Positions 1 to 64,000 of a DNA stretch of 64,000 nt are shown piece after piece (within the stretch, counting starts at the first letter, position 1; every line of letters begins with the position of its first letter). Both the position numbers and the translations under genes were made by a program. The notes under the pieces are model-generated. The model searched no databases. It saw nothing but the letters and a program-made list of their open reading frames with translations, and was not told where the DNA came from. Where the stretch lies: positions 3,677,659-3,741,658 of the forward strand of contig NZ_CP038033.1 in assembly GCF_004421105.1 (NCBI RefSeq). The letters run 5' to 3'. The stretch comes from Nitrosococcus wardiae (lineage in GTDB: Bacteria > Pseudomonadota > Gammaproteobacteria > Nitrosococcales > Nitrosococcaceae).

Positions 1-131
1 GGCTTTTTTCTTGCCTGGAAAAAAAGCTTGAGCACCAGCGCCGAAAAAGAGAAAAGGGGGTAGGGAATCTTTAAAAATTCACCATTCCATGTAAAGCTTA
101 AAGCGGTACTACCATTGATTTTGCTAAACGC

Positions 132-219
132 CTTATAAGTTGCCTGTACGGCAGTGAACTGCCCGGCACAATACCGCCGTGGCGTGCCATTTTTCTAAAC
201 CGCCTGCGCGGCGGTGAAC
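132..219 (-). CRISPR. Two-repeat, one-spacer type I-F-like CRISPR fragment
   Basis: Two 28-nt units resemble the type I-F (Csy4-processed) repeat read on the minus strand. Positions 219-192 begin GTTCACCGCC and end TTTAGAAA. Positions 159-132 carry the typical core GTTCACTGCCGTACAGGCA but have a degenerate end. They are separated by exactly 32 nt (160-191), the usual I-F spacer length. The degraded second copy would be the leader-distal terminal repeat, so a leader would lie above 219. No cas gene is in the window. The rest of 1-340 holds no gene that I can see. The spacer contains its own short inverted repeat (GGCAC/GTGCC), so another structured repeat is possible. Confidence 0.62.
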
Positions 220-340
220 CGTAACTTAAAGCTAAAAAACACAACAACCACATAGACTTACATTGAGCATTAGCCTAAAACCTTCCATTCTTTAAAACTC
301 GGATAGCTATTTGTTATTATTTCCTTAATAACCTTTATGC

Positions 341-1192
341 TTATAGCGGCACCCGAAGACCTGCTACTATCTCCAGGTAATCGGGATGTTCCGGAGTAAT
401 AAAACCTCGTCGTATCAGAAAGTCAATGATCACCAGATTGCAATTTCTCTTGAATGACTCGGTTTCCTGGACCAGGGCTGCCACTTCCTCCACTGGCCAG
501 AGATAAAACTCCTCCACTTCGCCATCCTGGCATTGGGGCACGAAATCAGGCGGCAATTCTAAATCATAGCAGTACATCACATCAGGTTTGAAACCTTCTT
601 GGGTCTCAAAGCGATAGGAAATATAACCTACGGGAACTGCCTGAGAAGCCACTTCAACAGGGATAGCCGCTTCTTCCCAACACTCTTTGGCTAGATTTTC
701 CTGCAACGGAACGCCGTGGGGCACGCCTCCGGCCACCAGGTTATCAAGTTTGCCAGGAGCACTCCATCTATTGCGGGAACGCCGGCCAATCCACATTTTT
801 AACTGGCCCCCTTGATTGACACAACCGTTCAGGTGCTGGCCGAAAGCCCGGACACCTAAATAAGGGGCTGAACCGCGATCAATCACAAATAGGGCTTTTT
901 CCCGGGAAGAAGTGGTCACCGCATATTCTTCCCCATGCCAACGGGGAATGATTTTTTCCTCTACCAAGGCCTCCAAGACGGCTCTCACCTCCTGCGTTCG
1001 TTCCTCAAAAGACTGGAGATCGGGAACAAGGTGGACTGCTGTCGGCGACACCCGGAAAATTGCCGGCCAATCTCGCAGCTTTTCAGCAAAAGCAGATTTG
1101 ATATGGCCTACCTGGAGCCCATCCACATAAAAGGGGCGGAAATTCTTCAAAATATAGCAATTACAGTTCCTGATATGGTCAAGATAGCTCAT
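341..1192 (-). CDS. NUDIX hydrolase with N-terminal DUF4743-like domain
   Basis: The protein is predicted to hydrolyse a nucleoside-diphosphate-linked substrate; the substrate is unknown. The N-terminal half resembles the DUF4743 domain that precedes NUDIX domains in thiamine-pyrophosphokinase-related proteins. The C-terminal half has a NUDIX box of the form GGVPHG, then E, then KECWEEAAIP, although the classical REUXEEXGU pattern is relaxed. The frame is open from 1348, but the ATG at 1192 (MSYLDHIRNC) has an AGGTGCAGG ribosome site and matches the family start. It is a single gene with no operon partner. The family call is firm and the substrate unassigned. Confidence 0.85.
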   Translation of the reverse strand: MSYLDHIRNCNCYILKNFRPFYVDGLQVGHIKSAFAEKLRDWPAIFRVSPTAVHLVPDLQSFEERTQEVRAVLEALVEEKIIPRWHGEEYAVTTSSREKALFVIDRGSAPYLGVRAFGQHLNGCVNQGGQLKMWIGRRSRNRWSAPGKLDNLVAGGVPHGVPLQENLAKECWEEAAIPVEVASQAVPVGYISYRFETQEGFKPDVMYCYDLELPPDFVPQCQDGEVEEFYLWPVEEVAALVQETESFKRNCNLVIIDFLIRRGFITPEHPDYLEIVAGLRVPL

Positions 1193-1463
1193 CCTGCACC
1201 TTTGTCTATCATGGCTATAATTATCCCTTATAAAAATTTTACCATTAAAAAAATGCCATGTGCCTACAATGCCACAGGGGCAGAGTAGAGAATCTACTGG
1301 CCAGGTTCTACCCACTAAGTTTATGATCTCGGTTGCAGCGACTGCCATAATCTAATATCACAGTTTTCCCGAAATGGACTGCTCAAATTAGAATAAAGAA
1401 ATGCCGATCAAACAACCATTGCAGTCAGTATAACTGCATTAATGAATACAGGGGGTGGTGATC

Positions 1464-1946
1464 ATGACGCAGAGGAAAATATGGATTACAGCACTAGGGC
1501 TCCTTATTGCCTCAGGGGTCACGCTAGCTCAAGAAGAAAAAACAACCATTAATTTTGGCCATAACGGGACTTGGTTTAATCCTAATACCAGTGGCCAAGG
1601 CTTTTTTATTGATGTAATTCCTTCAAGACAAGAAATTGTCGCCTCCTGGTTTACATTCAATATATCAGGCACCGGGCAGCGTTGGTTCACTGCGCAGGGA
1701 ACCTTTGAAGACAATCGGGCAGAACTCACATTGTTGGAAACCACGGGGGGTGTGCTCAATGATCCCACACCGGTAGCTACAACCGAGGTGGGAACCTTGA
1801 CTTTTGAATTCCAAAACTGCACCAATGGAACTGCGAGCTTCAATATTCCGGGGGAAGGGTTAGCGGGGGCCATGTCGATTATTAAATTAGTGCCGGATGT
1901 GGTTTGCAACAATTTCGCCAATGGCTCGCTTATTGTTAGAGACTGA
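1464..1946 (+). CDS. Small secreted protein of unknown function
   Basis: This is a 160-residue protein with a clear Sec signal peptide (about residues 1-22, cleaved after TLAQ or nearby). The mature part is rich in beta-prone segments and contains GTWFNPNTSGQGFFIDVIP followed by ASWFTF and GQRWFT. I associate this Gly-Trp pattern with a family of small exported gammaproteobacterial proteins of unknown role. The ATG at 1464 is preferred over the in-frame GTG at 1455 because GGGGGTGG at about 1451-1458 serves as ribosome site. Two cysteines near the C-terminus could form a disulfide. It stands alone between convergent genes. Confidence 0.75.
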   Translation: MTQRKIWITALGLLIASGVTLAQEEKTTINFGHNGTWFNPNTSGQGFFIDVIPSRQEIVASWFTFNISGTGQRWFTAQGTFEDNRAELTLLETTGGVLNDPTPVATTEVGTLTFEFQNCTNGTASFNIPGEGLAGAMSIIKLVPDVVCNNFANGSLIVRD

Positions 1947-1968
1947 CAATAGCAGGGGACAGACCACG

Positions 1969-2162
1969 TTACTTGCCAGCTTGTAGGGGCAGGTGAGCAG
2001 TGAGAAAACGACCGTATTCTTCTAAAAGTATCGCCTGGCTGGACAACGACAGTTTTTGGCGCTGCGGGAGTTGTTTTGGCCTGTTTCGGTTCCTCTCTTA
2101 CTGATTTTTGGGGAAGTTTAGCCACCTCAGGGGGTTCCTCGGGGTACAGCCACTTGCTCGTC
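1969..2162 (-). pseudogene. Remnant of Pro-rich linker plus LysM domain
   Basis: One minus-strand frame reads PEEPPEVAKLPQKSVREE, then a Pro/Ala/Lys-rich stretch and KTVVVQPGDTF, a typical LysM opening. After a one-base shift the sequence continues as LLEEYGRFLTAHLPLQ and stops at 1969-1971. No start codon belongs to it, and it is out of frame with the VIT fragment just upstream. I read it as the broken 3' end of a lost gene whose linker and LysM domain were joined to the VIT C-terminal fragment. The antisense overlap with the secreted-protein gene beyond this point is coincidental. Confidence 0.45.
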
Positions 2163-2561
2163 TCTCAGGGGAGAGGTTGTCGTCGGCGCCTCAGGACTTG
2201 GGGAGGAAACCGCAGAGGGCGTCGGCTCTTTTTCTGCCCCTACCACCAGTAGAATCAGTAAGCTAGTGATCACTGTAATGGCCAAGGTACGAAGTCCCGT
2301 CCATAGCCAGAACGTACCGCTAATTTTTCCAAGAAAAGCCCCTAGCAAGAAGATGATTCTAAATGCCACGGCAATGGAAATTTCCCAAGGGCCCAGAGGC
2401 AGCACAACCCCATATTGGTTAAGCCATAGGGGTGAGATAATAAACATGGCAATAAAAAACGGCGAACCACCGTTAACCAAAGCAATCAGTAAGGGGATCA
2501 ATCGGGCTGTTTTGCCATGGGCGGAATGGGTTAAAACTGACCGCCTTACGGCTCTTGCTCT
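2127..2561 (-). pseudogene. C-terminal half of a VIT/CCC1-family (TIGR00267-like) transporter
   Basis: Three hydrophobic segments match the C-terminus of the archaeal/bacterial VIT1/CCC1-like family in order. They are ALVNGGSPFFIAMFIISP, then FRIIFLLGAFLGKISG, then GLRTLAITVITSLLILLVVG. The frame is open from 2561 with no convincing start; the first usable codon is a TTG at 2501 without a clear ribosome site. A Pro/Ser/Thr-rich tail follows. The matching N-terminal half lies at 5244-5513, on the other side of the P-type ATPase gene, so the ancestral gene appears split. The family transports Fe2+ or Mn2+. This half alone is unlikely to work unless both parts are made and assemble. Confidence 0.6.
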
Positions 2562-2564
2562 TTA
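2545..2564. repeat. 20-bp direct repeat, copy 1
   Basis: The sequence cttacggctcttgctcttta covers the last codons and stop of the ATPase gene (KEQEP-stop on the minus strand). An identical copy at 5867-5886 forms the 3' end of another small gene, which therefore also ends KEQEP. The two copies bracket about 3.3 kb. Confidence 0.85.
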
Positions 2565-5251
2565 GTTGTAAGAGGGACCTCTTTTTTCTGTCCCTTCTTG
2601 CTCCGCTCAGCATAAATCCAACCTTTCCGAACCAGCCACTTCTCAATCTCTACGGCCACAAAGACCACCACGGGCAAGGCAAAGCAGAGTGCTAATTCCC
2701 CAGGCGGCAAAGGAGAGGTCCTAAATATGGGGTTCAAAAACGGCACGTAAATCACAGCCAATTGTAAAGCCACCGTTACCGCCACCGCTCCTAATAGCAA
2801 TTTGTTATTCCAAAGCCCTTGGCTAAACAGGGATTCTTTCTCCGAGCGAATAGCGAGTACCTGGGCTAACTGGCACAGGATCAAGACTGTGAAAACAATG
2901 GTTTGCCAGTGATCTGAGCCACCATAATAAGCCCAAGCCTGGGAGAAGAGAGACAATCCACCAATCAGCAAGCCCACCCAGATCATATGCTGCCACACGC
3001 CATGGGCGAAAATACTTTCATTAGGGGGGCGTGCCAGGCGCTTCATAATACCCCGTTCCTCCGGCTCGACAGAAAGGGCTAAGCCGGGCAGGCCATCAGT
3101 CACTAGATTAATCCAAAGAATTTGGATAGGCACTAAAGGCAAGGGAAGACCCAAGAAAGGGGCCAGGAAGAGGGTCCAGATCTCCCCTGAATTGCTGGCC
3201 ATCGTATATTTGACAAACTTACGGATATTATCAAAGATACGCCGCCCCTCCCGCACGGCGCTCACAATGGTGGCGAAATTGTCATCAAGCAGCACCATAT
3301 CGGAGGCTTCCCTCGCCACATCGGTCCCCTTTTGCCCCATGGCCACTCCGATCCCGGCTCTTTTTAGGGCGGGCGCATCATTGACGCCGTCCCCGGTCAT
3401 GGCCACAAACTCTCCCCTGTCCTGCAACGCCTTCACAATCCGGATTTTTTGCTCCGGGGTCACCCGCGCATAGGTCCTGATCTGCCGTACCCGAGCGGCA
3501 AAATCCTCTTCCGAAATTTGAGCCAGTTCTTGCCCGGTGATAACCGAACCATCCTCCTTATCGATACCCAACCGAACCGCAATAGCCCGTGCAGTTCCAG
3601 GATGATCCCCCGTGATCATTACCGGGGTGATACCCGCCGATATACAATCGGCCACTGCACCGGGCACTTCCTTGCGGGGGGGATCAATCAACGCCACCAG
3701 TCCGAGAAAGATAAGCTCCTTTTCAATGACTTCGGAATCCCATTCCGTCGGGACAGTCTTAAGGGGCCGAAACGCAGCGGCAAGAACCCGATACCCTTGC
3801 CCTGCAAGATCCTCTGCCTCCCCAAGCAGCGCTTTAGCATCCACCTCAGCGTCCCCTTCGGCAGTCTGCATCTGCAAGCAGCGGGATAAGATTTGTTCCG
3901 GTGCCCCTTTGACAAAGGCAACTACCTCCCCTTCCGACTTCCGATGCACCGTCGTCATCCGCTTGCGTTCAGAATCAAAGGGAATATCGCCAATGCGGGG
4001 CAACGCCTCTTCTAGGGAGTGCCGTTCATAACCCGCCCTATCGGCAGCTTGGTAGAGCGCCACTTCAGTGGGATCACCTCGCGCACCCTCCTTTTTGTCG
4101 GGCACCACCTCATTACAAAGGGCTAAGGCTTGGCCCAGTAGATGCCAAGGAGAGCGCTCGGAATCCGGCGGCGGAATTTGACTCTTCTGCTCACCTGCTG
4201 CCCAAAAAACCTCGGCTGTCATCCGGCTTTCGGTCAACGTACCGGTCTTGTCTGTGCAGATATAAGTCACCGAGCCGAGGGTTTCCACAGCAGGCAAGCG
4301 GCGGATTAAGGCATTGCGCCGGCTCATGTTGCGGGCCCCAATGGCCAGAGAGACGGTAACGACTGCAGGTAAGGCTTCAGGGATAGCCGCCACGGCCAAA
4401 CTCACCGCCGTTAAAAACATCAAAACGATAGCTTCTCCGCGCAGCAGCCCGCTGACAAAAATAATCCCACAGACAATGAGAACGATGATGGCCAAGCGTT
4501 GACCAAAGTGAGCCAACCGTTGTTGTAGAGGGGTTTTAACCGCTTCTTCTTGATGTAATAGGGAAGCGATTCGCCCCAACTCAGTCTCCATGCCAGTAGC
4601 CACCACCACGCCCGTGGCTCGACCGTGACTGACCAGGGTTCCCTTGTAGCCCATGTTAAATCGGTCTCCTAGGGGGGCCTCCTCCTCTCCCAAGGCCTTG
4701 GCGGTCTTCTGAACCGCCTGGGATTCCCCCGTAAGGGCCGCTTCATCCACCCTAAGCTCTGAGGTTTTCAGAAGACGAAGATCCGCTGGAACCACAGTGC
4801 CCGCTTCGAGCAGCACCACATCACCCGGCACCAAATCAACAGCAGGTATGGTATAGGTTTTTCCACTTCGGAGCACTTGAGCTTCAGGCGCCGCCATCAT
4901 CCTAAGTGCGGCAATCGCCCGTTCTGCCCGATATTCCTGAACGGCGCCAATAACGGCATTCAGAACCACAATCACCATAATAGCAATAGCATCCTGGGGT
5001 TCGCCGATGATGCCTGAAACAACTGCCGCCACGATCAAGACAATGACCATAAAGTCCGTGAACTGACCAAGAATCATGCGCCATATGGGGCGCCGGGCAG
5101 CTTCCTGAATGGTATTTTTGCCCTGGTCGGCCAACCGCTCCTTTGCCGTTTCCGACGTTAACCCCTGCTCTGGATCAACGTCTAATCGTTGCAAAACTTT
5201 CTCCGCTTCCTGGGTATGCCAACGCTGCCCTTTTTCGGGGTTGTTATTCAT
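2546..5251 (-). CDS. P-type Ca2+/cation-transporting ATPase (P2-type)
   Basis: This is an integral-membrane ATP-driven cation pump of about 901 residues, the normal length for P2-type ATPases. In order it has an N-terminal cation-ATPase domain, the actuator loop with TGES, an M4 motif AAIPEALPAVV, the phosphorylation site DKTGTLT, the hinge GDGVNDAP, M5 with ASNSGEIW, and M6 with NLVTDGLPGLAL. PEALP and the M5/M6 polar residues fit a Ca2+ (P2A) or related pump. The ATG at 5251 (MNNNPEKGQRW) follows GGAAAGG and is preferred to upstream starts. The gene lies between the halves of a VIT-like gene: its start overlaps the end of the N-terminal half and its stop lies just before the C-terminal half. 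Confidence 0.92.
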   Translation of the reverse strand: MNNNPEKGQRWHTQEAEKVLQRLDVDPEQGLTSETAKERLADQGKNTIQEAARRPIWRMILGQFTDFMVIVLIVAAVVSGIIGEPQDAIAIMVIVVLNAVIGAVQEYRAERAIAALRMMAAPEAQVLRSGKTYTIPAVDLVPGDVVLLEAGTVVPADLRLLKTSELRVDEAALTGESQAVQKTAKALGEEEAPLGDRFNMGYKGTLVSHGRATGVVVATGMETELGRIASLLHQEEAVKTPLQQRLAHFGQRLAIIVLIVCGIIFVSGLLRGEAIVLMFLTAVSLAVAAIPEALPAVVTVSLAIGARNMSRRNALIRRLPAVETLGSVTYICTDKTGTLTESRMTAEVFWAAGEQKSQIPPPDSERSPWHLLGQALALCNEVVPDKKEGARGDPTEVALYQAADRAGYERHSLEEALPRIGDIPFDSERKRMTTVHRKSEGEVVAFVKGAPEQILSRCLQMQTAEGDAEVDAKALLGEAEDLAGQGYRVLAAAFRPLKTVPTEWDSEVIEKELIFLGLVALIDPPRKEVPGAVADCISAGITPVMITGDHPGTARAIAVRLGIDKEDGSVITGQELAQISEEDFAARVRQIRTYARVTPEQKIRIVKALQDRGEFVAMTGDGVNDAPALKRAGIGVAMGQKGTDVAREASDMVLLDDNFATIVSAVREGRRIFDNIRKFVKYTMASNSGEIWTLFLAPFLGLPLPLVPIQILWINLVTDGLPGLALSVEPEERGIMKRLARPPNESIFAHGVWQHMIWVGLLIGGLSLFSQAWAYYGGSDHWQTIVFTVLILCQLAQVLAIRSEKESLFSQGLWNNKLLLGAVAVTVALQLAVIYVPFLNPIFRTSPLPPGELALCFALPVVVFVAVEIEKWLVRKGWIYAERSKKGQKKEVPLTTKEQEP

Positions 5252-5513
5252 ATTGCCTTTCCGCAGCCTCACTGACATAGGCACTCGCTAGCCCGTTCAT
5301 CATCAACGCAATGGTTGTCCCCATACAGGCATTGAATACAGTAGAGATGGCCATAGTGCCGATGATGTAAAATCCCATCGTTAAACCTAGCATCGCCAGC
5401 GCGCCATCAAAGCCATGGGTGACAAAATAACGGCGGGCAATACGATGGGACCGGGAGATATCTAATAAGAAACGGAATTCCTGGAACAGTTTCAAATAAA
5501 GCTTGTCTTGCAA
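5244..5513 (-). pseudogene. N-terminal half of a VIT/CCC1-family transporter
   Basis: The 89 codons contain the hallmark N-terminus of the TIGR00267-like VIT family: RIARRYFVTHGFDGALAML, a following membrane segment, then IALMMNGLASAYVSEAAER. The frame then ends at a TAA that overlaps the ATPase ribosome site and start, whereas full-length relatives continue. The missing part is found at 2127-2561. The first codon available is a TTG at 5513, 12 nt after an in-frame stop. The gene follows the DUF211 gene (38-nt gap). It could still be translated as a two-helix fragment, but the simplest reading is a gene interrupted by the ATPase gene. Confidence 0.6.
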
Positions 5514-5551
5514 ATGGGGCGATTAAAGCAGCATTATCATGCTCTACCGGA

Positions 5552-5818
5552 CTAACTTTGACTTTCTCCCGCAACGGTGACCTCATCAATGCTATGGATA
5601 GACCCGCCCATGCGTGTTATCGTCTCATCTATTTGCCCAAACTGGATGTCTGCACCTTCAAGGGTCACGGTGATTGTTTCTGTCTTTTCATCCACTGCCT
5701 CAACGGTGATATTGACCCGATACCCGGAGTCCTGTGCAGCAATAGTTCTAGCAAATTCCAACACATTAGGAGGATGTGGTTTTAGCACATCGAGCACAAT
5801 ACGCTTTACCCTACTCAT
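5552..5818 (-). CDS. DUF211 domain protein
   Basis: An 88-residue protein matching the DUF211 family along its whole length: it starts VKRIVLDVLKPHPPNVLEFA and ends with GGSIHSIDEVTVAG. Members are small ferredoxin-fold proteins, common in archaea, with no agreed function. The ATG at 5818 follows AGAATC, a weak ribosome site. It reads in the same direction as the split VIT gene and the ATPase, so a role linked to divalent-cation transport is possible by context only. Confidence 0.82.
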   Translation of the reverse strand: MSRVKRIVLDVLKPHPPNVLEFARTIAAQDSGYRVNITVEAVDEKTETITVTLEGADIQFGQIDETITRMGGSIHSIDEVTVAGESQS

Positions 5819-5866
5819 CAGATTCTCTTAGGCAGGACCGCGCAGTAAAAACGACTTCTATACTGT

Positions 5867-5886
5867 CTTACGGCTCTTGCTCTTTA
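5867..5886. repeat. 20-bp direct repeat, copy 2
   Basis: This is identical to 2545-2564. It supplies the last five codons and stop of the small gene at 5868-6053. The copies diverge immediately outside the 20 bp, so this looks like a recombination or insertion junction rather than shared protein ancestry. Confidence 0.85.
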
Positions 5887-6053
5887 ATAGCTCGGGTTCT
5901 GTCTATAGTATAATCAATATGTTGCCTCCTTCGGCTTTCTGTTATGCCTCTGCCCCGATTTTCTTCTGATACCGTCTTCACTTTCTCTAATTCTGTACAT
6001 AACTGCTGCAATTCGGTACACAGTTCATCGATAAGATCTTCATCTTTAAACAT
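5868..6053 (-). CDS. Small acidic/coiled-coil hypothetical protein
   Basis: A 61-residue protein starting MFKDEDLIDELCTEL and rich in Glu, Leu and Lys through residue 30, which suggests a short amphipathic helix or coiled coil. A basic C-terminal stretch (ESRRRQHIDYTIDRTRAIK) follows. The ATG at 6053 has an excellent AAGGAGG ribosome site 5 nt upstream, which is the main reason to accept it. The final KEQEP is encoded by the 20-bp repeat, so the original C-terminus may have been replaced. No family recognised. Confidence 0.55.
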   Translation of the reverse strand: MFKDEDLIDELCTELQQLCTELEKVKTVSEENRGRGITESRRRQHIDYTIDRTRAIKEQEP

Positions 6054-6193
6054 CTTTTCCTCCTTGTTCGCTATGCTGCTCTCACCCAACGGGCAGCATC
6101 TGCCTTTCAGATAGATTTCGACCAAAATTTAAGAAGCCGCTTCAAGAAGGCTATGTTTTTTTTATATTCAATTGCAAATAGGGCGATAACTCA

Positions 6194-7069
6194 ATGGATA
6201 GCATAAATCCTAGTAGAAATAAACTTCTAAGATTGTTTCCCGCCCCCTTAGAACAGGTAGCGCTAGAGGGGCTATATCTCAACCAAGAGCTACACAGACT
6301 GGGAACCCACTCCCAACCTTTTGTCTACACCAATTTTATTGCTAGCCTAGATGGTCGCATTTCGTTAGAACATCCACAGAAGAGAACCCGCATTGTTCCA
6401 GATAACATTGCCAACCCTCGTGACTGGCGCTTATTTCAAGAATTAGCTGCCCAAGCAGATGCACTGCTTACTAGCGGCCGTTATATTCGTCAACTCGCCC
6501 AAAATGTAGCGCAGGACATTCTGCCGGTCAGCGAGCAACCAGAATACGCGGATCTTATTCAGTGGCGACAATCGCAAGGTCTGGCACCGCAACCTGCAAT
6601 TGTCGTCATTAGTGCCAGTCTGAATCTCCCTATCCCAGAGATATTGTTCAATTCTAATCGGTCAATCTATGTGGCTACGGGTTCTAAGGCAGATCCGCTT
6701 CGGGTGCAAGAGCTCAAAGAGAAAGGTATTCAAGTCATTGTGGCAGGCAAGGGGTTACGTGTTCAGGGACAAGCGCTGATCGCAGCATTGGGGCAGGAAG
6801 GGTTCACTACCCTTTATGCCATTGCTGGCCCCGAGGTTTTAAAAACTTTGCTGACTGATCAAATACTCAATCGACTCTATTTAACTCACGCCCTTCGAAT
6901 TTTAGGGGGGGAATCCTTCGATACTCTTTTGGAAGGAGAACGGCTTAATCCGGCTGCAGACTTCAATCTGCATTCGCTTTACTACGATATTACAAACGAG
7001 GGAGAACCTAGCCAGATGTTTACTATTTATGAAGCTGTAGCGAGAAAAGACAGCGCACCAAACAGCTAA
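6194..7069 (+). CDS. RibD C-terminal domain (DHFR-like) reductase
   Basis: A 291-residue cytosolic protein of the RibD_C / HTP-reductase family, which in riboflavin synthesis reduces the ribosylamino side chain of a pyrimidine with NADPH. The pattern FVYTNFIASLDGRIS near residue 43 is the typical opening of the fold. ADALLTSGRYIR, the central SLNLPIP strand and TTLYAIAGPEVLKTLL also fit. The deaminase half of RibD is absent, and no other rib genes are nearby, so it may be a stand-alone reductase with another substrate. The ATG at 6194 lies after GGGCGATAA. Confidence 0.85.
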   Translation: MDSINPSRNKLLRLFPAPLEQVALEGLYLNQELHRLGTHSQPFVYTNFIASLDGRISLEHPQKRTRIVPDNIANPRDWRLFQELAAQADALLTSGRYIRQLAQNVAQDILPVSEQPEYADLIQWRQSQGLAPQPAIVVISASLNLPIPEILFNSNRSIYVATGSKADPLRVQELKEKGIQVIVAGKGLRVQGQALIAALGQEGFTTLYAIAGPEVLKTLLTDQILNRLYLTHALRILGGESFDTLLEGERLNPAADFNLHSLYYDITNEGEPSQMFTIYEAVARKDSAPNS

Positions 7070-7088
7070 ATTATCCTCTTCATGGCAC

Positions 7089-7775
7089 TTACCATTCCAC
7101 TACGGCTTTCACTGGCAGGTGATCGGAGGCTACTCGCGTCAATGAAGAAGCCTCCACCTCCAGTGCTAGCAACCGTCGGTGTCCGTGTAGCCAAATACGA
7201 TCCAACGCCAGGAGAGGATAACGGGCGGGAAAGGAGGCCGGTGCTGGGAATTGGCCAAATGCAGAACATAACCAACGCAAGGCTCGACTCCAGGGCCACC
7301 ACTCATTGAAATCCCCCATAAGCACTGTACGCCCTTCATCTGGAGTAAGCCCCAGGCTAAGCAACTGCTGAATCTGAAGTTTCCGCTCTCGAATCGTCAA
7401 TCCTAGATGGGTCGCCACCACTCGTATTTTCTGCCCTCGCCATTTGAGATCCACATCAATGGCACCACGAGGCTCGCGCCATGAGGCACTGAGATCATAG
7501 CGCTGTACCTGGAGTAATTTAGCTCGCGTCAACAACGCATTCCCGTAATGGAATGTTTTACGGAGAAATATCGGACCGGGAATGGCGACCAATCCGGTTT
7601 CGCCGGCAAGGTAGTCAAGCAAGTCTTGGCCGTTTACGGACTGGTGTTCTACCTCTTGTAAGGCGATTACATCTGCATCAAGGGAACGGAGCACAGAAGC
7701 CGTTCGGGCTGGATTGAAACGACGATCAGCACCGATGCAGCTACTGATGTTATAGGTGGCAAGCCGCAGCTGCAT
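7089..7775 (-). CDS. Endonuclease/exonuclease/phosphatase family protein
   Basis: About 228 residues with the EEP fold signatures in order: LRLATYNIS at the start, DVIALQEVEHQ (catalytic Glu), VVATHLGL, VLMGDFNEW (Asp/Asn) and the terminal SDHLPV (Asp-His). These Mg2+-dependent enzymes cleave phosphodiesters of nucleic acids or phospholipids; the substrate here is unknown. I choose the ATG at 7775, 14 nt after the TVP38 stop, with AAGG upstream, over 7814, which would overlap. It is probably co-transcribed with the TVP38 gene. TVP38-EEP pairing is a recurrent arrangement and hints at membrane-lipid work. Confidence 0.85.
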   Translation of the reverse strand: MQLRLATYNISSCIGADRRFNPARTASVLRSLDADVIALQEVEHQSVNGQDLLDYLAGETGLVAIPGPIFLRKTFHYGNALLTRAKLLQVQRYDLSASWREPRGAIDVDLKWRGQKIRVVATHLGLTIRERKLQIQQLLSLGLTPDEGRTVLMGDFNEWWPWSRALRWLCSAFGQFPAPASFPARYPLLALDRIWLHGHRRLLALEVEASSLTRVASDHLPVKAVVEW

Positions 7776-7789
7776 TAAAACCTTGACCT

Positions 7790-8527
7790 TCAGGCCTTCT
7801 CTCGCCGAAGCCAATAGCCACCCAAAGCGGCAATCACCAATAACAGCAGACCCAAAAAGATCACAAAGATAAAGCGAGTTATTCCCGGCTCACGCAATGC
7901 AGCCATTAAACCATCAACAAAAAATACCATAGCAAATATTCCAGGTGTCATCCCCAGCAGTGATCCAATAAAATAATCCCGGATCTTAATGGAGGAGGCG
8001 CCGGCCACGAAATTTATTATAGTAAACGGTGCCAAAGGCACCACCCGGAAAAAGACCACCGTTAAAATACCGCGCTTAGATAACCGCTCGCTGAGCCGGT
8101 GAGTGCGACAACCTGCCCAACGGTGCACCGTATCCCTTCCTAGGGCATGGCCAATGGCATAGGTCACTAGCGCCGCACTCAAAGCCCCAGTCACGGCATA
8201 AATAAAGCCCATGACCGGCCCAAATATCAAAGCGGTGGCAATAATCATCATCGACACTGGCAAGGCTATCAGGCTCCCCAACACAAACCCCAGGACTGCT
8301 ATCATGCCTCCCCAAGGGCTATCAGCCAGGCCATGCGCCCAGACAGCCAATTTTTCGGGCTCTAACCACTCTGACAGGGGTGTCCACTGCCAAGCCATCG
8401 CCAGAGCAAGTAAGGACATCAAGGGCACCCCTCTCAAAGCTAGCCTGCGTCCCCTTGTATAGCGACTAGGCTCGCCGGCCAAAACCTTATCTAATTGATT
8501 GGAATCAATAGAAATTTTAGAATTCAA
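7790..8527 (-). CDS. TVP38/TMEM64 (DedA-like) membrane protein
   Basis: A 245-residue inner-membrane protein of the VTT/SNARE-associated family. It has about six hydrophobic segments, the conserved GPVMGFIYAVTG region and the re-entrant motif FFRVVPLAPFTIINFVAGAS near residues 160-180. Family members are linked to lipid scrambling or transport. The start is the TTG at 8527, preceded by GAGGAT; no good ATG lies nearby. The EEP gene follows after 14 nt, so the two probably form an operon. Confidence 0.88.
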   Translation of the reverse strand: MNSKISIDSNQLDKVLAGEPSRYTRGRRLALRGVPLMSLLALAMAWQWTPLSEWLEPEKLAVWAHGLADSPWGGMIAVLGFVLGSLIALPVSMMIIATALIFGPVMGFIYAVTGALSAALVTYAIGHALGRDTVHRWAGCRTHRLSERLSKRGILTVVFFRVVPLAPFTIINFVAGASSIKIRDYFIGSLLGMTPGIFAMVFFVDGLMAALREPGITRFIFVIFLGLLLLVIAALGGYWLRREKA

Positions 8528-8742
8528 ATAAAATATCCTCTAGTACCGCTGGCCACTATCCACGTTGGCTCATTCCAGCATTTTGTCACGCTGAGACTAA
8601 AGTTAAAGTGATTAAGTTCAAGTAGACTGCTAACCTTAGAATAATAACTGGCTGCCCTTTTCAATAAAAAAGAGTAAAGGGGAAAATCGCTCAATGTCGC
8701 CCCAAGGGCATACCAAAATAGCAACAGAGAAGGAAGAAGGTG

Positions 8743-9063
8743 ATGCAATCCTCTGTCAATAAGCAATTAATCTGGAATGGCATGGAGACGATTCACTCCG
8801 CGAAGCAGCTGCTTAGGGAACACCGCAATATTGTATTAAAGCTTCCTCCAGATTTTCACCACACCCTATTTTCTCATTTTCATCCCGATGCCAACCCCAG
8901 ACAAGTGGATAAAGTCGACACCTCCGGTGGACCCGAACTGTTGGAAAAAATTTCGGAGATACGTGGTCTGGAAGAAATCACCCATTTAATCCCGCTCATC
9001 ACCGAAACAGGAGCTAAAATCCATGTGATAAGCCCAAGTCCATCCATTGAAATTTATTTTTAA
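8743..9063 (+). CDS. Hypothetical protein (106 residues)
   Basis: A soluble protein of unknown family starting MQSSVNKQLIWNGMETI. It is rich in His and Glu in the middle and ends with ETGAKIHVISPSPSIEIYF, a plausible closing strand. The ribosome site GGAAGAAGG lies just before the ATG at 8743 (a GTG at 8740 is also in frame). It is divergent from the TVP38 operon and followed by a 184-nt gap before the PAP2 gene. No function can be assigned. Confidence 0.55.
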   Translation: MQSSVNKQLIWNGMETIHSAKQLLREHRNIVLKLPPDFHHTLFSHFHPDANPRQVDKVDTSGGPELLEKISEIRGLEEITHLIPLITETGAKIHVISPSPSIEIYF

Positions 9064-9247
9064 TTCTAAAATATCGACCTTAGAAGAAAAATCTTTATCT
9101 CTTAAAAAGCCGCTGGCTACTGGCAATTCAAGGCGCTCTATAAAAAAATTACGGTAATAAAAAGTTTATTGAAAGATCATCGTTTTTTCATATTGAACAC
9201 CTAATGTCCTAGTCAGACACGGACAGGAATAAAGGTAAAACTAAACG

Positions 9248-9784
9248 ATGAGCACAATTAAAGCCCCCCATATCTTTCAACGCATGGATCAATACGAGCT
9301 TGCGTATTGCTTATGCTTTAACCGTATCTGCCGCTTGCCACAAATCACACGTTTATTTGCAGCAATCAGTCGCCTTGGGGATGGAGTCTTCTGGTATACC
9401 CTTATGCTAATACTCCCCATGATGCGGGGCGAACAGGGTTTAATGGCATCCCTGCATATGTTAATGGTGGGCTCCATTGCTCTCCTAATTTATAAGGGGT
9501 TGAAAGGCCGTATGGAAAGGCCCCGACCCTTTAACACCCATGAAGGTATCTATATCTATACCGCCCCTCTCGATCACTATAGCTTTCCCTCCGGCCACAC
9601 TTTGCATGCCATCGGCTTTACCATTATCGCTGTAGGATATTTCCCGGAACTGGCCTGGTTATTGGTGCCCTTTACCGCTCTGGTGGCCTTATCTCGCGTC
9701 GTTCTTGGGCTCCATTATCCAACGGATGTGCTTGCTGGAGCAGCCATAGGAACGACTATTGCTGTAGTGAGCTGGAGTATTTAG
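9248..9784 (+). CDS. PAP2-family membrane phosphatase
   Basis: A 178-residue integral-membrane acid phosphatase of the type-2 phosphatidate phosphatase family, which dephosphorylates lipid phosphates such as phosphatidate or undecaprenyl pyrophosphate. All three catalytic motifs are visible: KGRMERPRP (about 90), YSFPSGHTLH (about 115) and SRVVLGLHYPTDV (about 157). It has five to six hydrophobic segments. The ATG at 9248 has a weak upstream AAAGG. It reads alone and faces the NhaC gene. Confidence 0.92.
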   Translation: MSTIKAPHIFQRMDQYELAYCLCFNRICRLPQITRLFAAISRLGDGVFWYTLMLILPMMRGEQGLMASLHMLMVGSIALLIYKGLKGRMERPRPFNTHEGIYIYTAPLDHYSFPSGHTLHAIGFTIIAVGYFPELAWLLVPFTALVALSRVVLGLHYPTDVLAGAAIGTTIAVVSWSI

Positions 9785-9870
9785 CCCCAACCTTATTAAC
9801 CCAGAAGGGAAAAGGCCGCGCAAAACCCTCTAGTCCCTATCTAGAAGAAGCTAGAGCTAGCTCCTGTTCA

Positions 9871-11223
9871 TTAAAGCAGCCAGGCAGTAACAAGATAGAG
9901 CACTACGGTCACGGCCCCTGCGGTTAAGGCATAGGGAAGTTGAGTCTGAACATGTTCAAGGTGGTCACAGCCTGCCGCCAAGGAAGAAATAATAGTCGTA
10001 TCAGAAATAGGAGAACAGTGATCGCCAAAAACGCCCCCTCCTAAAAGGGCAGATAGCACCAATGCAGGAGGTAACTCAGCGGCCTGGGCTAGGGGTAAAG
10101 CAATGGGAATCATTATCCCAAAAGTACCCCATGAAGTGCCTGTAGTAAAAGAAATAATTCCTGCTGTGATAAAAACTAATACCGGGATAAAAGGAGCGGG
10201 CAGTGACGGCCCTACTATTTGGGCGACGAATTTCCCCGTCCCCAGAAGCCCCATGCTAGCGCTCAGAGCGAGGGCCAACAACACCGTTGTGACCACGGGC
10301 AGAAGCTTTCCCATTCCCTCAAAACCTAACTCAATCAGTTGCCGGTGGGAGTAAATTTTATCCTTAAGTAATAAAGCATAGGCCACTAGCGTGGCCAGGG
10401 CCGTCGCCCAAAAGACTGCACTCGATCCTGAACCGGCCAACAAATCCCCACTCCCCGTATATCCTAGAAAGAACAAGACAGCGCTCACCATAACCAATAG
10501 AGGCAATAGCATGTATCTTGCCCTCGTTGGAGCAATATTTTCTTCCTCGATATTGACATCCTGTCGCGTTTCAGAATGTTTTAGTGGCCCATAAACGCGC
10601 TGCGTAATGGCAGTATAAAAAACTAATACTAAGGTAATAATGGCATAGAAATTAAAGGGTATGCTCATGACCAAAATAGTGATGGGATTATCAAATCCCT
10701 GTTCAGTGAGCAATCCAAGCAGATAAGCGCCCCACCCATTAAGTAAGATCAATATAGATACGGGCGCACAAGTCGAATCCACAAAGTAAGCGAGCCGGGC
10801 ACGGCTCATCTGAAATTTATCGAACAACGGCCGTGAAAGTATTCCCGCGGTCAGAATACTCATATTGGTCTCAATGAAAATAGCAAGCCCCACAAAGGAA
10901 GTCAGGAGACTGACACGGCGCGGTGTCCGGGTAAAACCTACTCGAGTCAACAAGTGCACACAGGCAGCCACCCCACCTGACTGCCGGACATAAATCAATA
11001 ATGCGCCCACCAATGTACTGAATAATAAAACCTGGGTGTTGCTCTCGTTTTGAAATACGGCAGTGATACGTTCCAAAAGTCCGATAAACCCCTGGGCGGG
11101 GTCATTGCCCGCAAGCAAGGTCTCAGATAAATAAAGGGCTACAAACAGGGCGAGGATAACCTCTCTTTTCCAGATTCCAATCAAAATCGCAGCGAATGCA
11201 GGTAGTAAGGTTATCCAACCCAC
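9871..11223 (-). CDS. NhaC-family Na+/H+ antiporter
   Basis: A polytopic carrier of about 450 residues with eleven to twelve hydrophobic segments. Typical NhaC-family stretches include DSTCAPVSILI, FTTGTSWGTFGIMIPIA and GGGVFGDHCSPISDTTI near residue 415. It would exchange external protons for cytoplasmic Na+, or a related substrate. The frame is open from a TTG at 11241, but a GTG at 11223 has AAGGAG 8 nt upstream and starts the protein just before its first helix; I prefer it. The gene upstream (11272-11901) ends 48 nt before, so co-transcription is possible. Confidence 0.88.
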   Translation of the reverse strand: MGWITLLPAFAAILIGIWKREVILALFVALYLSETLLAGNDPAQGFIGLLERITAVFQNESNTQVLLFSTLVGALLIYVRQSGGVAACVHLLTRVGFTRTPRRVSLLTSFVGLAIFIETNMSILTAGILSRPLFDKFQMSRARLAYFVDSTCAPVSILILLNGWGAYLLGLLTEQGFDNPITILVMSIPFNFYAIITLVLVFYTAITQRVYGPLKHSETRQDVNIEEENIAPTRARYMLLPLLVMVSAVLFFLGYTGSGDLLAGSGSSAVFWATALATLVAYALLLKDKIYSHRQLIELGFEGMGKLLPVVTTVLLALALSASMGLLGTGKFVAQIVGPSLPAPFIPVLVFITAGIISFTTGTSWGTFGIMIPIALPLAQAAELPPALVLSALLGGGVFGDHCSPISDTTIISSLAAGCDHLEHVQTQLPYALTAGAVTVVLYLVTAWLL

Positions 11224-11271
11224 AACATCTCCTTGAAGCAACAGATCCCTTGAAAAGGCTTAAATTGATAC

Positions 11272-11901
11272 CTATATGGCTTTTTCTTGCTCAGATGAAG
11301 GTGGCTGTTGCAAAGACCTGAACAACTCCTCAAACTCTTTAGAAAGCCCTTCCAGTTGTTTTTGGATTTCAGGAAGCTCTGCCTTTAACTTTTTCTCAAT
11401 TTCTTTTAACTCACGTTGAACTTTAGGTAATGACTGCTGCAATTCAGTTAAAGACTGATCAAGTTTCTGCGAGAACTGTTCAGCAAGCGTTTCAAGACCC
11501 TTTAGCGCGCGCGCCAATTCACTGGCTTCCGTAAGCATGGCCACCGTCTCTTCATAGTGCACCTTCCATAGTCCCTTTTCCCTGACAAGGGTTGTCTCAA
11601 GGGGGACAGTCACTGGCCTCTCACCGTCAACCACCACAGTGGTTTCAACCAAGGCTTGCTCCCCATCAATAATGATCTTGCCTAATTCAAACTCAGCTAT
11701 GGGCAGCAGAGAAGGAGTAAGCTCCTTTTTTTCTGAATATTCTGATGAAACGTATTGGCGAATACTCTGGATATCATTCTTTTTCACGGCTGTCCAAAAT
11801 TTTTCGGTGACTTCAAATGGAGATAATTTCTCAGCACAGGCTCCGGGGGTAGCCCCCAGACAGAAAACTAGTAGCAATGAAAAAGTAATTAATCTTTTCA
11901 T
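11272..11901 (-). CDS. Exported coiled-coil protein with NTF2-like N-terminal domain
   Basis: A 209-residue protein with a Sec signal peptide (residues 1-23, ending ACA-EK). Residues 25-115 resemble small NTF2-like or DUF4878-type domains (FWTAVKKNDIQSIRQYVS, later LVREKGLWKVHYEET). The C-terminal 85 residues are a long amphipathic Leu/Glu/Lys/Gln coiled coil (LTELQQSLPKVQRELKEIE and similar). It is probably periplasmic. It lies between the NhaC antiporter and the HTTM gene in the same direction. Function unknown. Confidence 0.72.
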   Translation of the reverse strand: MKRLITFSLLLVFCLGATPGACAEKLSPFEVTEKFWTAVKKNDIQSIRQYVSSEYSEKKELTPSLLPIAEFELGKIIIDGEQALVETTVVVDGERPVTVPLETTLVREKGLWKVHYEETVAMLTEASELARALKGLETLAEQFSQKLDQSLTELQQSLPKVQRELKEIEKKLKAELPEIQKQLEGLSKEFEELFRSLQQPPSSEQEKAI

Positions 11902-11935
11902 TCTAAAGCCTCACAAGCAATTAACTGCTACATTT

Positions 11936-13846
11936 TTATAACGTTTCAAGGTCAATATCAGCTATTTCTATATGAAACGATCCCTCTTTCCAAACTACTT
12001 TTCCAATATCCACCCAGGGCTGCTTTAAATTGCGATTACGCACATCTTTTTGCCAATGCACAGGAACTTCTACCTCTTTCATCTTTATAATAAATTCTGC
12101 ATCCTGCAGATTAAGTCCTACTTTCACCCCCCAAAAGGCGGTTACTTTTTCAATAAATTTATAAAGGTACTTCTGCTCTATATTAGGCGTTACAGCAATA
12201 TTAGCCCACATAGATTGAACCCTTCCCCAATTCGGAGCGATTAGCCGCCCTTCCCCATTAACAAATGGAAGCCATCGCTCCTGGCCATGGCTATCTTTAT
12301 AGGTAAGCGCCAAAATATGGTTGTAGCCGTGGAGATGATCGTGCAAATAAAGGGCATGTGGGGTTATCCCCAAAAAGACATGAGAAAGGGACAATATTCC
12401 GTTGCTTATCTGTTTTAGAACCTGGCCAACCTCATTTTCTTTTCCAAGATTATCAAGACGATAAAATATTCCATAGTGAATCGTACTATTTAACTGTAGC
12501 ACGATAACCACGACTAAAAATTTAGCAATGCGCCTAGATCGTTGTTCCAACGTCCCGGCATAATGCTCATAAATGTTTCTAAAGGTACACTCTTCTTGTG
12601 AGTTATTTTCCGTTGAAATAAGACAGTTCTCATCACAAGTCAAACGGGCACGTTGATCTGCAATTCTCCGATATATTTGTCTCCCAATATGATAGATTCC
12701 AGGAATTCTTATCATGACACCCAAGAAAGCAGTGTATTTCATTTTTAAAAGAATTTGGATGTAGGTATCGATACCTGCATATAGACAATTATTCTGATCA
12801 AGAGCATAGAGATCTTCTAGCAGTTGATCGTCAGAAATGTTATTGAGTTCAGGATACTGCCTAGCATGATCTTGCAACCCCTTAAATTCAATTGCTTTAA
12901 AAACATCGAAATGTTCGACGATAATTCTTGTACGATTGCAAAGAGGACATTGTTGATCGTAAAAAACTGTCAGTGCTGGCGCTTTACGCTGCAAGGATTC
13001 CTTTAGCTTTCGCCACCAGGAGAAAGGAACCATTAAAAAATAATAGATCAGCATTCCAAAGCCGAAAGGATAAATATTGAGTGACAAAATAATGCCACTA
13101 TGAAAAACAGCTCCCATCATCATCAAAGGAACACGAAAAGGGCGAAAATAAAAAATAAAAATAAAAATAAATTGAAAAACTATAATCGAATAGCCGATAA
13201 ATTTTTGCAAAATTTCATTATTTAACATCCACGTCATATCGATCGCGGAAATATAATAGGGCATCGTTGAGGGCAACCATCCTCCTAACCCATTGCGCCA
13301 GTGTTCCGCAAACAATTTATGAGTAGCTGAGTCAAAGTAAAGTAGTCCCAAGGAGATAGCGAGGGGAAGATAGTAGCTAAGGACAGAAACAGTACCAGGA
13401 GGATGATAACGTAATCCTAGCCCTGAAAACTTAAGTTTGAGCTTGAGATTATCTAAAGATAATGCCCTTTCTGTCGGTAAAAAGATAAGGAGAAAACTCG
13501 AGCCAATCATGAATTGATCGAAACCACCATCAAAATCCTGCCACATGGGAGTAAAAGTGGTAAAGATCACCCAGAAAAAATAATTAACTACAGCAGCAAA
13601 GCGGGTATGGTAACCCACAGTTAGAAAAAGAGCATTAGAGCCCCATAGAATCAAAAAAAAATGAATCGAGGGTGAGGCAACATCAAGAAAAGGAATGGGA
13701 TCAAAAATCAGATGACGAAAATAATAGAGAAAAACAACTTCTTGAAAAATAATCAAACCCAAAAAGATACGAAAAACACCAAGCCCTAACGCCGGAACCT
13801 GTTTATTGAGCCCTATTTTGACAAAGCTCAGGATCTTACGGTACAT
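11936..13846 (-). CDS. HTTM domain and DCC (DUF393) fusion protein
   Basis: A 636-residue membrane protein. Residues 1-290 hold about eight hydrophobic segments with the layout of the HTTM domain shared with vitamin-K-dependent gamma-carboxylase. Around residue 300 the motif FYDQQCPLCNRT starts a DCC/DUF393 thioredoxin-like domain, which ends near residue 400. One more hydrophobic segment (FLVVVIVLQLNSTIHYGIF) and a soluble C-terminal domain of about 170 residues follow. HTTM and DUF393 are often neighbours; here they are one chain. The ATG at 13846 is used. AT-rich relative to its neighbours. Confidence 0.8.
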   Translation of the reverse strand: MYRKILSFVKIGLNKQVPALGLGVFRIFLGLIIFQEVVFLYYFRHLIFDPIPFLDVASPSIHFFLILWGSNALFLTVGYHTRFAAVVNYFFWVIFTTFTPMWQDFDGGFDQFMIGSSFLLIFLPTERALSLDNLKLKLKFSGLGLRYHPPGTVSVLSYYLPLAISLGLLYFDSATHKLFAEHWRNGLGGWLPSTMPYYISAIDMTWMLNNEILQKFIGYSIIVFQFIFIFIFYFRPFRVPLMMMGAVFHSGIILSLNIYPFGFGMLIYYFLMVPFSWWRKLKESLQRKAPALTVFYDQQCPLCNRTRIIVEHFDVFKAIEFKGLQDHARQYPELNNISDDQLLEDLYALDQNNCLYAGIDTYIQILLKMKYTAFLGVMIRIPGIYHIGRQIYRRIADQRARLTCDENCLISTENNSQEECTFRNIYEHYAGTLEQRSRRIAKFLVVVIVLQLNSTIHYGIFYRLDNLGKENEVGQVLKQISNGILSLSHVFLGITPHALYLHDHLHGYNHILALTYKDSHGQERWLPFVNGEGRLIAPNWGRVQSMWANIAVTPNIEQKYLYKFIEKVTAFWGVKVGLNLQDAEFIIKMKEVEVPVHWQKDVRNRNLKQPWVDIGKVVWKEGSFHIEIADIDLETL

Positions 13847-14244
13847 CAACTTTATACTAACCTCGCTTAATCCTTATCTAAAGCGAAAACTACCAGAGGG
13901 CTCGCAAAAAGCACTGCTTTGCGCGAGCTTTAGGTATCAGTATTTCTAGAATGATTAAATATGGGGGTGAAACCCGAAAATAACCATGTAGGGCGGTGAA
14001 ATCCAGATGGCAGTCGTTTTGAGCACCACCTAGCTTTGGTCAAAGCTATGAGCGAATCCTGATCATTCTACAATTAACTGCCCTAAAGGATAAAAAAATT
14101 ATTGCCTTTCCACTATGGCCAAATCCCTTCAGGGCGACCCTTTCTTATTTAAAAACGTATCTTAAGTTTTGATATATTGCATGACAAGCAATAATATTGT
14201 TTTCACGCAATTAGTAAAGTTAGTCTAAAATATAAAGAATAATT
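13847..14244. other. Intergenic region without a recognisable gene
   Basis: About 400 bp between divergent genes. It must hold promoters for both. AT-rich stretches such as TTTTGATATATTGCATGACA at about 14166-14185 lie before the DUF2333 gene, but no promoter is convincing. No coding or repeated sequence was recognised. Confidence 0.4.
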
Positions 14245-14262
14245 ATGTTTAAGGATAGGGCT

Positions 14263-15372
14263 ATGAGTGTTACTTCTTCTATTGCACGCACTTCAAAGGA
14301 TATTGCACGCACGTCAAAGGACAGCGTTCGCCGTCTAGCCTGGCTGTACCACCCTCGGACCTGGAAGGAAAAGGGTATTCTCTGGTCTATAGGCCTGGCC
14401 TTAGGCACCTATGTCGTCGCCGTCGTGATTTTGGGTATTTGGTGGTCTTTGGAACCGGACAGGTTCGACATTCGCGCCAGCACCCAAGAAGTTGCTGAAG
14501 AAATAGAACTGCCTCAGAGCAAGCGGAAAAACTTACCTGCCGGTCTTACTTCCACCGCTGCGGCTATTTTCGTTGCCAAAACCCTGCTGGAGAAGCCCGG
14601 AGGGTATCTTAGCAACGATAGACTCCCCCCAGGGGTCTACCTGGATAATATCCCCAATTGGGAATTCGGGGTATTAGTCCAGTTACGGGATTTTGTGCGC
14701 GCTATGCGCAACGATTTTTCCCGTTCCCAAACCCAGTCCATTGAGGATAAGGACTTACAGGTTGCCGATCCCCAGTTTAACTTCGACTCGGAGGCTTGGA
14801 TAGTCCCCTCCTCGGAAGGCCAATATCGAAAGGGCATTAAAGCCTTGCTCGATTATGAGAAACGCCTCTCAGACAACAATAGGGCCGACGGCCAGTTTTT
14901 TGTTCGTGCGGATAACCTAAGTTCCTACCTGGAAGTGGTAGAAAAACGCCTAGGCGATACAGTCCAGCGTCTAGCCTCTGCCGTGGGCCATACCCAACTC
15001 AATGTTAACCTGGCAGGGGAGCCGCGAGGCCGTTCAGCCAAGCCCGAGCCCCGGGAGATCCGGGTTAAGACCTCTTGGTGGAAGATTGATGATGTCTTTT
15101 ACGAAGCCCGCGGTACCGCCTGGGCCCTCGGCCACTTTCTCCGGGCCCTGCGTATGGACTTCGAGCCTATCCTGCAAAATAAGAACGCCGAGGTCAGTCT
15201 AGAGCAGGTCATTCGCGGGCTAGAAAATTCCCAGGAAACGATCTGGAGTCCGCTGATACTCAACGGCGACGGCTTCGGCACGCTGGCCAACCACTCCCTG
15301 GTCATGGCCTCCTATTTAGCCGCGGCTAACGCTGCTATTATCGACCTGCGGGATCTATTACGGCAAGGTTAA
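14263..15372 (+). CDS. DUF2333 family membrane-anchored protein
   Basis: About 369 residues. A basic N-terminus is followed by one membrane segment (about residues 40-62, LGTYVVAVVILGIWW), then the DUF2333 signature: EPDRFDI, LTSTAAAIFVAKTLLEKPGGYLSND and DNIPNWEFGVLVQLRDFVRA. Function unknown. The ATG at 14263 follows AAGGATAGG and is preferred to the ATG at 14245. Just inside the gene a 21-bp tandem duplication (14281-14301 and 14302-14322) encodes IARTSKD twice. Confidence 0.85.
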   Translation: MSVTSSIARTSKDIARTSKDSVRRLAWLYHPRTWKEKGILWSIGLALGTYVVAVVILGIWWSLEPDRFDIRASTQEVAEEIELPQSKRKNLPAGLTSTAAAIFVAKTLLEKPGGYLSNDRLPPGVYLDNIPNWEFGVLVQLRDFVRAMRNDFSRSQTQSIEDKDLQVADPQFNFDSEAWIVPSSEGQYRKGIKALLDYEKRLSDNNRADGQFFVRADNLSSYLEVVEKRLGDTVQRLASAVGHTQLNVNLAGEPRGRSAKPEPREIRVKTSWWKIDDVFYEARGTAWALGHFLRALRMDFEPILQNKNAEVSLEQVIRGLENSQETIWSPLILNGDGFGTLANHSLVMASYLAAANAAIIDLRDLLRQG

Positions 15373-15420
15373 GGGGAAGCCCTCCTCTAACGCAGTTTTT
15401 TCTCAGAATCAGAAATAGGA

Positions 15421-15467
15421 GGTAGCGCCAGGGGAACCACTGGGGAACCATTCTACCAGGCGCTACC
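15421..15467. terminator. Inverted repeat, possible terminator
   Basis: GGTAGCGCC (15421-15429) and GGCGCTACC (15459-15467) form a perfect 9-bp stem with a 29-nt loop, 49 bp after the DUF2333 stop. There is no T-run after it, so an intrinsic terminator is only possible; a repeat of other origin is equally likely. Confidence 0.35.
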
Positions 15468-15785
15468 CTAGGCTTGTCTACCGGCTCGAAGGCCTCGACC
15501 TATCACCACCATTCATCTTCTTATGTAGACTAGACTTGGAAATGGTATGAAAACGAATACCCTGGTAGGCACCTGCGGTTTTGCTGAATCTCATGGGAAT
15601 ACGTTTAGAGATTTCGGTATCGTTGAAATTCAGTAGACTTTCTATCAACCTCCTCGGGTGGCGACGGCCAAACGCTGGCGTGAGCAAGCTCCCGACATAG
15701 GCCAGGTAATTACCGACCTGGCCCTAGTGCATGGGGTGGATCCATTCCTACGTTGGCCACGGCATGGATTGTTTCTGATTTGCCT
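15468..15785. other. Intergenic region, possible coding debris
   Basis: About 320 bp between convergent genes. Short frames exist on both strands (for example KRWREQAPDIGQVITDLALV on the plus strand from about 15664), but none has a start, ribosome site or recognisable family. It may be remnant DNA. Confidence 0.3.
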
Positions 15786-16250
15786 TTATCTGAGCAATTC
15801 GGGCCTGATCATCCAGTTAATCTGCCAGTGTGCATCATTATTGAGTTCCAGGCAGACCGCAGTCCCCGGCCGGTAGGCAGTGATGAGCCGCGTTTCGTCT
15901 TGGATAACTAAATGGGAAACCAGTTTGGCCATAAACGGCAGATGGCCAACGATGAGCGTATCCCTATCCCAGCTTTCGCTTTGCCAATCAAACACTTTAG
16001 GGTTTGCATTTGGATTGATGAGACCGCTGGTTTCCAGCTCTACCCCCGGTGCGATCGCTTTCGCCAAGCACTCTGCACTCTGGAGGGCACGGAGCTTGCC
16101 ACTGTGAATCACCCTATCCACTCGAATATCTGCCTGCTTAAGAAATGCGGCCAGCCAATCAATATCCTCTTTACCTTGATCGGTTAAGGGCCGATCAGGG
16201 TTGGCTTCTTTTGGATAGGCCTCGCCATGCTGCACCAGATAAAGTTTCAT
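15786..16250 (-). CDS. sixA: Phosphohistidine phosphatase SixA
   Basis: A 154-residue histidine-phosphatase-superfamily enzyme close to SixA length. It removes phosphate from phosphohistidine in His-containing phosphotransfer domains or PTS proteins. It opens with the catalytic MKLYLVQHGEA (RHG box as QHG, so the usual Arg is Gln), then PLTDQGKEDI, VIHSGKLRALQSAE and DTLIVGHLPFM with the second catalytic His. QHG is frequent in SixA proteins. It ends 12 nt below the PfpI gene in the same direction, so the two probably form an operon. Confidence 0.9.
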   Translation of the reverse strand: MKLYLVQHGEAYPKEANPDRPLTDQGKEDIDWLAAFLKQADIRVDRVIHSGKLRALQSAECLAKAIAPGVELETSGLINPNANPKVFDWQSESWDRDTLIVGHLPFMAKLVSHLVIQDETRLITAYRPGTAVCLELNNDAHWQINWMIRPELLR

Positions 16251-16262
16251 ATTTGCTACTCT

Positions 16263-16781
16263 TTAAGTCACAATTCCTCGTGAGTGGAGGTTTTTTATGA
16301 TTTTCTCCATAAATGCGGGAAGATCGGAAGGTTGGCGGGAAGTAATCAGATTGCCGTCGACCACAACCTCCTCATCCACATAGTAGGCACCTGCCTGCTT
16401 CATTTCTGTGGCTACCGACCGGTAACAGGTTGCCTTCCTGCCCTCCATGAGCTGGGCAGAGATGAGTATCTGCGGGCCGTGACATATGGCAGCGACCAGC
16501 TTGTCAGCTTGCACGAAGCGACGGACCAGATCAAGCACGGTCTTTTCCTTTCGCAGCTGCGCCGGAGCTCGCCCACCTGGTAGAATCAGCAGGTCGTAAG
16601 CCCCAGAGTCCACCTCCTCGACACTCAGACTCGCTTCCACTACATCCCCATGCTTGCCCTGAAGCATGCCCCGTTGCAAAGAAGCCACATCGGTTGCAAT
16701 ATCTTCCTGGGTAAGCTGCTGGTAAGGCACTTGTAGCTCGCTATCCTCAAAGCCATCGGCGCTGATAATTAGAGCTTTCAT
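16263..16781 (-). CDS. DJ-1/PfpI family protein (YhbO-like)
   Basis: A 172-residue cytosolic protein of the DJ-1/PfpI superfamily. The nucleophile elbow AICHGPQ (Cys about 100, His about 101) and the N-terminal acidic residue in DGFEDSE are present. YDLLILPGG and DGNLITSRQPSDLPAF complete the typical PfpI/YhbO pattern. Members act as glyoxalase/deglycase-type stress proteins or proteases; the activity here is not provable. The start MKALIISADGF has GGAGAATCG upstream. Likely co-transcribed with sixA. Confidence 0.9.
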   Translation of the reverse strand: MKALIISADGFEDSELQVPYQQLTQEDIATDVASLQRGMLQGKHGDVVEASLSVEEVDSGAYDLLILPGGRAPAQLRKEKTVLDLVRRFVQADKLVAAICHGPQILISAQLMEGRKATCYRSVATEMKQAGAYYVDEEVVVDGNLITSRQPSDLPAFMEKIIKNLHSRGIVT

Positions 16782-17194
16782 TACGATTCTCCTTCCCTTC
16801 CTAGCTTTAGCTAGAGCAGACTAAGTATCTATGAATAAGATATGAGGTGTTTTAGGAGCGAGCCGGTGATGTTCCGCAAACCCGTTTTTCTTCCCTGAAA
16901 AAAGGTTTGATGCGCGCCCCCTGAGGGGCCTCCTCCGGATGTCCCGATTTGCTCCCGGCAATCGGTGCGGGGACTTCCCTGTCCTCTGGCTCCACGCCAT
17001 CGGCTCGCTCCCGGAATACTTCAAAACTTTTACTGAGATACTTATACAAATATGATAGTGCACCGGGCGGGGCGTTCAATTCGTCTATTTTTCGTCTATT
17101 TTTTGATTCAAATACTGCGGGCACTTTAGCAGCTGGCCCAACACCCGTCGGTACCCAGCTTTATACCCTCTCCCGCATTTAAGGAGAATGGCGA
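16782..17194. other. Intergenic region between divergent genes
   Basis: About 410 bp with a GC-rich left half and an AT-rich right half. A 90-codon minus-strand frame (16852-17124) is open but has no recognisable family or ribosome site. The promoter of the sulfotransferase operon should lie at its right end; AAGGAG at 17180-17185 is the ribosome site for the next gene. Confidence 0.35.
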
Positions 17195-18550
17195 ATGTCT
17201 AACCGCATCGGCGATGTAGTATTCCGGATCCTGGGCATGGTGGGCGTAGCCTTTCTGGCCTTCTGCGCCGGCAGCTTCGTGATCCTTGACAAGCAGTTTC
17301 CGTACGAAGTTTTCCGTAACGCCTACTTTGCTGGCATTGCGCTATTTAATAAGAAGACCGGCTATCTCGACCCGTTCAAGACCGACCTCTGGGCCAAGGC
17401 ACGCGACGACGCGCGCGGCGTCACAGCCTACGAACGGGGTGCTGCCCAGGAGGGCTACACACTCTACTCCTCCGGCCATACCCAGAAGGCCTTCCTGATT
17501 GACATGCAGGGCAAGGTGCTACACGAGTGGTCCATGCCCTATAGTCAGGTCTGGGACGAAAGCTCGGCAATCAGCGACCCGGTAGACGACCGCAATACCT
17601 ATTTCCGACGGACCTGGCTATATCCGAATGGGGATCTGCTCGCGATCTACGACGGCGTCGGCGACACGCCCCACGGCTATGGCCTGATTAAGATCGATCG
17701 CAACTCCAAGCTAATCTGGAAATACCTCCAGCGCGTGCACCATGATCTTGACGTCGCCCCAGACGGCCGCATCTTCACCCTGACCCACGAGATCAAACAG
17801 CATGAAATCGAGAACGCCCCGAACCTGAGCCCGCCGCGCATTGACGACGATCTGGTCGAGCTGTCGCCGGACGGCGAAGAACTTCGCAGGATTCCACTGC
17901 TCGAAACTTTTGTGAACTCCCAATACCGCGGCATGCTTGCAGTCTTACCCTGCTACTGGATGGATACGATGGAGTGTAACAGCGACTTCTTGCATAGCAA
18001 CGATGTCGAATATGTCACCGCCGAGAACGCACAGCACTTTGACTTCGCCAAAGAGGGCGAGGTCCTGGTGTCAACGCGGGAACCGGGCGTGCTGATACTC
18101 ATCGACCTCGACACGCGCAAGCTGCGGTGGGCGATTCGCGGCCACTGGATAGGCCAGCACGATCCGGACTTACTGCCGAACGGCCATATCCTCCTATACG
18201 ACAACAATGGTCATTTCGGTCCCGGCGGACGCAGCCAGGTGTTCGAATTCGATCCGAAGACCTATGAGGTCAGCTGGCGCTACAGCGGCACCCCGGACAA
18301 GCCCTTCCACAGCATCATTCGCGGCGGCCAGGAACGACTCGCCAACGGCAATACGCTGATCACCGAGGATCAACGCGGCCGCATCTTCGAGGTCACACCA
18401 GACGGGCGCATCGTCTGGGAATTCATCAACCCGGTTCGCGGCGGCGACCAGAACGCCTATCTGCCCATCGTCTCCTGGGGCCACCGCCTCGACCCGGCGA
18501 GCCTTGATGAGGATTTCCGCCACACTTTGAAAACTTCCGCAGGAGAATAA
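17195..18550 (+). CDS. Arylsulfotransferase (ASST)-like membrane-anchored protein
   Basis: A 451-residue protein with one N-terminal membrane anchor (about residues 10-30, VGVAFLAFCAGSFVIL) and a large extracytoplasmic beta-propeller-like domain. Repeated blade motifs such as WLYPNGDLLAIYDG, HHDLDVAPDGRIFTLTHE, HDPDLLPNGHILLYDN and RLANGNTLITEDQRGRIFE match the arylsulfotransferase ASST family. Known ASSTs move sulfate between phenolic compounds using an active-site His; HHDLD is the best candidate region. It is the first gene of a four-gene operon that also has a PAPS-type sulfotransferase, and its codon use is more GC-rich than the flanks. Confidence 0.8.
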   Translation: MSNRIGDVVFRILGMVGVAFLAFCAGSFVILDKQFPYEVFRNAYFAGIALFNKKTGYLDPFKTDLWAKARDDARGVTAYERGAAQEGYTLYSSGHTQKAFLIDMQGKVLHEWSMPYSQVWDESSAISDPVDDRNTYFRRTWLYPNGDLLAIYDGVGDTPHGYGLIKIDRNSKLIWKYLQRVHHDLDVAPDGRIFTLTHEIKQHEIENAPNLSPPRIDDDLVELSPDGEELRRIPLLETFVNSQYRGMLAVLPCYWMDTMECNSDFLHSNDVEYVTAENAQHFDFAKEGEVLVSTREPGVLILIDLDTRKLRWAIRGHWIGQHDPDLLPNGHILLYDNNGHFGPGGRSQVFEFDPKTYEVSWRYSGTPDKPFHSIIRGGQERLANGNTLITEDQRGRIFEVTPDGRIVWEFINPVRGGDQNAYLPIVSWGHRLDPASLDEDFRHTLKTSAGE

Positions 18551-18553
18551 GTC

Positions 18554-18793
18554 ATGAAAACAAATATCAAACATATCGTTCGTCGCACGCTGCTTGCCGC
18601 AGTGCTAAGTATCATTGCTGTACCGGCACAGGCCTACGTTGGCCCCGGTGCCGGGTTGAGCCTGCTCGGCGCTCTGTGGGCACTGGTCGCGGCGATCGCC
18701 GCCGCCGTCGGGTTTATTGTCCTGTGGCCAATCCGCAAAATGATGAAGCGCAAGGCCGCCGAGCGCGAGGCCAGCGATAAGCGCACCCCGTGA
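18554..18793 (+). CDS. Small exported/membrane protein
   Basis: A 79-residue protein. The first 25 residues (RRTLLAAVLSIIAVPAQA) look like a signal peptide, followed by YVGPGAGLSLLGALWALVAAIAAAVGFIVLW, which is one long membrane segment, and a basic tail. The YVGPGAG-type pattern recurs in small membrane proteins beside polysaccharide or sulfotransferase genes. It starts 3 nt after the ASST stop, so it is translationally linked. Function unknown. Confidence 0.75.
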   Translation: MKTNIKHIVRRTLLAAVLSIIAVPAQAYVGPGAGLSLLGALWALVAAIAAAVGFIVLWPIRKMMKRKAAEREASDKRTP

Positions 18794-18814
18794 GCGCAGG
18801 CTGAACCTGACCCG

Positions 18815-19522
18815 ATGGGCCTGTTCGACTTGCCTGCGCCGTTGTTCGACGCGATCGACGGCCTGCTGCCGCCGGCTTGGCGCCTATGGCTGTGGGGGCT
18901 GGCCGGCGGCGCTGCCTCGATGGGCCTGTATTGGCTGCTGTCGCCGCAGCAGCGCATTACGCAGAACAAGTGCGAGCTGGCCGAAGCGCGGCAGGCGTTG
19001 AATCGCTTTGAAGGCGAATTTGCCGAAGCCGCGCCGATGATAAAGCGCATGCTCGGCCTGGCCTTCAAGCAAGTCGGAATCGTGGCGATCCCGGCGCTGA
19101 TTGCGATGCTGCCGGTGCTGTTCCTGCTCGCATGGATGAGCACGAGCTACGCCCACCATTGGCCGGAACCAGGCGAGAAAGTTGAGGGCCGCACCACGCC
19201 TGAAGGCTTCCGGGCCGAATGGCTCGCTAGCAACAGCGCCGCACACGTATTAATCACCGACGAGTCCGGTACCCGACTCGCAAACCACCCAATGACAGCG
19301 CCGGTCCCAGTGCTACACAAGCGCCAGTGGTGGAACGTGCTGCTCGGCAACCCGGTCGGCTACCTACCGCCAGATCTGCCGGTCGAGAGCGTCGAGTTCG
19401 TACTGCCACAGAAGGAATATCTCGGCTTTGGACCGGACTGGATGCGCGGCTGGGAATTTAGCGTCCTTATGTCGATATTTATCGGCGCGCTCGGCCTCAA
19501 GTTGGGTTTTCGCATCCAATAG
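18815..19522 (+). CDS. Membrane protein with EMC3/TMCO1 (DUF106)-like layout
   Basis: A 235-residue protein. Membrane segment 1 (about 22-42) is followed by a charged helix of about 40 residues (ITQNKCELAEARQALNRFEG), then segment 2 (VGIVAIPALIAMLPVLFLLAW, about 90-110). A periplasmic or soluble stretch of 100 residues and a last C-terminal segment follow. A helix, a coiled-coil hairpin and a helix pair are the plan of the EMC3/TMCO1/Get1/YidC superfamily, which inserts membrane proteins. The resemblance is architectural and not proven by sequence search. The gene sits between the small membrane protein (21-nt gap) and the sulfotransferase (11-nt gap). Confidence 0.6.
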   Translation: MGLFDLPAPLFDAIDGLLPPAWRLWLWGLAGGAASMGLYWLLSPQQRITQNKCELAEARQALNRFEGEFAEAAPMIKRMLGLAFKQVGIVAIPALIAMLPVLFLLAWMSTSYAHHWPEPGEKVEGRTTPEGFRAEWLASNSAAHVLITDESGTRLANHPMTAPVPVLHKRQWWNVLLGNPVGYLPPDLPVESVEFVLPQKEYLGFGPDWMRGWEFSVLMSIFIGALGLKLGFRIQ

Positions 19523-19533
19523 GGGACCCTCCC

Positions 19534-20676
19534 ATGAGAGACAAGACCCGCACGAAATCGCCGTTCGAAGTCCCCGGTTGGATGGACTGGCTCGGCTACC
19601 TGGCCCATAAACGCCCCGGCTTCTGGATCCGCGCCGGCAACTTCGAAACGTCGGTACTCGAAGACCGCATCGCCTCGACCCAGGTACAGGCGCCGATTTA
19701 TATCAGCGGCCTTGCCCGTTCGGGCAGCACGATCCTGCTCGAAATCTTGGCCAGACACCCGGACTGCGCGACCCATGCTTACAAGGACTTCCCCCTTGTG
19801 CTAACGCCGTACTTCTGGAGCTGGTTCCTCGACCGCTCGCGCCGCGTCGACGAGGTCAAGGTCGAGCGTGCACACGGCGACGGCATCACAGTAACGCCGG
19901 ACAGCCCCGAGGCCATCGAGGAACCGGTGTGGATGGCGTTCTTTCCGGAACTCCACAACCCGCTGCGCAGCAACGTGCTCAATGCCCACATTGAGGCACC
20001 GGCTTTCGAGCGCTTCTACCGCAACCACATTCGCAAGATACTGTGGCTGCGCCATAGCACACGCTACCTCGCAAAAGGCAATTACAACGTCACACGGCTC
20101 GAATACCTGCTGAAACTGTTCCCAGATGCACACTTCGTGATCCCGGTGCGCGAACCGGCCGCACATATTGCCTCGCTGATGCGCCAGCACCAGCACTTCC
20201 ACGCTCTGCACTGCAAAAACCCGCGCGCGCTGCGCTACATGCAGCGCGTTGGTCACTACGAGTTCGGGCTCGATCGCCGTCCGATTCACATCGGCGAGGA
20301 CTCGCAAGCGTCAGCAATCCTACAGGACTGGATCGAAGGCCGCGAGGTTGAAGGCTTCGCGCGGCTCTGGAGCGACGTGCATCTGTACATCGCGCAACGC
20401 CTCGACGCCACGCCGGCACTGCGCGAGGCGGCGCTCATCGTGCGCCACGAAGACCTCTGCGCGGCGCCACGCGAGCAGTTGCGCAAGTTGTTCGCCCATT
20501 GCCATCTGCCCATCAACGAAACCACGCTCGAACACGCGGCCGCACGGCTACGCGGCGGCAGCGCACCCTCCCTAGCCGACGAGGATCTCGCGATGATCCG
20601 CCGCCTAACCCACGAAGCGGCCATGTACTTTGGCTACGACATGGCTGCTGCTGACGGCCTGCGGCAAACTGGCTGA
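19534..20676 (+). CDS. Sulfotransferase family protein
   Basis: A 380-residue cytosolic or peripheral enzyme that transfers sulfate from PAPS to an acceptor. The 5'-phosphosulfate loop is visible as IYISGLARSGSTILLEIL (about residues 50-68) and the 3'-phosphate-binding element as HFVIPVREPAAHIASLMRQ (about 200). The N-terminus has a short amphipathic stretch. The acceptor is unknown. It is the last gene of the GC-rich operon 17195-20676, with 11 nt to its upstream neighbour. The pairing with an ASST-like protein suggests linked sulfate-ester chemistry. Confidence 0.87.
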   Translation: MRDKTRTKSPFEVPGWMDWLGYLAHKRPGFWIRAGNFETSVLEDRIASTQVQAPIYISGLARSGSTILLEILARHPDCATHAYKDFPLVLTPYFWSWFLDRSRRVDEVKVERAHGDGITVTPDSPEAIEEPVWMAFFPELHNPLRSNVLNAHIEAPAFERFYRNHIRKILWLRHSTRYLAKGNYNVTRLEYLLKLFPDAHFVIPVREPAAHIASLMRQHQHFHALHCKNPRALRYMQRVGHYEFGLDRRPIHIGEDSQASAILQDWIEGREVEGFARLWSDVHLYIAQRLDATPALREAALIVRHEDLCAAPREQLRKLFAHCHLPINETTLEHAAARLRGGSAPSLADEDLAMIRRLTHEAAMYFGYDMAAADGLRQTG

Positions 20677-20828
20677 TTCAAACTGCGTTTCCCAAGTTCG
20701 CACGATTGGGCGTGATTAAGGCTATCGGCGGCTGATGCTGAAAGACTGTCTATCCATTTGCAAGGCATTGAATTTCCTCTGTAAGGTTAGTGGTGGCTCA
20801 ATCCTGAAAGGCTCCCTAATGACTCGTA

Positions 20829-22542
20829 CCGACTTTCCGACCCCCCTTTGAGATTTTTCACGGATAAGCCTCCTGATAAGGCGAGCCGAGCAAGGACAGC
20901 AGTGTTCTGAGTTCTTCTTTGAGATTGATGGTCAAGAGTTGGGTGGTCTCTTGGGTGATCAAGAGTAGATGCACATCTAAAAAGAGTTCAAATACCCAGC
21001 GGGTAGTCGGCTTCTGGGTCGGTTTGCCCTTTTGATCGGGCACGCTGGCCTGATGAGCGGCGAGGGTGGTACGGATACGGCGTTCCAGGGCCGAGTAAAC
21101 CAGGAGGCAAACCGTCATGACCATCAAAAGCGCCATGAGGCGCTCGACCTTTTTGAGAAAGAGGGTGGAGGCGAGGAACATGGGATCCTTGAGGAACTTA
21201 AAGCCGTTTTCTGCGATCGCCTGCGCCTTGTAAGTTGTGAGTATCTCCTGGTCACTGAGGGTTTTATTATCGAGCTCATTGGTCGCAAGGATGAATAAAG
21301 AAGCCCGGGTAAGACGTTCTTGGTAATAGGCGACAGGCGCCGCCAGACTCCCTTGGAGGCGGTAACGGGTTCTTTGGGAAGGGCTGTCTTTGGGGGGTCG
21401 CCCAGGCTGAGTGTAATGCACACGTTCCGTGACACTGGCCTCATGGACCTTCAGCACCTTCAGCCCCTTTTGGAAGGCCTCCAGAGCCTTTCTGGCATCC
21501 GGCTCACAAACAAAATCTCGACGACAAAGGCTTTCGAAGGCTTTGCGTTCGGCTTCCGTGGCCTTCATCAGTTGCCGGGTCAGCGTTTTGCCAGCCCGTA
21601 GCTCAGCTGCTTCAGAATGGATCAGTAACCAACGCTGCGGCACGCCGGCATACTCACTGCTCAGCGCGGCATATCGATAACCCTCAACGAGGGGAGATAA
21701 CGCCTGGGGGTCGACTTCCTCCAAACGTTTTTTGACTTCCGTCAGCGTGGCCGGAACACGCATGACCCATTTGAGGCGGGCATGCTCATGGGCTTGTAAG
21801 GCCGGAGCGCTATACCCCGCGCTATCCTTAACCAGCGTTCCGATACCTACAGTGCACAGCTGCTCGATGGGGGTGTTCACCGAACGGCACAACGTCTGAG
21901 TATCGTTCTGGTTCCCATCAAGCACTTGCATCGCCACCGGCAGACAGCCCTGGTGCTCATGAATCAGCTCCAGTGCCACCTGAGTGAGATCCGGTTTACT
22001 GTCGCGGCTATATCCTCGAGTGATGTGCACGATCCCAGCCTCGGGTAAGGGCGGATTATCGCTATTAGATTCCCCATCCACATGAAAGCTCGTGATGTCC
22101 TGGTGCCCCACCTTGGGGGTCAGTCCCAAGCGCTTCACTGCCCGCGCGGCAATCAAGCTATACAGTTCACTCACCCCAGCGTTATGGAGGGCATCCAGGG
22201 CTTTGCCCAACGTGTCGTCATTGAGTTGCTCAGCCCTCACCCCTTCTCCAATCAACCTCTCTGTGGGTTTGTTTCGAAAAAAGTGGGGCGTCAGGTAGAG
22301 CCGGCGGTTCGCAAATCCAAGACCATTGAGAACCATCGCTTTGACGGCTTGCCCTACGGTGACTTGGCGTTGCTCAAAATCTTGAGCAATGACTTGATCG
22401 AGCAACTCGCCAATGCCGAGCTCATCAAACACCCCGGCCACCAAGCCCAAGTGCTCTATCGTTTTCGTTTCATAAGTCGTGCTCATGCTCTTAGCATGGC
22501 ACTGAAACTTGAAATTCTCAAAGGGAGGGGTCGGAAAGTCGG
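20829..22542. mobile_element. IS1634-like insertion sequence, intact
   Basis: About 1.7 kb bounded by imperfect terminal inverted repeats of about 31 bp. The left end (20829-20859) begins ccgactttccgacccccctt, and the right end (22511-22542) read in reverse begins ccgactttccgacccctccc. The single transposase gene fills the element. I see no convincing target-site duplication next to either end, so the insertion is old or the ends have recombined. Confidence 0.88.
20858..22486 (-). CDS. IS1634-family (IS4-like DDE) transposase
   Basis: A 542-residue DDE transposase. The N-terminal region YETKTIEHLGLVAGVFDELG and the pattern GHQDITSFHVDG (first catalytic Asp region) are typical of IS1634. LIHEHQGCLPVAMQVLDGNQ and the C-terminal AENGFKFLKDP (Y-x2-R/E-x6-K-type element) also fit. 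The frame is open to 22558, beyond the inverted repeat, so the ATG at 22486 inside the element is the right start. It looks full length and undisrupted. Confidence 0.9.
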   Translation of the reverse strand: MSTTYETKTIEHLGLVAGVFDELGIGELLDQVIAQDFEQRQVTVGQAVKAMVLNGLGFANRRLYLTPHFFRNKPTERLIGEGVRAEQLNDDTLGKALDALHNAGVSELYSLIAARAVKRLGLTPKVGHQDITSFHVDGESNSDNPPLPEAGIVHITRGYSRDSKPDLTQVALELIHEHQGCLPVAMQVLDGNQNDTQTLCRSVNTPIEQLCTVGIGTLVKDSAGYSAPALQAHEHARLKWVMRVPATLTEVKKRLEEVDPQALSPLVEGYRYAALSSEYAGVPQRWLLIHSEAAELRAGKTLTRQLMKATEAERKAFESLCRRDFVCEPDARKALEAFQKGLKVLKVHEASVTERVHYTQPGRPPKDSPSQRTRYRLQGSLAAPVAYYQERLTRASLFILATNELDNKTLSDQEILTTYKAQAIAENGFKFLKDPMFLASTLFLKKVERLMALLMVMTVCLLVYSALERRIRTTLAAHQASVPDQKGKPTQKPTTRWVFELFLDVHLLLITQETTQLLTINLKEELRTLLSLLGSPYQEAYP

Positions 22543-22573
22543 ATAACAGCAGAGACACCCCTCTTAAGATTCT

Positions 22574-22598
22574 TGTAGGAGCGGCTTCAGCCGCGAAT
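22574..22598. repeat. REP-like palindromic unit
   Basis: TGTAGGAGCGGCTTCAGCCG followed by CGAAT is the common gammaproteobacterial REP form. The stem GCGGCT/AGCCGC (22581-22594) has a 2-nt loop. It lies just outside the right end of the insertion sequence. Confidence 0.75.
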
Positions 22599-23003
22599 AA
22601 CCGGTGTCATCCTCTTGGGTATAGCATTTCTCGTTTAAATGAGACCTAAGGCGCTTGGGGAAAACGTGACCAGACACGCTGCCCTTCCGTCCTTGGAAGT
22701 TCGACGTCGGCTTGCCACCCCAGGCTTTCCTGCTGGCGGGCAAATCCAGCCCGCCCCTTTCTGGGACGGGCATTCACCGGTCTACGTAGGTCCCCTGGAC
22801 CCCCGGTCCCGGCTCACCCTTGCCGCCGACGGTCTGGTCATGCTGACCCCAAGCCCAATGAAGCTCCATCTAAATGGGAATCTATATGTGTAAGGCCCAT
22901 TGCCCCCACGCGCTGAAACGGGGGAGCAAGCACCCGCCACTCAATGGCGAGCAATGATTCGCTTACCCTCAAAATCAGCGCAGGCAGGTGCGAAGCATAG
23001 TGT
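22599..23003. other. Intergenic region, no supported gene
   Basis: About 400 bp between the IS and the 3' end of the protease gene. A plus-strand frame at 22639-22893 (84 codons, Pro/Leu/Arg-rich) has no ribosome site and no recognised family. An imperfect hairpin around 22942-22960 could help terminate the protease transcript. Confidence 0.35.
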
Positions 23004-24431
23004 CTACCAGCGCAAAACGACGTAGCGTTGCATATCGCCTGAGCGAACTAATAGCAAGACGCGCTTATCGTCACGGCTTTCCTCCACTGCACGATCAAAC
23101 TCTTCTGCGCTATTGACTGGCTTACGGTTGACCTGAAGGATCACATTGCCAGTCCTGATGCCTGCCATGGCGGCGATGGAGGCGGGCTTAACCCCGGTGA
23201 CCACCACACCTTCACCAGCTTTGGCATCAAATTGCCTCGCCAATTCCGGGGTCAGGGTCTGCACCGCCAAGCCCAGTTCTTCTGCGGTCTGGGCAGGACC
23301 CTCGGCGAGCGTCTGAGTTTTGCTAAGTTCGCCAATGGTCACCTTGACCTCCCGTTGCTTGCCGTTACGGAGGAGAGTGAGGGTTTCGCGGCTGCCAGGC
23401 GAGGTGAGCGCGACGCGATTACGGAAATCACCGATATCTTTGACCGGTTTGCCCTGGTAGCTGATGATGACGTCACCCTGTTTAAGCCCCGCTTTCCCCG
23501 CGGGCGAGTCCTTGGATACCTGGGCGACCAGGATGCCCTGGGACTGTTTCAAGCCAAAGGATTCCGCCAGCTCCCCTGTTAACGGCTGGATCACGATCCC
23601 CAAATAGCCCCGGACCACCTCGCCAGTTTCAATCAGTTGGTTGGCAATAATTTGGGCTAAACTGCTGGGAATGGCGAATCCTACGCCCATGTAACCGCCA
23701 CTACGGCTAAAGATGGCCGTGTTGACGCCCACCACTTTTCCGTCCAGATTCACTAGAGGGCCGCCAGAGTTGCCTGGATTGATGGCAGCATCCGTTTGAA
23801 TAAAATCTTCGTAGTCGCTGATGCCTAAACTGGTGCGACCTTTGGCGCTGACCACACCAACCGTCAGAGTATGGCTCAACCCAAAGGGATTGCCCAGAGC
23901 CACCACCCATTCGCCCACCTCGAGCTTAGAAGAATCGCCCCACTGCAAGGCAGGCAATCCGCCGGCTTCAATCTCAATCACGGCAATCTCGGATTTAGGA
24001 TCGGTCCCTACGATTTCAGCATCGAATTCGCGACCATTCTGGAACTGGACTCGGATCTTATCAGCGCCTTCTACCACATGGTTATTAGTGAGAATGTAGG
24101 TCTTGTCCGACAACAAACCCTTTTTCGATGAAAACACGAAGCCTGACCCCTGGCTGATAGCGCGGCGCTCTCCCCTAGGGCCCTGAGGGGGCGAGAAGGG
24201 CTCGCCGAAAAAACGCCTGAAGAATTCATCGTCAAAGGGCGTCGGGGCACGGCCCTCCTGGGTGGTTTCCACCTGGATAAAGACTACCGACGGCGATACC
24301 TGGCGGGCTACCGCAGCAAACGCTTTGCCCGTCTGACGCAGGCTCTCAACACCACCGTCACCCTCAAGTGCGTGCACGGGTAGCGCAAAGAACGCCACCC
24401 ATAGGAAAAGAATTATTCGATATTTGTGCAT
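23004..24431 (-). CDS. DegP/MucD-type periplasmic serine protease (Do family)
   Basis: A 475-residue protein with a signal peptide (residues 1-21, PVHA), an S1C protease domain and two PDZ domains (about 270-360 and 385-475), the standard HtrA layout. Catalytic His is in TNNHVV (about 118) and Ser in NPGNSGGPLV (about 222). The position of the catalytic Asp (SDIAL in E. coli DegP) reads KSEIAVIEI, so Glu about 148 replaces Asp; the codon is GAG at 23990-23988. It would degrade or hold misfolded periplasmic proteins. Single gene, 104 nt from the DUF4340 gene upstream. Confidence 0.92.
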   Translation of the reverse strand: MHKYRIILFLWVAFFALPVHALEGDGGVESLRQTGKAFAAVARQVSPSVVFIQVETTQEGRAPTPFDDEFFRRFFGEPFSPPQGPRGERRAISQGSGFVFSSKKGLLSDKTYILTNNHVVEGADKIRVQFQNGREFDAEIVGTDPKSEIAVIEIEAGGLPALQWGDSSKLEVGEWVVALGNPFGLSHTLTVGVVSAKGRTSLGISDYEDFIQTDAAINPGNSGGPLVNLDGKVVGVNTAIFSRSGGYMGVGFAIPSSLAQIIANQLIETGEVVRGYLGIVIQPLTGELAESFGLKQSQGILVAQVSKDSPAGKAGLKQGDVIISYQGKPVKDIGDFRNRVALTSPGSRETLTLLRNGKQREVKVTIGELSKTQTLAEGPAQTAEELGLAVQTLTPELARQFDAKAGEGVVVTGVKPASIAAMAGIRTGNVILQVNRKPVNSAEEFDRAVEESRDDKRVLLLVRSGDMQRYVVLRW

Positions 24432-24535
24432 TTTAATTCCCCATAAAGATATTCTATGCCTGGTTTAAAATCATTGTAGCTATTCAATTTCTATCTTTTG
24501 AATGACTGAATAGTTATATGATCTTCATCATTCTT

Positions 24536-25528
24536 TTATTCTGTTGTTTCTATCCCCGCCTCAGCAGAGATATCTTCGCCAGAGGCTTCGCTCATCGGCG
24601 CTTCCTGTGCCTTAGTCTGCACCAACTTTTCCCGTTCAGCCGATTGAATCGGCTCTACAGCGAATGGAGCGACCTTGAAGTAGTGATCCAAATCAGATCG
24701 CTTCAACACGTAATGAGCCTCATCCTCAGGCTTGAAAAAACGATAGGTTAGGGTATCGCCACTTTTTAGGGCCATTTTAACCTCAAGTTCAGGCTCTTCT
24801 TGCTGGAACGAAGGCTTCGCCTCAGTGCCTAGCAGAGACTGGATACGCAAGCCGGTCAGCTTATCTACCAGGGCGCTGGCCTCTTCTCCATTGGTCTCCT
24901 CCTGCTCTTTCAGACCGATCAGCTGCCACTGGTCGTCGCTCCGTTGCAAAGTGAAATCAGACATCTCCACACGAGTGACTTGATCCCCATCCAACTTGAG
25001 GATGTCCTTGTCGATCCAATCGTCGGCCTTGGCACCGGCCTCCCAAGTATTGAAGGCCACGGCATAGACCGCGTCCTCCCCCTCGGGCCGGACATGGACC
25101 TTACGGAATCCTGGCGAGGTGCCCACATAGAGCACCGCCTGGGTCTCCTCCTTAGTCAGCAGGGCCAGCCTGCGTTCAAAGGCTTCATCGTCCACCTTGA
25201 AACGCTTGGCTGCCCCCCCGGTGGTGGCCACCGGCCAGCCCTTTTCCAGTGTGGCCAGCTTCTCCAACAGCCGCTCCACGGTCTCCTGATCGGCTGGAAA
25301 ATCCCCGCTTTCCGGCAGCAGCCATTTGCCATCGCGTTTTTGCAGCACCAGGCTATTCTCGTCATCTTCAATGCGCAGCCCGTCTACCTCCTTCTTATCG
25401 AAGGCAAGCAGCTTTTCTTGGGGTTCAAAGGCCCCGTAGTCCTCGCCCATCAAGTTGACAGCTACCGCCAAGACCAGTTGCACCAGCAGCAGGCCGCCCA
25501 AAATGGAAATCCACTTCTTCATCTTCAT
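24536..25528 (-). CDS. DUF4340 domain protein of Gld-type ABC locus
   Basis: A 330-residue protein with an N-terminal membrane anchor (about residues 4-24) and a large extracytoplasmic domain of the DUF4340 family. Segments such as GLRIEDDENSLVLQKRDGKWLLPE and VTRVEMSDFTLQRSDDQWQL (split to show two repeats) indicate the duplicated beta-domain of the family. The C-terminus is acidic and low-complexity. It lies 12 nt after the ABC permease/GldG fusion gene and almost always accompanies such loci; it is thought to be part of the exporter assembly. Confidence 0.83.
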   Translation of the reverse strand: MKMKKWISILGGLLLVQLVLAVAVNLMGEDYGAFEPQEKLLAFDKKEVDGLRIEDDENSLVLQKRDGKWLLPESGDFPADQETVERLLEKLATLEKGWPVATTGGAAKRFKVDDEAFERRLALLTKEETQAVLYVGTSPGFRKVHVRPEGEDAVYAVAFNTWEAGAKADDWIDKDILKLDGDQVTRVEMSDFTLQRSDDQWQLIGLKEQEETNGEEASALVDKLTGLRIQSLLGTEAKPSFQQEEPELEVKMALKSGDTLTYRFFKPEDEAHYVLKRSDLDHYFKVAPFAVEPIQSAEREKLVQTKAQEAPMSEASGEDISAEAGIETTE

Positions 25529-25540
25529 TCACCCCTCCTC

Positions 25541-28456
25541 TTATTTGGTCGTACCCAGCACCGCAGCATAGCGCCGCCGTGCCTGTTGGTTGACCTGCCT
25601 GCGGATCAGCCAGACCAGCAGCAGACCAAGCAGCGCCAGACCATAATTGAGGTACTCCCAAAACACTTGGGCGTCCCGGCCCAAGGGCGCAAGGGTGCGT
25701 GAAAACTGGGCCCGGCCACGGATGGCAAGCAGACCACCCTCTTCCAGGGACCAGTCGATGGCATTTTCCACCAATTCCACCGGCTTGAGATAGCGGGTGC
25801 CCAACCCGGCGGCGGCCAAATCCAACATTTCGTCGGTGAGGAAGCTGTTGGAAGCAAACAGGAGGATACGCGATGATTCAGGTGAACGCTCAATCACCCG
25901 CGTAATCACCGGTTCTGGCTTCTCCTTGTTCTCAGGCTCGCTTTCCTCAGCGCCTGCTGCTGTCTCCTCATTGCCGGTGTCCGCCTCTTCTGCCACCGTA
26001 GTCAGAGGCGAAGGTTTATCCTTGAAGAAGGAGTCGAAACGACCCTCCACCATCACCCCCAGCAACTGCCTGCCCTGTTCCTCGCCAACGGGAAAACCAA
26101 GCTGAGGATGGGCGCGGAAGTCAGGTTGGATGTTGAGGCGATCAGAGGTCCAGGATTGATCCGAGCTTTCCAGCAGGCGAATTACCTGACGCCCCTGGTT
26201 CTTCTGCTTATCCACGGTGATGGGGGAAGCCCAAGTCATGGTGATTTGATTGAGGCCGGCGGTGATATCCCCCTTCTGGGCCATGCCGTCATTGCGGATA
26301 TCGATAAAATAGGGATAATCCACCAGCTGGGTCTCCTGCACCACGAAACCTCCAATCTGACGATCCACTGGGATCGGGAAGGCTGCGTTTTGGGGGTCGA
26401 GTACCATGTGCTCCCCAAGCTGGAGACCATGATGGGCCAACCAATCCTTCAGCCCCGTATCGTGTTTGCTGGCGGCAAGCGTCTGCTGAGTGTCGATATC
26501 GAAGGGCGCAGTCGCCAATACTACAGTACCACCGCGCATCAGGAACTGGTCCACGGCAAATAGCTGCTTCTCGTCCAGGGTATCGGGGGCAGCCAGCAGC
26601 AGCAGGTCGGTATCGGAAGGTATCTGTCCGTTTTTCAGATCCGCAGCGATGACATTGTGCTCTTCTGCCAGGGTATCCCGCAGCCAGTTGAAGCGCTTAC
26701 CCCCTCCCCCCATACCCAACTGGGGCAAGGAGGGGGCTGAGGGCGGGGTATGCAGGGCCACGGTCTTAAGGAAACCCCGGGAGAAGCGCTTAAGGGCGGC
26801 GTCAATACTACGTTCAAGCCCGGCCTTTTCGTAGTTCTCCGGCAAGGGTACTTGGATGGTGCGTCCTTCCCCTTCGAGAGTCATGTAGAACCAGAAGGTA
26901 TTGGCGTCGAGCAGACTGGCGGCCATAGGGCGAAAACCGAATTCGCTTCTGATCCGCTCGGCTAATGCGCCCCCTTCGGCATCCGGATCGCGAATATCGA
27001 CGGTCAGCTTGCCGCCCGACTCTTCACGCAGCTCATCGAGTAAAACTTCCAAATCCTGACGGAGCGACTGGAGCACTTCTGGCAACTTCTCATCCGCCGA
27101 GACATATCCTTTGAAGCTCACCGGATGGGGGATGTTCTCGAACAGTTCGCTGGCCCCTTGATAGGCGTAAAGCACCTTCTTGATGGCCTGGGTAATATCG
27201 TACTCAGGATTACGCAGCTCCACATCCAAATCCGTTTCGCTCTGGACCTTGATTTCAATAAGATCCCGGAAACCTAAGACCTCGTACTGATCTCCATATT
27301 GAAGCAGAATATTGAAATAGGAATTGACCACCGAGGCCTGATACTTACTGGCGAACTGGAAGGGCACTGGTTGAATACCGTACTTTTCGTTGGCCTCCCG
27401 TTCCAGCTCCGGATAGGCCTGGGGGTCAATGAATTCAACTCGCACCCGGCCCTCACCGGCTACTGCATACTCTTCCAATAGATCCCGCAGACGAGGCACC
27501 AGTGGCGCTAGCAGCGGATGGGTCTGGGCGCTGAAGTAGCCGCGAATTAGCATGGGCTCCCGCAACTGCGCTAGGTAGCTTCGGGTCGCCTCGGAAATGG
27601 AGTAGAGGTTGCCCTGGGTAACATCGGCGCGGACCCACCCCAGGGGCGCCAACCACAGATTGGCCGCCAGGAAGTTGGCGACCAATAATCCAGTCACCCA
27701 CCCCCAGCGCCGATGGTGGGTATTGCTCGGGTTACCGGCCCAACGCAGCCATTCCAATGCGAAAACATTCAGGGAGAGAAAAACCCCTACCAGGCTCAAG
27801 TAATAATAGAGATCCCGTAGATCGATCACGCCACGGGTAATGGAATCAAAACGTGAACCGGAGCCTAGTAGTTTGAGGAACTCCGAGACCCGGTTGCCAA
27901 ACAGCCCAGTCAAGGCATCGGAACCTAGCAAATAAAAAAAGCCGCAGACCACCGCCGTCAGGATCAGGCTAATGATCTGATTGGGCGAACGGGCGCTCAC
28001 GAATAACCCGATGGCGGCATAAGCGGCTGCTAGAAACAAGGTGGCCAGGTACCCTCCAAACACCGGCCCCCAGTCCAGGGGGCCTATAAGGCTCACGGTC
28101 AGTGGCAGGGGCAGAGTCAACAGCAGCGCCACGGCCACCAATGCCAGACAGGCAAAAAATTTGCCAAGCACGAATTGGTAGCTCTTGACCGGTGTGCTGA
28201 GCAAAAATTCCAGGGTGCCGGCACGCCGTTCCTCAGACCACATGCGCATGGTGATGGCCGCCACCAGGAAAATTAGCAATAGCGGCATCCACTCGAACAG
28301 GGGCCGGACATCGGCGATATTGCGGGCGAAAAAGGTTTCCACCCAAAAGAAGATGAATAGAGTAACCGCCAGAAAGGCGCCGAGGAAGATAAAGGCGGTA
28401 GGCGAGGAGAAAAAGCCGGCAAACTCTTTGCGCGCAATTCTCAGTGCATTCCCCAT
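25541..28456 (-). CDS. GldF-GldG-like ABC permease fusion
   Basis: A 971-residue membrane protein. Residues 1-245 are an ABC-2 permease with six segments (starts RIARKEFAGFFSSPTAFIF). Residues from about 270 are a GldG-like auxiliary domain with an anchor, then SARTHPL-like extracytoplasmic sequence (RVEFIDPQAYPELER, DIRDPDAEGGALAE) and a final membrane segment near 945. In Bacteroidetes GldF and GldG are separate; in proteobacteria the fusion is common. It pairs with the ATPase gene 5 nt upstream and DUF4340 downstream. The substrate is unknown, and no gliding genes are nearby. Confidence 0.87.
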   Translation of the reverse strand: MGNALRIARKEFAGFFSSPTAFIFLGAFLAVTLFIFFWVETFFARNIADVRPLFEWMPLLLIFLVAAITMRMWSEERRAGTLEFLLSTPVKSYQFVLGKFFACLALVAVALLLTLPLPLTVSLIGPLDWGPVFGGYLATLFLAAAYAAIGLFVSARSPNQIISLILTAVVCGFFYLLGSDALTGLFGNRVSEFLKLLGSGSRFDSITRGVIDLRDLYYYLSLVGVFLSLNVFALEWLRWAGNPSNTHHRRWGWVTGLLVANFLAANLWLAPLGWVRADVTQGNLYSISEATRSYLAQLREPMLIRGYFSAQTHPLLAPLVPRLRDLLEEYAVAGEGRVRVEFIDPQAYPELEREANEKYGIQPVPFQFASKYQASVVNSYFNILLQYGDQYEVLGFRDLIEIKVQSETDLDVELRNPEYDITQAIKKVLYAYQGASELFENIPHPVSFKGYVSADEKLPEVLQSLRQDLEVLLDELREESGGKLTVDIRDPDAEGGALAERIRSEFGFRPMAASLLDANTFWFYMTLEGEGRTIQVPLPENYEKAGLERSIDAALKRFSRGFLKTVALHTPPSAPSLPQLGMGGGGKRFNWLRDTLAEEHNVIAADLKNGQIPSDTDLLLLAAPDTLDEKQLFAVDQFLMRGGTVVLATAPFDIDTQQTLAASKHDTGLKDWLAHHGLQLGEHMVLDPQNAAFPIPVDRQIGGFVVQETQLVDYPYFIDIRNDGMAQKGDITAGLNQITMTWASPITVDKQKNQGRQVIRLLESSDQSWTSDRLNIQPDFRAHPQLGFPVGEEQGRQLLGVMVEGRFDSFFKDKPSPLTTVAEEADTGNEETAAGAEESEPENKEKPEPVITRVIERSPESSRILLFASNSFLTDEMLDLAAAGLGTRYLKPVELVENAIDWSLEEGGLLAIRGRAQFSRTLAPLGRDAQVFWEYLNYGLALLGLLLVWLIRRQVNQQARRRYAAVLGTTK

Positions 28457-28461
28457 CTTGC

Positions 28462-29400
28462 TTACCTCCCCTCCTGTGCTGAGATTTCACCGAAAATGGT
28501 TTCCAGATCGCGGCTCTCCGGTTGCAGGGCATAGAGCTTCCATCCCGCCGTTGCAATTCGGTTGGCAACATTAGGTGCGGTGTCAGCGAGCTGGCCCTGA
28601 CTGTCCAGGCCAAGGGCATAACGGTGCCCCGGCCCCCATGCACTCAATGATTCCACGGACTGGATACCGTCGACCGACTTGAATAGGTCGAGCGCCTGCT
28701 CCGGCCCGGCATCAACAGCAACCAATAGTCGCCTACCAGCCTGCAGCTCATCCATGGTGGCGTCCAATGCCTTGTGGCCATTGCGGATGATGATAACCCG
28801 ATCGCAGATAGCCTGAACCTCTTGCAGAATGTGGGTGGAGAGGATGACGGTAGCCTGCTTTGCCAAAGTCCGAATGAGATCCCGCATATGTTGCACCTGG
28901 GTTGGATCCAAGCCGTTGGTGGGCTCGTCAAGAATGAGCAGGCGAGGATTATGGAGAATCGCCTGAGCCACACCTACCCGTTGGCAATACCCCCTGGAAA
29001 GGGTCCCAATGGTATCTGCCGCCTTGGCTGATAGTTCCGTTCTGTCAATGGCTTCCCGGATTCTCTCAGCCCGTTCACTGTTGGGAACACCATGCAACGA
29101 GGCGGCGTAATCAAGATAGTCGATCACAGTCATTTCAGAATAAAGGGGATCATTCTCCGGCAGATAACCAATATAGCGCTGGACTGCTTCACGGTGGGTC
29201 GCGATATCCAGGCCATCGATTTCAATGGAACCGCTAGTCGGTTCCAAATAGCCGGTTAACATTTTCATAATAGTGGTTTTGCCCGCACCATTGTGGCCAA
29301 GCAATCCCACAATCTCGCCCTGACCAATTTCGAAGGAGACCTGATCGACTGCTGTCAGATCACCGTAGGTTCTGGTCAACGCTTCTACTTGAATCATCAA
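28462..29400 (-). CDS. ABC transporter ATP-binding protein (GldA-like)
   Basis: A 312-residue cytoplasmic ATPase. Walker A is GLLGHNGAGKTT (about 33-44), the Q-loop region is YLPENDPLYSEMTV, the signature is LSRGYCQRV (LSGGQ variant), Walker B is LLILDEPTNGLDPTQ, and the H-loop is LSTHIL. A C-terminal extension of about 90 residues is typical for drug/gliding-type (CcmA/GldA) exporters. It is the first gene of the three-gene operon that runs to 24536. Confidence 0.93.
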   Translation of the reverse strand: MMIQVEALTRTYGDLTAVDQVSFEIGQGEIVGLLGHNGAGKTTIMKMLTGYLEPTSGSIEIDGLDIATHREAVQRYIGYLPENDPLYSEMTVIDYLDYAASLHGVPNSERAERIREAIDRTELSAKAADTIGTLSRGYCQRVGVAQAILHNPRLLILDEPTNGLDPTQVQHMRDLIRTLAKQATVILSTHILQEVQAICDRVIIIRNGHKALDATMDELQAGRRLLVAVDAGPEQALDLFKSVDGIQSVESLSAWGPGHRYALGLDSQGQLADTAPNVANRIATAGWKLYALQPESRDLETIFGEISAQEGR

Positions 29401-29601
29401 AGCGCTCCTGTAATTTATTCTTTATTGAGTTAAATTGCCTCTCCAGAGGGCTAAATGCATGATCTAGTTCTTCCCCACCCCCTCGGGCAAGGATTTTTTA
29501 AAGAAGGGTAAAAATAGAGGTTAATTTTGGGATATAAGAGCCTTCCTCCTTCAATAGGCTTTCCCTCAATAGCCCCCTCAGCGGCTATCTTTGTTTCAGT
29601 C

Positions 29602-29625
29602 GCTCCGGTCCCATGGGACCGGAGC
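29602..29625. terminator. 24-bp perfect palindrome downstream of hsp20 genes
   Basis: GCTCCGGTCCCA and its exact complement TGGGACCGGAGC form a perfect palindrome 46 bp after the last hsp20 stop. It is probably a terminator hairpin for the minus-strand hsp20 transcript, although no U-run follows on that strand. Confidence 0.5.
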
Positions 29626-29670
29626 AATTTCTTTATCTCTACTATAATGACGGCAAGCCAAGTAGTCTGA

Positions 29671-30066
29671 CTACTCGGTATGCACCTGGATCTTGCGAGG
29701 CTTATGCTCCTCTCGCTTGCGGATACGCAAGGTCAACACCCCTTCTTTCAGAGTGGCCTCGGCGTTGTCCCCATCCAATTCTCTGCTGAGGGAGAAGCTG
29801 CGTTGATAACAGGTAGAGCGAACATCGGCATAGAGGGGCTGCGTGCCTTCTGGCACCGGAATATCTACTCTGCCCTCAATGGATAAGGTGTCACTGTCGA
29901 TACGCACCTGGAGCCGCTTTCGTGATACCCCCGGCATATCCGCCCGCAATGTAATGCCCGTCGCATCCTCAAAGATATCGACCGCCGGCCGGATCGCACG
30001 TTCCATTTCCTTTACTTCCTGAGCCGCCTTAGCGCCCTCTCTGCCCACTTCTTTTGTCTCAGCCAT
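29671..30066 (-). CDS. Hsp20/alpha-crystallin small heat-shock protein (second)
   Basis: A 131-residue ATP-independent holdase chaperone. The alpha-crystallin domain runs from about 30 to 125: GITLRADMPGVSRKRLQVRI, TLSIEGRV, YQRSFSLSREL and the terminal EATLKEGVLTLRIRKREE. The N-terminal arm (EVGREGAKAAQEVKEMERA) is short and charged. It lies 18 nt after the first hsp20 gene, so the two form one operon from the heat-shock promoter upstream. Confidence 0.93.
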   Translation of the reverse strand: MAETKEVGREGAKAAQEVKEMERAIRPAVDIFEDATGITLRADMPGVSRKRLQVRIDSDTLSIEGRVDIPVPEGTQPLYADVRSTCYQRSFSLSRELDGDNAEATLKEGVLTLRIRKREEHKPRKIQVHTE

Positions 30067-30084
30067 TTTGTCCCCTCCTGCTGA

Positions 30085-30528
30085 TTATTTCACTTCGATC
30101 TGCCGCGGCTTAGCCGACTCGCGCCGCTGGATAGTGACATGCAGGACCCCGTCCCGATAGCGGGCACTCACCTGATCGGGATCCACATCTTCGGGTAGGG
30201 TCACGACACGGCGAAACGTGCCGTCAAAACGCTCTTTGCGGTAATAATTGACTCCCTCCTCGGTGCTTAGCTTGCGCTCACCGGCCACGGTCAGTAGATT
30301 CTGCTGAATAGAAATATCCAGACTTTTAGGATCCAAGCCCGCGGCAAATAAGTAGACATCGACCTGATCGGGCGTGCTTCCCACATTGATAGGCGGGTAG
30401 GTTCCCCTCTCCACTGCCCGGATACCGCTCGGCCAAGGTGTTGCCCCAAACAGTTGATCCATTTCCTGTTCCAAACGCCTAAACTCATTGAATAAGCCGG
30501 CTTCAAAATTAGCCCGATTACCGAACAT
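30085..30528 (-). CDS. Hsp20/alpha-crystallin small heat-shock protein (first)
   Basis: A 147-residue small heat-shock protein. The N-terminus FNEFRRLEQEMDQLFG is typical of class-A Hsp20. The alpha-crystallin domain has DQVDVYLFAAGLDPKSLDIS, NLLTVAGER, RFDGTFRRVVTLPEDVD and ARYRDGVLHVTIQRRE. The pair probably makes mixed oligomers that bind unfolded proteins. AAGGAGGT lies before the ATG. A sigma-32-type promoter lies 53 nt upstream of the start. Confidence 0.94.
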   Translation of the reverse strand: MFGNRANFEAGLFNEFRRLEQEMDQLFGATPWPSGIRAVERGTYPPINVGSTPDQVDVYLFAAGLDPKSLDISIQQNLLTVAGERKLSTEEGVNYYRKERFDGTFRRVVTLPEDVDPDQVSARYRDGVLHVTIQRRESAKPRQIEVK

Positions 30529-30580
30529 ATCTATACCTCCTTATTGATGCTGATTGATCTGATCAGCCCTTCCTGTTGAA

Positions 30581-30608
30581 AAATTGGGACTCGGTTATGT
30601 TTTTCAAG
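30581..30608 (-). promoter_or_regulatory. Sigma-32-type heat-shock promoter of the hsp20 operon
   Basis: Read on the minus strand, CTTGAAA (30608-30602) and CCCAATTT (30588-30581) are separated by 13 nt. The sigma-32 consensus is CTTGAAA, 11-16 nt, CCCATNT. The -35 element is perfect and the -10 close. It lies about 50 nt upstream of the first hsp20 start. Confidence 0.8.
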
Positions 30609-30755
30609 AGTGTTGGAACAACTGTTTTCCCGATACCACTTCAACACACTTATAAGGATTCCTAATTTAATGAAGCCAATCCACTCAAACACCGGCTCGG
30701 TGAACAAAATGTTTGATTCAATACGAAACGATCATCTACTGGAGCGATATGGCCG

Positions 30756-30941
30756 ATGGGCCACTTAATTCAAGAAGTGGTCGCCAATGCAGAAACGATA
30801 ATTCAGGAAATAAACCAAAGGCCTCTTTTGGTCATCCCATTACCCATTCAATGGATTAATTCATTAGATTTGGAACTATTTCATGCATTAATCCTGATGA
30901 ACCTAATTATTATAGAAGCTAGGGAAACCGCCAAAAAGTAG
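30756..30941 (+). CDS. Possible small hydrophobic protein
   Basis: A 61-codon frame starting MGHLIQEVVANAE, with two hydrophobic stretches (LLVIPLPIQWI and LFHALILMNLIII) and a basic end. GGAGCG is 9 nt before the ATG. It is the only frame between the hsp20 promoter and the STAS gene. No family; it may not be expressed. Confidence 0.3.
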   Translation: MGHLIQEVVANAETIIQEINQRPLLVIPLPIQWINSLDLELFHALILMNLIIIEARETAKK

Positions 30942-31081
30942 GTAGAAATACCCATTTTCATTACAAGGGTTTTGGTTTTTACTTAGCTACTCGTTCTAAA
31001 GTCACCACAAGTGGCCAAATCCCTGTTCAGTACAGGTGGCCCGATGATTAACGAGTACTTTGGCAATGAAGGGAGGTTCTC

Positions 31082-31411
31082 ATGTCCTTAGCGACTCACC
31101 GAGCAGTAGCCCATAGCTTCGGGGCTGGGGTTGAAGACCACGCCGTCTTTTTAACTTCCCCTGAGGTCCTAGATTTTTCCCTGTGCCGGGAATTTTGGGA
31201 GGCGGCACAACAAGTCCGCGATTCCGAGATGACAATTATCATTGACCTGAGCAGGACCCACGCGATTCACGATTCCGGTTATACGCTGCTCTGGATGTTA
31301 AAGGACAGCCTCACTAAAGCACCGGCCGACCTCCTGCTGATGGGGGGCCATTCCAATCTAAAGAAAATGCTCCAGTTACGCGGCTTTGAGTCCCACTTTA
31401 AGCTCTTATAA
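31082..31411 (+). CDS. STAS-domain protein (anti-sigma antagonist-like)
   Basis: A 109-residue protein with a single STAS fold: strands VFLTSPEVLDFS and MTIIIDLSRTHAIHDSG, then TLLWMLKDSLTK and ADLLLMGGHSNLKKMLQLRG. The Ser in HDSG sits where SpoIIAA-type antagonists are phosphorylated. Such stand-alone STAS proteins act in partner-switching or in lipid/transport regulation. GGGAGG lies before the ATG at 31082. No kinase or phosphatase partner is close. Confidence 0.78.
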   Translation: MSLATHRAVAHSFGAGVEDHAVFLTSPEVLDFSLCREFWEAAQQVRDSEMTIIIDLSRTHAIHDSGYTLLWMLKDSLTKAPADLLLMGGHSNLKKMLQLRGFESHFKLL

Positions 31412-31587
31412 CTCTATCGAGGGAAGTCCCTTGAGTGGCCTCTCCCTCGCGCTCTGCGGTCAGAAATAAAAAGCTCAGCGCGAGTAGTGATACCAATTTA
31501 ACAAAAGAATGCAATTTATTAAGATTGTAAGCGTTTGTTTACATTAGACCTATACTGCGCAAAATTACATGAAATTGGTATGACAAG

Positions 31588-31646
31588 CCTTTGATTTATA
31601 TGGCGCGCCCGGAAGGATTCGAACCTCCGATTCCCTACTTCCTAGC
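31588..31646 (-). other. Left attachment site: tRNA-Arg 3'-end duplicate
   Basis: Positions 31588-31630 are identical over 43 bp to 50254-50296, which covers the 3' end of the tRNA-Arg(ACG) gene and 13 bp beyond it. Similarity continues with mismatches to about 31646 (into the anticodon arm) and then stops. This is not a functional tRNA. It is the att copy left at the far end of an element integrated into the tRNA gene. Confidence 0.88.
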
Positions 31647-31740
31647 TCGCTTATTTTTATTTAAGTTATTGATTTAATTAACTAAATAGGGGATGTTTCC
31701 CTTGCCGTCTTTTTTTTTGGCCTGTCGGCAAAGCCATCCC

Positions 31741-31835
31741 CTGCAACCCGCTTCGGGTATAGCGGCCAATCCTCCCTTTCCGCGGCTGTTCTTATGGGGC
31801 TAAGCCTTGCTGTCAATGAGGTTTGCCTGCTCGAT
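31741..31835. repeat. Imperfect direct repeat, copy 1
   Basis: About 90 bp starting ctgcaacccgcttcgggtat and running into the 3' end of the higA gene. A diverged copy lies at 33124-33221. The two flank the higA and CDF genes. Confidence 0.7.
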
Positions 31836-32084
31836 TGCAGCTGTATCCCAGTTGTACTCTGTTTGCAAGACTATCCAAAACTCGGCGGTCGTATCAAAAT
31901 ATCGTGCCAGGCGCATCGCCATATCTGCTGTTACTTCGCGCCGCTCAAGCACAATATCGTTGATGCGTGGCGCCGGCACATGCATTGCTTTGGCTAGCGC
32001 ATTCGCGTTCATTCCCAACGGTTTTAGATAGTCCTCTTGCAAAATCTCGCCCGGGTGAATTGGGCGCATACCGTTTTTCGACAT
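31800..32084 (-). CDS. HigA-family antitoxin-like DNA-binding protein
   Basis: A 94-residue XRE-type helix-turn-helix protein. IHPGEILQEDYLKPLGM is the HigA family hallmark, followed by the HTH (NALAKAMHVPAPRINDIVLE) and the tail RYFDTTAEFWIVLQTEYN. It normally represses its own operon and neutralises the HigB mRNase. No higB-like frame of proper length lies upstream (32085-32397); only a 22-codon fragment is open there, so this is an orphan. AGGAGGG precedes the ATG. Confidence 0.88.
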   Translation of the reverse strand: MSKNGMRPIHPGEILQEDYLKPLGMNANALAKAMHVPAPRINDIVLERREVTADMAMRLARYFDTTAEFWIVLQTEYNWDTAAIEQANLIDSKA

Positions 32085-32397
32085 GGCTTGCCCTCCTCAA
32101 TGAGAATCCACACCTTCGATATCTTACGGATCCTCATTCGTATAACGTCGAGCAATCAGCCAAAATGTGAATTGGTTCTCAAAAAAATGAGGCTCTCAGC
32201 AGTGTTACACACCATCACCCGAAGCAAAAAAGGAGCAAGCCTTGTTCAGTGCTCCTCTGGAAACCTGATATTTAGCCTAATGCAAGAATGGTGATTAAAG
32301 TGTGGCTCATGAGCCGAATGTTATCGCAAATCCCAAGCGGCAAAAGACCTGACAGGGCTTGACCCTTTGGCTACGATTGATAGCGTGGTTAGGTTGA

Positions 32398-33018
32398 TTA
32401 AGTTGCCGCATGAAGTTCTTCTATGGCTGATTTTATGACACGAATGGCCGAACGCATTAAGAGCCAAACTAGACCAAGTGCGACTAAGATGTCGGGCCAT
32501 CCCGAGCCAGTTAGCCACACCGCCCCAGCTGCCACAAATACAGAGAGATTTGATGCGATGTCGTTTCGCGAACACTCCCACACAGAACTCATATTGACGT
32601 CTTCATGACGATGTCGCCAAAGCAAGAAAAGACAAATTGAATTTGCAGTAAGACCGAGAAGGCTGAAAGCACCCATGACCTCGAACAGAGGGGTGCTTGG
32701 GACAATAAGCTTGTAGGCAATTTGGGCAATCACAGCGAGAGCAGCCAGAAAAATTAAGCTACCCTTGAGCAGCGCGACCTTTGCCTTAGCGCTAGCGCCC
32801 CTTGAGACGGCGTATAGGCTCAGAGCATAGGTGAAGGCGTCTCCAAGATTGTCAAGACTGTCTGCCAGCAGTGCCGTTGAGTTGCCATACAGTGCTGCCA
32901 CCAAAATAACCAGGAACATCACTGCATTGATACCAAGCACAGTCTGGAGTGTTACTCGCTGCCCTTCGCGTAGAGCGTCCAACGAACAGCTGTTATCGCA
33001 GCAACCACTCATTCCCAA
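32398..33018 (-). CDS. Cation diffusion facilitator-type transporter (short form)
   Basis: A 206-residue inner-membrane protein, short for the CDF family (often near 300). It has five to six hydrophobic segments with LLADSLDNLGDAFTYAL and later VWECSRNDIASNLSVFVAAG, the two places where CDF metal-binding Asp/Asn residues sit. It lacks the cytoplasmic C-terminal domain. A Cys/His-rich N-terminus (GCCDNSCS) may bind metal. It would expel Zn2+, Co2+ or a similar ion. Cargo of the island. Confidence 0.82.
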   Translation of the reverse strand: MGMSGCCDNSCSLDALREGQRVTLQTVLGINAVMFLVILVAALYGNSTALLADSLDNLGDAFTYALSLYAVSRGASAKAKVALLKGSLIFLAALAVIAQIAYKLIVPSTPLFEVMGAFSLLGLTANSICLFLLWRHRHEDVNMSSVWECSRNDIASNLSVFVAAGAVWLTGSGWPDILVALGLVWLLMRSAIRVIKSAIEELHAAT

Positions 33019-33123
33019 AACCTCATTTGCAACCTAACATGAGGTAGACACTAAACGACGCTTTGCTCAAAATGAGAGTTTATTTCATCCTTAGAAAAAT
33101 TATAGCCTATAGGCACCCCCGAC

Positions 33124-33221
33124 CTGCAACCCGCTTCGCGTATAGCAGCCAAATCCTCCCCTTCCGCGGCTGTTCTTATGGGGCTGAATCTCGCCGGCAT
33201 TGAGGTTTGCCGCTGGATTTC
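33124..33221. repeat. Imperfect direct repeat, copy 2 with higA debris
   Basis: A diverged copy of 31741-31835. On the minus strand it still reads like a decayed higA 3' end (EIQRQTSMPARFSP against the EQANLIDSKA region of HigA). It suggests duplication of a higA-containing segment. Confidence 0.65.
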
Positions 33222-33248
33222 AACTACCCGCAATAGGCCTACATTTAC

Positions 33249-33911
33249 TTAAGCACGGGGGCTCGATAAAGAATTTGAAAGAAGCCAACTGTAAATCCTA
33301 GCATCCTGATAGGCAAATGTGGCAGTACCCACATGATCTTGGCCTTGATCGACATAGACGCGCTCTCCCGGCGTCTCACTCTGCAATGGCTCTAAGTGAA
33401 GGCATTGGATAAAGCTCAATTTTTTAGGCCGGGATACTTCCCCATAAGAAAGCCACACTGGACGCCCTGGATCTTCCACTGGCACACGGGTAGGGTCCAC
33501 CGCCCAGAGCGCAGCCCAGAAGTTACGCTGTTCTAGTGCAAGATCAAAAACACCGTTGCCCCCAAAACTAAAGCCCGTCAGAAACCGCTGTTCAGGGGCT
33601 TCATGATTTAATGCTTGTACCTGCTGCACGATGGCCAGGACAGCATCCGCATAGCGATATCATAAATCACCTCGGGCAGGCAACTGCGGAGCCACGACAA
33701 TAAACTCTGTTGTGGCCTTTGAAGCGCTTGTCGGTTGTAGAGGGCCATGCCTTGTGAGCGCCTGCCGGATCGGCGCCGGAGGCCCTTCATCATAACCATG
33801 GAGAAAGCACAAGATAGGCCATGTTCCAGTTACTGACGGAACTGTACCAGGAACGGAAAGCAGATAAGGCAGAGGCGCAGACTCCACTAAACTCAAGTTA
33901 AAATGATTCAT
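33249..33911 (-). pseudogene. Alpha/beta hydrolase broken by one in-frame stop
   Basis: Two frames in the same register make one hydrolase of about 220 residues. The first part has the oxyanion region WPILCFLHGYDE, and the second has the nucleophile elbow GFSFGGNG and a C-terminal DQGQDHVGT with the catalytic His. The only break is TGA at 33662-33660, after APQLPARGDL and before YRYADAVL. A Trp codon (TGG) at this place is the likely ancestor. Function before loss: esterase- or dienelactone-hydrolase-like. The start MNHFNLSL is at 33911. Confidence 0.75.
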
Positions 33912-34173
33912 GCACCTCCAGATGAAACATTATGCCCATAGTGCCTATGCGCATCCCTTAATCAAGTATAGCGCTCATAGTGTTTGAGCGAGGATTGAAA
34001 TGATAACTTCTTTACTGAGAGCCGCGCTTTTGCCTCTCACCCGCGCAATGGAATGGCACCGGCGGTCCTCACCTTTTACCTGCTCAGCCCTCTACGAGTA
34101 GAAAATAGCCCGCTGTTATCTGTTTAGGTTGAAGCTGTTATTAGACATCATCTCTCTGATTCTTTCCGAAAGC

Positions 34174-34440
34174 TCATAATGGGACAAGGCTCGGAACCGT
34201 TGACTTAATCTCATTCAAGGTAGGGATATATATGATCTTAGAACCCTTAGACGCATACTTTGCCTCTTCAGGAATGATAACCTTGTCAAGGTAATCGTTT
34301 CTGATTGGATATCTACAAGGATCAGCAAAACTGCTACAGCAGGACCCATTGGTTGAACCGTCAACAACTCTGACATTTCAAGCTGATATTTCGCAACGTT
34401 AATATCAAATGGAGCACCTTCCTGATTAGGGCGCACTTCA
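34174..34440 (-). pseudogene. Possible frameshifted remnant
   Basis: Two overlapping minus-strand frames look protein-like. One begins RPNQEGAPFDINVAKYQLE; the other runs SFADPCRYPIRNDYLDKV and IIPEEAKYASKGSKIIYIP to a stop at 34174. They would join with one frameshift near 34385. No family recognised. The rest of 33912-34662 shows no gene. Confidence 0.3.
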
Positions 34441-34677
34441 GCACTGAGAGACGAGGCGAGTAACGGACGATAGAACAGCCCCGCTGCTGAGATGGCGGGA
34501 CTTCTGTTTTCGAACAGCTTTTATTCAGAATAATTAATGAATTGCTGTTACAAGACGAATAAAGATCTTAAGTTAGGGCCACCTTTCAGTAGTATTTTTT
34601 TAAGCCTTTGATTATTAGTAGCACGTTGGCCCAAAACTGTCCGAAGTATTGAAATAAGAATAATGGAGAAAATAACA

Positions 34678-36438
34678 GTGGAATTAAAAAAAAGCAGGAT
34701 TCTCGCCCTGTTGCTATCCGCTTTTGCATTTGCAATAACAGTTCAAACGCCGGTTCACGCAGCGCTCAATTCCGTGGACTACGCCATGTATTTCCATAGT
34801 GAGGTGAAAGATTCGGAAGAATGCCGTATGTCGGTAGAAAACGGAGAGATCGTTACACCCGGCGTACTTCGCAACCTGTCGATGACCTGCCCTGACATGT
34901 TTTCCTGGCAGCTGTTTACCGAAGTCGTGCGCGATCAATTCTGGACCAACTGGGCCGACGAAACCCAAAACTGGCCGGCCGTACCTTATCCATTGTGCGC
35001 CGATCCGGAAAAACCAGGAGAAAACTGTTGCACTCCCAATCACCCCGATAAAAATCCGGCCGGGCATTGTCCGGTGTTTCCGCTGGACCTTGCCCGGGCT
35101 CAAACCAGCGCAAAGCTGCTAAAAGCCGAACCCGAGGCTCGCATAGGACGGCCGTCGATCATGGCCCATCACAACCCCGCCATGCCCTTCGATGCTACGC
35201 TGTTGGAAGAGCGGCTGATAAAGAAAATCCGCCAACCGAAGCTGAAAGAAGGCGAAACACCGGCTTGCGCAGCGGTAGGCGTTACTCCAGCGGACATTAT
35301 CACCCAGAAGACTATCAGCGAGTCCGAAAGCATTGGCCGGATCGTCCGCCAGACCAACGCGGAAATCACCGTGCGCAACCGCAGCTTTCACTATTATCTA
35401 TTCCGCAATAATTTATACAATGCCGACGGCGTGGCTGAAGCATTTCTACGACACAGCCAAAATCTGCAGAAAAACGCTCCTTATCGCAGCCTTAACGGTT
35501 ACACTTCAAAAGACGCGACCTCAGCGTTGTCGAAAATCGACCTGCCGGCCGACGCCATCATGATTAAAAGCAACTGGTTACATGAAGGCCTCGCCAAGCA
35601 ACTGGGTATCCAGGACACGCCGGAAACCGGCTTTATTAAAAAGCATTTAATTACCCCAATCAGTTACGGTGATAACAAAACCTGCAACCTAGAAGGCACG
35701 CATTATCTGATGGCCTTCCATATTTCATCAAAAGACATTCCCAAGTGGGTATGGACAACATTCGAGCATATTCAGATGCCGGGACGCTGTGACATTACCG
35801 GTTGTAACGATTCCTACGGTTACCGCAATCCCAATCCGAACCTGCCGAAGAATGTCGCCGACAATTACATTGCACCGAAAACCAAGTCAGATAACTTAAA
35901 TTCGCCCAGTGTGGTATTCGATCGCGACAGCATTTATCCCCCGGAACCGATTCGTGCCGGATTAGAGAGCGTACTGGATGATCTTTCGATCGGCATCAAG
36001 CCTTCCGTCAACCCGAAAGAACCTACGCCGCAAGACTTGGCCTGGCGCAACTATCGCCTGAAAGGCTCACAAGTGGATTTCGTCGACTCAACCGGCCGCA
36101 GCAACCTGCTCGGCAACTCGATTACCGAAGCAGGCTTTATGGACGGCTCCAGCTGCATCACCTGCCACGCGCGCGCCGGTATCAAGGTGACCCCGATGCC
36201 TAAAGACAAAACATTAGCTTGCAGCGAGTCCCAGTCGGTACTCAACGGTAAATACTGTTATACGTTCTTCGGACTGGGCGTATTTGAAAATAACCTCAGC
36301 GAATTCGGTTACGCACGCAGCGCTCACGGCATTCCGAATCCGGACTGGTACTACGCCAATGCCACACCGCCTGCTCTGAACATACTGCCGGTGGATTTCA
36401 TATGGGGCTTTCTTTTCGCCTCACCACTGGTGAAATAA
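34678..36438 (+). CDS. Exported mono-heme cytochrome c-like protein
   Basis: A protein of about 586 residues with a signal peptide (KKSRILALLLSAFAFAITVQ, then TPVHA cleavage). One heme c motif is clear: SSCITCHARAG near residue 500. Many other Cys residues (for example NCC, GRCDITGC) could form disulfides. The fold is unknown; similar large secreted proteins with a C-terminal CxxCH occur in methylotroph and nitrifier genomes. The start is ambiguous: an ATG at 34663 and a GTG at 34678, the latter preceded by GGAG and directly before the signal peptide. Cargo of the island. Confidence 0.68.
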   Translation: MELKKSRILALLLSAFAFAITVQTPVHAALNSVDYAMYFHSEVKDSEECRMSVENGEIVTPGVLRNLSMTCPDMFSWQLFTEVVRDQFWTNWADETQNWPAVPYPLCADPEKPGENCCTPNHPDKNPAGHCPVFPLDLARAQTSAKLLKAEPEARIGRPSIMAHHNPAMPFDATLLEERLIKKIRQPKLKEGETPACAAVGVTPADIITQKTISESESIGRIVRQTNAEITVRNRSFHYYLFRNNLYNADGVAEAFLRHSQNLQKNAPYRSLNGYTSKDATSALSKIDLPADAIMIKSNWLHEGLAKQLGIQDTPETGFIKKHLITPISYGDNKTCNLEGTHYLMAFHISSKDIPKWVWTTFEHIQMPGRCDITGCNDSYGYRNPNPNLPKNVADNYIAPKTKSDNLNSPSVVFDRDSIYPPEPIRAGLESVLDDLSIGIKPSVNPKEPTPQDLAWRNYRLKGSQVDFVDSTGRSNLLGNSITEAGFMDGSSCITCHARAGIKVTPMPKDKTLACSESQSVLNGKYCYTFFGLGVFENNLSEFGYARSAHGIPNPDWYYANATPPALNILPVDFIWGFLFASPLVK

Positions 36439-36450
36439 GTAAAACAAAAT

Positions 36451-36580
36451 ATCACCGGAGACGCGGAGGACACGGAATTAGGCATTTAAATCAGAAGCAG
36501 TAATTTTCTTAATTCCTGCTTCTGTTTTTAAATTCAATACTTGTTTTTTCTCTCTGCGTCCCCTGCGCCTCCGTTGTGAT
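36451..36580. repeat. MITE-like inverted-repeat element
   Basis: The left end (atcaccggagacgcggagga) and the right end read in reverse (atcacaacggaggcgcaggg) form imperfect inverted repeats of about 27 bp around a 75-bp centre. This CACGGAG/CTCCGTG type of element is scattered in many bacterial genomes. It lies 12 bp after the cytochrome-like gene. Confidence 0.65.
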
Positions 36581-37148
36581 CTTTTTTAAAATTCAACTTT
36601 TGCCCTTTGGCTGGAGTAATCAGCGCTTTGCGAGCCAGATAGAAGGCTAGCGCATAGCGGTTCATTAATTTTTTTCGCCCTTCAATGAGTAGATATGAAT
36701 ATACTTCATGTTAAGGCGAACATCTAATTTTACCCCTTCCTTTTCCTTATCCCTGTTTTTCTCTACATGTAATCTTATGAAAATATTTCAACTGATTAGA
36801 ATTTCGCCATAACGAACTGCAGTTCGGTCTCTCCTCATCTTGCTAGTCTAGAGAATTCACGCTTCTTGGCAACATCGAACAACTCAGCTATATAGATGAT
36901 ATCGGCGATTTTTGCTCCGTTGAAGAGACGGTATACGTCTTATAAGGAGCAGCTCGCAAAACGAAGAAAAATAGAGTTGATGTGCGTATTTACCAAAGCT
37001 CATATGGGCTGAAAGAATGAGTAATCCGTTGATATAAGGGAAAAATAGGTATTGGCCAGTATCCGGTTGCGTATGATTAAGACGCAGGTTAGTCAGTCTG
37101 TTTACATGTTTAGACTGCATTCCTGTTGCTAGTTAAGAAGGAGATGAT
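36581..37148. other. Intergenic region, AT-rich
   Basis: About 570 bp with no supported gene. A minus-strand frame at 36884-37120 has no family or ribosome site. The GDSL gene promoter should be here; GAAGGAG at 37137-37143 is its ribosome site. Confidence 0.4.
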
Positions 37149-38285
37149 GTGAAAAATTTATATAGCTTAAAAATTACTCTTTTAGCTCTAGCGCTGTGTA
37201 TGCCCGTTGAAGGGAAGGTGTCTACTGCTTTTCCCCCTGAGATCTTTGTATTCGGCGACAGCCTCTCCGATCAAGGTAATGTCTGGCTGTTAACAGGGTG
37301 TTTTACTTCACAGCAAGTTCCTAGTGAAGAGTACTTCATGGGTCGATTCTCCAATGGTCCTGTCTATATAGAGCATATGGCTGACCTGTTAGATCTGATC
37401 GTGGAACCTATCGAGTCGGTGGATTGCACCCAATCCATCCTTCTCGGCGGCTGGCAGCCCGGCAACGGGAATAATTTTGCTTACGGTGGTGCTCGCACTA
37501 ATGGACACCGCAGTGGATTAGAGTTGTTGGGGGTAGTAGGCCAAGTGAACAGTTTCACCGTTGGCCTAGCTGCATCCGGTGGCATGATAGATCCGGACAC
37601 ACTTTTTGTACTATTCGCTGGGGCTAACAATATTCAGGATGCCATTGGAGCAGCGAACGATGATCGCGAGGAGGCAAAAACGGCGATGCGGACTTCAACA
37701 GATGACATCATCAAGAAGGTCTCTACCGCGGCTAAAGAGATTGGCGATGCTATCAAGGACCTGGCGGCAAGCGGGGCGCGAATTTTTCTGGTGCCTAATG
37801 GACCCGACTGGGGGGTGGTGCCTGCAGTGATCAGATTAGAAAATGGAACCGAAACAGGGGTACCCCTGCCCGGTTACAGAGCCTTTGCCAGTGGAATCTC
37901 TGCCGCCTTCAATCAACGCCTGGTTGCAGAATTGGACAATGTAGAGGCCAAACTGGAACAGGCCGGGTTGAAGGTACTGATTATTCGCTTTGATTTCCAC
38001 AATCTGCTACGAAATATGGTCGAGAATCCCGATTTGTATGGCTTTGAGAATGTCACAGACCGATGCTTCCAAGGCGATGACTTAACTTTTACTGGTGGGG
38101 GGACTGTCTGTGTAAACCCCGATGCCTACCTGTTCTGGGATCGGGTACATCCAAGCGCTGCGGCGCACGCTTTCATAGGTAATTGTTTCTACAAGGCCAT
38201 TTTCCCTTTAGTGGGACAAACTAAGCCTGGCTTGAGCGGGCCAGCGCAGAATGATGCACCGCCACAATGTGCCTTCCTTGACTAG
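37149..38285 (+). CDS. Secreted GDSL/SGNH-family lipase or esterase
   Basis: A 378-residue exported hydrolase with a signal peptide (residues 1-22). Block I is FVFGDSLSDQGN with the nucleophile Ser, block III is VLFAGANNIQDAIG (Asn), and block V is WDRVHPSAAAHAF with catalytic Asp and His. The full set suggests an active enzyme on lipid or acyl esters. The start is a GTG at 37149 after AAGGAGATGAT. Cargo of the island. Confidence 0.9.
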   Translation: MKNLYSLKITLLALALCMPVEGKVSTAFPPEIFVFGDSLSDQGNVWLLTGCFTSQQVPSEEYFMGRFSNGPVYIEHMADLLDLIVEPIESVDCTQSILLGGWQPGNGNNFAYGGARTNGHRSGLELLGVVGQVNSFTVGLAASGGMIDPDTLFVLFAGANNIQDAIGAANDDREEAKTAMRTSTDDIIKKVSTAAKEIGDAIKDLAASGARIFLVPNGPDWGVVPAVIRLENGTETGVPLPGYRAFASGISAAFNQRLVAELDNVEAKLEQAGLKVLIIRFDFHNLLRNMVENPDLYGFENVTDRCFQGDDLTFTGGGTVCVNPDAYLFWDRVHPSAAAHAFIGNCFYKAIFPLVGQTKPGLSGPAQNDAPPQCAFLD

Positions 38286-38295
38286 TGATAGCGAG

Positions 38296-38326
38296 GTAGC
38301 CTGGATGGAGCGAAGCGAAATCCAGG
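38296..38326. repeat. REP-like palindrome
   Basis: gtagcctggatggagcgaag followed by cgaaatccagg is the widespread GTAGCCCGGATGGAGC-type repeat. The stem is CCTGGAT/ATCCAGG (38300-38306 and 38320-38326). It lies 11 bp after the GDSL stop and may also end its transcript. Confidence 0.7.
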
Positions 38327-38853
38327 AATTAACTGTTTAGCCTAACGAAGGCTTGCAGCGGAGCGGTTGCTTCGCAAATACGGGAATCGGTTTGCAAGTT
38401 GGAATTACGTTTCTTGTTCTGTTTTTATTATTAATAGTGCCCGTCGAAAAAATACAGCGTATTAGCGCAGTGATTAAGAGCGTCAAAGCAAAACTAGAGA
38501 TGAAGTGAAAAATTTTTGAGTCCAGATGCTGGGGTCACAAAGGGTAAAGATTATATGTAAAGCACACGATGGTTCTGTCAGTTAACTCGGAAACACTGCC
38601 CTGTGATGTCGATAACATTGCAATCTTTATCTTCGCTGTACCCGTGGATTCGGTCGTACTCTCTGAGGACTTCTGTTGCCCGCTCTGCAACACTAAGTTT
38701 TCGTTGACCCAATCGCCGATTTTTTTCAAAATACCCCCCGGAAGTACTTCCAGATTTTCCCGGTTGGTCCCTATGGCTAGCCGGGTTTTTTATTTTCCAG
38801 CGGGTCATCCACTGCCTAAGCGCTGCCTGATATCGACTTTCGCTTCCTCATTC
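38327..38853. other. Region at the broken hsdR end
   Basis: About 530 bp. Short minus-strand frames continue beyond the hsdR stop (for example KLSVAERATEVLREYDR), but none matches an HsdR C-terminus. The junction where hsdR lost its 3' part is at or just before 38854. No gene can be supported. Confidence 0.35.
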
Positions 38854-40140
38854 CTAAGGAAAAGCAGCATCCGAGCGACCGCCCTGGCTGGAGTGGGCTT
38901 CGTCAATGATGATGGCGAACTTGGCTCTACGATGCTCGTTGCCGATTTCATCAAGGATGAACGGAAACTTCTGGACCGTGGTGATGATGATTTTCTTGCC
39001 GGCCTTGAGAAACTTGCGCAGATCGCCGGAATGCTCGGCATGGCCAACCGTGGCTGCGACCTGGGCGAACTGTTTGATGGTATCGCGGATTTGCTTGTCC
39101 AGCACCCGCCGGTCGGTCACCACAATGACGGAATCGAATAGTGCACCGCGATCATGCTCCAGTCCCACGAGCTGGTGCGCCAACCAGGCAATGGAGTTGC
39201 TCTTGCCGCTACCTGCCGAATGCTGGATTAGGTAACGTCTACCGACGCCGCTCTCCCGGGCATTGGCCAGAAGCATCCGCACCACCATCAACTGATGATA
39301 GCGGGGAAAAATCTGCTTGACCTTTTTCTTGCCGGTTTTCTCGTCCTTTTCCTCCACCACTTGGGCGTAGTTTTCCAGGATATCGGTCACGCCCTCCTTG
39401 GTGAGGGTCTCCTTCCACAGGTAGTCGGTGGCGAGCCCCCCAGGATTGGGCGGATTACCCGCGCCGTCGTTATAGCCCTTATTAAAGGGAAGGAACCAGG
39501 AGTGCTTGCCCTTAAGATGGGTGCACATCCGCACCTCGTGGTCATCCACGGCAAAATGCACAGCGCAGCGGCTGAACTGAAATAACAGTTCCTTCGGGTC
39601 CCGGTCGCGTTTGTACTGCTGAACTGCATCGTCCACCGTCTGCTTGGTGAGCTTGTTCTTGAGTTCAAAGGTGACAATGGGCAGGCCGTTGATGAACACA
39701 GCCAGGTCGAGGGAGAGTGCAGTCTCGTTGCGGCTGTAGCGGAGTTGGCGGGTGACGCTGAAGATATTGGCCGTAAACCGCTCGGCGGCCTTCACATTGC
39801 CCGGCGTTGGGGTGCCGTAGAAGAAGTCCATATGGGCCGGGCCGTGCTTGATGCCGCCGCGAAGCACATCGATTACGCCACGCTTGGCGATCTCCCCTTG
39901 TAGCCGGTGCAGAAACTGCGTGCGCTTGGGACCTTCTTGATCGATGCCGAGAGTCTCCAGGGTATCAGGCTGCGTGGCAGACAGGAATTGCAGTAGCTTA
40001 GCCAGATCAACAGCGTGTTCCCGGCCATAATCCTTCGAGTCACCCAGCACATAACCTGACTCCTCCACAAGGGAGGTAACGATGATAGATTCTAGGCCCT
40101 TTTCGCTGGTGTCAGTCGGCTTCATCCGCACCACTTTCAT
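38854..40140 (-). pseudogene. hsdR: Type I restriction subunit HsdR, 3'-truncated
   Basis: About 428 codons of HsdR, where full-length proteins have about 1000. The N-terminal nuclease domain is present (SRNETALSLDLAVFINGLPI with FELKNKLT, the D...ExK region), then the Walker A motif HSAGSGKSNSIAWL (about 320). The DEAH box IIIDEAHSSQGGR is 8 codons before the stop. The second RecA-like domain and the C-terminus are missing. Starts at 40140 or 40125 (MKPTDTSEKGLESI) are both possible. With no motor the subunit cannot translocate or cut in the normal way. Confidence 0.85.
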
Positions 40141-40145
40141 CCATT

Positions 40146-40331
40146 TTATGGCTGTGCGTTCTGCCGCTCTTCCACGATGTGGCCATCCTTCCATACCACA
40201 ACGCCTGCGCCCACCTCTCTGGCCCTCTGCCGGGCCTTCTCCGCCGCCCGCTTCATGGCGATTTCCGCCGCTGCCAAATCGGGATCGCGCCGCTTGTTCT
40301 CCTTGCCGGAATCGACAGACTGATCACTCAT
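40146..40331 (-). CDS. Small partner protein of zeta-like kinase
   Basis: A 61-residue, highly charged protein. An Ala/Lys/Arg/Glu helix (AAAEIAMKRAAEKARQRA) is followed by a short hairpin VVVWKDGHIVEER. Its start overlaps the zeta-like stop (ATGA at 40331-40328). Short proteins of this type precede or follow stand-alone zeta-like kinases and are candidate antitoxins. Function inferred from context only. Confidence 0.65.
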   Translation of the reverse strand: MSDQSVDSGKENKRRDPDLAAAEIAMKRAAEKARQRAREVGAGVVVWKDGHIVEERQNAQP

Positions 40332-40858
40332 GATTTCACTCCTTCCTCGATAAGCACGGGTTCGCTACCGGAATTGTCGTATAGCGCCCATTCATCGACC
40401 GCTGGTTTGTAGAGATTCTCGAAATTACGCAGCCCCGCCGCGAAACGCCGCCGAATGACCGGCTCGGGGATGTTGTGGCCGCCCTCGCGTACCCGCTGCC
40501 GAACCCGGGCAATGGCCAGTTCCGGCGAGGCAAGCCGGAGAAAAAATAGCTTGACGGTATAACCGTCTGACCGCCAGCCGGGAATCAAACCCGCGTAGCC
40601 CCGGCCGCTCAGCGTGGTCTCGAAGGCAAAACTCTCGGCTTTCCGGGCGTGGTTGTAAATTTCCTCCAGCATCAGCCGCCCGGCGCGGAAGGCTGCCCGT
40701 TCCGGCTCGAATGGGGCCAGTCCGGCGGCGATGAGATCGGCATTGACAAAACTCGGGCAAGCCGCCTCCTTCGGCAGAAATTCCTCGGCGAAGGTGGTCT
40801 TTCCTGCGCCGTTGGGTCCGGCAATGATGATGATTTTTTTCTCTGCTTGCCTGGTCAT
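40328..40858 (-). CDS. Zeta-toxin-like P-loop kinase
   Basis: A 176-residue P-loop protein. Walker A is IIAGPNGAGKTTFAEEFLP (about 12-30), followed by FVNADLIAAGLAPF, the FAFETTLSGRG motif and a basic LID-like stretch RVRQRVREGGHNIPEPVIRRRF. This is the layout of stand-alone zeta-family kinases, some of which phosphorylate UDP-sugars and are toxic. It sits between hsdS and hsdR with ATGA overlaps on both sides. No epsilon antitoxin is present; the 61-residue protein downstream may replace it. Confidence 0.82.
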   Translation of the reverse strand: MTRQAEKKIIIIAGPNGAGKTTFAEEFLPKEAACPSFVNADLIAAGLAPFEPERAAFRAGRLMLEEIYNHARKAESFAFETTLSGRGYAGLIPGWRSDGYTVKLFFLRLASPELAIARVRQRVREGGHNIPEPVIRRRFAAGLRNFENLYKPAVDEWALYDNSGSEPVLIEEGVKS

Positions 40859-42248
40859 GTCCCGGTCTTCATTTCAACTCCGTCGTCGATCACGTCATCG
40901 GACTCGGCAGTGTCTTCATCCAACGCCGACAACGCTTCCTCGGCAATCTCCGGCACCTGGACGCCGCGCACATCCACTTGGCCGGTGACCATGTCGGAAA
41001 TCAGTCGGGTGCGGTATTCGCGCATCAGCTCGATCTCGCGTTCCGCGCGCAGAACGGCCTTTTCAATCGGTTCTACAACAGTTCCTACATACTTTACTAT
41101 TGCCTCCTGCTCCTTTTCCGGTGGAACTAAGATGTTAATTCGCTTCAGTTTATTGAGCCCAAGCACGCCTAGGGTGGTCAAATCTGTTCCAACGGAAATT
41201 TGCCCTACCACGTATGGCGCGCTTAGCGAATAGAATAGGAACATTGAATCAATCTGAGGTTTGAGCACTGCCAGCCTTCCTGAGAGGCAAATCTTTTGTT
41301 TCCTGAGCTGAACAACTTTCCCAACAGAGGCGACTCTTCCAATCGCCAAGTCACCGTTCTCAATTTGGAAACGCCTGTTTTGCTCCAAAAACACTTCTTC
41401 AGCCACACGATGGCCATCCCTTATGACGGTTCCATCTATGTCTAGATCTCCGACGCCCAGGAATGGAACTCCGTTAACGTCGAGTGGCGGGTTTCTATGT
41501 GACGATGCGGATCAATAACTCTTGATACCTGGCCTAGTCGAGCAACTTCCCAATGCTCCGGAATATCCCCGATCCATTCCACACCGCTGGGCTTGTGCTT
41601 GACATTGGGATCGAGCCCTCGGGTTACGGCCTGGCTGATGATGCCCTGCTTTTGCTCCTTGAGCAGTTCGATGAGCCGCCGCTTGTTGCGGATGAATGTG
41701 TTTGCCCTTGCGGTGAGCGCGTCAATGAATCTCAGGATCTGTTGTTGTTCTTCGGGTGGGGGCACAAGGGCACGAATAGAATAAAAATCATCTGTGTAAA
41801 GCCGCCAGAAGCCTTTTACGATTCCCTTAGTGGATTTGGTGAATTCTGTTATAAAAGGTGGGGTCTTGAATAGGAGTTCAAAGAATTTTGGGTCGTCATC
41901 TGTAATTGGTCGGAGAACCGTATAATCCGGGCTAACTACACCAGGCTGCTTTGCATAAGCAAAAACGCCAAGATGGGCCTTCAACCGGTTAAGAACTAAG
42001 TCTCCATTTTTGCAGAGCTTTCCGCCAGCGTAGGATTCTGACTGTAAACGCCATTTGTCGATTTTAGAGCTGTCAATTAATCCATGCTTTTGACTCATTG
42101 AAAGATGGGTTTCTCGCCCATTTTTAGAGCGCTCGTCCACTTCACGGAATAGATATCTACAACGATGCACCGCCCATTGAGCAGGAATCTTAGGAGCCGC
42201 AGGGCTACCGGAATCTTTGTATTCTGGATAGGGGGCCAGTTTCATCAC
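40855..42248 (-). pseudogene. hsdS: Type I specificity subunit HsdS, one-base frameshift
   Basis: Two target-recognition domains separated by a central helix (IRNKRRLIELLKEQKQG) and ended by REIELMREYRTRLISDMVTG. The first part (42248 to about 41504) runs to VIDPHR, then goes out of frame and stops at 41442. The second frame continues SHRNPPLDVNGVPFLGVGD down to 40855. Inserting one C after CAT at about 41505 would give HPSHRNPP and restore one frame of about 464 codons. The break lies at the start of the second recognition domain. Start overlaps the hsdM stop (ATGA). Confidence 0.85.
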
Positions 42249-44377
42249 TCAGCCTCGCCAACAATCTGTTCCAGCAGTCCCTCGGTCTCTTGCTCCAGAG
42301 CGTAGATATCAGCCTTGATTTCATCCAGCGTGCGCATGGGCTCTGGTTGGTAGAAATGGCGGGTGAAGGAGATTTCGTAGCCCACCAGTGTCTTACCCGG
42401 GTCGATCCAGGCATCCGGGGTGTAGGGCAGCACTTCGCGCTGGAAGAACGCTTCTATGCCGCCTTCTTCCAGCAGCGGCACCTGCTCGCTGTCGCGCAGG
42501 GCAGTATCCGGCTCGTACTCGACCACGCAAGGCTTGCCATTTATTTCGACCTCGAACAGGCCGTGGATGGGATCGGGCGTCGCTTTGCCCGGCTTGTGAA
42601 TCTTCTTCAGCACCGGCGCAGCGTCCTCGCGAGTGTCGCACAGATCGCTTTGCAGCAGCTTCTTGCGCTTGGCGGTGAGCTTGATTCCATGCGCCTTGGC
42701 ATCAGCGCCGCAGGTATCCATGAAGGCGTTGAAATCCAGGTGCGGTCCAGCACCTAGGTTCTCGGCCACTCGGCGGGCCAGCTTGGCCAGCGGCTCTTCC
42801 TTGGCCTTGGCGCAGATTCTCTCGAACCGTTCCAGATGCGCCGAACTCAGGTCAACGGCGAGGCGCAGCGGGCGAGCCACCGTCACCTTCCAGTAGCCGA
42901 AAGCCTCATTGGGGAAGATCTTGGATTTCTCGGTCTCGGCCGGATTCACCACCAGATCACAGATAGCGCAGATATGCTCCTCGGAGAGCTCGCAGTTCTT
43001 CTTGCCGAGATTGCGGCGCAGTGGCACGAACCATTCGGTGGCGTCAATGAGCTGGACCTTGCCCCGGCGCTCCTCGCTCTTGCGGTTGGTCAGCACCCAG
43101 ATATAGGTGGCGATGCCGGTGTTGTAGAACATGTTCTCCGGCAGGGCAATGATGGCCTCCAGCCAATCGTTTTCGATGATCCAGCAGCGGATGTTGCTCT
43201 CGCCCTGACCAGCGTCGCCAGTAAAGAGCGACGAGCCGTTGTGGACCTCAGCGATGCGGCTGCCGAGGCGGGTGGCATGCTTCATCTTGGCGAGCTTGTT
43301 GACCAGGAACATGAGCTGCCCGTCGCTGGAGCGGGTAATCATCTTGTATTCCGGGTCGCCACCATGCTGGGTTACAAAGCGCAGGTCATTGATATCGCCC
43401 TTGCCGCCAAGGCGTTCGAGATCGGTCTTCCAGCTCTTGCCATAGGGTGGATTGGAGAGCATGAAATCGAATTCCTGGGACGGAAAGGCATCGCTGGAGA
43501 GCGTGGAGCCGTACTTGATGTTTTCGGCCCCGCCCCCCTCGCCTTTGAGCAGCAGATCGGCCTTAGCAATAGCATAGGTTTCCGGCTGCACCTCCTGGGC
43601 GAAGAGGTGGATGGAGACCTCCTTGCCGTGGCTTACGGCTAGCTCCGCCAAGCGTTCTTCGGCCACGGTGAGCATGCCACCGGTGCCGCAGGCCCCATCA
43701 TAGACGAGGTAGCTACCGGATTCGATATCGTCGGCTACTGGCAGAAAGATGAGGTCGGCCATGAGCCTGACCACATCCCGGGGCGTGAAGTGCTCACCGG
43801 CCTCTTCGTTGTTTTCTTCGTTGAAGCGGCGGATCAGTTCCTCGAAGATGGTGCCCATAGCGTGGTTGTCGAGTGCCGGAAGCAGCTCGTTGCCGTCCAC
43901 ATCCAACACCGGCTTGGGGCTGAGATTGATGCGGGCATCTAGAAATTTATCGATGAGATGGCCGAGGATGTCCGCATCGATGAGCGTGGGGATCTGGTTG
44001 CGGAATTTGAACTTGTCGAGAATTTTCTGAACATTGGGGGAAAAGCCGTCCAGGTAGGCTTCGAAATCGGCCTTAAGCTGCTGGAGCTTGGCGCGGGATT
44101 TCAGGTCGCGCAGGGTAAAGGGTGAGACATTGTAAAAGGCCTCGCCGGAGGCCTGGCAGAGCGCGGCATGCTGGTTGGCGATCTTGGCGGTGTCCAACTG
44201 CTGCTTCATACCGAGCACCTTTTCTTTGGTCGGCTCCAGTACAGCATCGAGACGGCGGATGACCGTCATCGGCAGGATCACGTCGCGGTACTTGCCGCGT
44301 ACATAGACATCACGCAGAACGTCATCGGCGATGCCCCAGATAAAGTTGACAAAGCTATTGTAAATTGCGTGGTTCAT
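42245..44377 (-). CDS. hsdM: Type I restriction-modification DNA methyltransferase HsdM
   Basis: A 710-residue N6-adenine methyltransferase. The HsdM N-terminal bundle (NFIWGIADDVLRDVYVRGKYRD) is followed by TIFEELIRRFNEE and GEHFTPRDVVRLM, the SAM motif YDGACGTGGML (about 230) and the catalytic SNPPYGKSW (about 310). It is longer than the classical 500-residue HsdM owing to a C-terminal extension. It looks intact and is the first gene of the hsd operon. Without functional HsdS it should not methylate a specific site. Confidence 0.92.
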   Translation of the reverse strand: MNHAIYNSFVNFIWGIADDVLRDVYVRGKYRDVILPMTVIRRLDAVLEPTKEKVLGMKQQLDTAKIANQHAALCQASGEAFYNVSPFTLRDLKSRAKLQQLKADFEAYLDGFSPNVQKILDKFKFRNQIPTLIDADILGHLIDKFLDARINLSPKPVLDVDGNELLPALDNHAMGTIFEELIRRFNEENNEEAGEHFTPRDVVRLMADLIFLPVADDIESGSYLVYDGACGTGGMLTVAEERLAELAVSHGKEVSIHLFAQEVQPETYAIAKADLLLKGEGGGAENIKYGSTLSSDAFPSQEFDFMLSNPPYGKSWKTDLERLGGKGDINDLRFVTQHGGDPEYKMITRSSDGQLMFLVNKLAKMKHATRLGSRIAEVHNGSSLFTGDAGQGESNIRCWIIENDWLEAIIALPENMFYNTGIATYIWVLTNRKSEERRGKVQLIDATEWFVPLRRNLGKKNCELSEEHICAICDLVVNPAETEKSKIFPNEAFGYWKVTVARPLRLAVDLSSAHLERFERICAKAKEEPLAKLARRVAENLGAGPHLDFNAFMDTCGADAKAHGIKLTAKRKKLLQSDLCDTREDAAPVLKKIHKPGKATPDPIHGLFEVEINGKPCVVEYEPDTALRDSEQVPLLEEGGIEAFFQREVLPYTPDAWIDPGKTLVGYEISFTRHFYQPEPMRTLDEIKADIYALEQETEGLLEQIVGEAE

Positions 44378-44394
44378 AAATTCCTGCTCTATGC

Positions 44395-44580
44395 CTACTT
44401 TGGTCTGCGCTGCTTATTGTGTGATTTGATTGAGATGCCGTTATTCACGCAGTAGTCCCGGAACAGCACCTCTACCCTATTGGCGATGGAATGGTGCTCG
44501 CGGACGCAGCAATACGAATCGCTTCTTTCAGGCTGGGCTCGATACGATAGGGTCAGCGTGGTGGTCTTGATGATAGCCAT
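44395..44580 (-). pseudogene. Ribbon-helix-helix protein with two compensating frameshifts
   Basis: Frame 0 starts MAIIKTTTLTL and ends EHHSIANRVEVLFRDYC plus VNNGISI. These are the ends of a small Arc/CopG-like RHH family common beside hsd or island genes. The middle in frame 0 (SYRAQPERSDSYCCVR) makes no sense. Reading one base over gives RIEPSLKEAIRIAA, the expected middle. A +1 change near 44547 and a compensating change near 44503 therefore scramble about 15 codons. Divergent from the replication module. Confidence 0.6.
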
Positions 44581-44609
44581 ATCCCTCCCCCGGCAATTCA
44601 CTGCAAATA

Positions 44610-44640
44610 TACTGTAAGGTACTGTAAAGTCCCGTATAAT
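44610..44640 (+). promoter_or_regulatory. Candidate operator/promoter with TACTGTAA direct repeats
   Basis: TACTGTAAGG TACTGTAAAG (44610-44629) is a tandem 10-bp repeat, followed by TATAAT at 44635-44640. The site lies between the divergent RHH gene and the replication module. RHH repressors usually bind such short direct repeats. Confidence 0.5.
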
Positions 44641-44820
44641 CCAAGTGGTTATAGCGTGATAGGCAGTAAAAGATGGACCAGAGTCTAGGGCTGACTATCG
44701 CCTGTAGTTTATGAGCACAAACACTTTTATTGGGCCATATCTAGCCTTCGGCTGATCCCTACAGTGAAAAGCAGGAGCCTTAGCCTGGCTAGTACAAAGG
44801 CGATTGCGAAAGGGCACAAC

Positions 44821-45560
44821 ATGGACTTTAAGGAGATCAATCCACTTTGGAGCCTTGCTGATCCGCTGACCGTACAGCAGGCGGCAGCGCTGATTGCTGG
44901 GTTTGATCCAAATGCGGTTCGCTTCAATTCCGACGATGCAGCATACTTTGAGAATGAAACTGGGCTGACCGACAGCTATAGCATTGCGTGGGTTCAAACC
45001 GCATTCGCAGCGCTGACCAATGCGATCAACGGAGGCAAGCTGCGAGCAACTATTCGCCGATCTGCATGGGAACGGGGGTGGGATGAAGCGCCAGACTACG
45101 GCGAGCGCTTCACAATCGATATTGAATTACTGTCATCCGATATTGCTGAAGCATGGGAAGCAGACCCGACATACGCTAGGCGGCGCGGCATTATTTATCG
45201 GGTAGAACCGGACTGGAGCAAGACCACTATCGAACGTGACAACCTGCGCATCTGGCTGAAAGCTAGGGCATCCGCACCGGCTTTTTCTTCCCAGCAGCGA
45301 CCGATGCCCCCGATTACCTTGACCCGACGAATCCCCGCTATGCTCCCAAGTTGGCGGCGGCGGTGCGGGCATGGCAAGCTGTGACCGATCCCAATGGCAA
45401 GCATCCGAAACAGGCGCTTGCGAAGTGGCTGCGCGAACATGCGGCGGAATTTTGTCTGACCGATGATAAAGGGAAGTTGAACGAAGCCGGTATTCAGGAA
45501 GCTGCAAAGGTAGCAAACTGGCAACCTGGCGGCGGCGCGCCCAAGACCCCCGGCGAGTAA
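44821..45560 (+). pseudogene. Island protein of unknown function, one frameshift
   Basis: The first frame (MDFKEINPLWSLADPLTVQQ to about 45268) encodes 150 residues, with DPLTVQQAAALIAGFDP and later SDIAEAWEADPTYARRRG. At the GGG around 45265-45269 it leaves frame. The next frame reads GIRTGFFFPAATDAPDYLDP, then RYAPKLAAAVRAWQAVTDP and HPKQALAKWLREHAAEF, ending at 45560. Adding one G restores a protein of about 246 residues. The family is unknown, but the C-terminal WLREHAAEF type is seen next to AlpA-like genes. Homopolymer errors are possible. Confidence 0.65.
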
Positions 45561-45760
45561 CCTACCCACCCCCTAGAGCCGCGCCAATGCTGGCTTTCAA
45601 GACTGGCGCAGTTTCTAACTTACTCCCCCCCACCGGGGAACTTGCCTACCCCCCCCCCAATTTTTCGCGGCGGGTTTTCTGGACTTGTCTGGCTATTCTG
45701 CCCGAAGTGGTGGCATCACAATTCGTACCCCTGTTCAACACCGCCCTACGAGGTACAAAT

Positions 45761-46003
45761 ATGGGTGCGATAATCCTTAGACTTCCCGCCGTGAAGGCCC
45801 GCACTGGCCTTTCACGATCGACGATTTACCTACATATTTCCGAAGGTCGCTTCCCCAAGCCGGTGCCCCTGGGTGCACGCGCTGTGGGCTGGCCTGAGGA
45901 TGAAGTGAAGGCAATCAATGCGGCCCGCATTGCTGGAAAATCCGACGACGAAATCCGTGCGCTAGTGATCAAGCTTCACGCGGATCGCAAGACGCGGGCT
46001 TAA
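45761..46003 (+). CDS. AlpA-family excisionase/transcription regulator
   Basis: An 80-residue MerR-like winged-helix protein. LRLPAVKARTGLSRSTIYLH, SEGRFPKPVPLGARAVGWPEDE and VKAIN match the AlpA family, which activates excision or integrase genes in P4-like elements. The ATG at 45761 follows ACGAGGT; the open frame to 45587 is not used. It controls either the lost integrase or the module downstream, which begins 12 nt later. Confidence 0.88.
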   Translation: MGAIILRLPAVKARTGLSRSTIYLHISEGRFPKPVPLGARAVGWPEDEVKAINAARIAGKSDDEIRALVIKLHADRKTRA

Positions 46004-46015
46004 GGGGAGGCGGCC

Positions 46016-46195
46016 ATGAATAGAACAAGCATGGGGCGCGCTGGCGCACCCCGGAAAACTTCTAAAAATCACTTCAATTTTACTAGCCTCGCTTCCCGTA
46101 TCAAAGCGTTAATCGTCACCTTGGCTTTATGGGGCGTAATTCCCATAGGAGTGGCGGATTGGATTATTCGCCAAGGGAGGGCACACGATGATTAA
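46016..46195 (+). CDS. Small membrane protein coupled to the primase gene
   Basis: A 59-residue protein starting MNRTSMGRAGAPRKTSK with a basic N-terminus and one membrane helix (LIVTLALWGVIPIGVADWII). A strong GGGGAGG ribosome site precedes the ATG at 46016. Its last 8 bases overlap the start of the next gene (ATGATTAA at 46188-46195), a strong sign of translational coupling. No known family. Confidence 0.65.
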   Translation: MNRTSMGRAGAPRKTSKNHFNFTSLASRIKALIVTLALWGVIPIGVADWIIRQGRAHDD

Positions 46196-47090
46196 TCTCC
46201 CCCACTTCCGCGATGCCATCCGCGCTGCTGGGCTGGAACCGCCTGAGGTCATCGAGCCCGGCAAACGGCACCGATTCCCCGGCATCGGCAAGCGCCTGAG
46301 CAACCGGGCCGGATGGTGCCTCCTGTTCGATGACGGCTTAGGGGGCTGTTTTGGCGATTGGTCTTCCGGAATCGAAGCGGCCTGGCAAGCAAAACGAAGC
46401 ACGCCCTATTCACAAGCTGAACGGGCCGCCTTTACACGCCGGGTCGAAGCAGCGAAGGCGCAGGCCAAAGCCGAACGGGATGCTAGGCAAGACAGAGCGG
46501 CTAACCGGGCAGCCACGATCTGGAATGCGGCGACGCCCGCACCCGAAACGCATCCTTATCTCCTTCGCAAAGGCATCCAAGTCCACGGGGCGAGATGGTA
46601 CAAGGGGACGTTAGTGCTGCCCGTAGTGGATTTCACCGGCAAGCTGACCAGTCTGCAATTCATCAATGCCCATGGCGACAAGCGGCTCTTATCGGGTGGC
46701 CGCAAGCAGGGCTGCCTCATCCCCGTGTCCGGCCACAGGGGGGGAATCTCCCGTGTGATCCTCCGCATGATCCTCTGTGAGGGCTGGGCCACCGGCTGCA
46801 CCCTGGCAGAGGATGAACCCACCGCCTGGGTATTAGCCGCCATCGACGCCGGAAATCTGCATTCGGTTGCCGTGGCCGCCCGCTGCCACTGGCCTGCCGC
46901 GGAGCTCATCATCGCGGGTGACGATGACCGGCTCACCGCAGGCAATCCAGGCGCCACTAAAGCGCAAGCCGCCGCGATGGCCGCTGGCGCCCTGCTGGCG
47001 CTGCCCCCGTGGCCTGAAGGGGCGCCAGAAACCTTAAGCGACTTTAACGATTTGGCGGTGTGGTTGCGCCAGACAGGAGGGGGAGTATGA
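46188..47090 (+). CDS. Toprim-domain primase-like protein
   Basis: A 300-residue protein of the phage/satellite primase type (related to the P4-alpha Toprim part). The N-terminal third has WCLLFDDGLGGCFGDWSSG (a zinc-free variant of the primase N-domain). The middle has ATPAPETHPYLLRKGI and LVLPVVDFTGKLTSLQFI. The Toprim core has MILCEGWATGCTLAE (catalytic Glu) and ELIIAGDDDR (DxD). It ends SDFNDLAVWLRQ. It would start DNA synthesis of the island together with the DUF3987 protein that overlaps it by ATGA. Confidence 0.85.
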   Translation: MINLPHFRDAIRAAGLEPPEVIEPGKRHRFPGIGKRLSNRAGWCLLFDDGLGGCFGDWSSGIEAAWQAKRSTPYSQAERAAFTRRVEAAKAQAKAERDARQDRAANRAATIWNAATPAPETHPYLLRKGIQVHGARWYKGTLVLPVVDFTGKLTSLQFINAHGDKRLLSGGRKQGCLIPVSGHRGGISRVILRMILCEGWATGCTLAEDEPTAWVLAAIDAGNLHSVAVAARCHWPAAELIIAGDDDRLTAGNPGATKAQAAAMAAGALLALPPWPEGAPETLSDFNDLAVWLRQTGGGV

Positions 47091-48712
47091 GTTCTGATTT
47101 TTTAGCCCACCCTGAACCGCAGCATGCGCACAACACGCAAAATTCCTCTGAATCCAGGAATTCTGCGAATAATGCGAATTCTGCGTCTAGCCCTGCCCAA
47201 CTCTTATCGGCGGCGGCTCCCCCCACCGAAGCGTGGCCGGCACTGGTGCCGCTGGATGCGCCCAACCTACCCCGCCTCGATTTGGCTCACCTATCTAGCT
47301 GGGCAGGGGATTATGCTCGCGCCTTGGCGGCCGCCACTGAGACGCCGCCCGAATTGGCCGCAGGCATGGTGCTGGTGACCTGTGCCACCGCGGCCGCCCG
47401 CCGCCTGGAGGTGGAGGTAAAACCGGACTACGTTGAGCCTTGCAATCTCTGGGGTGTGGTGGCCCTGCCCCCTGGCAATCGAAAAAGTGCCGTGCAATCC
47501 GCCGCCACCGGGCCGCTACTCGATTGGGAGCGGGAGCAATCCGCGCGTCTGGCCTCGGAAATCGCACGCCTCACTAGCGAGCACAAGACGCTAGAAGCAC
47601 GTATCAAGGAGCGGCGCGGCCGGGCAGCTAGAGAAAAAGATCCTAGCAAGGCCGAGGCGCTCAAGCAGGAGGTTGCCGATCTGGAGGCTGAATTACCGGC
47701 AATCCCCTTGCCACCTCAGCTCTGGACCTCGGATGCCACCCCCGAGCAGCTGGGCAACCTGCTGGCTGCGCAGGGGGAATGTATGGCGTGGCTTTCCTCG
47801 GAAGGTGGCATCTTCGACTTACTGCAAGGCCGGTATTCCAGCGGCATTCCTAACTTGGATCTGGTCTTGAAGGCCCATAGCGGCGATTCAGAACGAGTAG
47901 ACCGGGGATCACGCCCGCCGGTCTATCTCGATAGCCCACGCCTGAGTATTGGTCTCAGCCCCCAACCGGAGGTGTTGCGGGGGTTGGCCGCTAAGCCGGG
48001 ATTCCGTGGCCGTGGCCTTTTAGCGCGCTTCTTGTATCTGTTGCCGCCCTCGCCGCTGGGTTACCGTACCTTGGACTCCGTGCCCATCCCGAAAGCGGTA
48101 GGCGAGGCCTATGCGGCGGGGATACGGGCCATGCTGGATTGGGAGGCCCTCACCAATGGGGAGAACGATCAGCGCCCCCACCGGCTGCGCCTAAGCCCTG
48201 AGGCCTATGCGGAGTGGCATGCTTTTGCCCGGGGCATCGAAGAAAAGATGCGTCCCGGCAACGCGCTGGAGCATTTCACCGACTGGGCAGGGAAGGCGCC
48301 AGGGACCGCTGCACGGCTCGCCGGCGTGCTGCATGGCATTAAGCATGCCCATGGCCGGCCCTGGGAGGCGGTGATCACGGCCGAGACCCTGAACGATGCC
48401 TTGGAAATAATGACCGTCATCACCCACCATAGTCTGGCAGCCCTGGAGATGATGGGCGCGGATCTTAGCATTGCCGCTGCCCGACGGGTATGGCAGTGGA
48501 TCGAAAGAGGTCGACTGCCCCATTTCTCCATACGCGAGGCCTTTAATGCCCTGCGGGGCACCTTCCCTCGGGTTTATCGCCTACGCGAGGCACTGGAGGC
48601 GTTGGAAGAACGTGGCTATGTGGACATCATTGAGCCGCCGCGAGAAGGCCCCGGCCGTCCACCCTCACCCATCGTCAGGGTGAGGCCAGAAATTGTGGAG
48701 GGGTGGCGATGA
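47087..48712 (+). CDS. DUF3987 (YfjI-like) replication-associated protein
   Basis: A 541-residue P-loop protein. The N-terminus (5-50) is a low-complexity Asn/Ser linker encoded by 9-bp repeats. Then LVTCATAAARRLEVEVKPDY, Walker A-like VALPPGNRKSAVQSA, a coiled coil (about 170-210), the Walker B-like CMAWLSSEGGIFDLLQGR and a winged-helix C-terminus are visible. The family is common in P4-like islands and takes the helicase role. ATG overlaps the upstream TGA. Confidence 0.85.
   Translation: MSSDFLAHPEPQHAHNTQNSSESRNSANNANSASSPAQLLSAAAPPTEAWPALVPLDAPNLPRLDLAHLSSWAGDYARALAAATETPPELAAGMVLVTCATAAARRLEVEVKPDYVEPCNLWGVVALPPGNRKSAVQSAATGPLLDWEREQSARLASEIARLTSEHKTLEARIKERRGRAAREKDPSKAEALKQEVADLEAELPAIPLPPQLWTSDATPEQLGNLLAAQGECMAWLSSEGGIFDLLQGRYSSGIPNLDLVLKAHSGDSERVDRGSRPPVYLDSPRLSIGLSPQPEVLRGLAAKPGFRGRGLLARFLYLLPPSPLGYRTLDSVPIPKAVGEAYAAGIRAMLDWEALTNGENDQRPHRLRLSPEAYAEWHAFARGIEEKMRPGNALEHFTDWAGKAPGTAARLAGVLHGIKHAHGRPWEAVITAETLNDALEIMTVITHHSLAALEMMGADLSIAAARRVWQWIERGRLPHFSIREAFNALRGTFPRVYRLREALEALEERGYVDIIEPPREGPGRPPSPIVRVRPEIVEGWR
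47123..47190. repeat. 9-bp repeat cluster A (iteron-like)
   Basis: Units such as GCGCACAAC, ACGCAAAATTC and, in reverse orientation, GAATTCTGCGAATAATGCG and GAATTCTGCGTCTAG. The two orientations form an imperfect inverted repeat around 47148. The cluster lies inside the linker codons of the DUF3987 gene. Confidence 0.7.
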
Positions 48713-49494
48713 GTTGGCGTGAAACGCTGGGAATGCTAGGCGTGACCCCTCACACTGAACATGCCTCTACGCGCAATTCGCACAATACGCAGAAATCCCC
48801 GGGGTCGAATCCTTCGGCAACGAGGACAGCTTCGGCAGATAAAGATTCTGTGGCCGCGGATTCCTTGACGCAATTTACGCACAATTCGCAAAAACCCCCT
48901 GAACCGGACCCTTCTGCGGATTATGCGGATTATGTGAATTCTGCGTCTAGGAATAGAGATTCCGAGCAAGCGGATTCCCAATTGCTGGAGGCCTTGGCCG
49001 AGGCCTGCCGTGGATTGCCCATTACCCCAGGGGAAGTACGGGAGGCCTTCACCCCGGAGGACATCGAGGAATGGCATAATGGCTGCCTCCCCCAGGACAC
49101 CTTGGCTACCTTTGCCCAAGCGCTGGTGCAACGCCGGGAAATGGATAAAGGAAAACGCCCGGCCCTATACACCGAGCCTGCCAGCTGCCAGCATTGCGGG
49201 CCGGTCTGGCTGTGGTTCTCCGGCGAGGTACAGGGGTGCCCCTGGTGTTGGAACCGGATAGCTAACCGGCCAATACCGCGCCCCCAGCCGGTTCGCTGTG
49301 GGGGCTGTGCCCATTTTCAACGTATCGACCACCCACACCTGGGCCATTGCGCCCAAGGGGAACCGGAGGGTATCTCGGGCTTGTGGGATACCGACCGGCG
49401 CCATTGCGAGCGGTATCTACCCCGGCCGGAAGCCCCGAATGATAGTCATTCGAGATGGAAAGGGCTGGAAATAAAAGGTGAATTTTCCAAATGA
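48709..49494 (+). CDS. Zinc-finger protein of the island replication module
   Basis: A 261-residue protein. Residues 10-80 are low-complexity (STRNSHNTQKS, THNSQKPPEP, SADYADYVNSAS) and encoded by repeat cluster B. The core is LLEALAEACRGLPITPGEVRE and EDIEEWHNGCL. Two metal-binding knuckles follow: CQHCGPVWLWFSGEVQGCPWC and RCGGCAHFQRI with HLGHC. ATG overlaps the DUF3987 stop (ATGA). A DNA-binding role at the repeats is possible but not shown. Confidence 0.75.
   Translation: MSWRETLGMLGVTPHTEHASTRNSHNTQKSPGSNPSATRTASADKDSVAADSLTQFTHNSQKPPEPDPSADYADYVNSASRNRDSEQADSQLLEALAEACRGLPITPGEVREAFTPEDIEEWHNGCLPQDTLATFAQALVQRREMDKGKRPALYTEPASCQHCGPVWLWFSGEVQGCPWCWNRIANRPIPRPQPVRCGGCAHFQRIDHPHLGHCAQGEPEGISGLWDTDRRHCERYLPRPEAPNDSHSRWKGLEIKGEFSK
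48768..48951. repeat. 9-bp repeat cluster B (iteron-like)
   Basis: Forward units (GCGCAATTC, GCACAATAC, GCAGAAATC near 48771-48797; GCAATTTAC, GCACAATTC near 48870-48890) are followed by reverse units (TTCTGCGGATTATGCGGATT at 48912-48931, then GAATTCTGCGTCTAG at 48936-48950). The last 15 bp are identical to 47176-47190. Confidence 0.7.
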
Positions 49495-49518
49495 TTTCGG
49501 ATAAATCTGGAGACGATT

Positions 49519-50142
49519 ATGGGCGGCATGGGTAGCGGACGACACTGGTATCTTGGCGCAAAAGAGGCGACCACCGATTACCGAGCCATCGACGTGCGAC
49601 TTTGGAAAAAAGAGGGCTTACTCAACCCCCATCAATTATTCGGCTGGCAATGGTCCCGCAACGGTAAATGCGTGGCATCCATCCAGATGCGCACTGAACC
49701 GGACCGGGTGATCCTCACCTATCGGCACCGAAGCTATGGCCAGGATTGGAAGGACGAAAGCTACCCTGTTTTTCTGGATTGGACCTCCTGCCATCTTGGT
49801 GGTCAACGCCCCTGGTTTCTCTGCCCGGCATGGAACTGCGGGCGACGCGTGGCAATCCTTTACGGCGGTGGCATTTTCGCTTGTCGTCACTGTTACCAGC
49901 TAGCCTATCCCAGCCAGCGGGAGAGCCCCGATGACCGAGCGGCACGGCGAGCAAACAAAATCAGGGAAAAACTGGGCTGGGAGCCAGGAATCCTAAACGG
50001 TAGAGGATGGAAGCCCAAAGGGATGCATTGGAGTACCTTCGAGCGGCTGACTACCCAACATGACGCCTTCGTGCAGGTTTCGCTTGCAGAGGTGGCGGGA
50101 CGGTTAAACCTGTTTAGTAAATCGCTAGATAGCTGGATTTGA
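49519..50142 (+). CDS. Zinc-ribbon protein of unknown function
   Basis: A 207-residue protein starting MGGMGSGRHWYLGAKEATTD. The centre has one zinc ribbon, LCPAWNCGRRVAILYGG and FACRHCYQLAYPSQRE, followed by a basic helix and a C-terminal region ending SLAEVAGRLNLFSK. I have seen the GSGR...HCxxLxYxSQ pattern in uncharacterised island and phage proteins. It lies 24 nt after the previous gene and is the last intact gene before the integration site. Confidence 0.75.
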   Translation: MGGMGSGRHWYLGAKEATTDYRAIDVRLWKKEGLLNPHQLFGWQWSRNGKCVASIQMRTEPDRVILTYRHRSYGQDWKDESYPVFLDWTSCHLGGQRPWFLCPAWNCGRRVAILYGGGIFACRHCYQLAYPSQRESPDDRAARRANKIREKLGWEPGILNGRGWKPKGMHWSTFERLTTQHDAFVQVSLAEVAGRLNLFSKSLDSWI

Positions 50143-50260
50143 AGAATTAGCCAAGCTAGCGCCTAGCAATTTGGAGAGTGGGGGTAAAAGTGGGGGTAAT
50201 TTTCGACTTTTTGCTAAAAACAAGAATGGCTTGATCCAGAAAATAACTCTAATCCTTTGA
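50129..50260 (+). pseudogene. Possible integrase C-terminal remnant
   Basis: A 43-codon open stretch after a TAG reads GFEELAKLAPSNLESGGKSG, then GNFRLFAKNKNGLIQKITL, and ends at the TGA at 50258-50260. SGGKSGGNF is typical of the C-terminal tail of tyrosine integrases that end at a tRNA. The stop codon lies inside the 43-bp att repeat, which fits an integrase reading towards the attachment site. No catalytic residues remain. Confidence 0.45.
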
Positions 50261-50266
50261 TTTATA

Positions 50267-50343
50267 TGGCGCGCCCGGAAGGATTCGAACCTCCGACCCC
50301 CTAGTTCGTAGCCAGGTACTCTATCCAACTGAGCTACGGGCGC
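50267..50343 (-). tRNA. tRNA-Arg (anticodon ACG)
   Basis: A 77-nt cloverleaf. The acceptor stem pairs GCGCCCG with CGGGCGC, followed by G and an encoded CCA. The anticodon arm is CCTGG CTACGAA CTAGG with anticodon ACG, and the T arm contains GGTTCGAATCC. It reads CGN arginine codons after A34-to-I editing. Its 3' half is the integration site of the island. Confidence 0.96.
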
Positions 50344-50500
50344 GCAAAACAAAGCGTTTATTATGCGGAATTTTAAAAAAATTTCAATAAGCAAATCGCG
50401 TGCCAATTAGGGCTAAAGGCCCTAGCGCCGAATCTAGCCCTATTCGAAAGGGGCTTACGCAACAGCATGATATGAAATTTTATCATAACCCCGCTAAAAA

Positions 50501-50593
50501 TGGCGGAGAGAGAGGGATTCGAACCCTCGATGGAGCTACTAACCCCATACTCCCTTAGCAGGGGAGCGCCTTCAGCCTCTCGGCCATCTCTCC
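50501..50593 (-). tRNA. tRNA-Ser (anticodon GCT)
   Basis: A 93-nt class II tRNA with a long variable arm. The acceptor GGAGAGA pairs with the 3' end before CGCCA's CCA. The anticodon loop CTGCTAA between CTCCC and GGGAG gives anticodon GCT, reading AGC/AGU. CCA is encoded. It lies upstream of tRNA-Arg and downstream of csrA in the same direction. Confidence 0.95.
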
Positions 50594-50634
50594 GGAAAAA
50601 ACCTATTTTTAACTTTAAATATCAATAATAACAG

Positions 50635-50892
50635 TTATTCGCTGCCCCCAGAAATAGCGGGTGTAGCCTGGAGTGCCGCTTCTGTAAGCTCTGACTCGGT
50701 GGCTGGCCCCTTACCGTTAGCCTGTTCCTTCTCGCGCTGGATACGCGCATAAATTTCTTCCCGGTGGACAGTAACTTCTTTTGGCGCTGTCACGCCAATC
50801 CGCACTTGGTTGCCCTTTACACCTAGTACAGTCACCGTGACGTGATCCCCTATCATCAGGGCTTCGCCGACGCGTCGAGTCAAAATTAACAT
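50635..50892 (-). CDS. csrA: Carbon storage regulator CsrA
   Basis: An 85-residue RNA-binding translational regulator that binds GGA loops near ribosome sites as a dimer. [39 protein letters not shown] and the binding residues L4, R44 region (HREE) are all present. The C-terminal tail after residue 62 is longer than in E. coli. The GGAGAAGG ribosome site is clear. Conserved position between alaS/lysC and tRNA-Ser. Confidence 0.96.
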
Positions 50893-51151
50893 AGGTCCCT
50901 TCTCCTCTTCTCAAAAATGGGCCCACCCGAATGGGTCCATGGTTTCGCAGCCTCCATACCGGGATCATGAACTCGGCATAGTAGATTCTTGCCTAATAAT
51001 GTATATCCCGCTTTTCTGCTCGTGTCGCGCCTCCCTACCTGCTGCACACGCTGTTATTATGCTTTTACCAAATTGTAATATATAGCGTTATGTTTGGATA
51101 GTTTCTCTCTAAACCAATTTGACTCATCCATCTTAGATCATGAAACTATCC

Positions 51152-52393
51152 TTAGAGGGATGATGGTATTCTACCTGGTGTCTTTTCCAATTCAAATGCC
51201 GAATGCAGAGCCCGGACTCCAAGTTCTAGGTATTTTTCATCGACAACCACCGAAACTTTAATCTCAGAAGTTGAAATCATCTGAATATTGATACCTTCTT
51301 GCGCTAAGGTGTGAAACATAGTACTAGCAATGCCAGCATGTGAGCGCATACCTACTCCTACCACCGAAATCTTCGCAATCTTATCATCCCCCGTTACCTC
51401 ACGGGCTCCCAAAGTCCGGGAAGATTCGCGCAAGATCTTAAGGGCTTTAAGGTAATCATTACGATGCACTGTAAAGGTAAAATCTGTCGTGCCATCTCGG
51501 CCTACATTTTGAATGATCATATCCACCCCAATGTTGGCACCAGAGATAGGGCCGAGAATATGGTAGGCAACACCTGGCTTGTCGGGAACCCCAAGGATAG
51601 TTAACTTAGCTTCATCACGATTAAAAGCAATTCCAGAAATCAGTGGCTCTTCCATTCCCTCTACCTCGGCTGTAATCAGAGTACCCTCCCCACTTTCAAA
51701 TGACGACAATACCCTCAAGGGTACCTGGTATTTACTAGCAAACTCAACTGAACGAATCTGCAAGACCTTAGCACCGAGACTAGCTAGTTCAAGCATTTCT
51801 TCGTAGGTCAGATGGTCTAGCCGCCGGGCTTCAGGAACTACCCGTGGGTCGGTCGTGTAAACGCCATCGACATCAGTATAAATTTGGCACTCATCTGCCC
51901 CAAGGGCTGCTGTCAAGGCCACTGCAGTAGTATCAGAGCCTCCCCGCCCCAGGGTGGTAATATTGCCTTTTTCGTCCACCCCTTGAAAACCAGCCACAAC
52001 CACAATCCGCCCATGGCTCAAGTCATCACGAATACGCTGGGCATCAATTTCCTGAATACGCGCTTTGTTATAGGCACTATCCGTACGGATATGTACCTGG
52101 GCTCCGGTGTAGGAACGGGCTGGAATACCACGCTTTTCAATGGCAATGCTAAGCAAGGCAATGGTGACCTGCTCGCCCGTAGAAAGCAAGACATCTAATT
52201 CTCGGGGATTAGGCTGAGTATCAATTTCATGGGCCAAGCCCAACAGACGGTTAGTCTCGCCACTCATGGCCGAGACCACCGCAACGAGGTCGTGCCCTTG
52301 CCGCCGGGATGCTACAAGTTTCTCAGCAACCGCCTCGATACGCTCGAGAGTACCGACGGAAGTACCACCAAATTTTTGAACAATTAATGTCAT
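51152..52393 (-). CDS. lysC: Aspartate kinase
   Basis: A 413-residue enzyme that phosphorylates aspartate, the first step towards Lys, Thr and Met. VQKFGGTSVGTLERIEAVA opens the kinase domain. GFQGVDEKGNITTLGRGGSD is the ATP/aspartate region. Two ACT domains (about 265-335 and 345-410) are the allosteric part. The length is that of single-domain lysine/threonine-regulated forms. It follows alaS after 84 nt in the same direction. Confidence 0.95.
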   Translation of the reverse strand: MTLIVQKFGGTSVGTLERIEAVAEKLVASRRQGHDLVAVVSAMSGETNRLLGLAHEIDTQPNPRELDVLLSTGEQVTIALLSIAIEKRGIPARSYTGAQVHIRTDSAYNKARIQEIDAQRIRDDLSHGRIVVVAGFQGVDEKGNITTLGRGGSDTTAVALTAALGADECQIYTDVDGVYTTDPRVVPEARRLDHLTYEEMLELASLGAKVLQIRSVEFASKYQVPLRVLSSFESGEGTLITAEVEGMEEPLISGIAFNRDEAKLTILGVPDKPGVAYHILGPISGANIGVDMIIQNVGRDGTTDFTFTVHRNDYLKALKILRESSRTLGAREVTGDDKIAKISVVGVGMRSHAGIASTMFHTLAQEGINIQMISTSEIKVSVVVDEKYLELGVRALHSAFELEKTPGRIPSSL

Positions 52394-52477
52394 TTACCTC
52401 GACATAAATAAATAAAATTATTAATCTACCCGAAAAGTCATCCCCTAAAAGGCCTCAAGGGAAAGGATTAATAAACG

Positions 52478-55099
52478 TCATTGCCCTTTGGATTTTAGAT
52501 GACTCTCCACCCACTCCGGGACTGATTTAAGGGCGGCATCCAACTTTTTCGGATCCTTACCCCCTGCCTGGGCCATATCCGGCCGCCCCCCACCTCGGCC
52601 TCCCACCTGTTCAGCCACAAAATTAACCAAATCCCCTGCTTTAATCTGGCTAATGGCATTTTTAGTCACCCCTGCAATCAAAACCACCTTACCTTCCACC
52701 ACTGTGCCTAACACAATGGCAGCGGTGGCCAGCTTGCTTTTAAGTTGATCGACCGTATTACGCAAAGTTTTGATATCAACCCCGTCAATCCGGGCTGCCA
52801 AGACTTTAATACCCTGGATTTCCTGGGCCTGAGCGCTTAGATCCGATCCTCCCGCGCTGGCCAGCCGGGCCTTGAGGGTCCGTATTTCCCTCTCCTGCTG
52901 GCGGGCTTGTTGCTGCAATAATTCAAGCTTGTCAATCACCGACTCCCGCGAAGCCTTGAGCCGACCTGTAACCGCTTCCAAGCGGGCCTCATTCTCCTCT
53001 ATCCAGCGTAGCGCCGCTTCCCCGGTAACCGCCTCAATCCGGCGAATCCCGGCAGCAATACCTGTTTCATTAACAATCTTAAAGAGACCAATGTTGCCGG
53101 TACGATCCACATGGGTACCACCACACAACTCTACAGAAAAATTTCCCATGCGCAAAACTCGCACTTGCTCGCCGTATTTTTCACCAAACAAGGCCACGAC
53201 TCCCGCATCCAGAGCCTTCTGCAGGGGCATAATCTGCGTTTCTACAGGTAAATTTGTCCTAATTTGGGCATTCACCAAATGCTCAATTTGACGCAACTGT
53301 TCTGGTTCTAGCGCTTCGAAGTGGGAAAAATCAAATCGCAGCCGTTCGGAAGTCACCAGAGAGCCTTTCTGGGCTACGTGCTCCCCCAGTACCTGCCGCA
53401 GCGCCGCATGTAGAAGGTGCGTGGCCGAATGGTTGAGCCTCGTGGGAGTCCGGTGTGCTCGCTCCACTTCGGCTTGAATTAAATCGCCGACCCGTAGCTC
53501 ACCTAAGCGGACTTCGCCTAAGTGCGCATGTGCGGCCCCCTGCTTCTGGGTATCCGTCACATTGAATAATCCATTGGGACCACGCAGCATTCCCCGGTCC
53601 CCTACTTGCCCGCCCGCTTCAGCATAGAACGGAGTCCGGTCAAGCACTATAATTCCCTTTTCACCGGCACTTAGTTGCTCCACAGCCTCTGTGGTCTCAG
53701 CCACCCGGAATAGGGCGGTCACTTGGCCTTCACCCCGCAGATGCTCGTAACCAATAAATTCTGTTTCCAGATCTAGCTGGAGGTCAGAGCCATACTCGAT
53801 CTTGAAGCGACTAGCGGCGCGGGCACGCTCACGCTGCTTGGCCATGGCGTGCTCAAACCCCTTCATATCCAGCGTAAGACCCCGCTCCCGAGCAATATCG
53901 GCAGTCAGGTCCACAGGGAAACCAAAAGTATCGTAGAGCCGAAATACCGTTTCCCCAGGAATCACCTGACCCGATAGCTTCTCTATATCCTGCTCTAGGA
54001 TTTTGAGCCCCTGGTCTAACGTTTCATTAAAACGTTCCTCTTCTAATTTCAGTATCCGCTCTACCCGACTCTGAGCCTGGGGCAACTCAGGATAGGCTTC
54101 TCCCATTTCTTCAGCTAATGGCTGCACTAATTGATAGAAGAAAGGATCACGTAGGCCTAGTTTATGCCCATGCCGGATGGCTCGGCGAATGATACGGCGC
54201 AGGACATAACCCCGCCCCTCATTGGAAGGTTGTACGCCATCAACCACCAAAAAGGCACAGGAGCGAATATGATCAGCAATCACCCGCAAGGAAGTCGGTT
54301 CTTGATTTTGAATGCCCGAAAGCGCAGTAATTGCAGTAATTAAATTACGGAACAAATCGATGTCGTAATTATCATGGACTCCTTGCATTACTGCCGCCAA
54401 CCGTTCCAAACCCATCCCCGTATCGACAGAAGGCTTGGGCAAGGGGGAAAGGTGGCCTTCCTTATTCCGATCATACTGCATGAAAACCAGATTCCAAATC
54501 TCAGTATATCGGTCACCCTCCTGCTCCGGACTACCAGGAGGACCTCCCGCAATGCCAGGCCCGTGATCATAGAAAATCTCAGAGGAAGGGCCACAGGGTC
54601 CTGTATCTCCCATGGACCAGAAGTTATCTTCGGCACCACAGCGGGCAAAGCGCTCAGGACTAACGCCAATCTCCTTTAACCAAATATTGGCCGCTTCATC
54701 ATCATCTTCAAAAACCGTAATCCACAGCCGCTCAGGCGGCAACTTCAGCACTTCGGTCAACAACACCCACCCATAACCGATGGCCTCGCGCTTAAAGTAG
54801 TCTCCAAAACTGAAATTGCCCAGCATTTCAAAAAAAGTATGATGGCGGGCAGTGTATCCCACATTTTCAAGGTCATTATGTTTCCCCCCGGCACGGACAC
54901 AGCGCTGGGCACTCGCAGCACGGCGGTAAGCGCGGGTTTCTCGGCCAAGGAAAACCTCTTTAAACTGAACCATGCCCGCGTTGGTAAAAAGCAAAGTCGG
55001 ATCATTAACGGGGACTAAAGGACTACTGGGAACAATCTCATGGCCCTGATGGCGAAAATAATCGAGGAATATTTTTCGAAGTTCAGCACTGCTTTTCAT
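52478..55099 (-). CDS. alaS: Alanyl-tRNA synthetase
   Basis: An 873-residue class II synthetase with the normal full length. The catalytic core starts [39 protein letters not shown] and the motif-3 region [13 protein letters not shown] (about 235-247) are clear. The editing domain carries [16 protein letters not shown] and the metal-binding [13 protein letters not shown] (about 665). The C-Ala domain ends [15 protein letters not shown]. It lies 24 nt after recX. Confidence 0.97.
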
Positions 55100-55123
55100 A
55101 ATCGGTTGCTTACGCTGAGCGAC

Positions 55124-55576
55124 TCAGTCGTCTATTCCGCTTAACGCGCGATTAATCTGTTCCTGGGTGAATCCCCGGTACTGCAGAAAACGCATCTGCC
55201 GGGCCCGTTCCCCAAGGCTGCTGGGAAGTGCCTGTCCAAAGCGCTTGCTCCGGGCTTTCATCGCTTGGTTATCCCAATCCCTTTCCTGAATCAGGCCATC
55301 GGCAATCAAGGCCTCGCTGATACCCCGCTCCTTGAGTTCGGCCGCGATACGGCGGGGTCCAAAACCACGTTCTGCCCGCGAACGAATATAACTTTCGGCA
55401 AAGCGTTGATCGCTTTGTAAGTTATCCCGTTCCAGCTCTGCCAGCACAGCCTCAATTAAATTAGATTGATATCCCCGGGCAGTAAGCTTACGGTGTAATT
55501 CCCAACTGGAGTGCTCTCGCCGCGCCAGCATCTCCAACATTAGGCTTCGAACGTTTACTGCACCGTTATCGCCCAT
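55124..55576 (-). CDS. recX: RecA regulator RecX
   Basis: A 150-residue modulator that binds RecA filaments and inhibits or tunes strand exchange. It has the three-helix repeat pattern: LLARREHSSWELHRKL-like start (MLARREHSSWELHRKLTARG), then SYIRSRAERGFGPRRIAAEL, then ARQMRFLQYRGFTQEQINRA. It starts 8 nt after the recA stop, the standard recA-recX operon order. Confidence 0.94.
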   Translation of the reverse strand: MGDNGAVNVRSLMLEMLARREHSSWELHRKLTARGYQSNLIEAVLAELERDNLQSDQRFAESYIRSRAERGFGPRRIAAELKERGISEALIADGLIQERDWDNQAMKARSKRFGQALPSSLGERARQMRFLQYRGFTQEQINRALSGIDD

Positions 55577-55584
55577 ATGAAGAG

Positions 55585-56613
55585 TCAGGCTTCCACCTCC
55601 TCAACCTCTGCCAATGCCGCTTTGCTCGGCAAGAGCCTCTCCCGGATACTGGCTTCAATGCCCTGGGCGAGCTCTTGATGTTCCTTGAGAAATTGACGCA
55701 CATTATCCCTGCCCTGACCAATCCGATCCCCATTATAGCTGTACCAAGCGCCCGTCTTTTGGACAAGTCCCTCCTGGACTCCCAGATCGATAATCTCTCC
55801 TTCCCGGGAAACTCCACTCCCATAAAGGATGTCGAAGGAGATTTGTTTGAAAGGCGGTGCCATCTTATTCTTAACGATTTTCACCCGGGTTTCGTTACCG
55901 ATGATCTCCTCCCCTTTTTTGAGGGAGCCCACTCGACGAATATCCAAACGCACAGAAGCATAAAATTTGAGCGCGTTACCACCGGTGGTTGTCTCCGGGC
56001 TACCAAACATCACTCCAATCTTCATCCGAATCTGGTTAATAAAAACGACCAGTGTATTGGAGCGCTTAATATTAGCGGTAAGCTTGCGCAGGGCCTGGGA
56101 CATCAACCTGGCTTGCAAGCCTACATGGGAATCGCCCATTTCTCCCTCAATCTCCGCTTTGGGGGTCAGAGCAGCCACCGAGTCTATCACAACCACATCC
56201 ACCGCCCCCGAGCGCACCAGCATATCGGCAATCTCTAGTGCCTGCTCCCCCGTATCCGGTTGGGAAACAAGAAGATCATTAACACCAACCCCTAATTTCT
56301 CAGCATACTGAGGATCCAGGGCGTGTTCGGCGTCCACAAAAGCCGCTGTCCCTCCCACCTTCTGGGCTTCTGCAACAACTTGCAGAGCTAAAGTGGTCTT
56401 GCCTGAGGCCTCTGGTCCAAAGATTTCAACCACGCGGCCTCGCGGCAATCCTCCCACTCCGAGGGCGATATCAAGCCCTAGAGAGCCCGTAGAAATTACC
56501 TCAACCCCGCGTACGGTGCTGGCATCCCCGAGACGCATTACCGCGCCTTTGCCAAACTGCTTCTCAATCTGTGAAAGCGCAGCTCCCAGCGCTTTTTTCC
56601 GGTTTTCGTCCAT
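55585..56613 (-). CDS. recA: Recombinase RecA
   Basis: A 342-residue DNA-dependent ATPase for homologous recombination and SOS induction. Walker A is [16 protein letters not shown] (about 63-78), Walker B is [15 protein letters not shown] (about 138-150), and loop L2 is [20 protein letters not shown] (about 204). The C-terminus is acidic (EVEEVEA). No canonical gammaproteobacterial LexA box (CTGT-N8-ACAG) is visible upstream; a different palindrome lies at 56682-56695. Confidence 0.98.
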
Positions 56614-56681
56614 TGCTTGACCTCTAATTCTCCGCAGCGTACAAGCCTATGCCTTTAATTAAAAATTATCCCATAGTCTGG

Positions 56682-56695
56682 CTAGGACATCCTAG
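56682..56695. promoter_or_regulatory. Palindrome upstream of recA
   Basis: CTAGGA-CA-TCCTAG forms a 6-bp inverted repeat with a 2-bp centre. It lies about 69 nt upstream of the recA start and 25 nt after the thpR stop. It could be an operator or a short terminator. Its link to recA control is only positional. Confidence 0.35.
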
Positions 56696-56719
56696 TCCGC
56701 TGGCATTAAAATGATCAGT

Positions 56720-57259
56720 TCACATCCCTAAAGGCCAAGTGCGTAACACTTGGTACTGAGCCCCGCTGGGATAGGTCACTGATTGTACCAAACAAAAATG
56801 GTCAACCTGCCAGACCAGGGGTGCCACCCGAGTGGCGGGAAAGTGCCCGGCCACCTTACGCGCCAGAGTCATATGGGCCCGGTAAGGCCGAGTCTCGGGC
56901 TGATGGCCACATACCGTCAGCCCTTGATTCAATTGTTGCACCAACTCTATCAAGGGCTCCGGCGTCTCCTCGGTAGCACACCAAACTACCCGTGGTCGGG
57001 ACCAATGCTCTATCTTCTCCAGCTGTAGCGTAAAGGATCTCCCCACAATAGTATCGGCCACCGCTTCGACACAGGCACGCTGTTGCGCCGTCATACTCCC
57101 CAAGAAAACCAAAGTCAAGTGCAAATTCTCTGGGCGAACCCGTTTCCCCTGCTTACCCAATACCTGCCGGGCAATTTGAGCCAAGGACTCCTGAAACGCC
57201 TGTTCAGGCCAAAGGGCAAAAAACAAACGTTGAGTTTCAGGTGGACTGTTCAAGGACAT
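56720..57259 (-). CDS. thpR: RNA 2',3'-cyclic phosphodiesterase (2H family)
   Basis: A 179-residue 2H phosphoesterase (ThpR/LigT-like) that opens 2',3'-cyclic phosphates. The two catalytic HxT/S motifs are seen: NLHLTLVFLG (about 44) and RAHMTLARKV (about 127). The start MSLNSPPETQRLFFALWPEQ at 57259 overlaps the end of pncC by 23 nt. The frame is open to 57307, but the upstream part is not conserved-looking. Confidence 0.9.
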   Translation of the reverse strand: MSLNSPPETQRLFFALWPEQAFQESLAQIARQVLGKQGKRVRPENLHLTLVFLGSMTAQQRACVEAVADTIVGRSFTLQLEKIEHWSRPRVVWCATEETPEPLIELVQQLNQGLTVCGHQPETRPYRAHMTLARKVAGHFPATRVAPLVWQVDHFCLVQSVTYPSGAQYQVLRTWPLGM

Positions 57260-57725
57260 CCAATAATCCTCGCAAAGCCCGCTCCACCGATTGCCGTCGC
57301 ACTGCATCGCGGTCCCCTGGAAAACCTTCCCCAGCGGTCCACTCGCCCCCTGTCTTCAATGCCCAAGCAAACCAGACCGTTCCAACAGGCTTGTCTGGAG
57401 ATCCCCCCCCAGGTCCAGCAACCCCGCTGACAGCAATACTGATCTCTGCACGACTGTGAGCCAACGCACCTCTCGCCATTTCCTTGACAGTGGCTTCACT
57501 CACCGCTCCAAAATGCACCAGCGTTTCCGCGCTAACTTCAAGCATCTCCTGTTTAGCTTCATTGCTATAGGTCACAAAACCCCGTTCAAACCAAGCTGAA
57601 CTCCCGGCAATATCGGTGATGGCTTTTGCTACCCATCCACCCGTGCAAGACTCGGCAGTGACCACCTTCAAGCCGCGTGCTTGTAAGACCTTTCCAAGCT
57701 GCTGAGCTAACATCTCTAGCTTCAT
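57237..57725 (-). CDS. pncC: Nicotinamide-nucleotide amidohydrolase PncC (CinA C-terminal)
   Basis: A 162-residue NMN deamidase that recycles nicotinamide mononucleotide to nicotinate mononucleotide. TAESCTGGWVAKAITDIAGS carries the catalytic Ser/Lys region. VSGVAGPGGGSPDKPVGTVW is the family signature. The N-terminal CinA domain is absent, as is normal for this gene order (pncC-recA-recX). Start MKLEMLAQQLGKVL. Confidence 0.95.
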   Translation of the reverse strand: MKLEMLAQQLGKVLQARGLKVVTAESCTGGWVAKAITDIAGSSAWFERGFVTYSNEAKQEMLEVSAETLVHFGAVSEATVKEMARGALAHSRAEISIAVSGVAGPGGGSPDKPVGTVWFAWALKTGGEWTAGEGFPGDRDAVRRQSVERALRGLLDVLEQST

Positions 57726-57989
57726 TTCAAAGATAGTTATACCAATCTATCTAGCAAATGTCCTGCGATGACATGATCTAAGGCTAGTCACCAAAATACG
57801 GTCGCCGCTACTCCCTAACAAGTGCTTGCTATCGTCCAGGACATGCTTGCTATAATCAATGCCGCTATAACAACAATATCCAATAAATTTCTTCCCGCAA
57901 ACAGATATTTTAATCTGCCCCTACCCAAGAGGCGGAAGCTTTAATTCAGCGATATTTGCCAACTCACTACCGACTGCAAAGGTCTGTCT

Positions 57990-60572
57990 ATGTCAGCGAA
58001 TGGCCCGAGAAAACCCCATACTCCCATGATGCAACAGTACCTGCGAATTAAGGCAGACTATCCCCACACCCTTCTACTTTACCGTATGGGTGACTTCTAC
58101 GAGTTGTTCTATGAAGACGCTCGACGTGCTGCAGAACTACTGGATATTGCCCTCACTAGCCGCGGTCAGTCAGCGGGCGCCCCCATCCCCATGGCGGGAA
58201 TCCCCTACCATGCCCTCGATTCCTATTTGGTAAGACTAGTACGTCAGGGAGAGTCAGTGGCCATCTGTGAGCAGATGGGTGACCCCGCCAAAAGTAAAGG
58301 CCCTGTAGAACGACAGGTAGTGCGGGTGGTTACCCCTGGAACAGTGACCGATGAAGCCCTGTTGGAGGCCCGTCAGGATAATTTGCTTGCCGCTCTCCAG
58401 CGTAAGGGTGACATTTTTGGATTTGCCGTGCTTGATCTTTGTAGTGGGCGCTTTAGCGTCCTAGAAGTAAATAACGAAGCGGCAGCAGCCAGCGAACTGG
58501 CCCGCATCCGTCCGGCGGAACTTTTAGTGAGCGAGGAGCTAGCCCTTACCCTGGCCGATCCTCAAGCAGCCACGGTGACACGACCTCTACCTCCCTGGTA
58601 TTTTGATACGGAGAGCGCCCAACGCCAGCTTTGCCAGCAATTCGGAACCCAGGATCTAACCGGCTTTGGCTGCGAGGATCTGAAAACCGCTATTGCCGCT
58701 GCAGGATGCCTGCTGCAATATATCCGCGATACCCAGCGAACTCAGCTTCCCCATATCCAAAAACTCCAAGTAGAATCTCAAGAAACTAGCGTGATCCTGG
58801 ATCCCAGCACGCGGCGCAACCTAGAATTAGAAGAAAGCTTGAGTGGTCATTCCAACCATACTTTGATTGCAGTATTGGACCGAACGGCAACCGCTATGGG
58901 CAGCCGTCTGCTACGGCGCTATCTCCATCGGCCTCTGCGGGACCAAACTCTACTCAAGCAGCGTCAACAGGCGATCGCTACTCTCTTAGAAACTGGGTTA
59001 AGCGCTCCTCTGCAAAAGCTGCTCCGGGGAATTGGTGATATTGAGCGAATCCTCTCGCGGGTAGCCCTACGCTCAGCCCGCCCACGAGATCTTGTCCAAT
59101 TACGTCACTCTCTGGGATTATTACCTGACATTCAAGCTCCCCTATTCCCCCTCCAGAGTCCCCAACTCCGGTTACTACAGCAAAATCTAGGCCCCTTTCC
59201 AGAACTCTACCAATTGCTGCAGCGAGCCATCTGCGAAAATCCTCCTGTGCTCCTCCAAGAGGGAGGAGTGATTGCCCCCGGCTTCGACTCTAAACTGGAT
59301 GAGTTGCGGCATCTAAGTAACAATGCTGGGCAATTTTTAGTGGAACTGGAGCAACGGGAACGGGAGCGCACCGGACTTTCGACCCTTAAGGTAGGTTATA
59401 ACAAAATCCATGGCTACTATATTGAGATCGCTCGCACTCAAGCTCATAAAGCACCTCCTGACTATACTCGCCGCCAGACCTTAAAGGGAGCTGAACGCTA
59501 TATCACTCCAGAATTGAAAGGCTTTGAGGATAAAGTATTAAGTGCCCGGGAACGGGCGCAGGCGCGGGAAAAAGCCCTTTACGAAGAATTGCTTGAGCAA
59601 GTGGCCAATCCGCTCCCGGCTTTACAGGCCTGTGCCAGTGCCTTGGCGGAACTGGACGTACTGAATAACCTGGCTGAACGGGCCGAAACCCTGGAATATA
59701 TGCCCCCCGTGTTGAGCGATCAGCCGGGGATTCTGATCGAAGGGGGCCGCCACCCAGTGGTAGAGCAAACTTTGGAGGCCCCTTTTGTATCCAATGATCT
59801 AACCCTCCATGAAGAACGACGGACGTTAATTATTACCGGTCCCAATATGGGGGGAAAATCCACTTACATGCGCCAAACGGCCTTAATTGTCCTTCTCGCC
59901 CATATTGGGAGCTTTGTCCCAGCCCGCCGCGCGGTAATTGGCCCTATTGACCGAATTTTCACCCGCATTGGCGCCGCCGATGATCTTGCTGGGGGACGCT
60001 CCACCTTTATGGTGGAAATGACCGAGACCGCCAATATTCTACATAATGCCACCAAACATAGCTTAGTGCTGATGGATGAAATCGGCCGGGGCACGAGCAC
60101 TTTCGACGGCCTGTCCCTGGCCTGGGCCGTAGCTTCCCACCTTGCCTACACGGTGCGTTCCCTGACTCTATTCGCAACCCATTATTTTGAACTGACTAGC
60201 CTCCCTGAGCATCTTCCTGGGGTGGCTAACCTTCATCTCACGGCAACCGAGTATAAGGAGCGTATTGTTTTTCTCCATGCGGTGAAAGAGGGGCCTGCTA
60301 ACCAAAGCTATGGTCTTCAAGTGGCCGCATTAGCTGGCGTTCCCCAGGAAGTGATTACCCAAGCACGGCAACGACTCGCGGAGTTAGAAAATAATGCCCG
60401 GCAAAACCCCACCGATGGAGGCGAAACCCAACTCGACCTATTTGCCACACCTGCGGATCATCCTGTCGTTCAGATCTTACAGGACTTGGAGCCAGATGAA
60501 CTCAGTCCCCGGCAAGCCTTAAAGAAACTCTATGAACTCAAAGCGCTGTTAAACCTTGCTGTTACCAACTAA
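57990..60572 (+). CDS. mutS: DNA mismatch repair protein MutS
   Basis: An 860-residue mismatch-recognition ATPase of full length. The mismatch-binding motif [11 protein letters not shown] with Phe-x-Glu is near residue 33. Then come the connector, lever/clamp ([14 protein letters not shown]) and the ATPase with [17 protein letters not shown] (about 620), [29 protein letters not shown] and ATHYFELT. The C-terminal HTH ends [10 protein letters not shown]. Divergent from pncC; it works with MutL, which is not in the window. Confidence 0.98.
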
Positions 60573-60609
60573 AACGACAGTCATTTTTGGCGTTTGCGGC
60601 CCAGGGCTT

Positions 60610-61734
60610 TTAGCTACAACAACCTGATTCTGCACAGGAACCTCCCTGGTGGATCCCGCCTTTGGTTTCTTGTGCTGGGCGCCGAGTCCCCGCAGGCGCA
60701 CACCAGGTCACTGGTTCTTGGGAGACGGCCGGTGAAATTCCAATAAAATCATCATTATAGGGGCCGGTGGTTAGGAGCCGAAAGGTGCGCTCACACACCG
60801 CAATGCGTTCTCCCCGCGGAAAAACATGACCTTCTTCATCATGGACCTGGGTATAAGGTCCCTTATAAATGACCGCCTGCCCCACATCCATACATTCTGA
60901 GCCTTCAGGTTTAACGGCAGTGAGAGTCGCTGAGCGAAACTCGATGCCCTCCACCACCTGCCAAGGCTCGGCCTCCCATTTATCGTAACTCACCGCAACA
61001 AAGCCCATTGCTAAGAAGGCATCAAGGAATTCTTTTTCCTGGAAGGCCCCGGAAATACAGCCAGACCACAATTTTGGATCATCACGTAAGTGTTGGGGAA
61101 CGACCTCATCACTGATAATATCGGAAATAGCGACCCGCCCACCCGGACGCAATACTCGGAAGATTTCCGCAACCATTTGTGCCTTTGCCCCATCCTCTAC
61201 TAAATTCAACACGCAATTGGAAATAACCAGATCCACCGAGCTATCAGGGATTAGGGGGGTTTCCTGGCGTTGTTGGGTTTTAAAAGCCTCTAGACGGGCT
61301 AAATCTCGGCTCTTGGACACGGGGTTTGCAGCTAAATAGGCATCTACGGCAGCTAAGTCTAAAGCCAGATCCTGGATCAACCCCTTTTTAAATTCGACCC
61401 GTTCACCGCCCAACCGCTTTGCCATTTCGGCTTGATATTTTTGGGCTAGAGCAAGCATGTCGTCATTCATATCTACGCCTATTACTCGCCCTTGGGCGCC
61501 AACGAGTTGCGCTGCTATATAACAGATTTTACCGCCACCACTGCCGAGATCGAGCACCACGTCTCCTTCTCGAATATAGGGGGAAGGATCGCCACAACCA
61601 TAGTCCTTATCAATGATCTCCTGGGGCAGAATTTGCAACAACCGTGAGTCATACTCCACTGCGCAGCACAACTCAGTTTGATGCGCCTGAGCCCCTTCTG
61701 AATACCGTTCCAACACATTAACTTGCTGCGACAT
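60610..61734 (-). CDS. ArsM-like SAM-dependent methyltransferase
   Basis: A 374-residue methyltransferase. Motif I is VLDLGSGGGKICY (about 60-72), followed by GRVIGVDMND and the post-motif NCVLNLVEDG; FRVLRPGGRVAISDI is typical of the arsenite methyltransferase group. Cys residues at about 23-24, 47 and 210-230, plus a Cys-rich tail (GGSCAESGCCS), could bind As(III). The C-terminal half resembles the ArsM-type extension in arsenosugar loci. The ArsS-like gene is 61 nt upstream in the same direction, supporting the arsenosugar pathway. Confidence 0.82.
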   Translation of the reverse strand: MSQQVNVLERYSEGAQAHQTELCCAVEYDSRLLQILPQEIIDKDYGCGDPSPYIREGDVVLDLGSGGGKICYIAAQLVGAQGRVIGVDMNDDMLALAQKYQAEMAKRLGGERVEFKKGLIQDLALDLAAVDAYLAANPVSKSRDLARLEAFKTQQRQETPLIPDSSVDLVISNCVLNLVEDGAKAQMVAEIFRVLRPGGRVAISDIISDEVVPQHLRDDPKLWSGCISGAFQEKEFLDAFLAMGFVAVSYDKWEAEPWQVVEGIEFRSATLTAVKPEGSECMDVGQAVIYKGPYTQVHDEEGHVFPRGERIAVCERTFRLLTTGPYNDDFIGISPAVSQEPVTWCAPAGTRRPAQETKGGIHQGGSCAESGCCS

Positions 61735-61795
61735 CTATGCACTCCTGGTTCAATCGATAATCTTGCCCTAAAATTTCATCCTTATCGGTATTCCA

Positions 61796-62764
61796 TCAAC
61801 TCAAAGCGCCACCGCAACTACTCCCCTGTCCAGCGCTGCAACCATAGCAATGATCGGCCACAGCGATGGGATTGCCTTCTAAATCTGTGCCCCACTCCAG
61901 GAGTTGGGAGAGATGAATGGGTGATTTGCCGACATGGACCAACGGCAAGCCCAGCATCTGATTAAAATCACAATCATAAACATATCCTTGCCAGTCAACG
62001 CTAATAAGGTTGCGACACATCACCGATTCTAGATTTTCTGCCTGGTAGGCCTCTCGCAAAAGAGCCATATATTTTCTAAACAGTCCCTTGGAAACAAGCA
62101 TGCTGCCAAAGCGCTGGATCGGCATATTGGTCAGGCTAAACAGATGGTTAAAAACAATCCCGTAGCGTTCACCAAGCTGGTGCTTATATTCCGCCTCTAG
62201 TCTCTTTTGGGGTGGCGGTAAAGTCGCACCCTGGGGGTTATACACAAGATTGAGTATTAGCCCTGAAGCCTTGTCACCATAGCCTAAATGATTGAGTTTC
62301 TGTAAAGCTCGGATACTGGTCTCAAACACCCCCCGGCCCCGTTGCCGATTGACATTCTCTTCCAAGTAACAAGGCAATGAGGCCACCACTTCTACTCTCT
62401 GGGCGGCTAAGAATTCGCCTAAACCTTCCTGTCCCGGCTCTTCAAGAATCGTGAGATTGCAACGATCAATGACTCGGACTCCCAAACTCCGCGCCCTGAT
62501 GACAAGATCTCGAAAGTGGGGATTAAGCTCTGGCGCTCCGCCGGTGAGGTCTAGGGCAGTGACGCTGGAGGTTTGTAAAAACGCAACAACTTGTTCAATG
62601 GTCTCCCGAACCATGACTTCTTTACGCTTCGGCCCGGCGCTGACATGGCAATGGACACACTGCTGATTACAGCGATAACCGAGATTAATTTGTAACGTTT
62701 CTAGAGGCTTACGCCTCAGGGCTGGAAAATCCGTGGCTTGCAATAAGGGTAGGGTTGCATGCAT
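61796..62764 (-). CDS. arsS: ArsS-like radical SAM protein (arsenosugar biosynthesis)
   Basis: A 322-residue radical SAM enzyme. The cluster motif is CNQQCVHCHVSAGPKR (CxxxCxxC, about 41-48). DLTGGAPELNPHFR is the SAM-binding GGE-like region. The C-terminus has the extra Cys cluster (CRNLI, DCDFNQML, CYGCSAGQGSSCGG) of the rSAM/Cys-rich family. ArsS converts methylated arsenicals to a 5'-deoxyadenosyl product. The ATG at 62764 is preferred to a TTG at 62785. Confidence 0.86.
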   Translation of the reverse strand: MHATLPLLQATDFPALRRKPLETLQINLGYRCNQQCVHCHVSAGPKRKEVMVRETIEQVVAFLQTSSVTALDLTGGAPELNPHFRDLVIRARSLGVRVIDRCNLTILEEPGQEGLGEFLAAQRVEVVASLPCYLEENVNRQRGRGVFETSIRALQKLNHLGYGDKASGLILNLVYNPQGATLPPPQKRLEAEYKHQLGERYGIVFNHLFSLTNMPIQRFGSMLVSKGLFRKYMALLREAYQAENLESVMCRNLISVDWQGYVYDCDFNQMLGLPLVHVGKSPIHLSQLLEWGTDLEGNPIAVADHCYGCSAGQGSSCGGALS

Positions 62765-62861
62765 GGAACTGTCTATATGCCTCAAACAGAAAAGATTTTT
62801 GATAAGACTTAAATTTTTCAGACTTCTTAGGGACCCTTTTGTTACAGTAGCTAGATAACCT

Positions 62862-63539
62862 TCATATTGGCTTTACAGGTTTTTTCGCCACATTATTCCG
62901 AAGATAGACGGGCAATGCCTGTTCTGCCATTACTGCTTCACCTCGGGCAAAAGCAGCAGCGCCGAGCTGGGCTATTGCGATAGCGCGGGGATAGCACTCT
63001 GCTTCCCAACCAGTTACTCTCTCCTCAAGACGCCCGCGCAGCTTATCCTTATAAGTTCCCCAGCCGGTACCTGCTCCAAACCACCCCTCCCCTGCCACCA
63101 AGGGGACTGCCTCGGGAGCGCAGACTTGTTCGGCACCTGTTAATCTAACCAAACCCTCAGCCCCTTGTTCATAGGCACCCCAATAAACCTCACCCATCCG
63201 GGCATCGATAGCCGCCAGAATCTTTTTCGCCCCACAAGACTGGGCCAGGGCTGCCAGGGAGGAAACGGGCAATACGGGCAAGTCGTGGGCAAAAGCGATC
63301 CCTTGCGCCACCCCCACACCAATCCGTACACCAGTAAAAGACCCCGGCCCCTGGCCGAAAGCCAGCGCATCGACAGCGCTCAGAGACATACCTGCTTCCG
63401 CCAATAGGGCCTCTAGCATATTTAAAATAAGATCTGAATGCCCTTGAGGAGTAACCACAAAACGCTCACGGATCTGGTCAGCTATAAGCAGGGCTGCAGA
63501 GCAGGCTTCCGTCGAGGTATCAAGAGCCAATAGCTTCAT
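62862..63539 (-). CDS. tsaB: tRNA threonylcarbamoyladenosine biosynthesis protein TsaB
   Basis: A 225-residue ASKHA-fold protein that partners TsaD and TsaE to make t6A37 on ANN-decoding tRNAs. LALDTSTEACSAALLI opens it. LAFGQGPGSFTGVRIGVGVAQGIAF is the signature (split as GQGPGSFTGVRIG), and AAIDARMGEVYWGAY follows. The size and motif set are typical. Divergent from the rhomboid gene (48-nt gap between starts). Confidence 0.95.
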   Translation of the reverse strand: MKLLALDTSTEACSAALLIADQIRERFVVTPQGHSDLILNMLEALLAEAGMSLSAVDALAFGQGPGSFTGVRIGVGVAQGIAFAHDLPVLPVSSLAALAQSCGAKKILAAIDARMGEVYWGAYEQGAEGLVRLTGAEQVCAPEAVPLVAGEGWFGAGTGWGTYKDKLRGRLEERVTGWEAECYPRAIAIAQLGAAAFARGEAVMAEQALPVYLRNNVAKKPVKPI

Positions 63540-63587
63540 ATTGAGCTAAGATACAAGGAACTGTTTTTCCTCAAATAACTTGATGCT

Positions 63588-64000
63588 ATGTTTCCAGTAA
63601 GAAACCCTAATCCAACCTCGATTCGACCGGTCATCACCATTGGCCTCATAGTCATTTGTATCTTAGTCTTTTTGTGGGAACTTTCATTGGAGCCGAAAGA
63701 AGCCGTTCGGGCTATCTACAGTTTTGCGGTTACTCCAATATTCTTTCTTCATAAAGTGGAACTAGTCGGCAGCCCGATACCCATTGAACTCACCCTCATC
63801 ACATCCCTTTTTCTCCACGCCGATATATGGCACCTAGCCAGTAATCTATTGTTTTTCTGGATCTTTGGAAAAACAATTGAAGATGCCACTGGACATGTTC
63901 GCTTTATCCTTTTTTATTTTCTATGCGGAATTATAGCAATAATGCCGTATATCCTCCTCAACCCTACCTCTCAAAATCCTATAATTGGTGCAAGCGGCGC
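63588..64000 (+). CDS. Rhomboid-family intramembrane serine protease (partial)
   Basis: The gene runs off the right edge. The visible 137 residues start MFPVRNPNPTSIRPVITIGL. They carry one helix, then TSLFLHADIWHLASNLLFFW with the rhomboid HxxxN pattern, the conserved GKTIEDATG, a helix with FYFLCG, and end GASGA, the catalytic GxSG motif. It cleaves within membrane segments of other proteins. The ATG at 63588 has no strong ribosome site. Confidence 0.9.
   Translation, partial: MFPVRNPNPTSIRPVITIGLIVICILVFLWELSLEPKEAVRAIYSFAVTPIFFLHKVELVGSPIPIELTLITSLFLHADIWHLASNLLFFWIFGKTIEDATGHVRFILFYFLCGIIAIMPYILLNPTSQNPIIGASG

Follow-up and report, generated by a model that had tools for sequence, protein, structure and literature searches.

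The question raised by this locus is why short DNA repeats lie inside the coding sequence of two genes of a replication module. In the window, that is, the whole 64,000-nt stretch of the Nitrosococcus wardiae genome analyzed here, an initial annotation had described 9-bp repeats in both orientations, with forward units on the left and reverse units on the right, as a candidate iteron origin placed inside coding sequence and bound by a P4-like primase-helicase, or else as sites of the zinc-finger protein. A unit scan confirmed the repeats and their arrangement. The repeats are a real DNA-level element, as seen from the array itself, the constraint on its DNA, its linkage to DUF3987 helicase genes and its covariation with their winged helix. 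Cluster B, with clusters A and B1 as accessories, is probably an iteron-type replication origin of a tRNA-Arg island, bound by the winged helix of the island's own helicase; for this element we infer physical binding, helicase loading, melting and origin activity. The initial proposal is thereby supported at the sequence level, with the amendment that the conserved site is cluster B and that cluster A is sporadic.

Regarding the gene context, the module has the order AlpA, Toprim_3, DUF3987, ORF3 and ORF4. The AlpA-family regulator/excisionase (45587..46003, plus strand; Pfam PF05930) is followed by a Toprim_3 primase-like protein (46188..47090, plus strand; Pfam PF13362, phrog_2249 DNA primase) and by the proposed initiator, a DUF3987 (YfjI-type) MCM-like helicase of 541 aa (47087..48712, plus strand; Pfam PF13148, phrog_2373 DNA helicase, structure model). 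Its match to PF13148 (E=1.2e-104, 350.8 bits against a cut-off of 27) places it in this family. ORF3 (48709..49494, plus strand) encodes a Cys-rich, zinc-ribbon-like protein, with cluster B coding for its N-terminal linker; its homologs from gammaproteobacterial relatives have the array at the corresponding position. Two copies of a 43-bp direct repeat, neither assigned to a strand, bound an 18.7-kb island at tRNA-Arg: the proximal att-like copy lies at the tRNA-Arg 3′ end (50254..50296), and the distal att-like copy (31588..31630) is identical to that 3′ end. Of the genes that together would mark a PICMI-like phage satellite (integrase, AlpA and primase), AlpA and a Toprim primase are present here, along with DUF3987 and the tRNA att repeats, and a scan of seven island ORFs revealed no integrase; the island may therefore no longer be able to excise. 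Other cargo comprises genes for type I restriction-modification, for a cation efflux protein and for a GDSL lipase. An hsdR-like ORF on the minus strand (window:38857-40323) has 489 aa and is shorter than the usual HsdR, and the type I system may be incomplete.

Sequence reading combined with the unit scan of the window gave CGCANWATN as the repeat unit. In the conserved element, three units are followed, after a spacer of 17-18 bp, by three inverted ones, and the element ends about 120 bp past the DUF3987 helicase domain. The 9-bp repeat of the initial annotation was thus right, and its unit had to be completed to CGCANWATN and its element to two opposed sets of three units around an 18-bp spacer. 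Cluster A (47118..47185, no strand assigned), in the N-terminal linker of DUF3987, contains the forward units CGCAGCATG, CGCACAACA and CGCAAAATT, an 18-bp spacer and the inverted units AATTCTGCG, AATAATGCG and again AATTCTGCG. Cluster B (48869..48945, no strand assigned), likewise coding and near the ORF3 start, contains the forward units CGCAATTTA, CGCACAATT and CGCAAAAAC, an 18-bp spacer and four inverted units (TTCTGCG, GATTATGCG, GATTATGTG and AATTCTGCG), and represents the conserved palindromic iteron array and putative ori. B1 (48770..48796, plus strand) is a separate half-array of three forward units, which had initially been merged into cluster B; it lies at +81 from the DUF3987 domain end, close to the place of the forward arm in relatives (+63 to +75). 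The phased short direct repeats near an initiator gene that characterize iteron origins are present, as a 3+3 array of 9-bp units directly 3′ of DUF3987. The GC content of the clusters (about 51%, against about 62% around them) makes them only mildly AT-richer; the 17-18 bp spacers are not AT-rich but mixed or GC-containing, and no strong AT-rich stretch was found nearby.

Statistical and genome-wide comparisons support the reality of both clusters. A motif-blind detector that scores 9-bp periodicity and inversion alone (maximum 54) gave 46 for cluster A, with shuffles reaching at most 39, and 43 for cluster B, with shuffles reaching at most 38. The two-unit pattern CGCANWATNCGCANWA has eight matches in the 4.02-Mb genome, five in clusters A, B1 and B and three in a decayed ORF3 copy, and its reversed control has none in the same 4.02 Mb; the repeats are thus not common in the genome, as the initial reading required. 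The 15-bp end GAATTCTGCGTCTAG that clusters A and B had been said to share was recovered at 47176-47190 and 48936-48950, and only one further copy exists in the whole genome, inside decayed ORF3. Three decayed or partial ORF3 copies were observed in the same genome (G000:C1:3937152-3937715, 900659-901154 and 361520-361624; L003, L030, L032-L034), and a shortened CGCA array persists in the first of these. At the position of cluster A, no array was found in 15 of the 16 relatives checked, the remaining one (L127) having a half-array just before the helicase domain, and the linker carrying cluster A does not align in relatives. Therefore, cluster A is best seen, from these alignments, as a recent extra copy, with which its 15-bp identity to the end of cluster B is consistent.

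The association of the array with DUF3987 was examined from both the DNA and the protein side. A paired pattern was searched over 11.3 million genome contigs and 2.9 million viral contigs; it was used in place of a strict pattern lacking the inverted half, which in viral contigs matched many single half-arrays unrelated to DUF3987. The matches fell into two kinds: full 3+3 arrays, most of them with a 17- or 18-bp spacer, and unrelated dispersed repeats in a few genomes. A DUF3987 ORF end lies 15-130 bp away from 30 of 41 distinct full arrays, and several of the remaining 11 are near the end of the fetched stretch. The hosts include members of Gammaproteobacteria, Alphaproteobacteria (Azospirillum), Magnetococcales, Deltaproteobacteria, Planctomycetota and Actinomycetota. 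Because searching with the motif itself is circular, a set of 53 distinct DUF3987 loci was also assembled by protein similarity or Pfam family. An array score of at least 40 was obtained within 800 bp downstream of the domain in 24 of these loci and within the same length inside the gene in none (0/53; Wilcoxon p=1e-7), and the array usually starts 45-100 nt past the DUF3987 domain. The other 29 loci fall under this strict threshold; the count of 24 is a lower bound, since the detector misses complex arrays such as that of an 866-aa DUF3987 in the window's own genome, which scores low in spite of many GCTA units downstream of its gene. This second DUF3987 gene is present in two matching copies with identical scores and lengths (G000:C1:16902-18008 and 4003788-4004894; L011, L012), and its GCTA-type units imply that one genome holds two putative origin types.

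In close relatives, the arms of the array lie at +63..75 and +100..118 from the domain end. Distant DUF3987s of about 25-30% identity keep the layout with other units, namely GCTAC, GCTAT, GCTAA (GCTAN being one unit type among these distant members), GCGAC, AAAGNGA and GCGGAAACT. Strongly diverged DUF3987s on three viral contigs (L235, L237, L244) are accompanied by perfect GCGACNAAA 3+3 arrays with 16-18 bp spacers. A further unit type was observed on the Psychrobacter plasmid pA37P2 (L255, 9125-9420), which also encodes RepM, as CTTAAACTG/CTTAAGCAA repeats in both orientations after DUF3987. Among relatives of the window DUF3987 in phages and plasmids, few loci were found, mostly without arrays. 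No array was found anywhere in the examined stretch of the enterobacterial yfjI loci tested, including that of E. coli K-12 CP4-57, and the examined stretches around the enterobacterial DUF3987s L187 and L261-L266 likewise lacked a 9-bp array. Dispersed repeats in Variovorax sp. PCZ-1, Ramlibacter and Paludibacteraceae were excluded, as they occur without DUF3987. Many dispersed inverted CGCAAAAGA-like units were seen in Variovorax sp. PCZ-1 (L054, L057, L071, L082, L083, L085, L105, L108 and others) and Ramlibacter (L095, L125), and these constitute a different repeat family of similar period, away from DUF3987; in the Paludibacteraceae MAG Horse_feces158 (L065, L067, L091, L093, L100, L110, L114, L128), TTTCACGCAGAATACGCAGAA palindromes lie on many contigs with no DUF3987 nearby.

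These positional data bear on the possibility that the array is not an origin but an operator, at which DUF3987 or another module protein would regulate ORF3 and the downstream operon. Iteron-binding initiators frequently autoregulate, which counts for such a role, as does the fact that, in gammaproteobacterial loci, the array overlaps the beginning of the following ORF. Nevertheless, the distance from the helicase 3′ end is unchanged when the array lies in the helicase tail or outside genes or when the downstream gene differs, and two opposed sets of three phased sites exceed the needs of an operator, making this explanation unlikely, even though an operator role would be compatible with origin function.

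Regarding the protein that reads the units, indirect evidence for the helicase as the binder comes from its C-terminus. Structure modelling of the window DUF3987 (mean pLDDT 85) predicts a C-terminal winged helix (residues 460-541, encoded by 48464..48709, plus strand) with helices at 460-475, 482-488 and 496-508 plus wing strands, and this domain is the proposed unit reader on the basis of the model, wHTH matches in the PDB and covariation. A Foldseek search with the model returned MCM helicases as the top PDB matches, the best being an MCM subunit (E=1.5e-4, TM 0.36, a remote match), and, for the C-terminus, matches confined to the wHTH, such as RTP, ArsR and SarA; structural similarity together with the C-terminal winged helix thus points to an MCM-like AAA+ replicative helicase at the level of a remote fold match. 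No sequence match was found between the DUF3987 profile and solved structures. The model of a GCTA-type member is weak overall (pLDDT 61), with its C-terminal winged helix being confident.

One residue of the winged helix tracks the unit: Gln occurs with GCTA in 17 of 17 cases and Arg with GCGA in 9 of 9. This rule was formed on the first loci and then checked on loci from other queries, namely nine viral loci, the second DUF3987 of the window's own genome, four Legionella/Pseudomonas putida plasmids and L166, and it held in all of them. On a tree built without the winged helix, seven of seven supported independent contrasts agreed with the rule (sign test p=0.016), as did all nine on the best tree. 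The pair L211/L218, from one genome, has a near-identical helicase body, a diverged winged helix and different units (CTGCTATTC and GCGACACTT). A hybrid array with GCGAC units in its left half and GCTAC units in its right half was observed beside a broken DUF3987 reading frame (L206, G229). In the CGCA family, Phe or Tyr is found one position earlier in 32 of 33 proteins, and a relative with Gln in place of Phe/Tyr (L157) has CCCA units. Exceptions exist, since some proteins have Gln or Arg and no array, including enterobacterial L261-L264 with Gln at the GCTA-linked position and no 9-bp array in the stretches examined, or have unrelated units; therefore, at the sequence level, the rule is a correlation inside the GCTA/GCGA group and not a general decoder. 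As the models place the covarying residue at the end of helix 2, outside the recognition helix, direct base contact by this residue is only a guess.

The independent contrasts, in which unit type goes with the DUF3987 winged helix, also speak against the zinc-ribbon ORF3 protein or AlpA as the binder, for example at a partition, recombination or regulatory site. Such a role is suggested by the location of cluster B inside ORF3 and by the frequent occurrence of ORF3 and AlpA in gammaproteobacterial versions of the module; an ORF3 homolog was, however, not found in planctomycete or actinomycete array loci, and this reading appears distinctly improbable. Accordingly, of the two binders named in the initial annotation, the zinc-finger protein is disfavored, since DUF3987 has the array beside it even in phyla in which the search turned up no ORF3 homolog, and since the unit tracks the DUF3987 winged helix, and the P4-like primase-helicase has to be replaced, the protein being a DUF3987, MCM-like AAA+ by fold, rather than P4 alpha.

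Selection on the DNA itself is indicated by sequence comparison. Across an alignment of 48 arrays, the fixed bases of the unit hardly vary, in contrast to the free ones, and the encoded amino acids differ at precisely the free DNA positions. NCN codons in the coding arms end with G in 81 of 100 cases and with C in 0 of 100; the corresponding values for the DUF3987 ORFs of the same loci are 28% and 46%. In other taxa, the array is found in a different reading frame, in the DUF3987 tail or outside genes. Because synonymous sites are constrained and the reading frame differs between taxa, it is the DNA on which selection acts, which bears out the expectation of DNA repeats conserved among relatives in spite of varying encoded residues. 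The clusters had also been placed correctly in linkers tolerating protein change, cluster A in a DUF3987 linker predicted to be disordered (residues 1-47) and cluster B in the N-terminal linker of ORF3.

A hairpin in the 3′ end of the helicase mRNA, acting in attenuation or translational control, or a cruciform, could be imagined from the inverted repeats, whose outer flanks and spacer are sometimes partly palindromic. A structured RNA would show covariation between the arms, but the arms are uncoupled at free unit positions: position 14 pairs in 15 of 48 arrays (15.3 expected), position 23 in 15 (19.1 expected) and position 15 below chance. The arm-to-arm correlation is limited to the inter-unit base and the adjacent flank base, and that of the inter-unit base is expected if it belongs to a lineage-specific recognition site. 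The absence of arm covariation implies that the array is not an RNA stem, and this very improbable reading is largely refuted. Selection on a low-complexity protein linker with the repeats as a by-product, suggested by the single coding frame of the array in the window and gammaproteobacterial relatives, is hardly credible and, barring a codon-usage artefact, refuted by strongly constrained synonymous positions, along with amino acids that vary at free DNA positions, arrays in other frames or non-coding DNA in other taxa, and distant families that keep the DNA layout with other units.

For the preferred reading of cluster B as an iteron origin, the following mechanism can be proposed. DUF3987, an MCM-like AAA+ protein, would bind the 9-bp units one by one via its C-terminal winged helix, and since three units per side face each other, the helicase may assemble as two opposed groups corresponding to one or two hexamers. 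The assembled helicase would open the DNA, and the neighboring Toprim primase would start synthesis. The element at the 3′ end of the helicase gene would spill into the next ORF or the helicase tail, and therefore the affected proteins would carry a low-complexity linker tolerating the DNA constraint. When the winged helix is changed or swapped, the units would change along with it. Extended to the family, DUF3987 proteins would be widespread, self-sufficient initiator helicases, each reading its own origin of opposed 9-bp unit triplets beside its gene via the C-terminal winged helix and changing specificity when this helix is swapped or mutated along with the units; a residue code (Gln reading GCTA, Arg reading GCGA, Phe/Tyr one position earlier with CGCA) would then predict the origin from the protein. 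This general model is tentative, and we put its chances slightly below even.

No description of DUF3987 iterons or origins was found in the literature searched, subscription papers lying outside its scope, and the element is, judging from sequence comparison, most likely a new, putative iteron origin for a helicase family without a described one in that literature, with a testable specificity rule. The DUF3987 family is large, is common in islands, satellites and some plasmids, and still bears the label of unknown function. If the proposal is true, DUF3987 origins could be found from sequence across thousands of elements, minimal replicons could be built and tested in laboratory strains, and the covarying residue would give a direct test of initiator-origin coevolution. 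The origin layout would be kept across phyla while lying inside coding sequence, forcing a tolerant linker on two proteins.

Several known replication systems invite comparison. P4 alpha is a satellite primase-helicase that recognizes short iterons (ori/crr) in both orientations. The present module resembles it in combining a satellite replication protein with short iterons in both orientations, but the protein family is different, the unit sequence and layout are unlike, and the Toprim_3 protein and the DUF3987 helicase are separate. At the origins of SV40 T-antigen and papillomavirus E1, opposed recognition sites seed hexameric helicases. These viruses have served as a comparison for helicase origins (PMC7581432); theirs are, in contrast, viral eukaryotic SF3 helicases with an N-terminal origin-binding domain. 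CP4-57-type islands and PICMIs share the Pfam family and AlpA neighbors with the present island; PICMI replication needs the primase gene (DUF3987/DUF5906 model; PMC10803314) and DUF3987/YfjI is a predicted helicase (PMC5862659), but the papers found describe no origin or iterons, and K-12 yfjI has no array. In SCCmec, Cch2 shows specific binding to direct repeats that lie downstream of its operon (PMC7581432). The likeness lies in the MCM-like (Cch) or Cch2 helicase, whereas repeat length and symmetry differ and the DUF3987 profile has no sequence match to any solved structure. In SaPIs, the C-terminal domain of the helicase recognizes iterons directly downstream of its gene (PMC7581432), and for Gram-negative PICIs, plasmid maintenance in E. 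coli was assayed with a cloned rep-ori (PMC6092414). The present element is like those of SaPI and Gram-negative PICI Rep (Pri-Rep) in having two iteron sets immediately 3′ of the initiator helicase gene, which would here too be read by the C-terminal domain of the helicase. It differs from them in that the helicase is a DUF3987 protein and not one of those Rep families, that 9-bp units in a 3+3 inverted arrangement flank a GC-containing spacer of 17-18 bp rather than the AT-rich centre between the iteron sets of PICIs, that the array lies inside coding sequence, and that the unit type changes with the winged helix.
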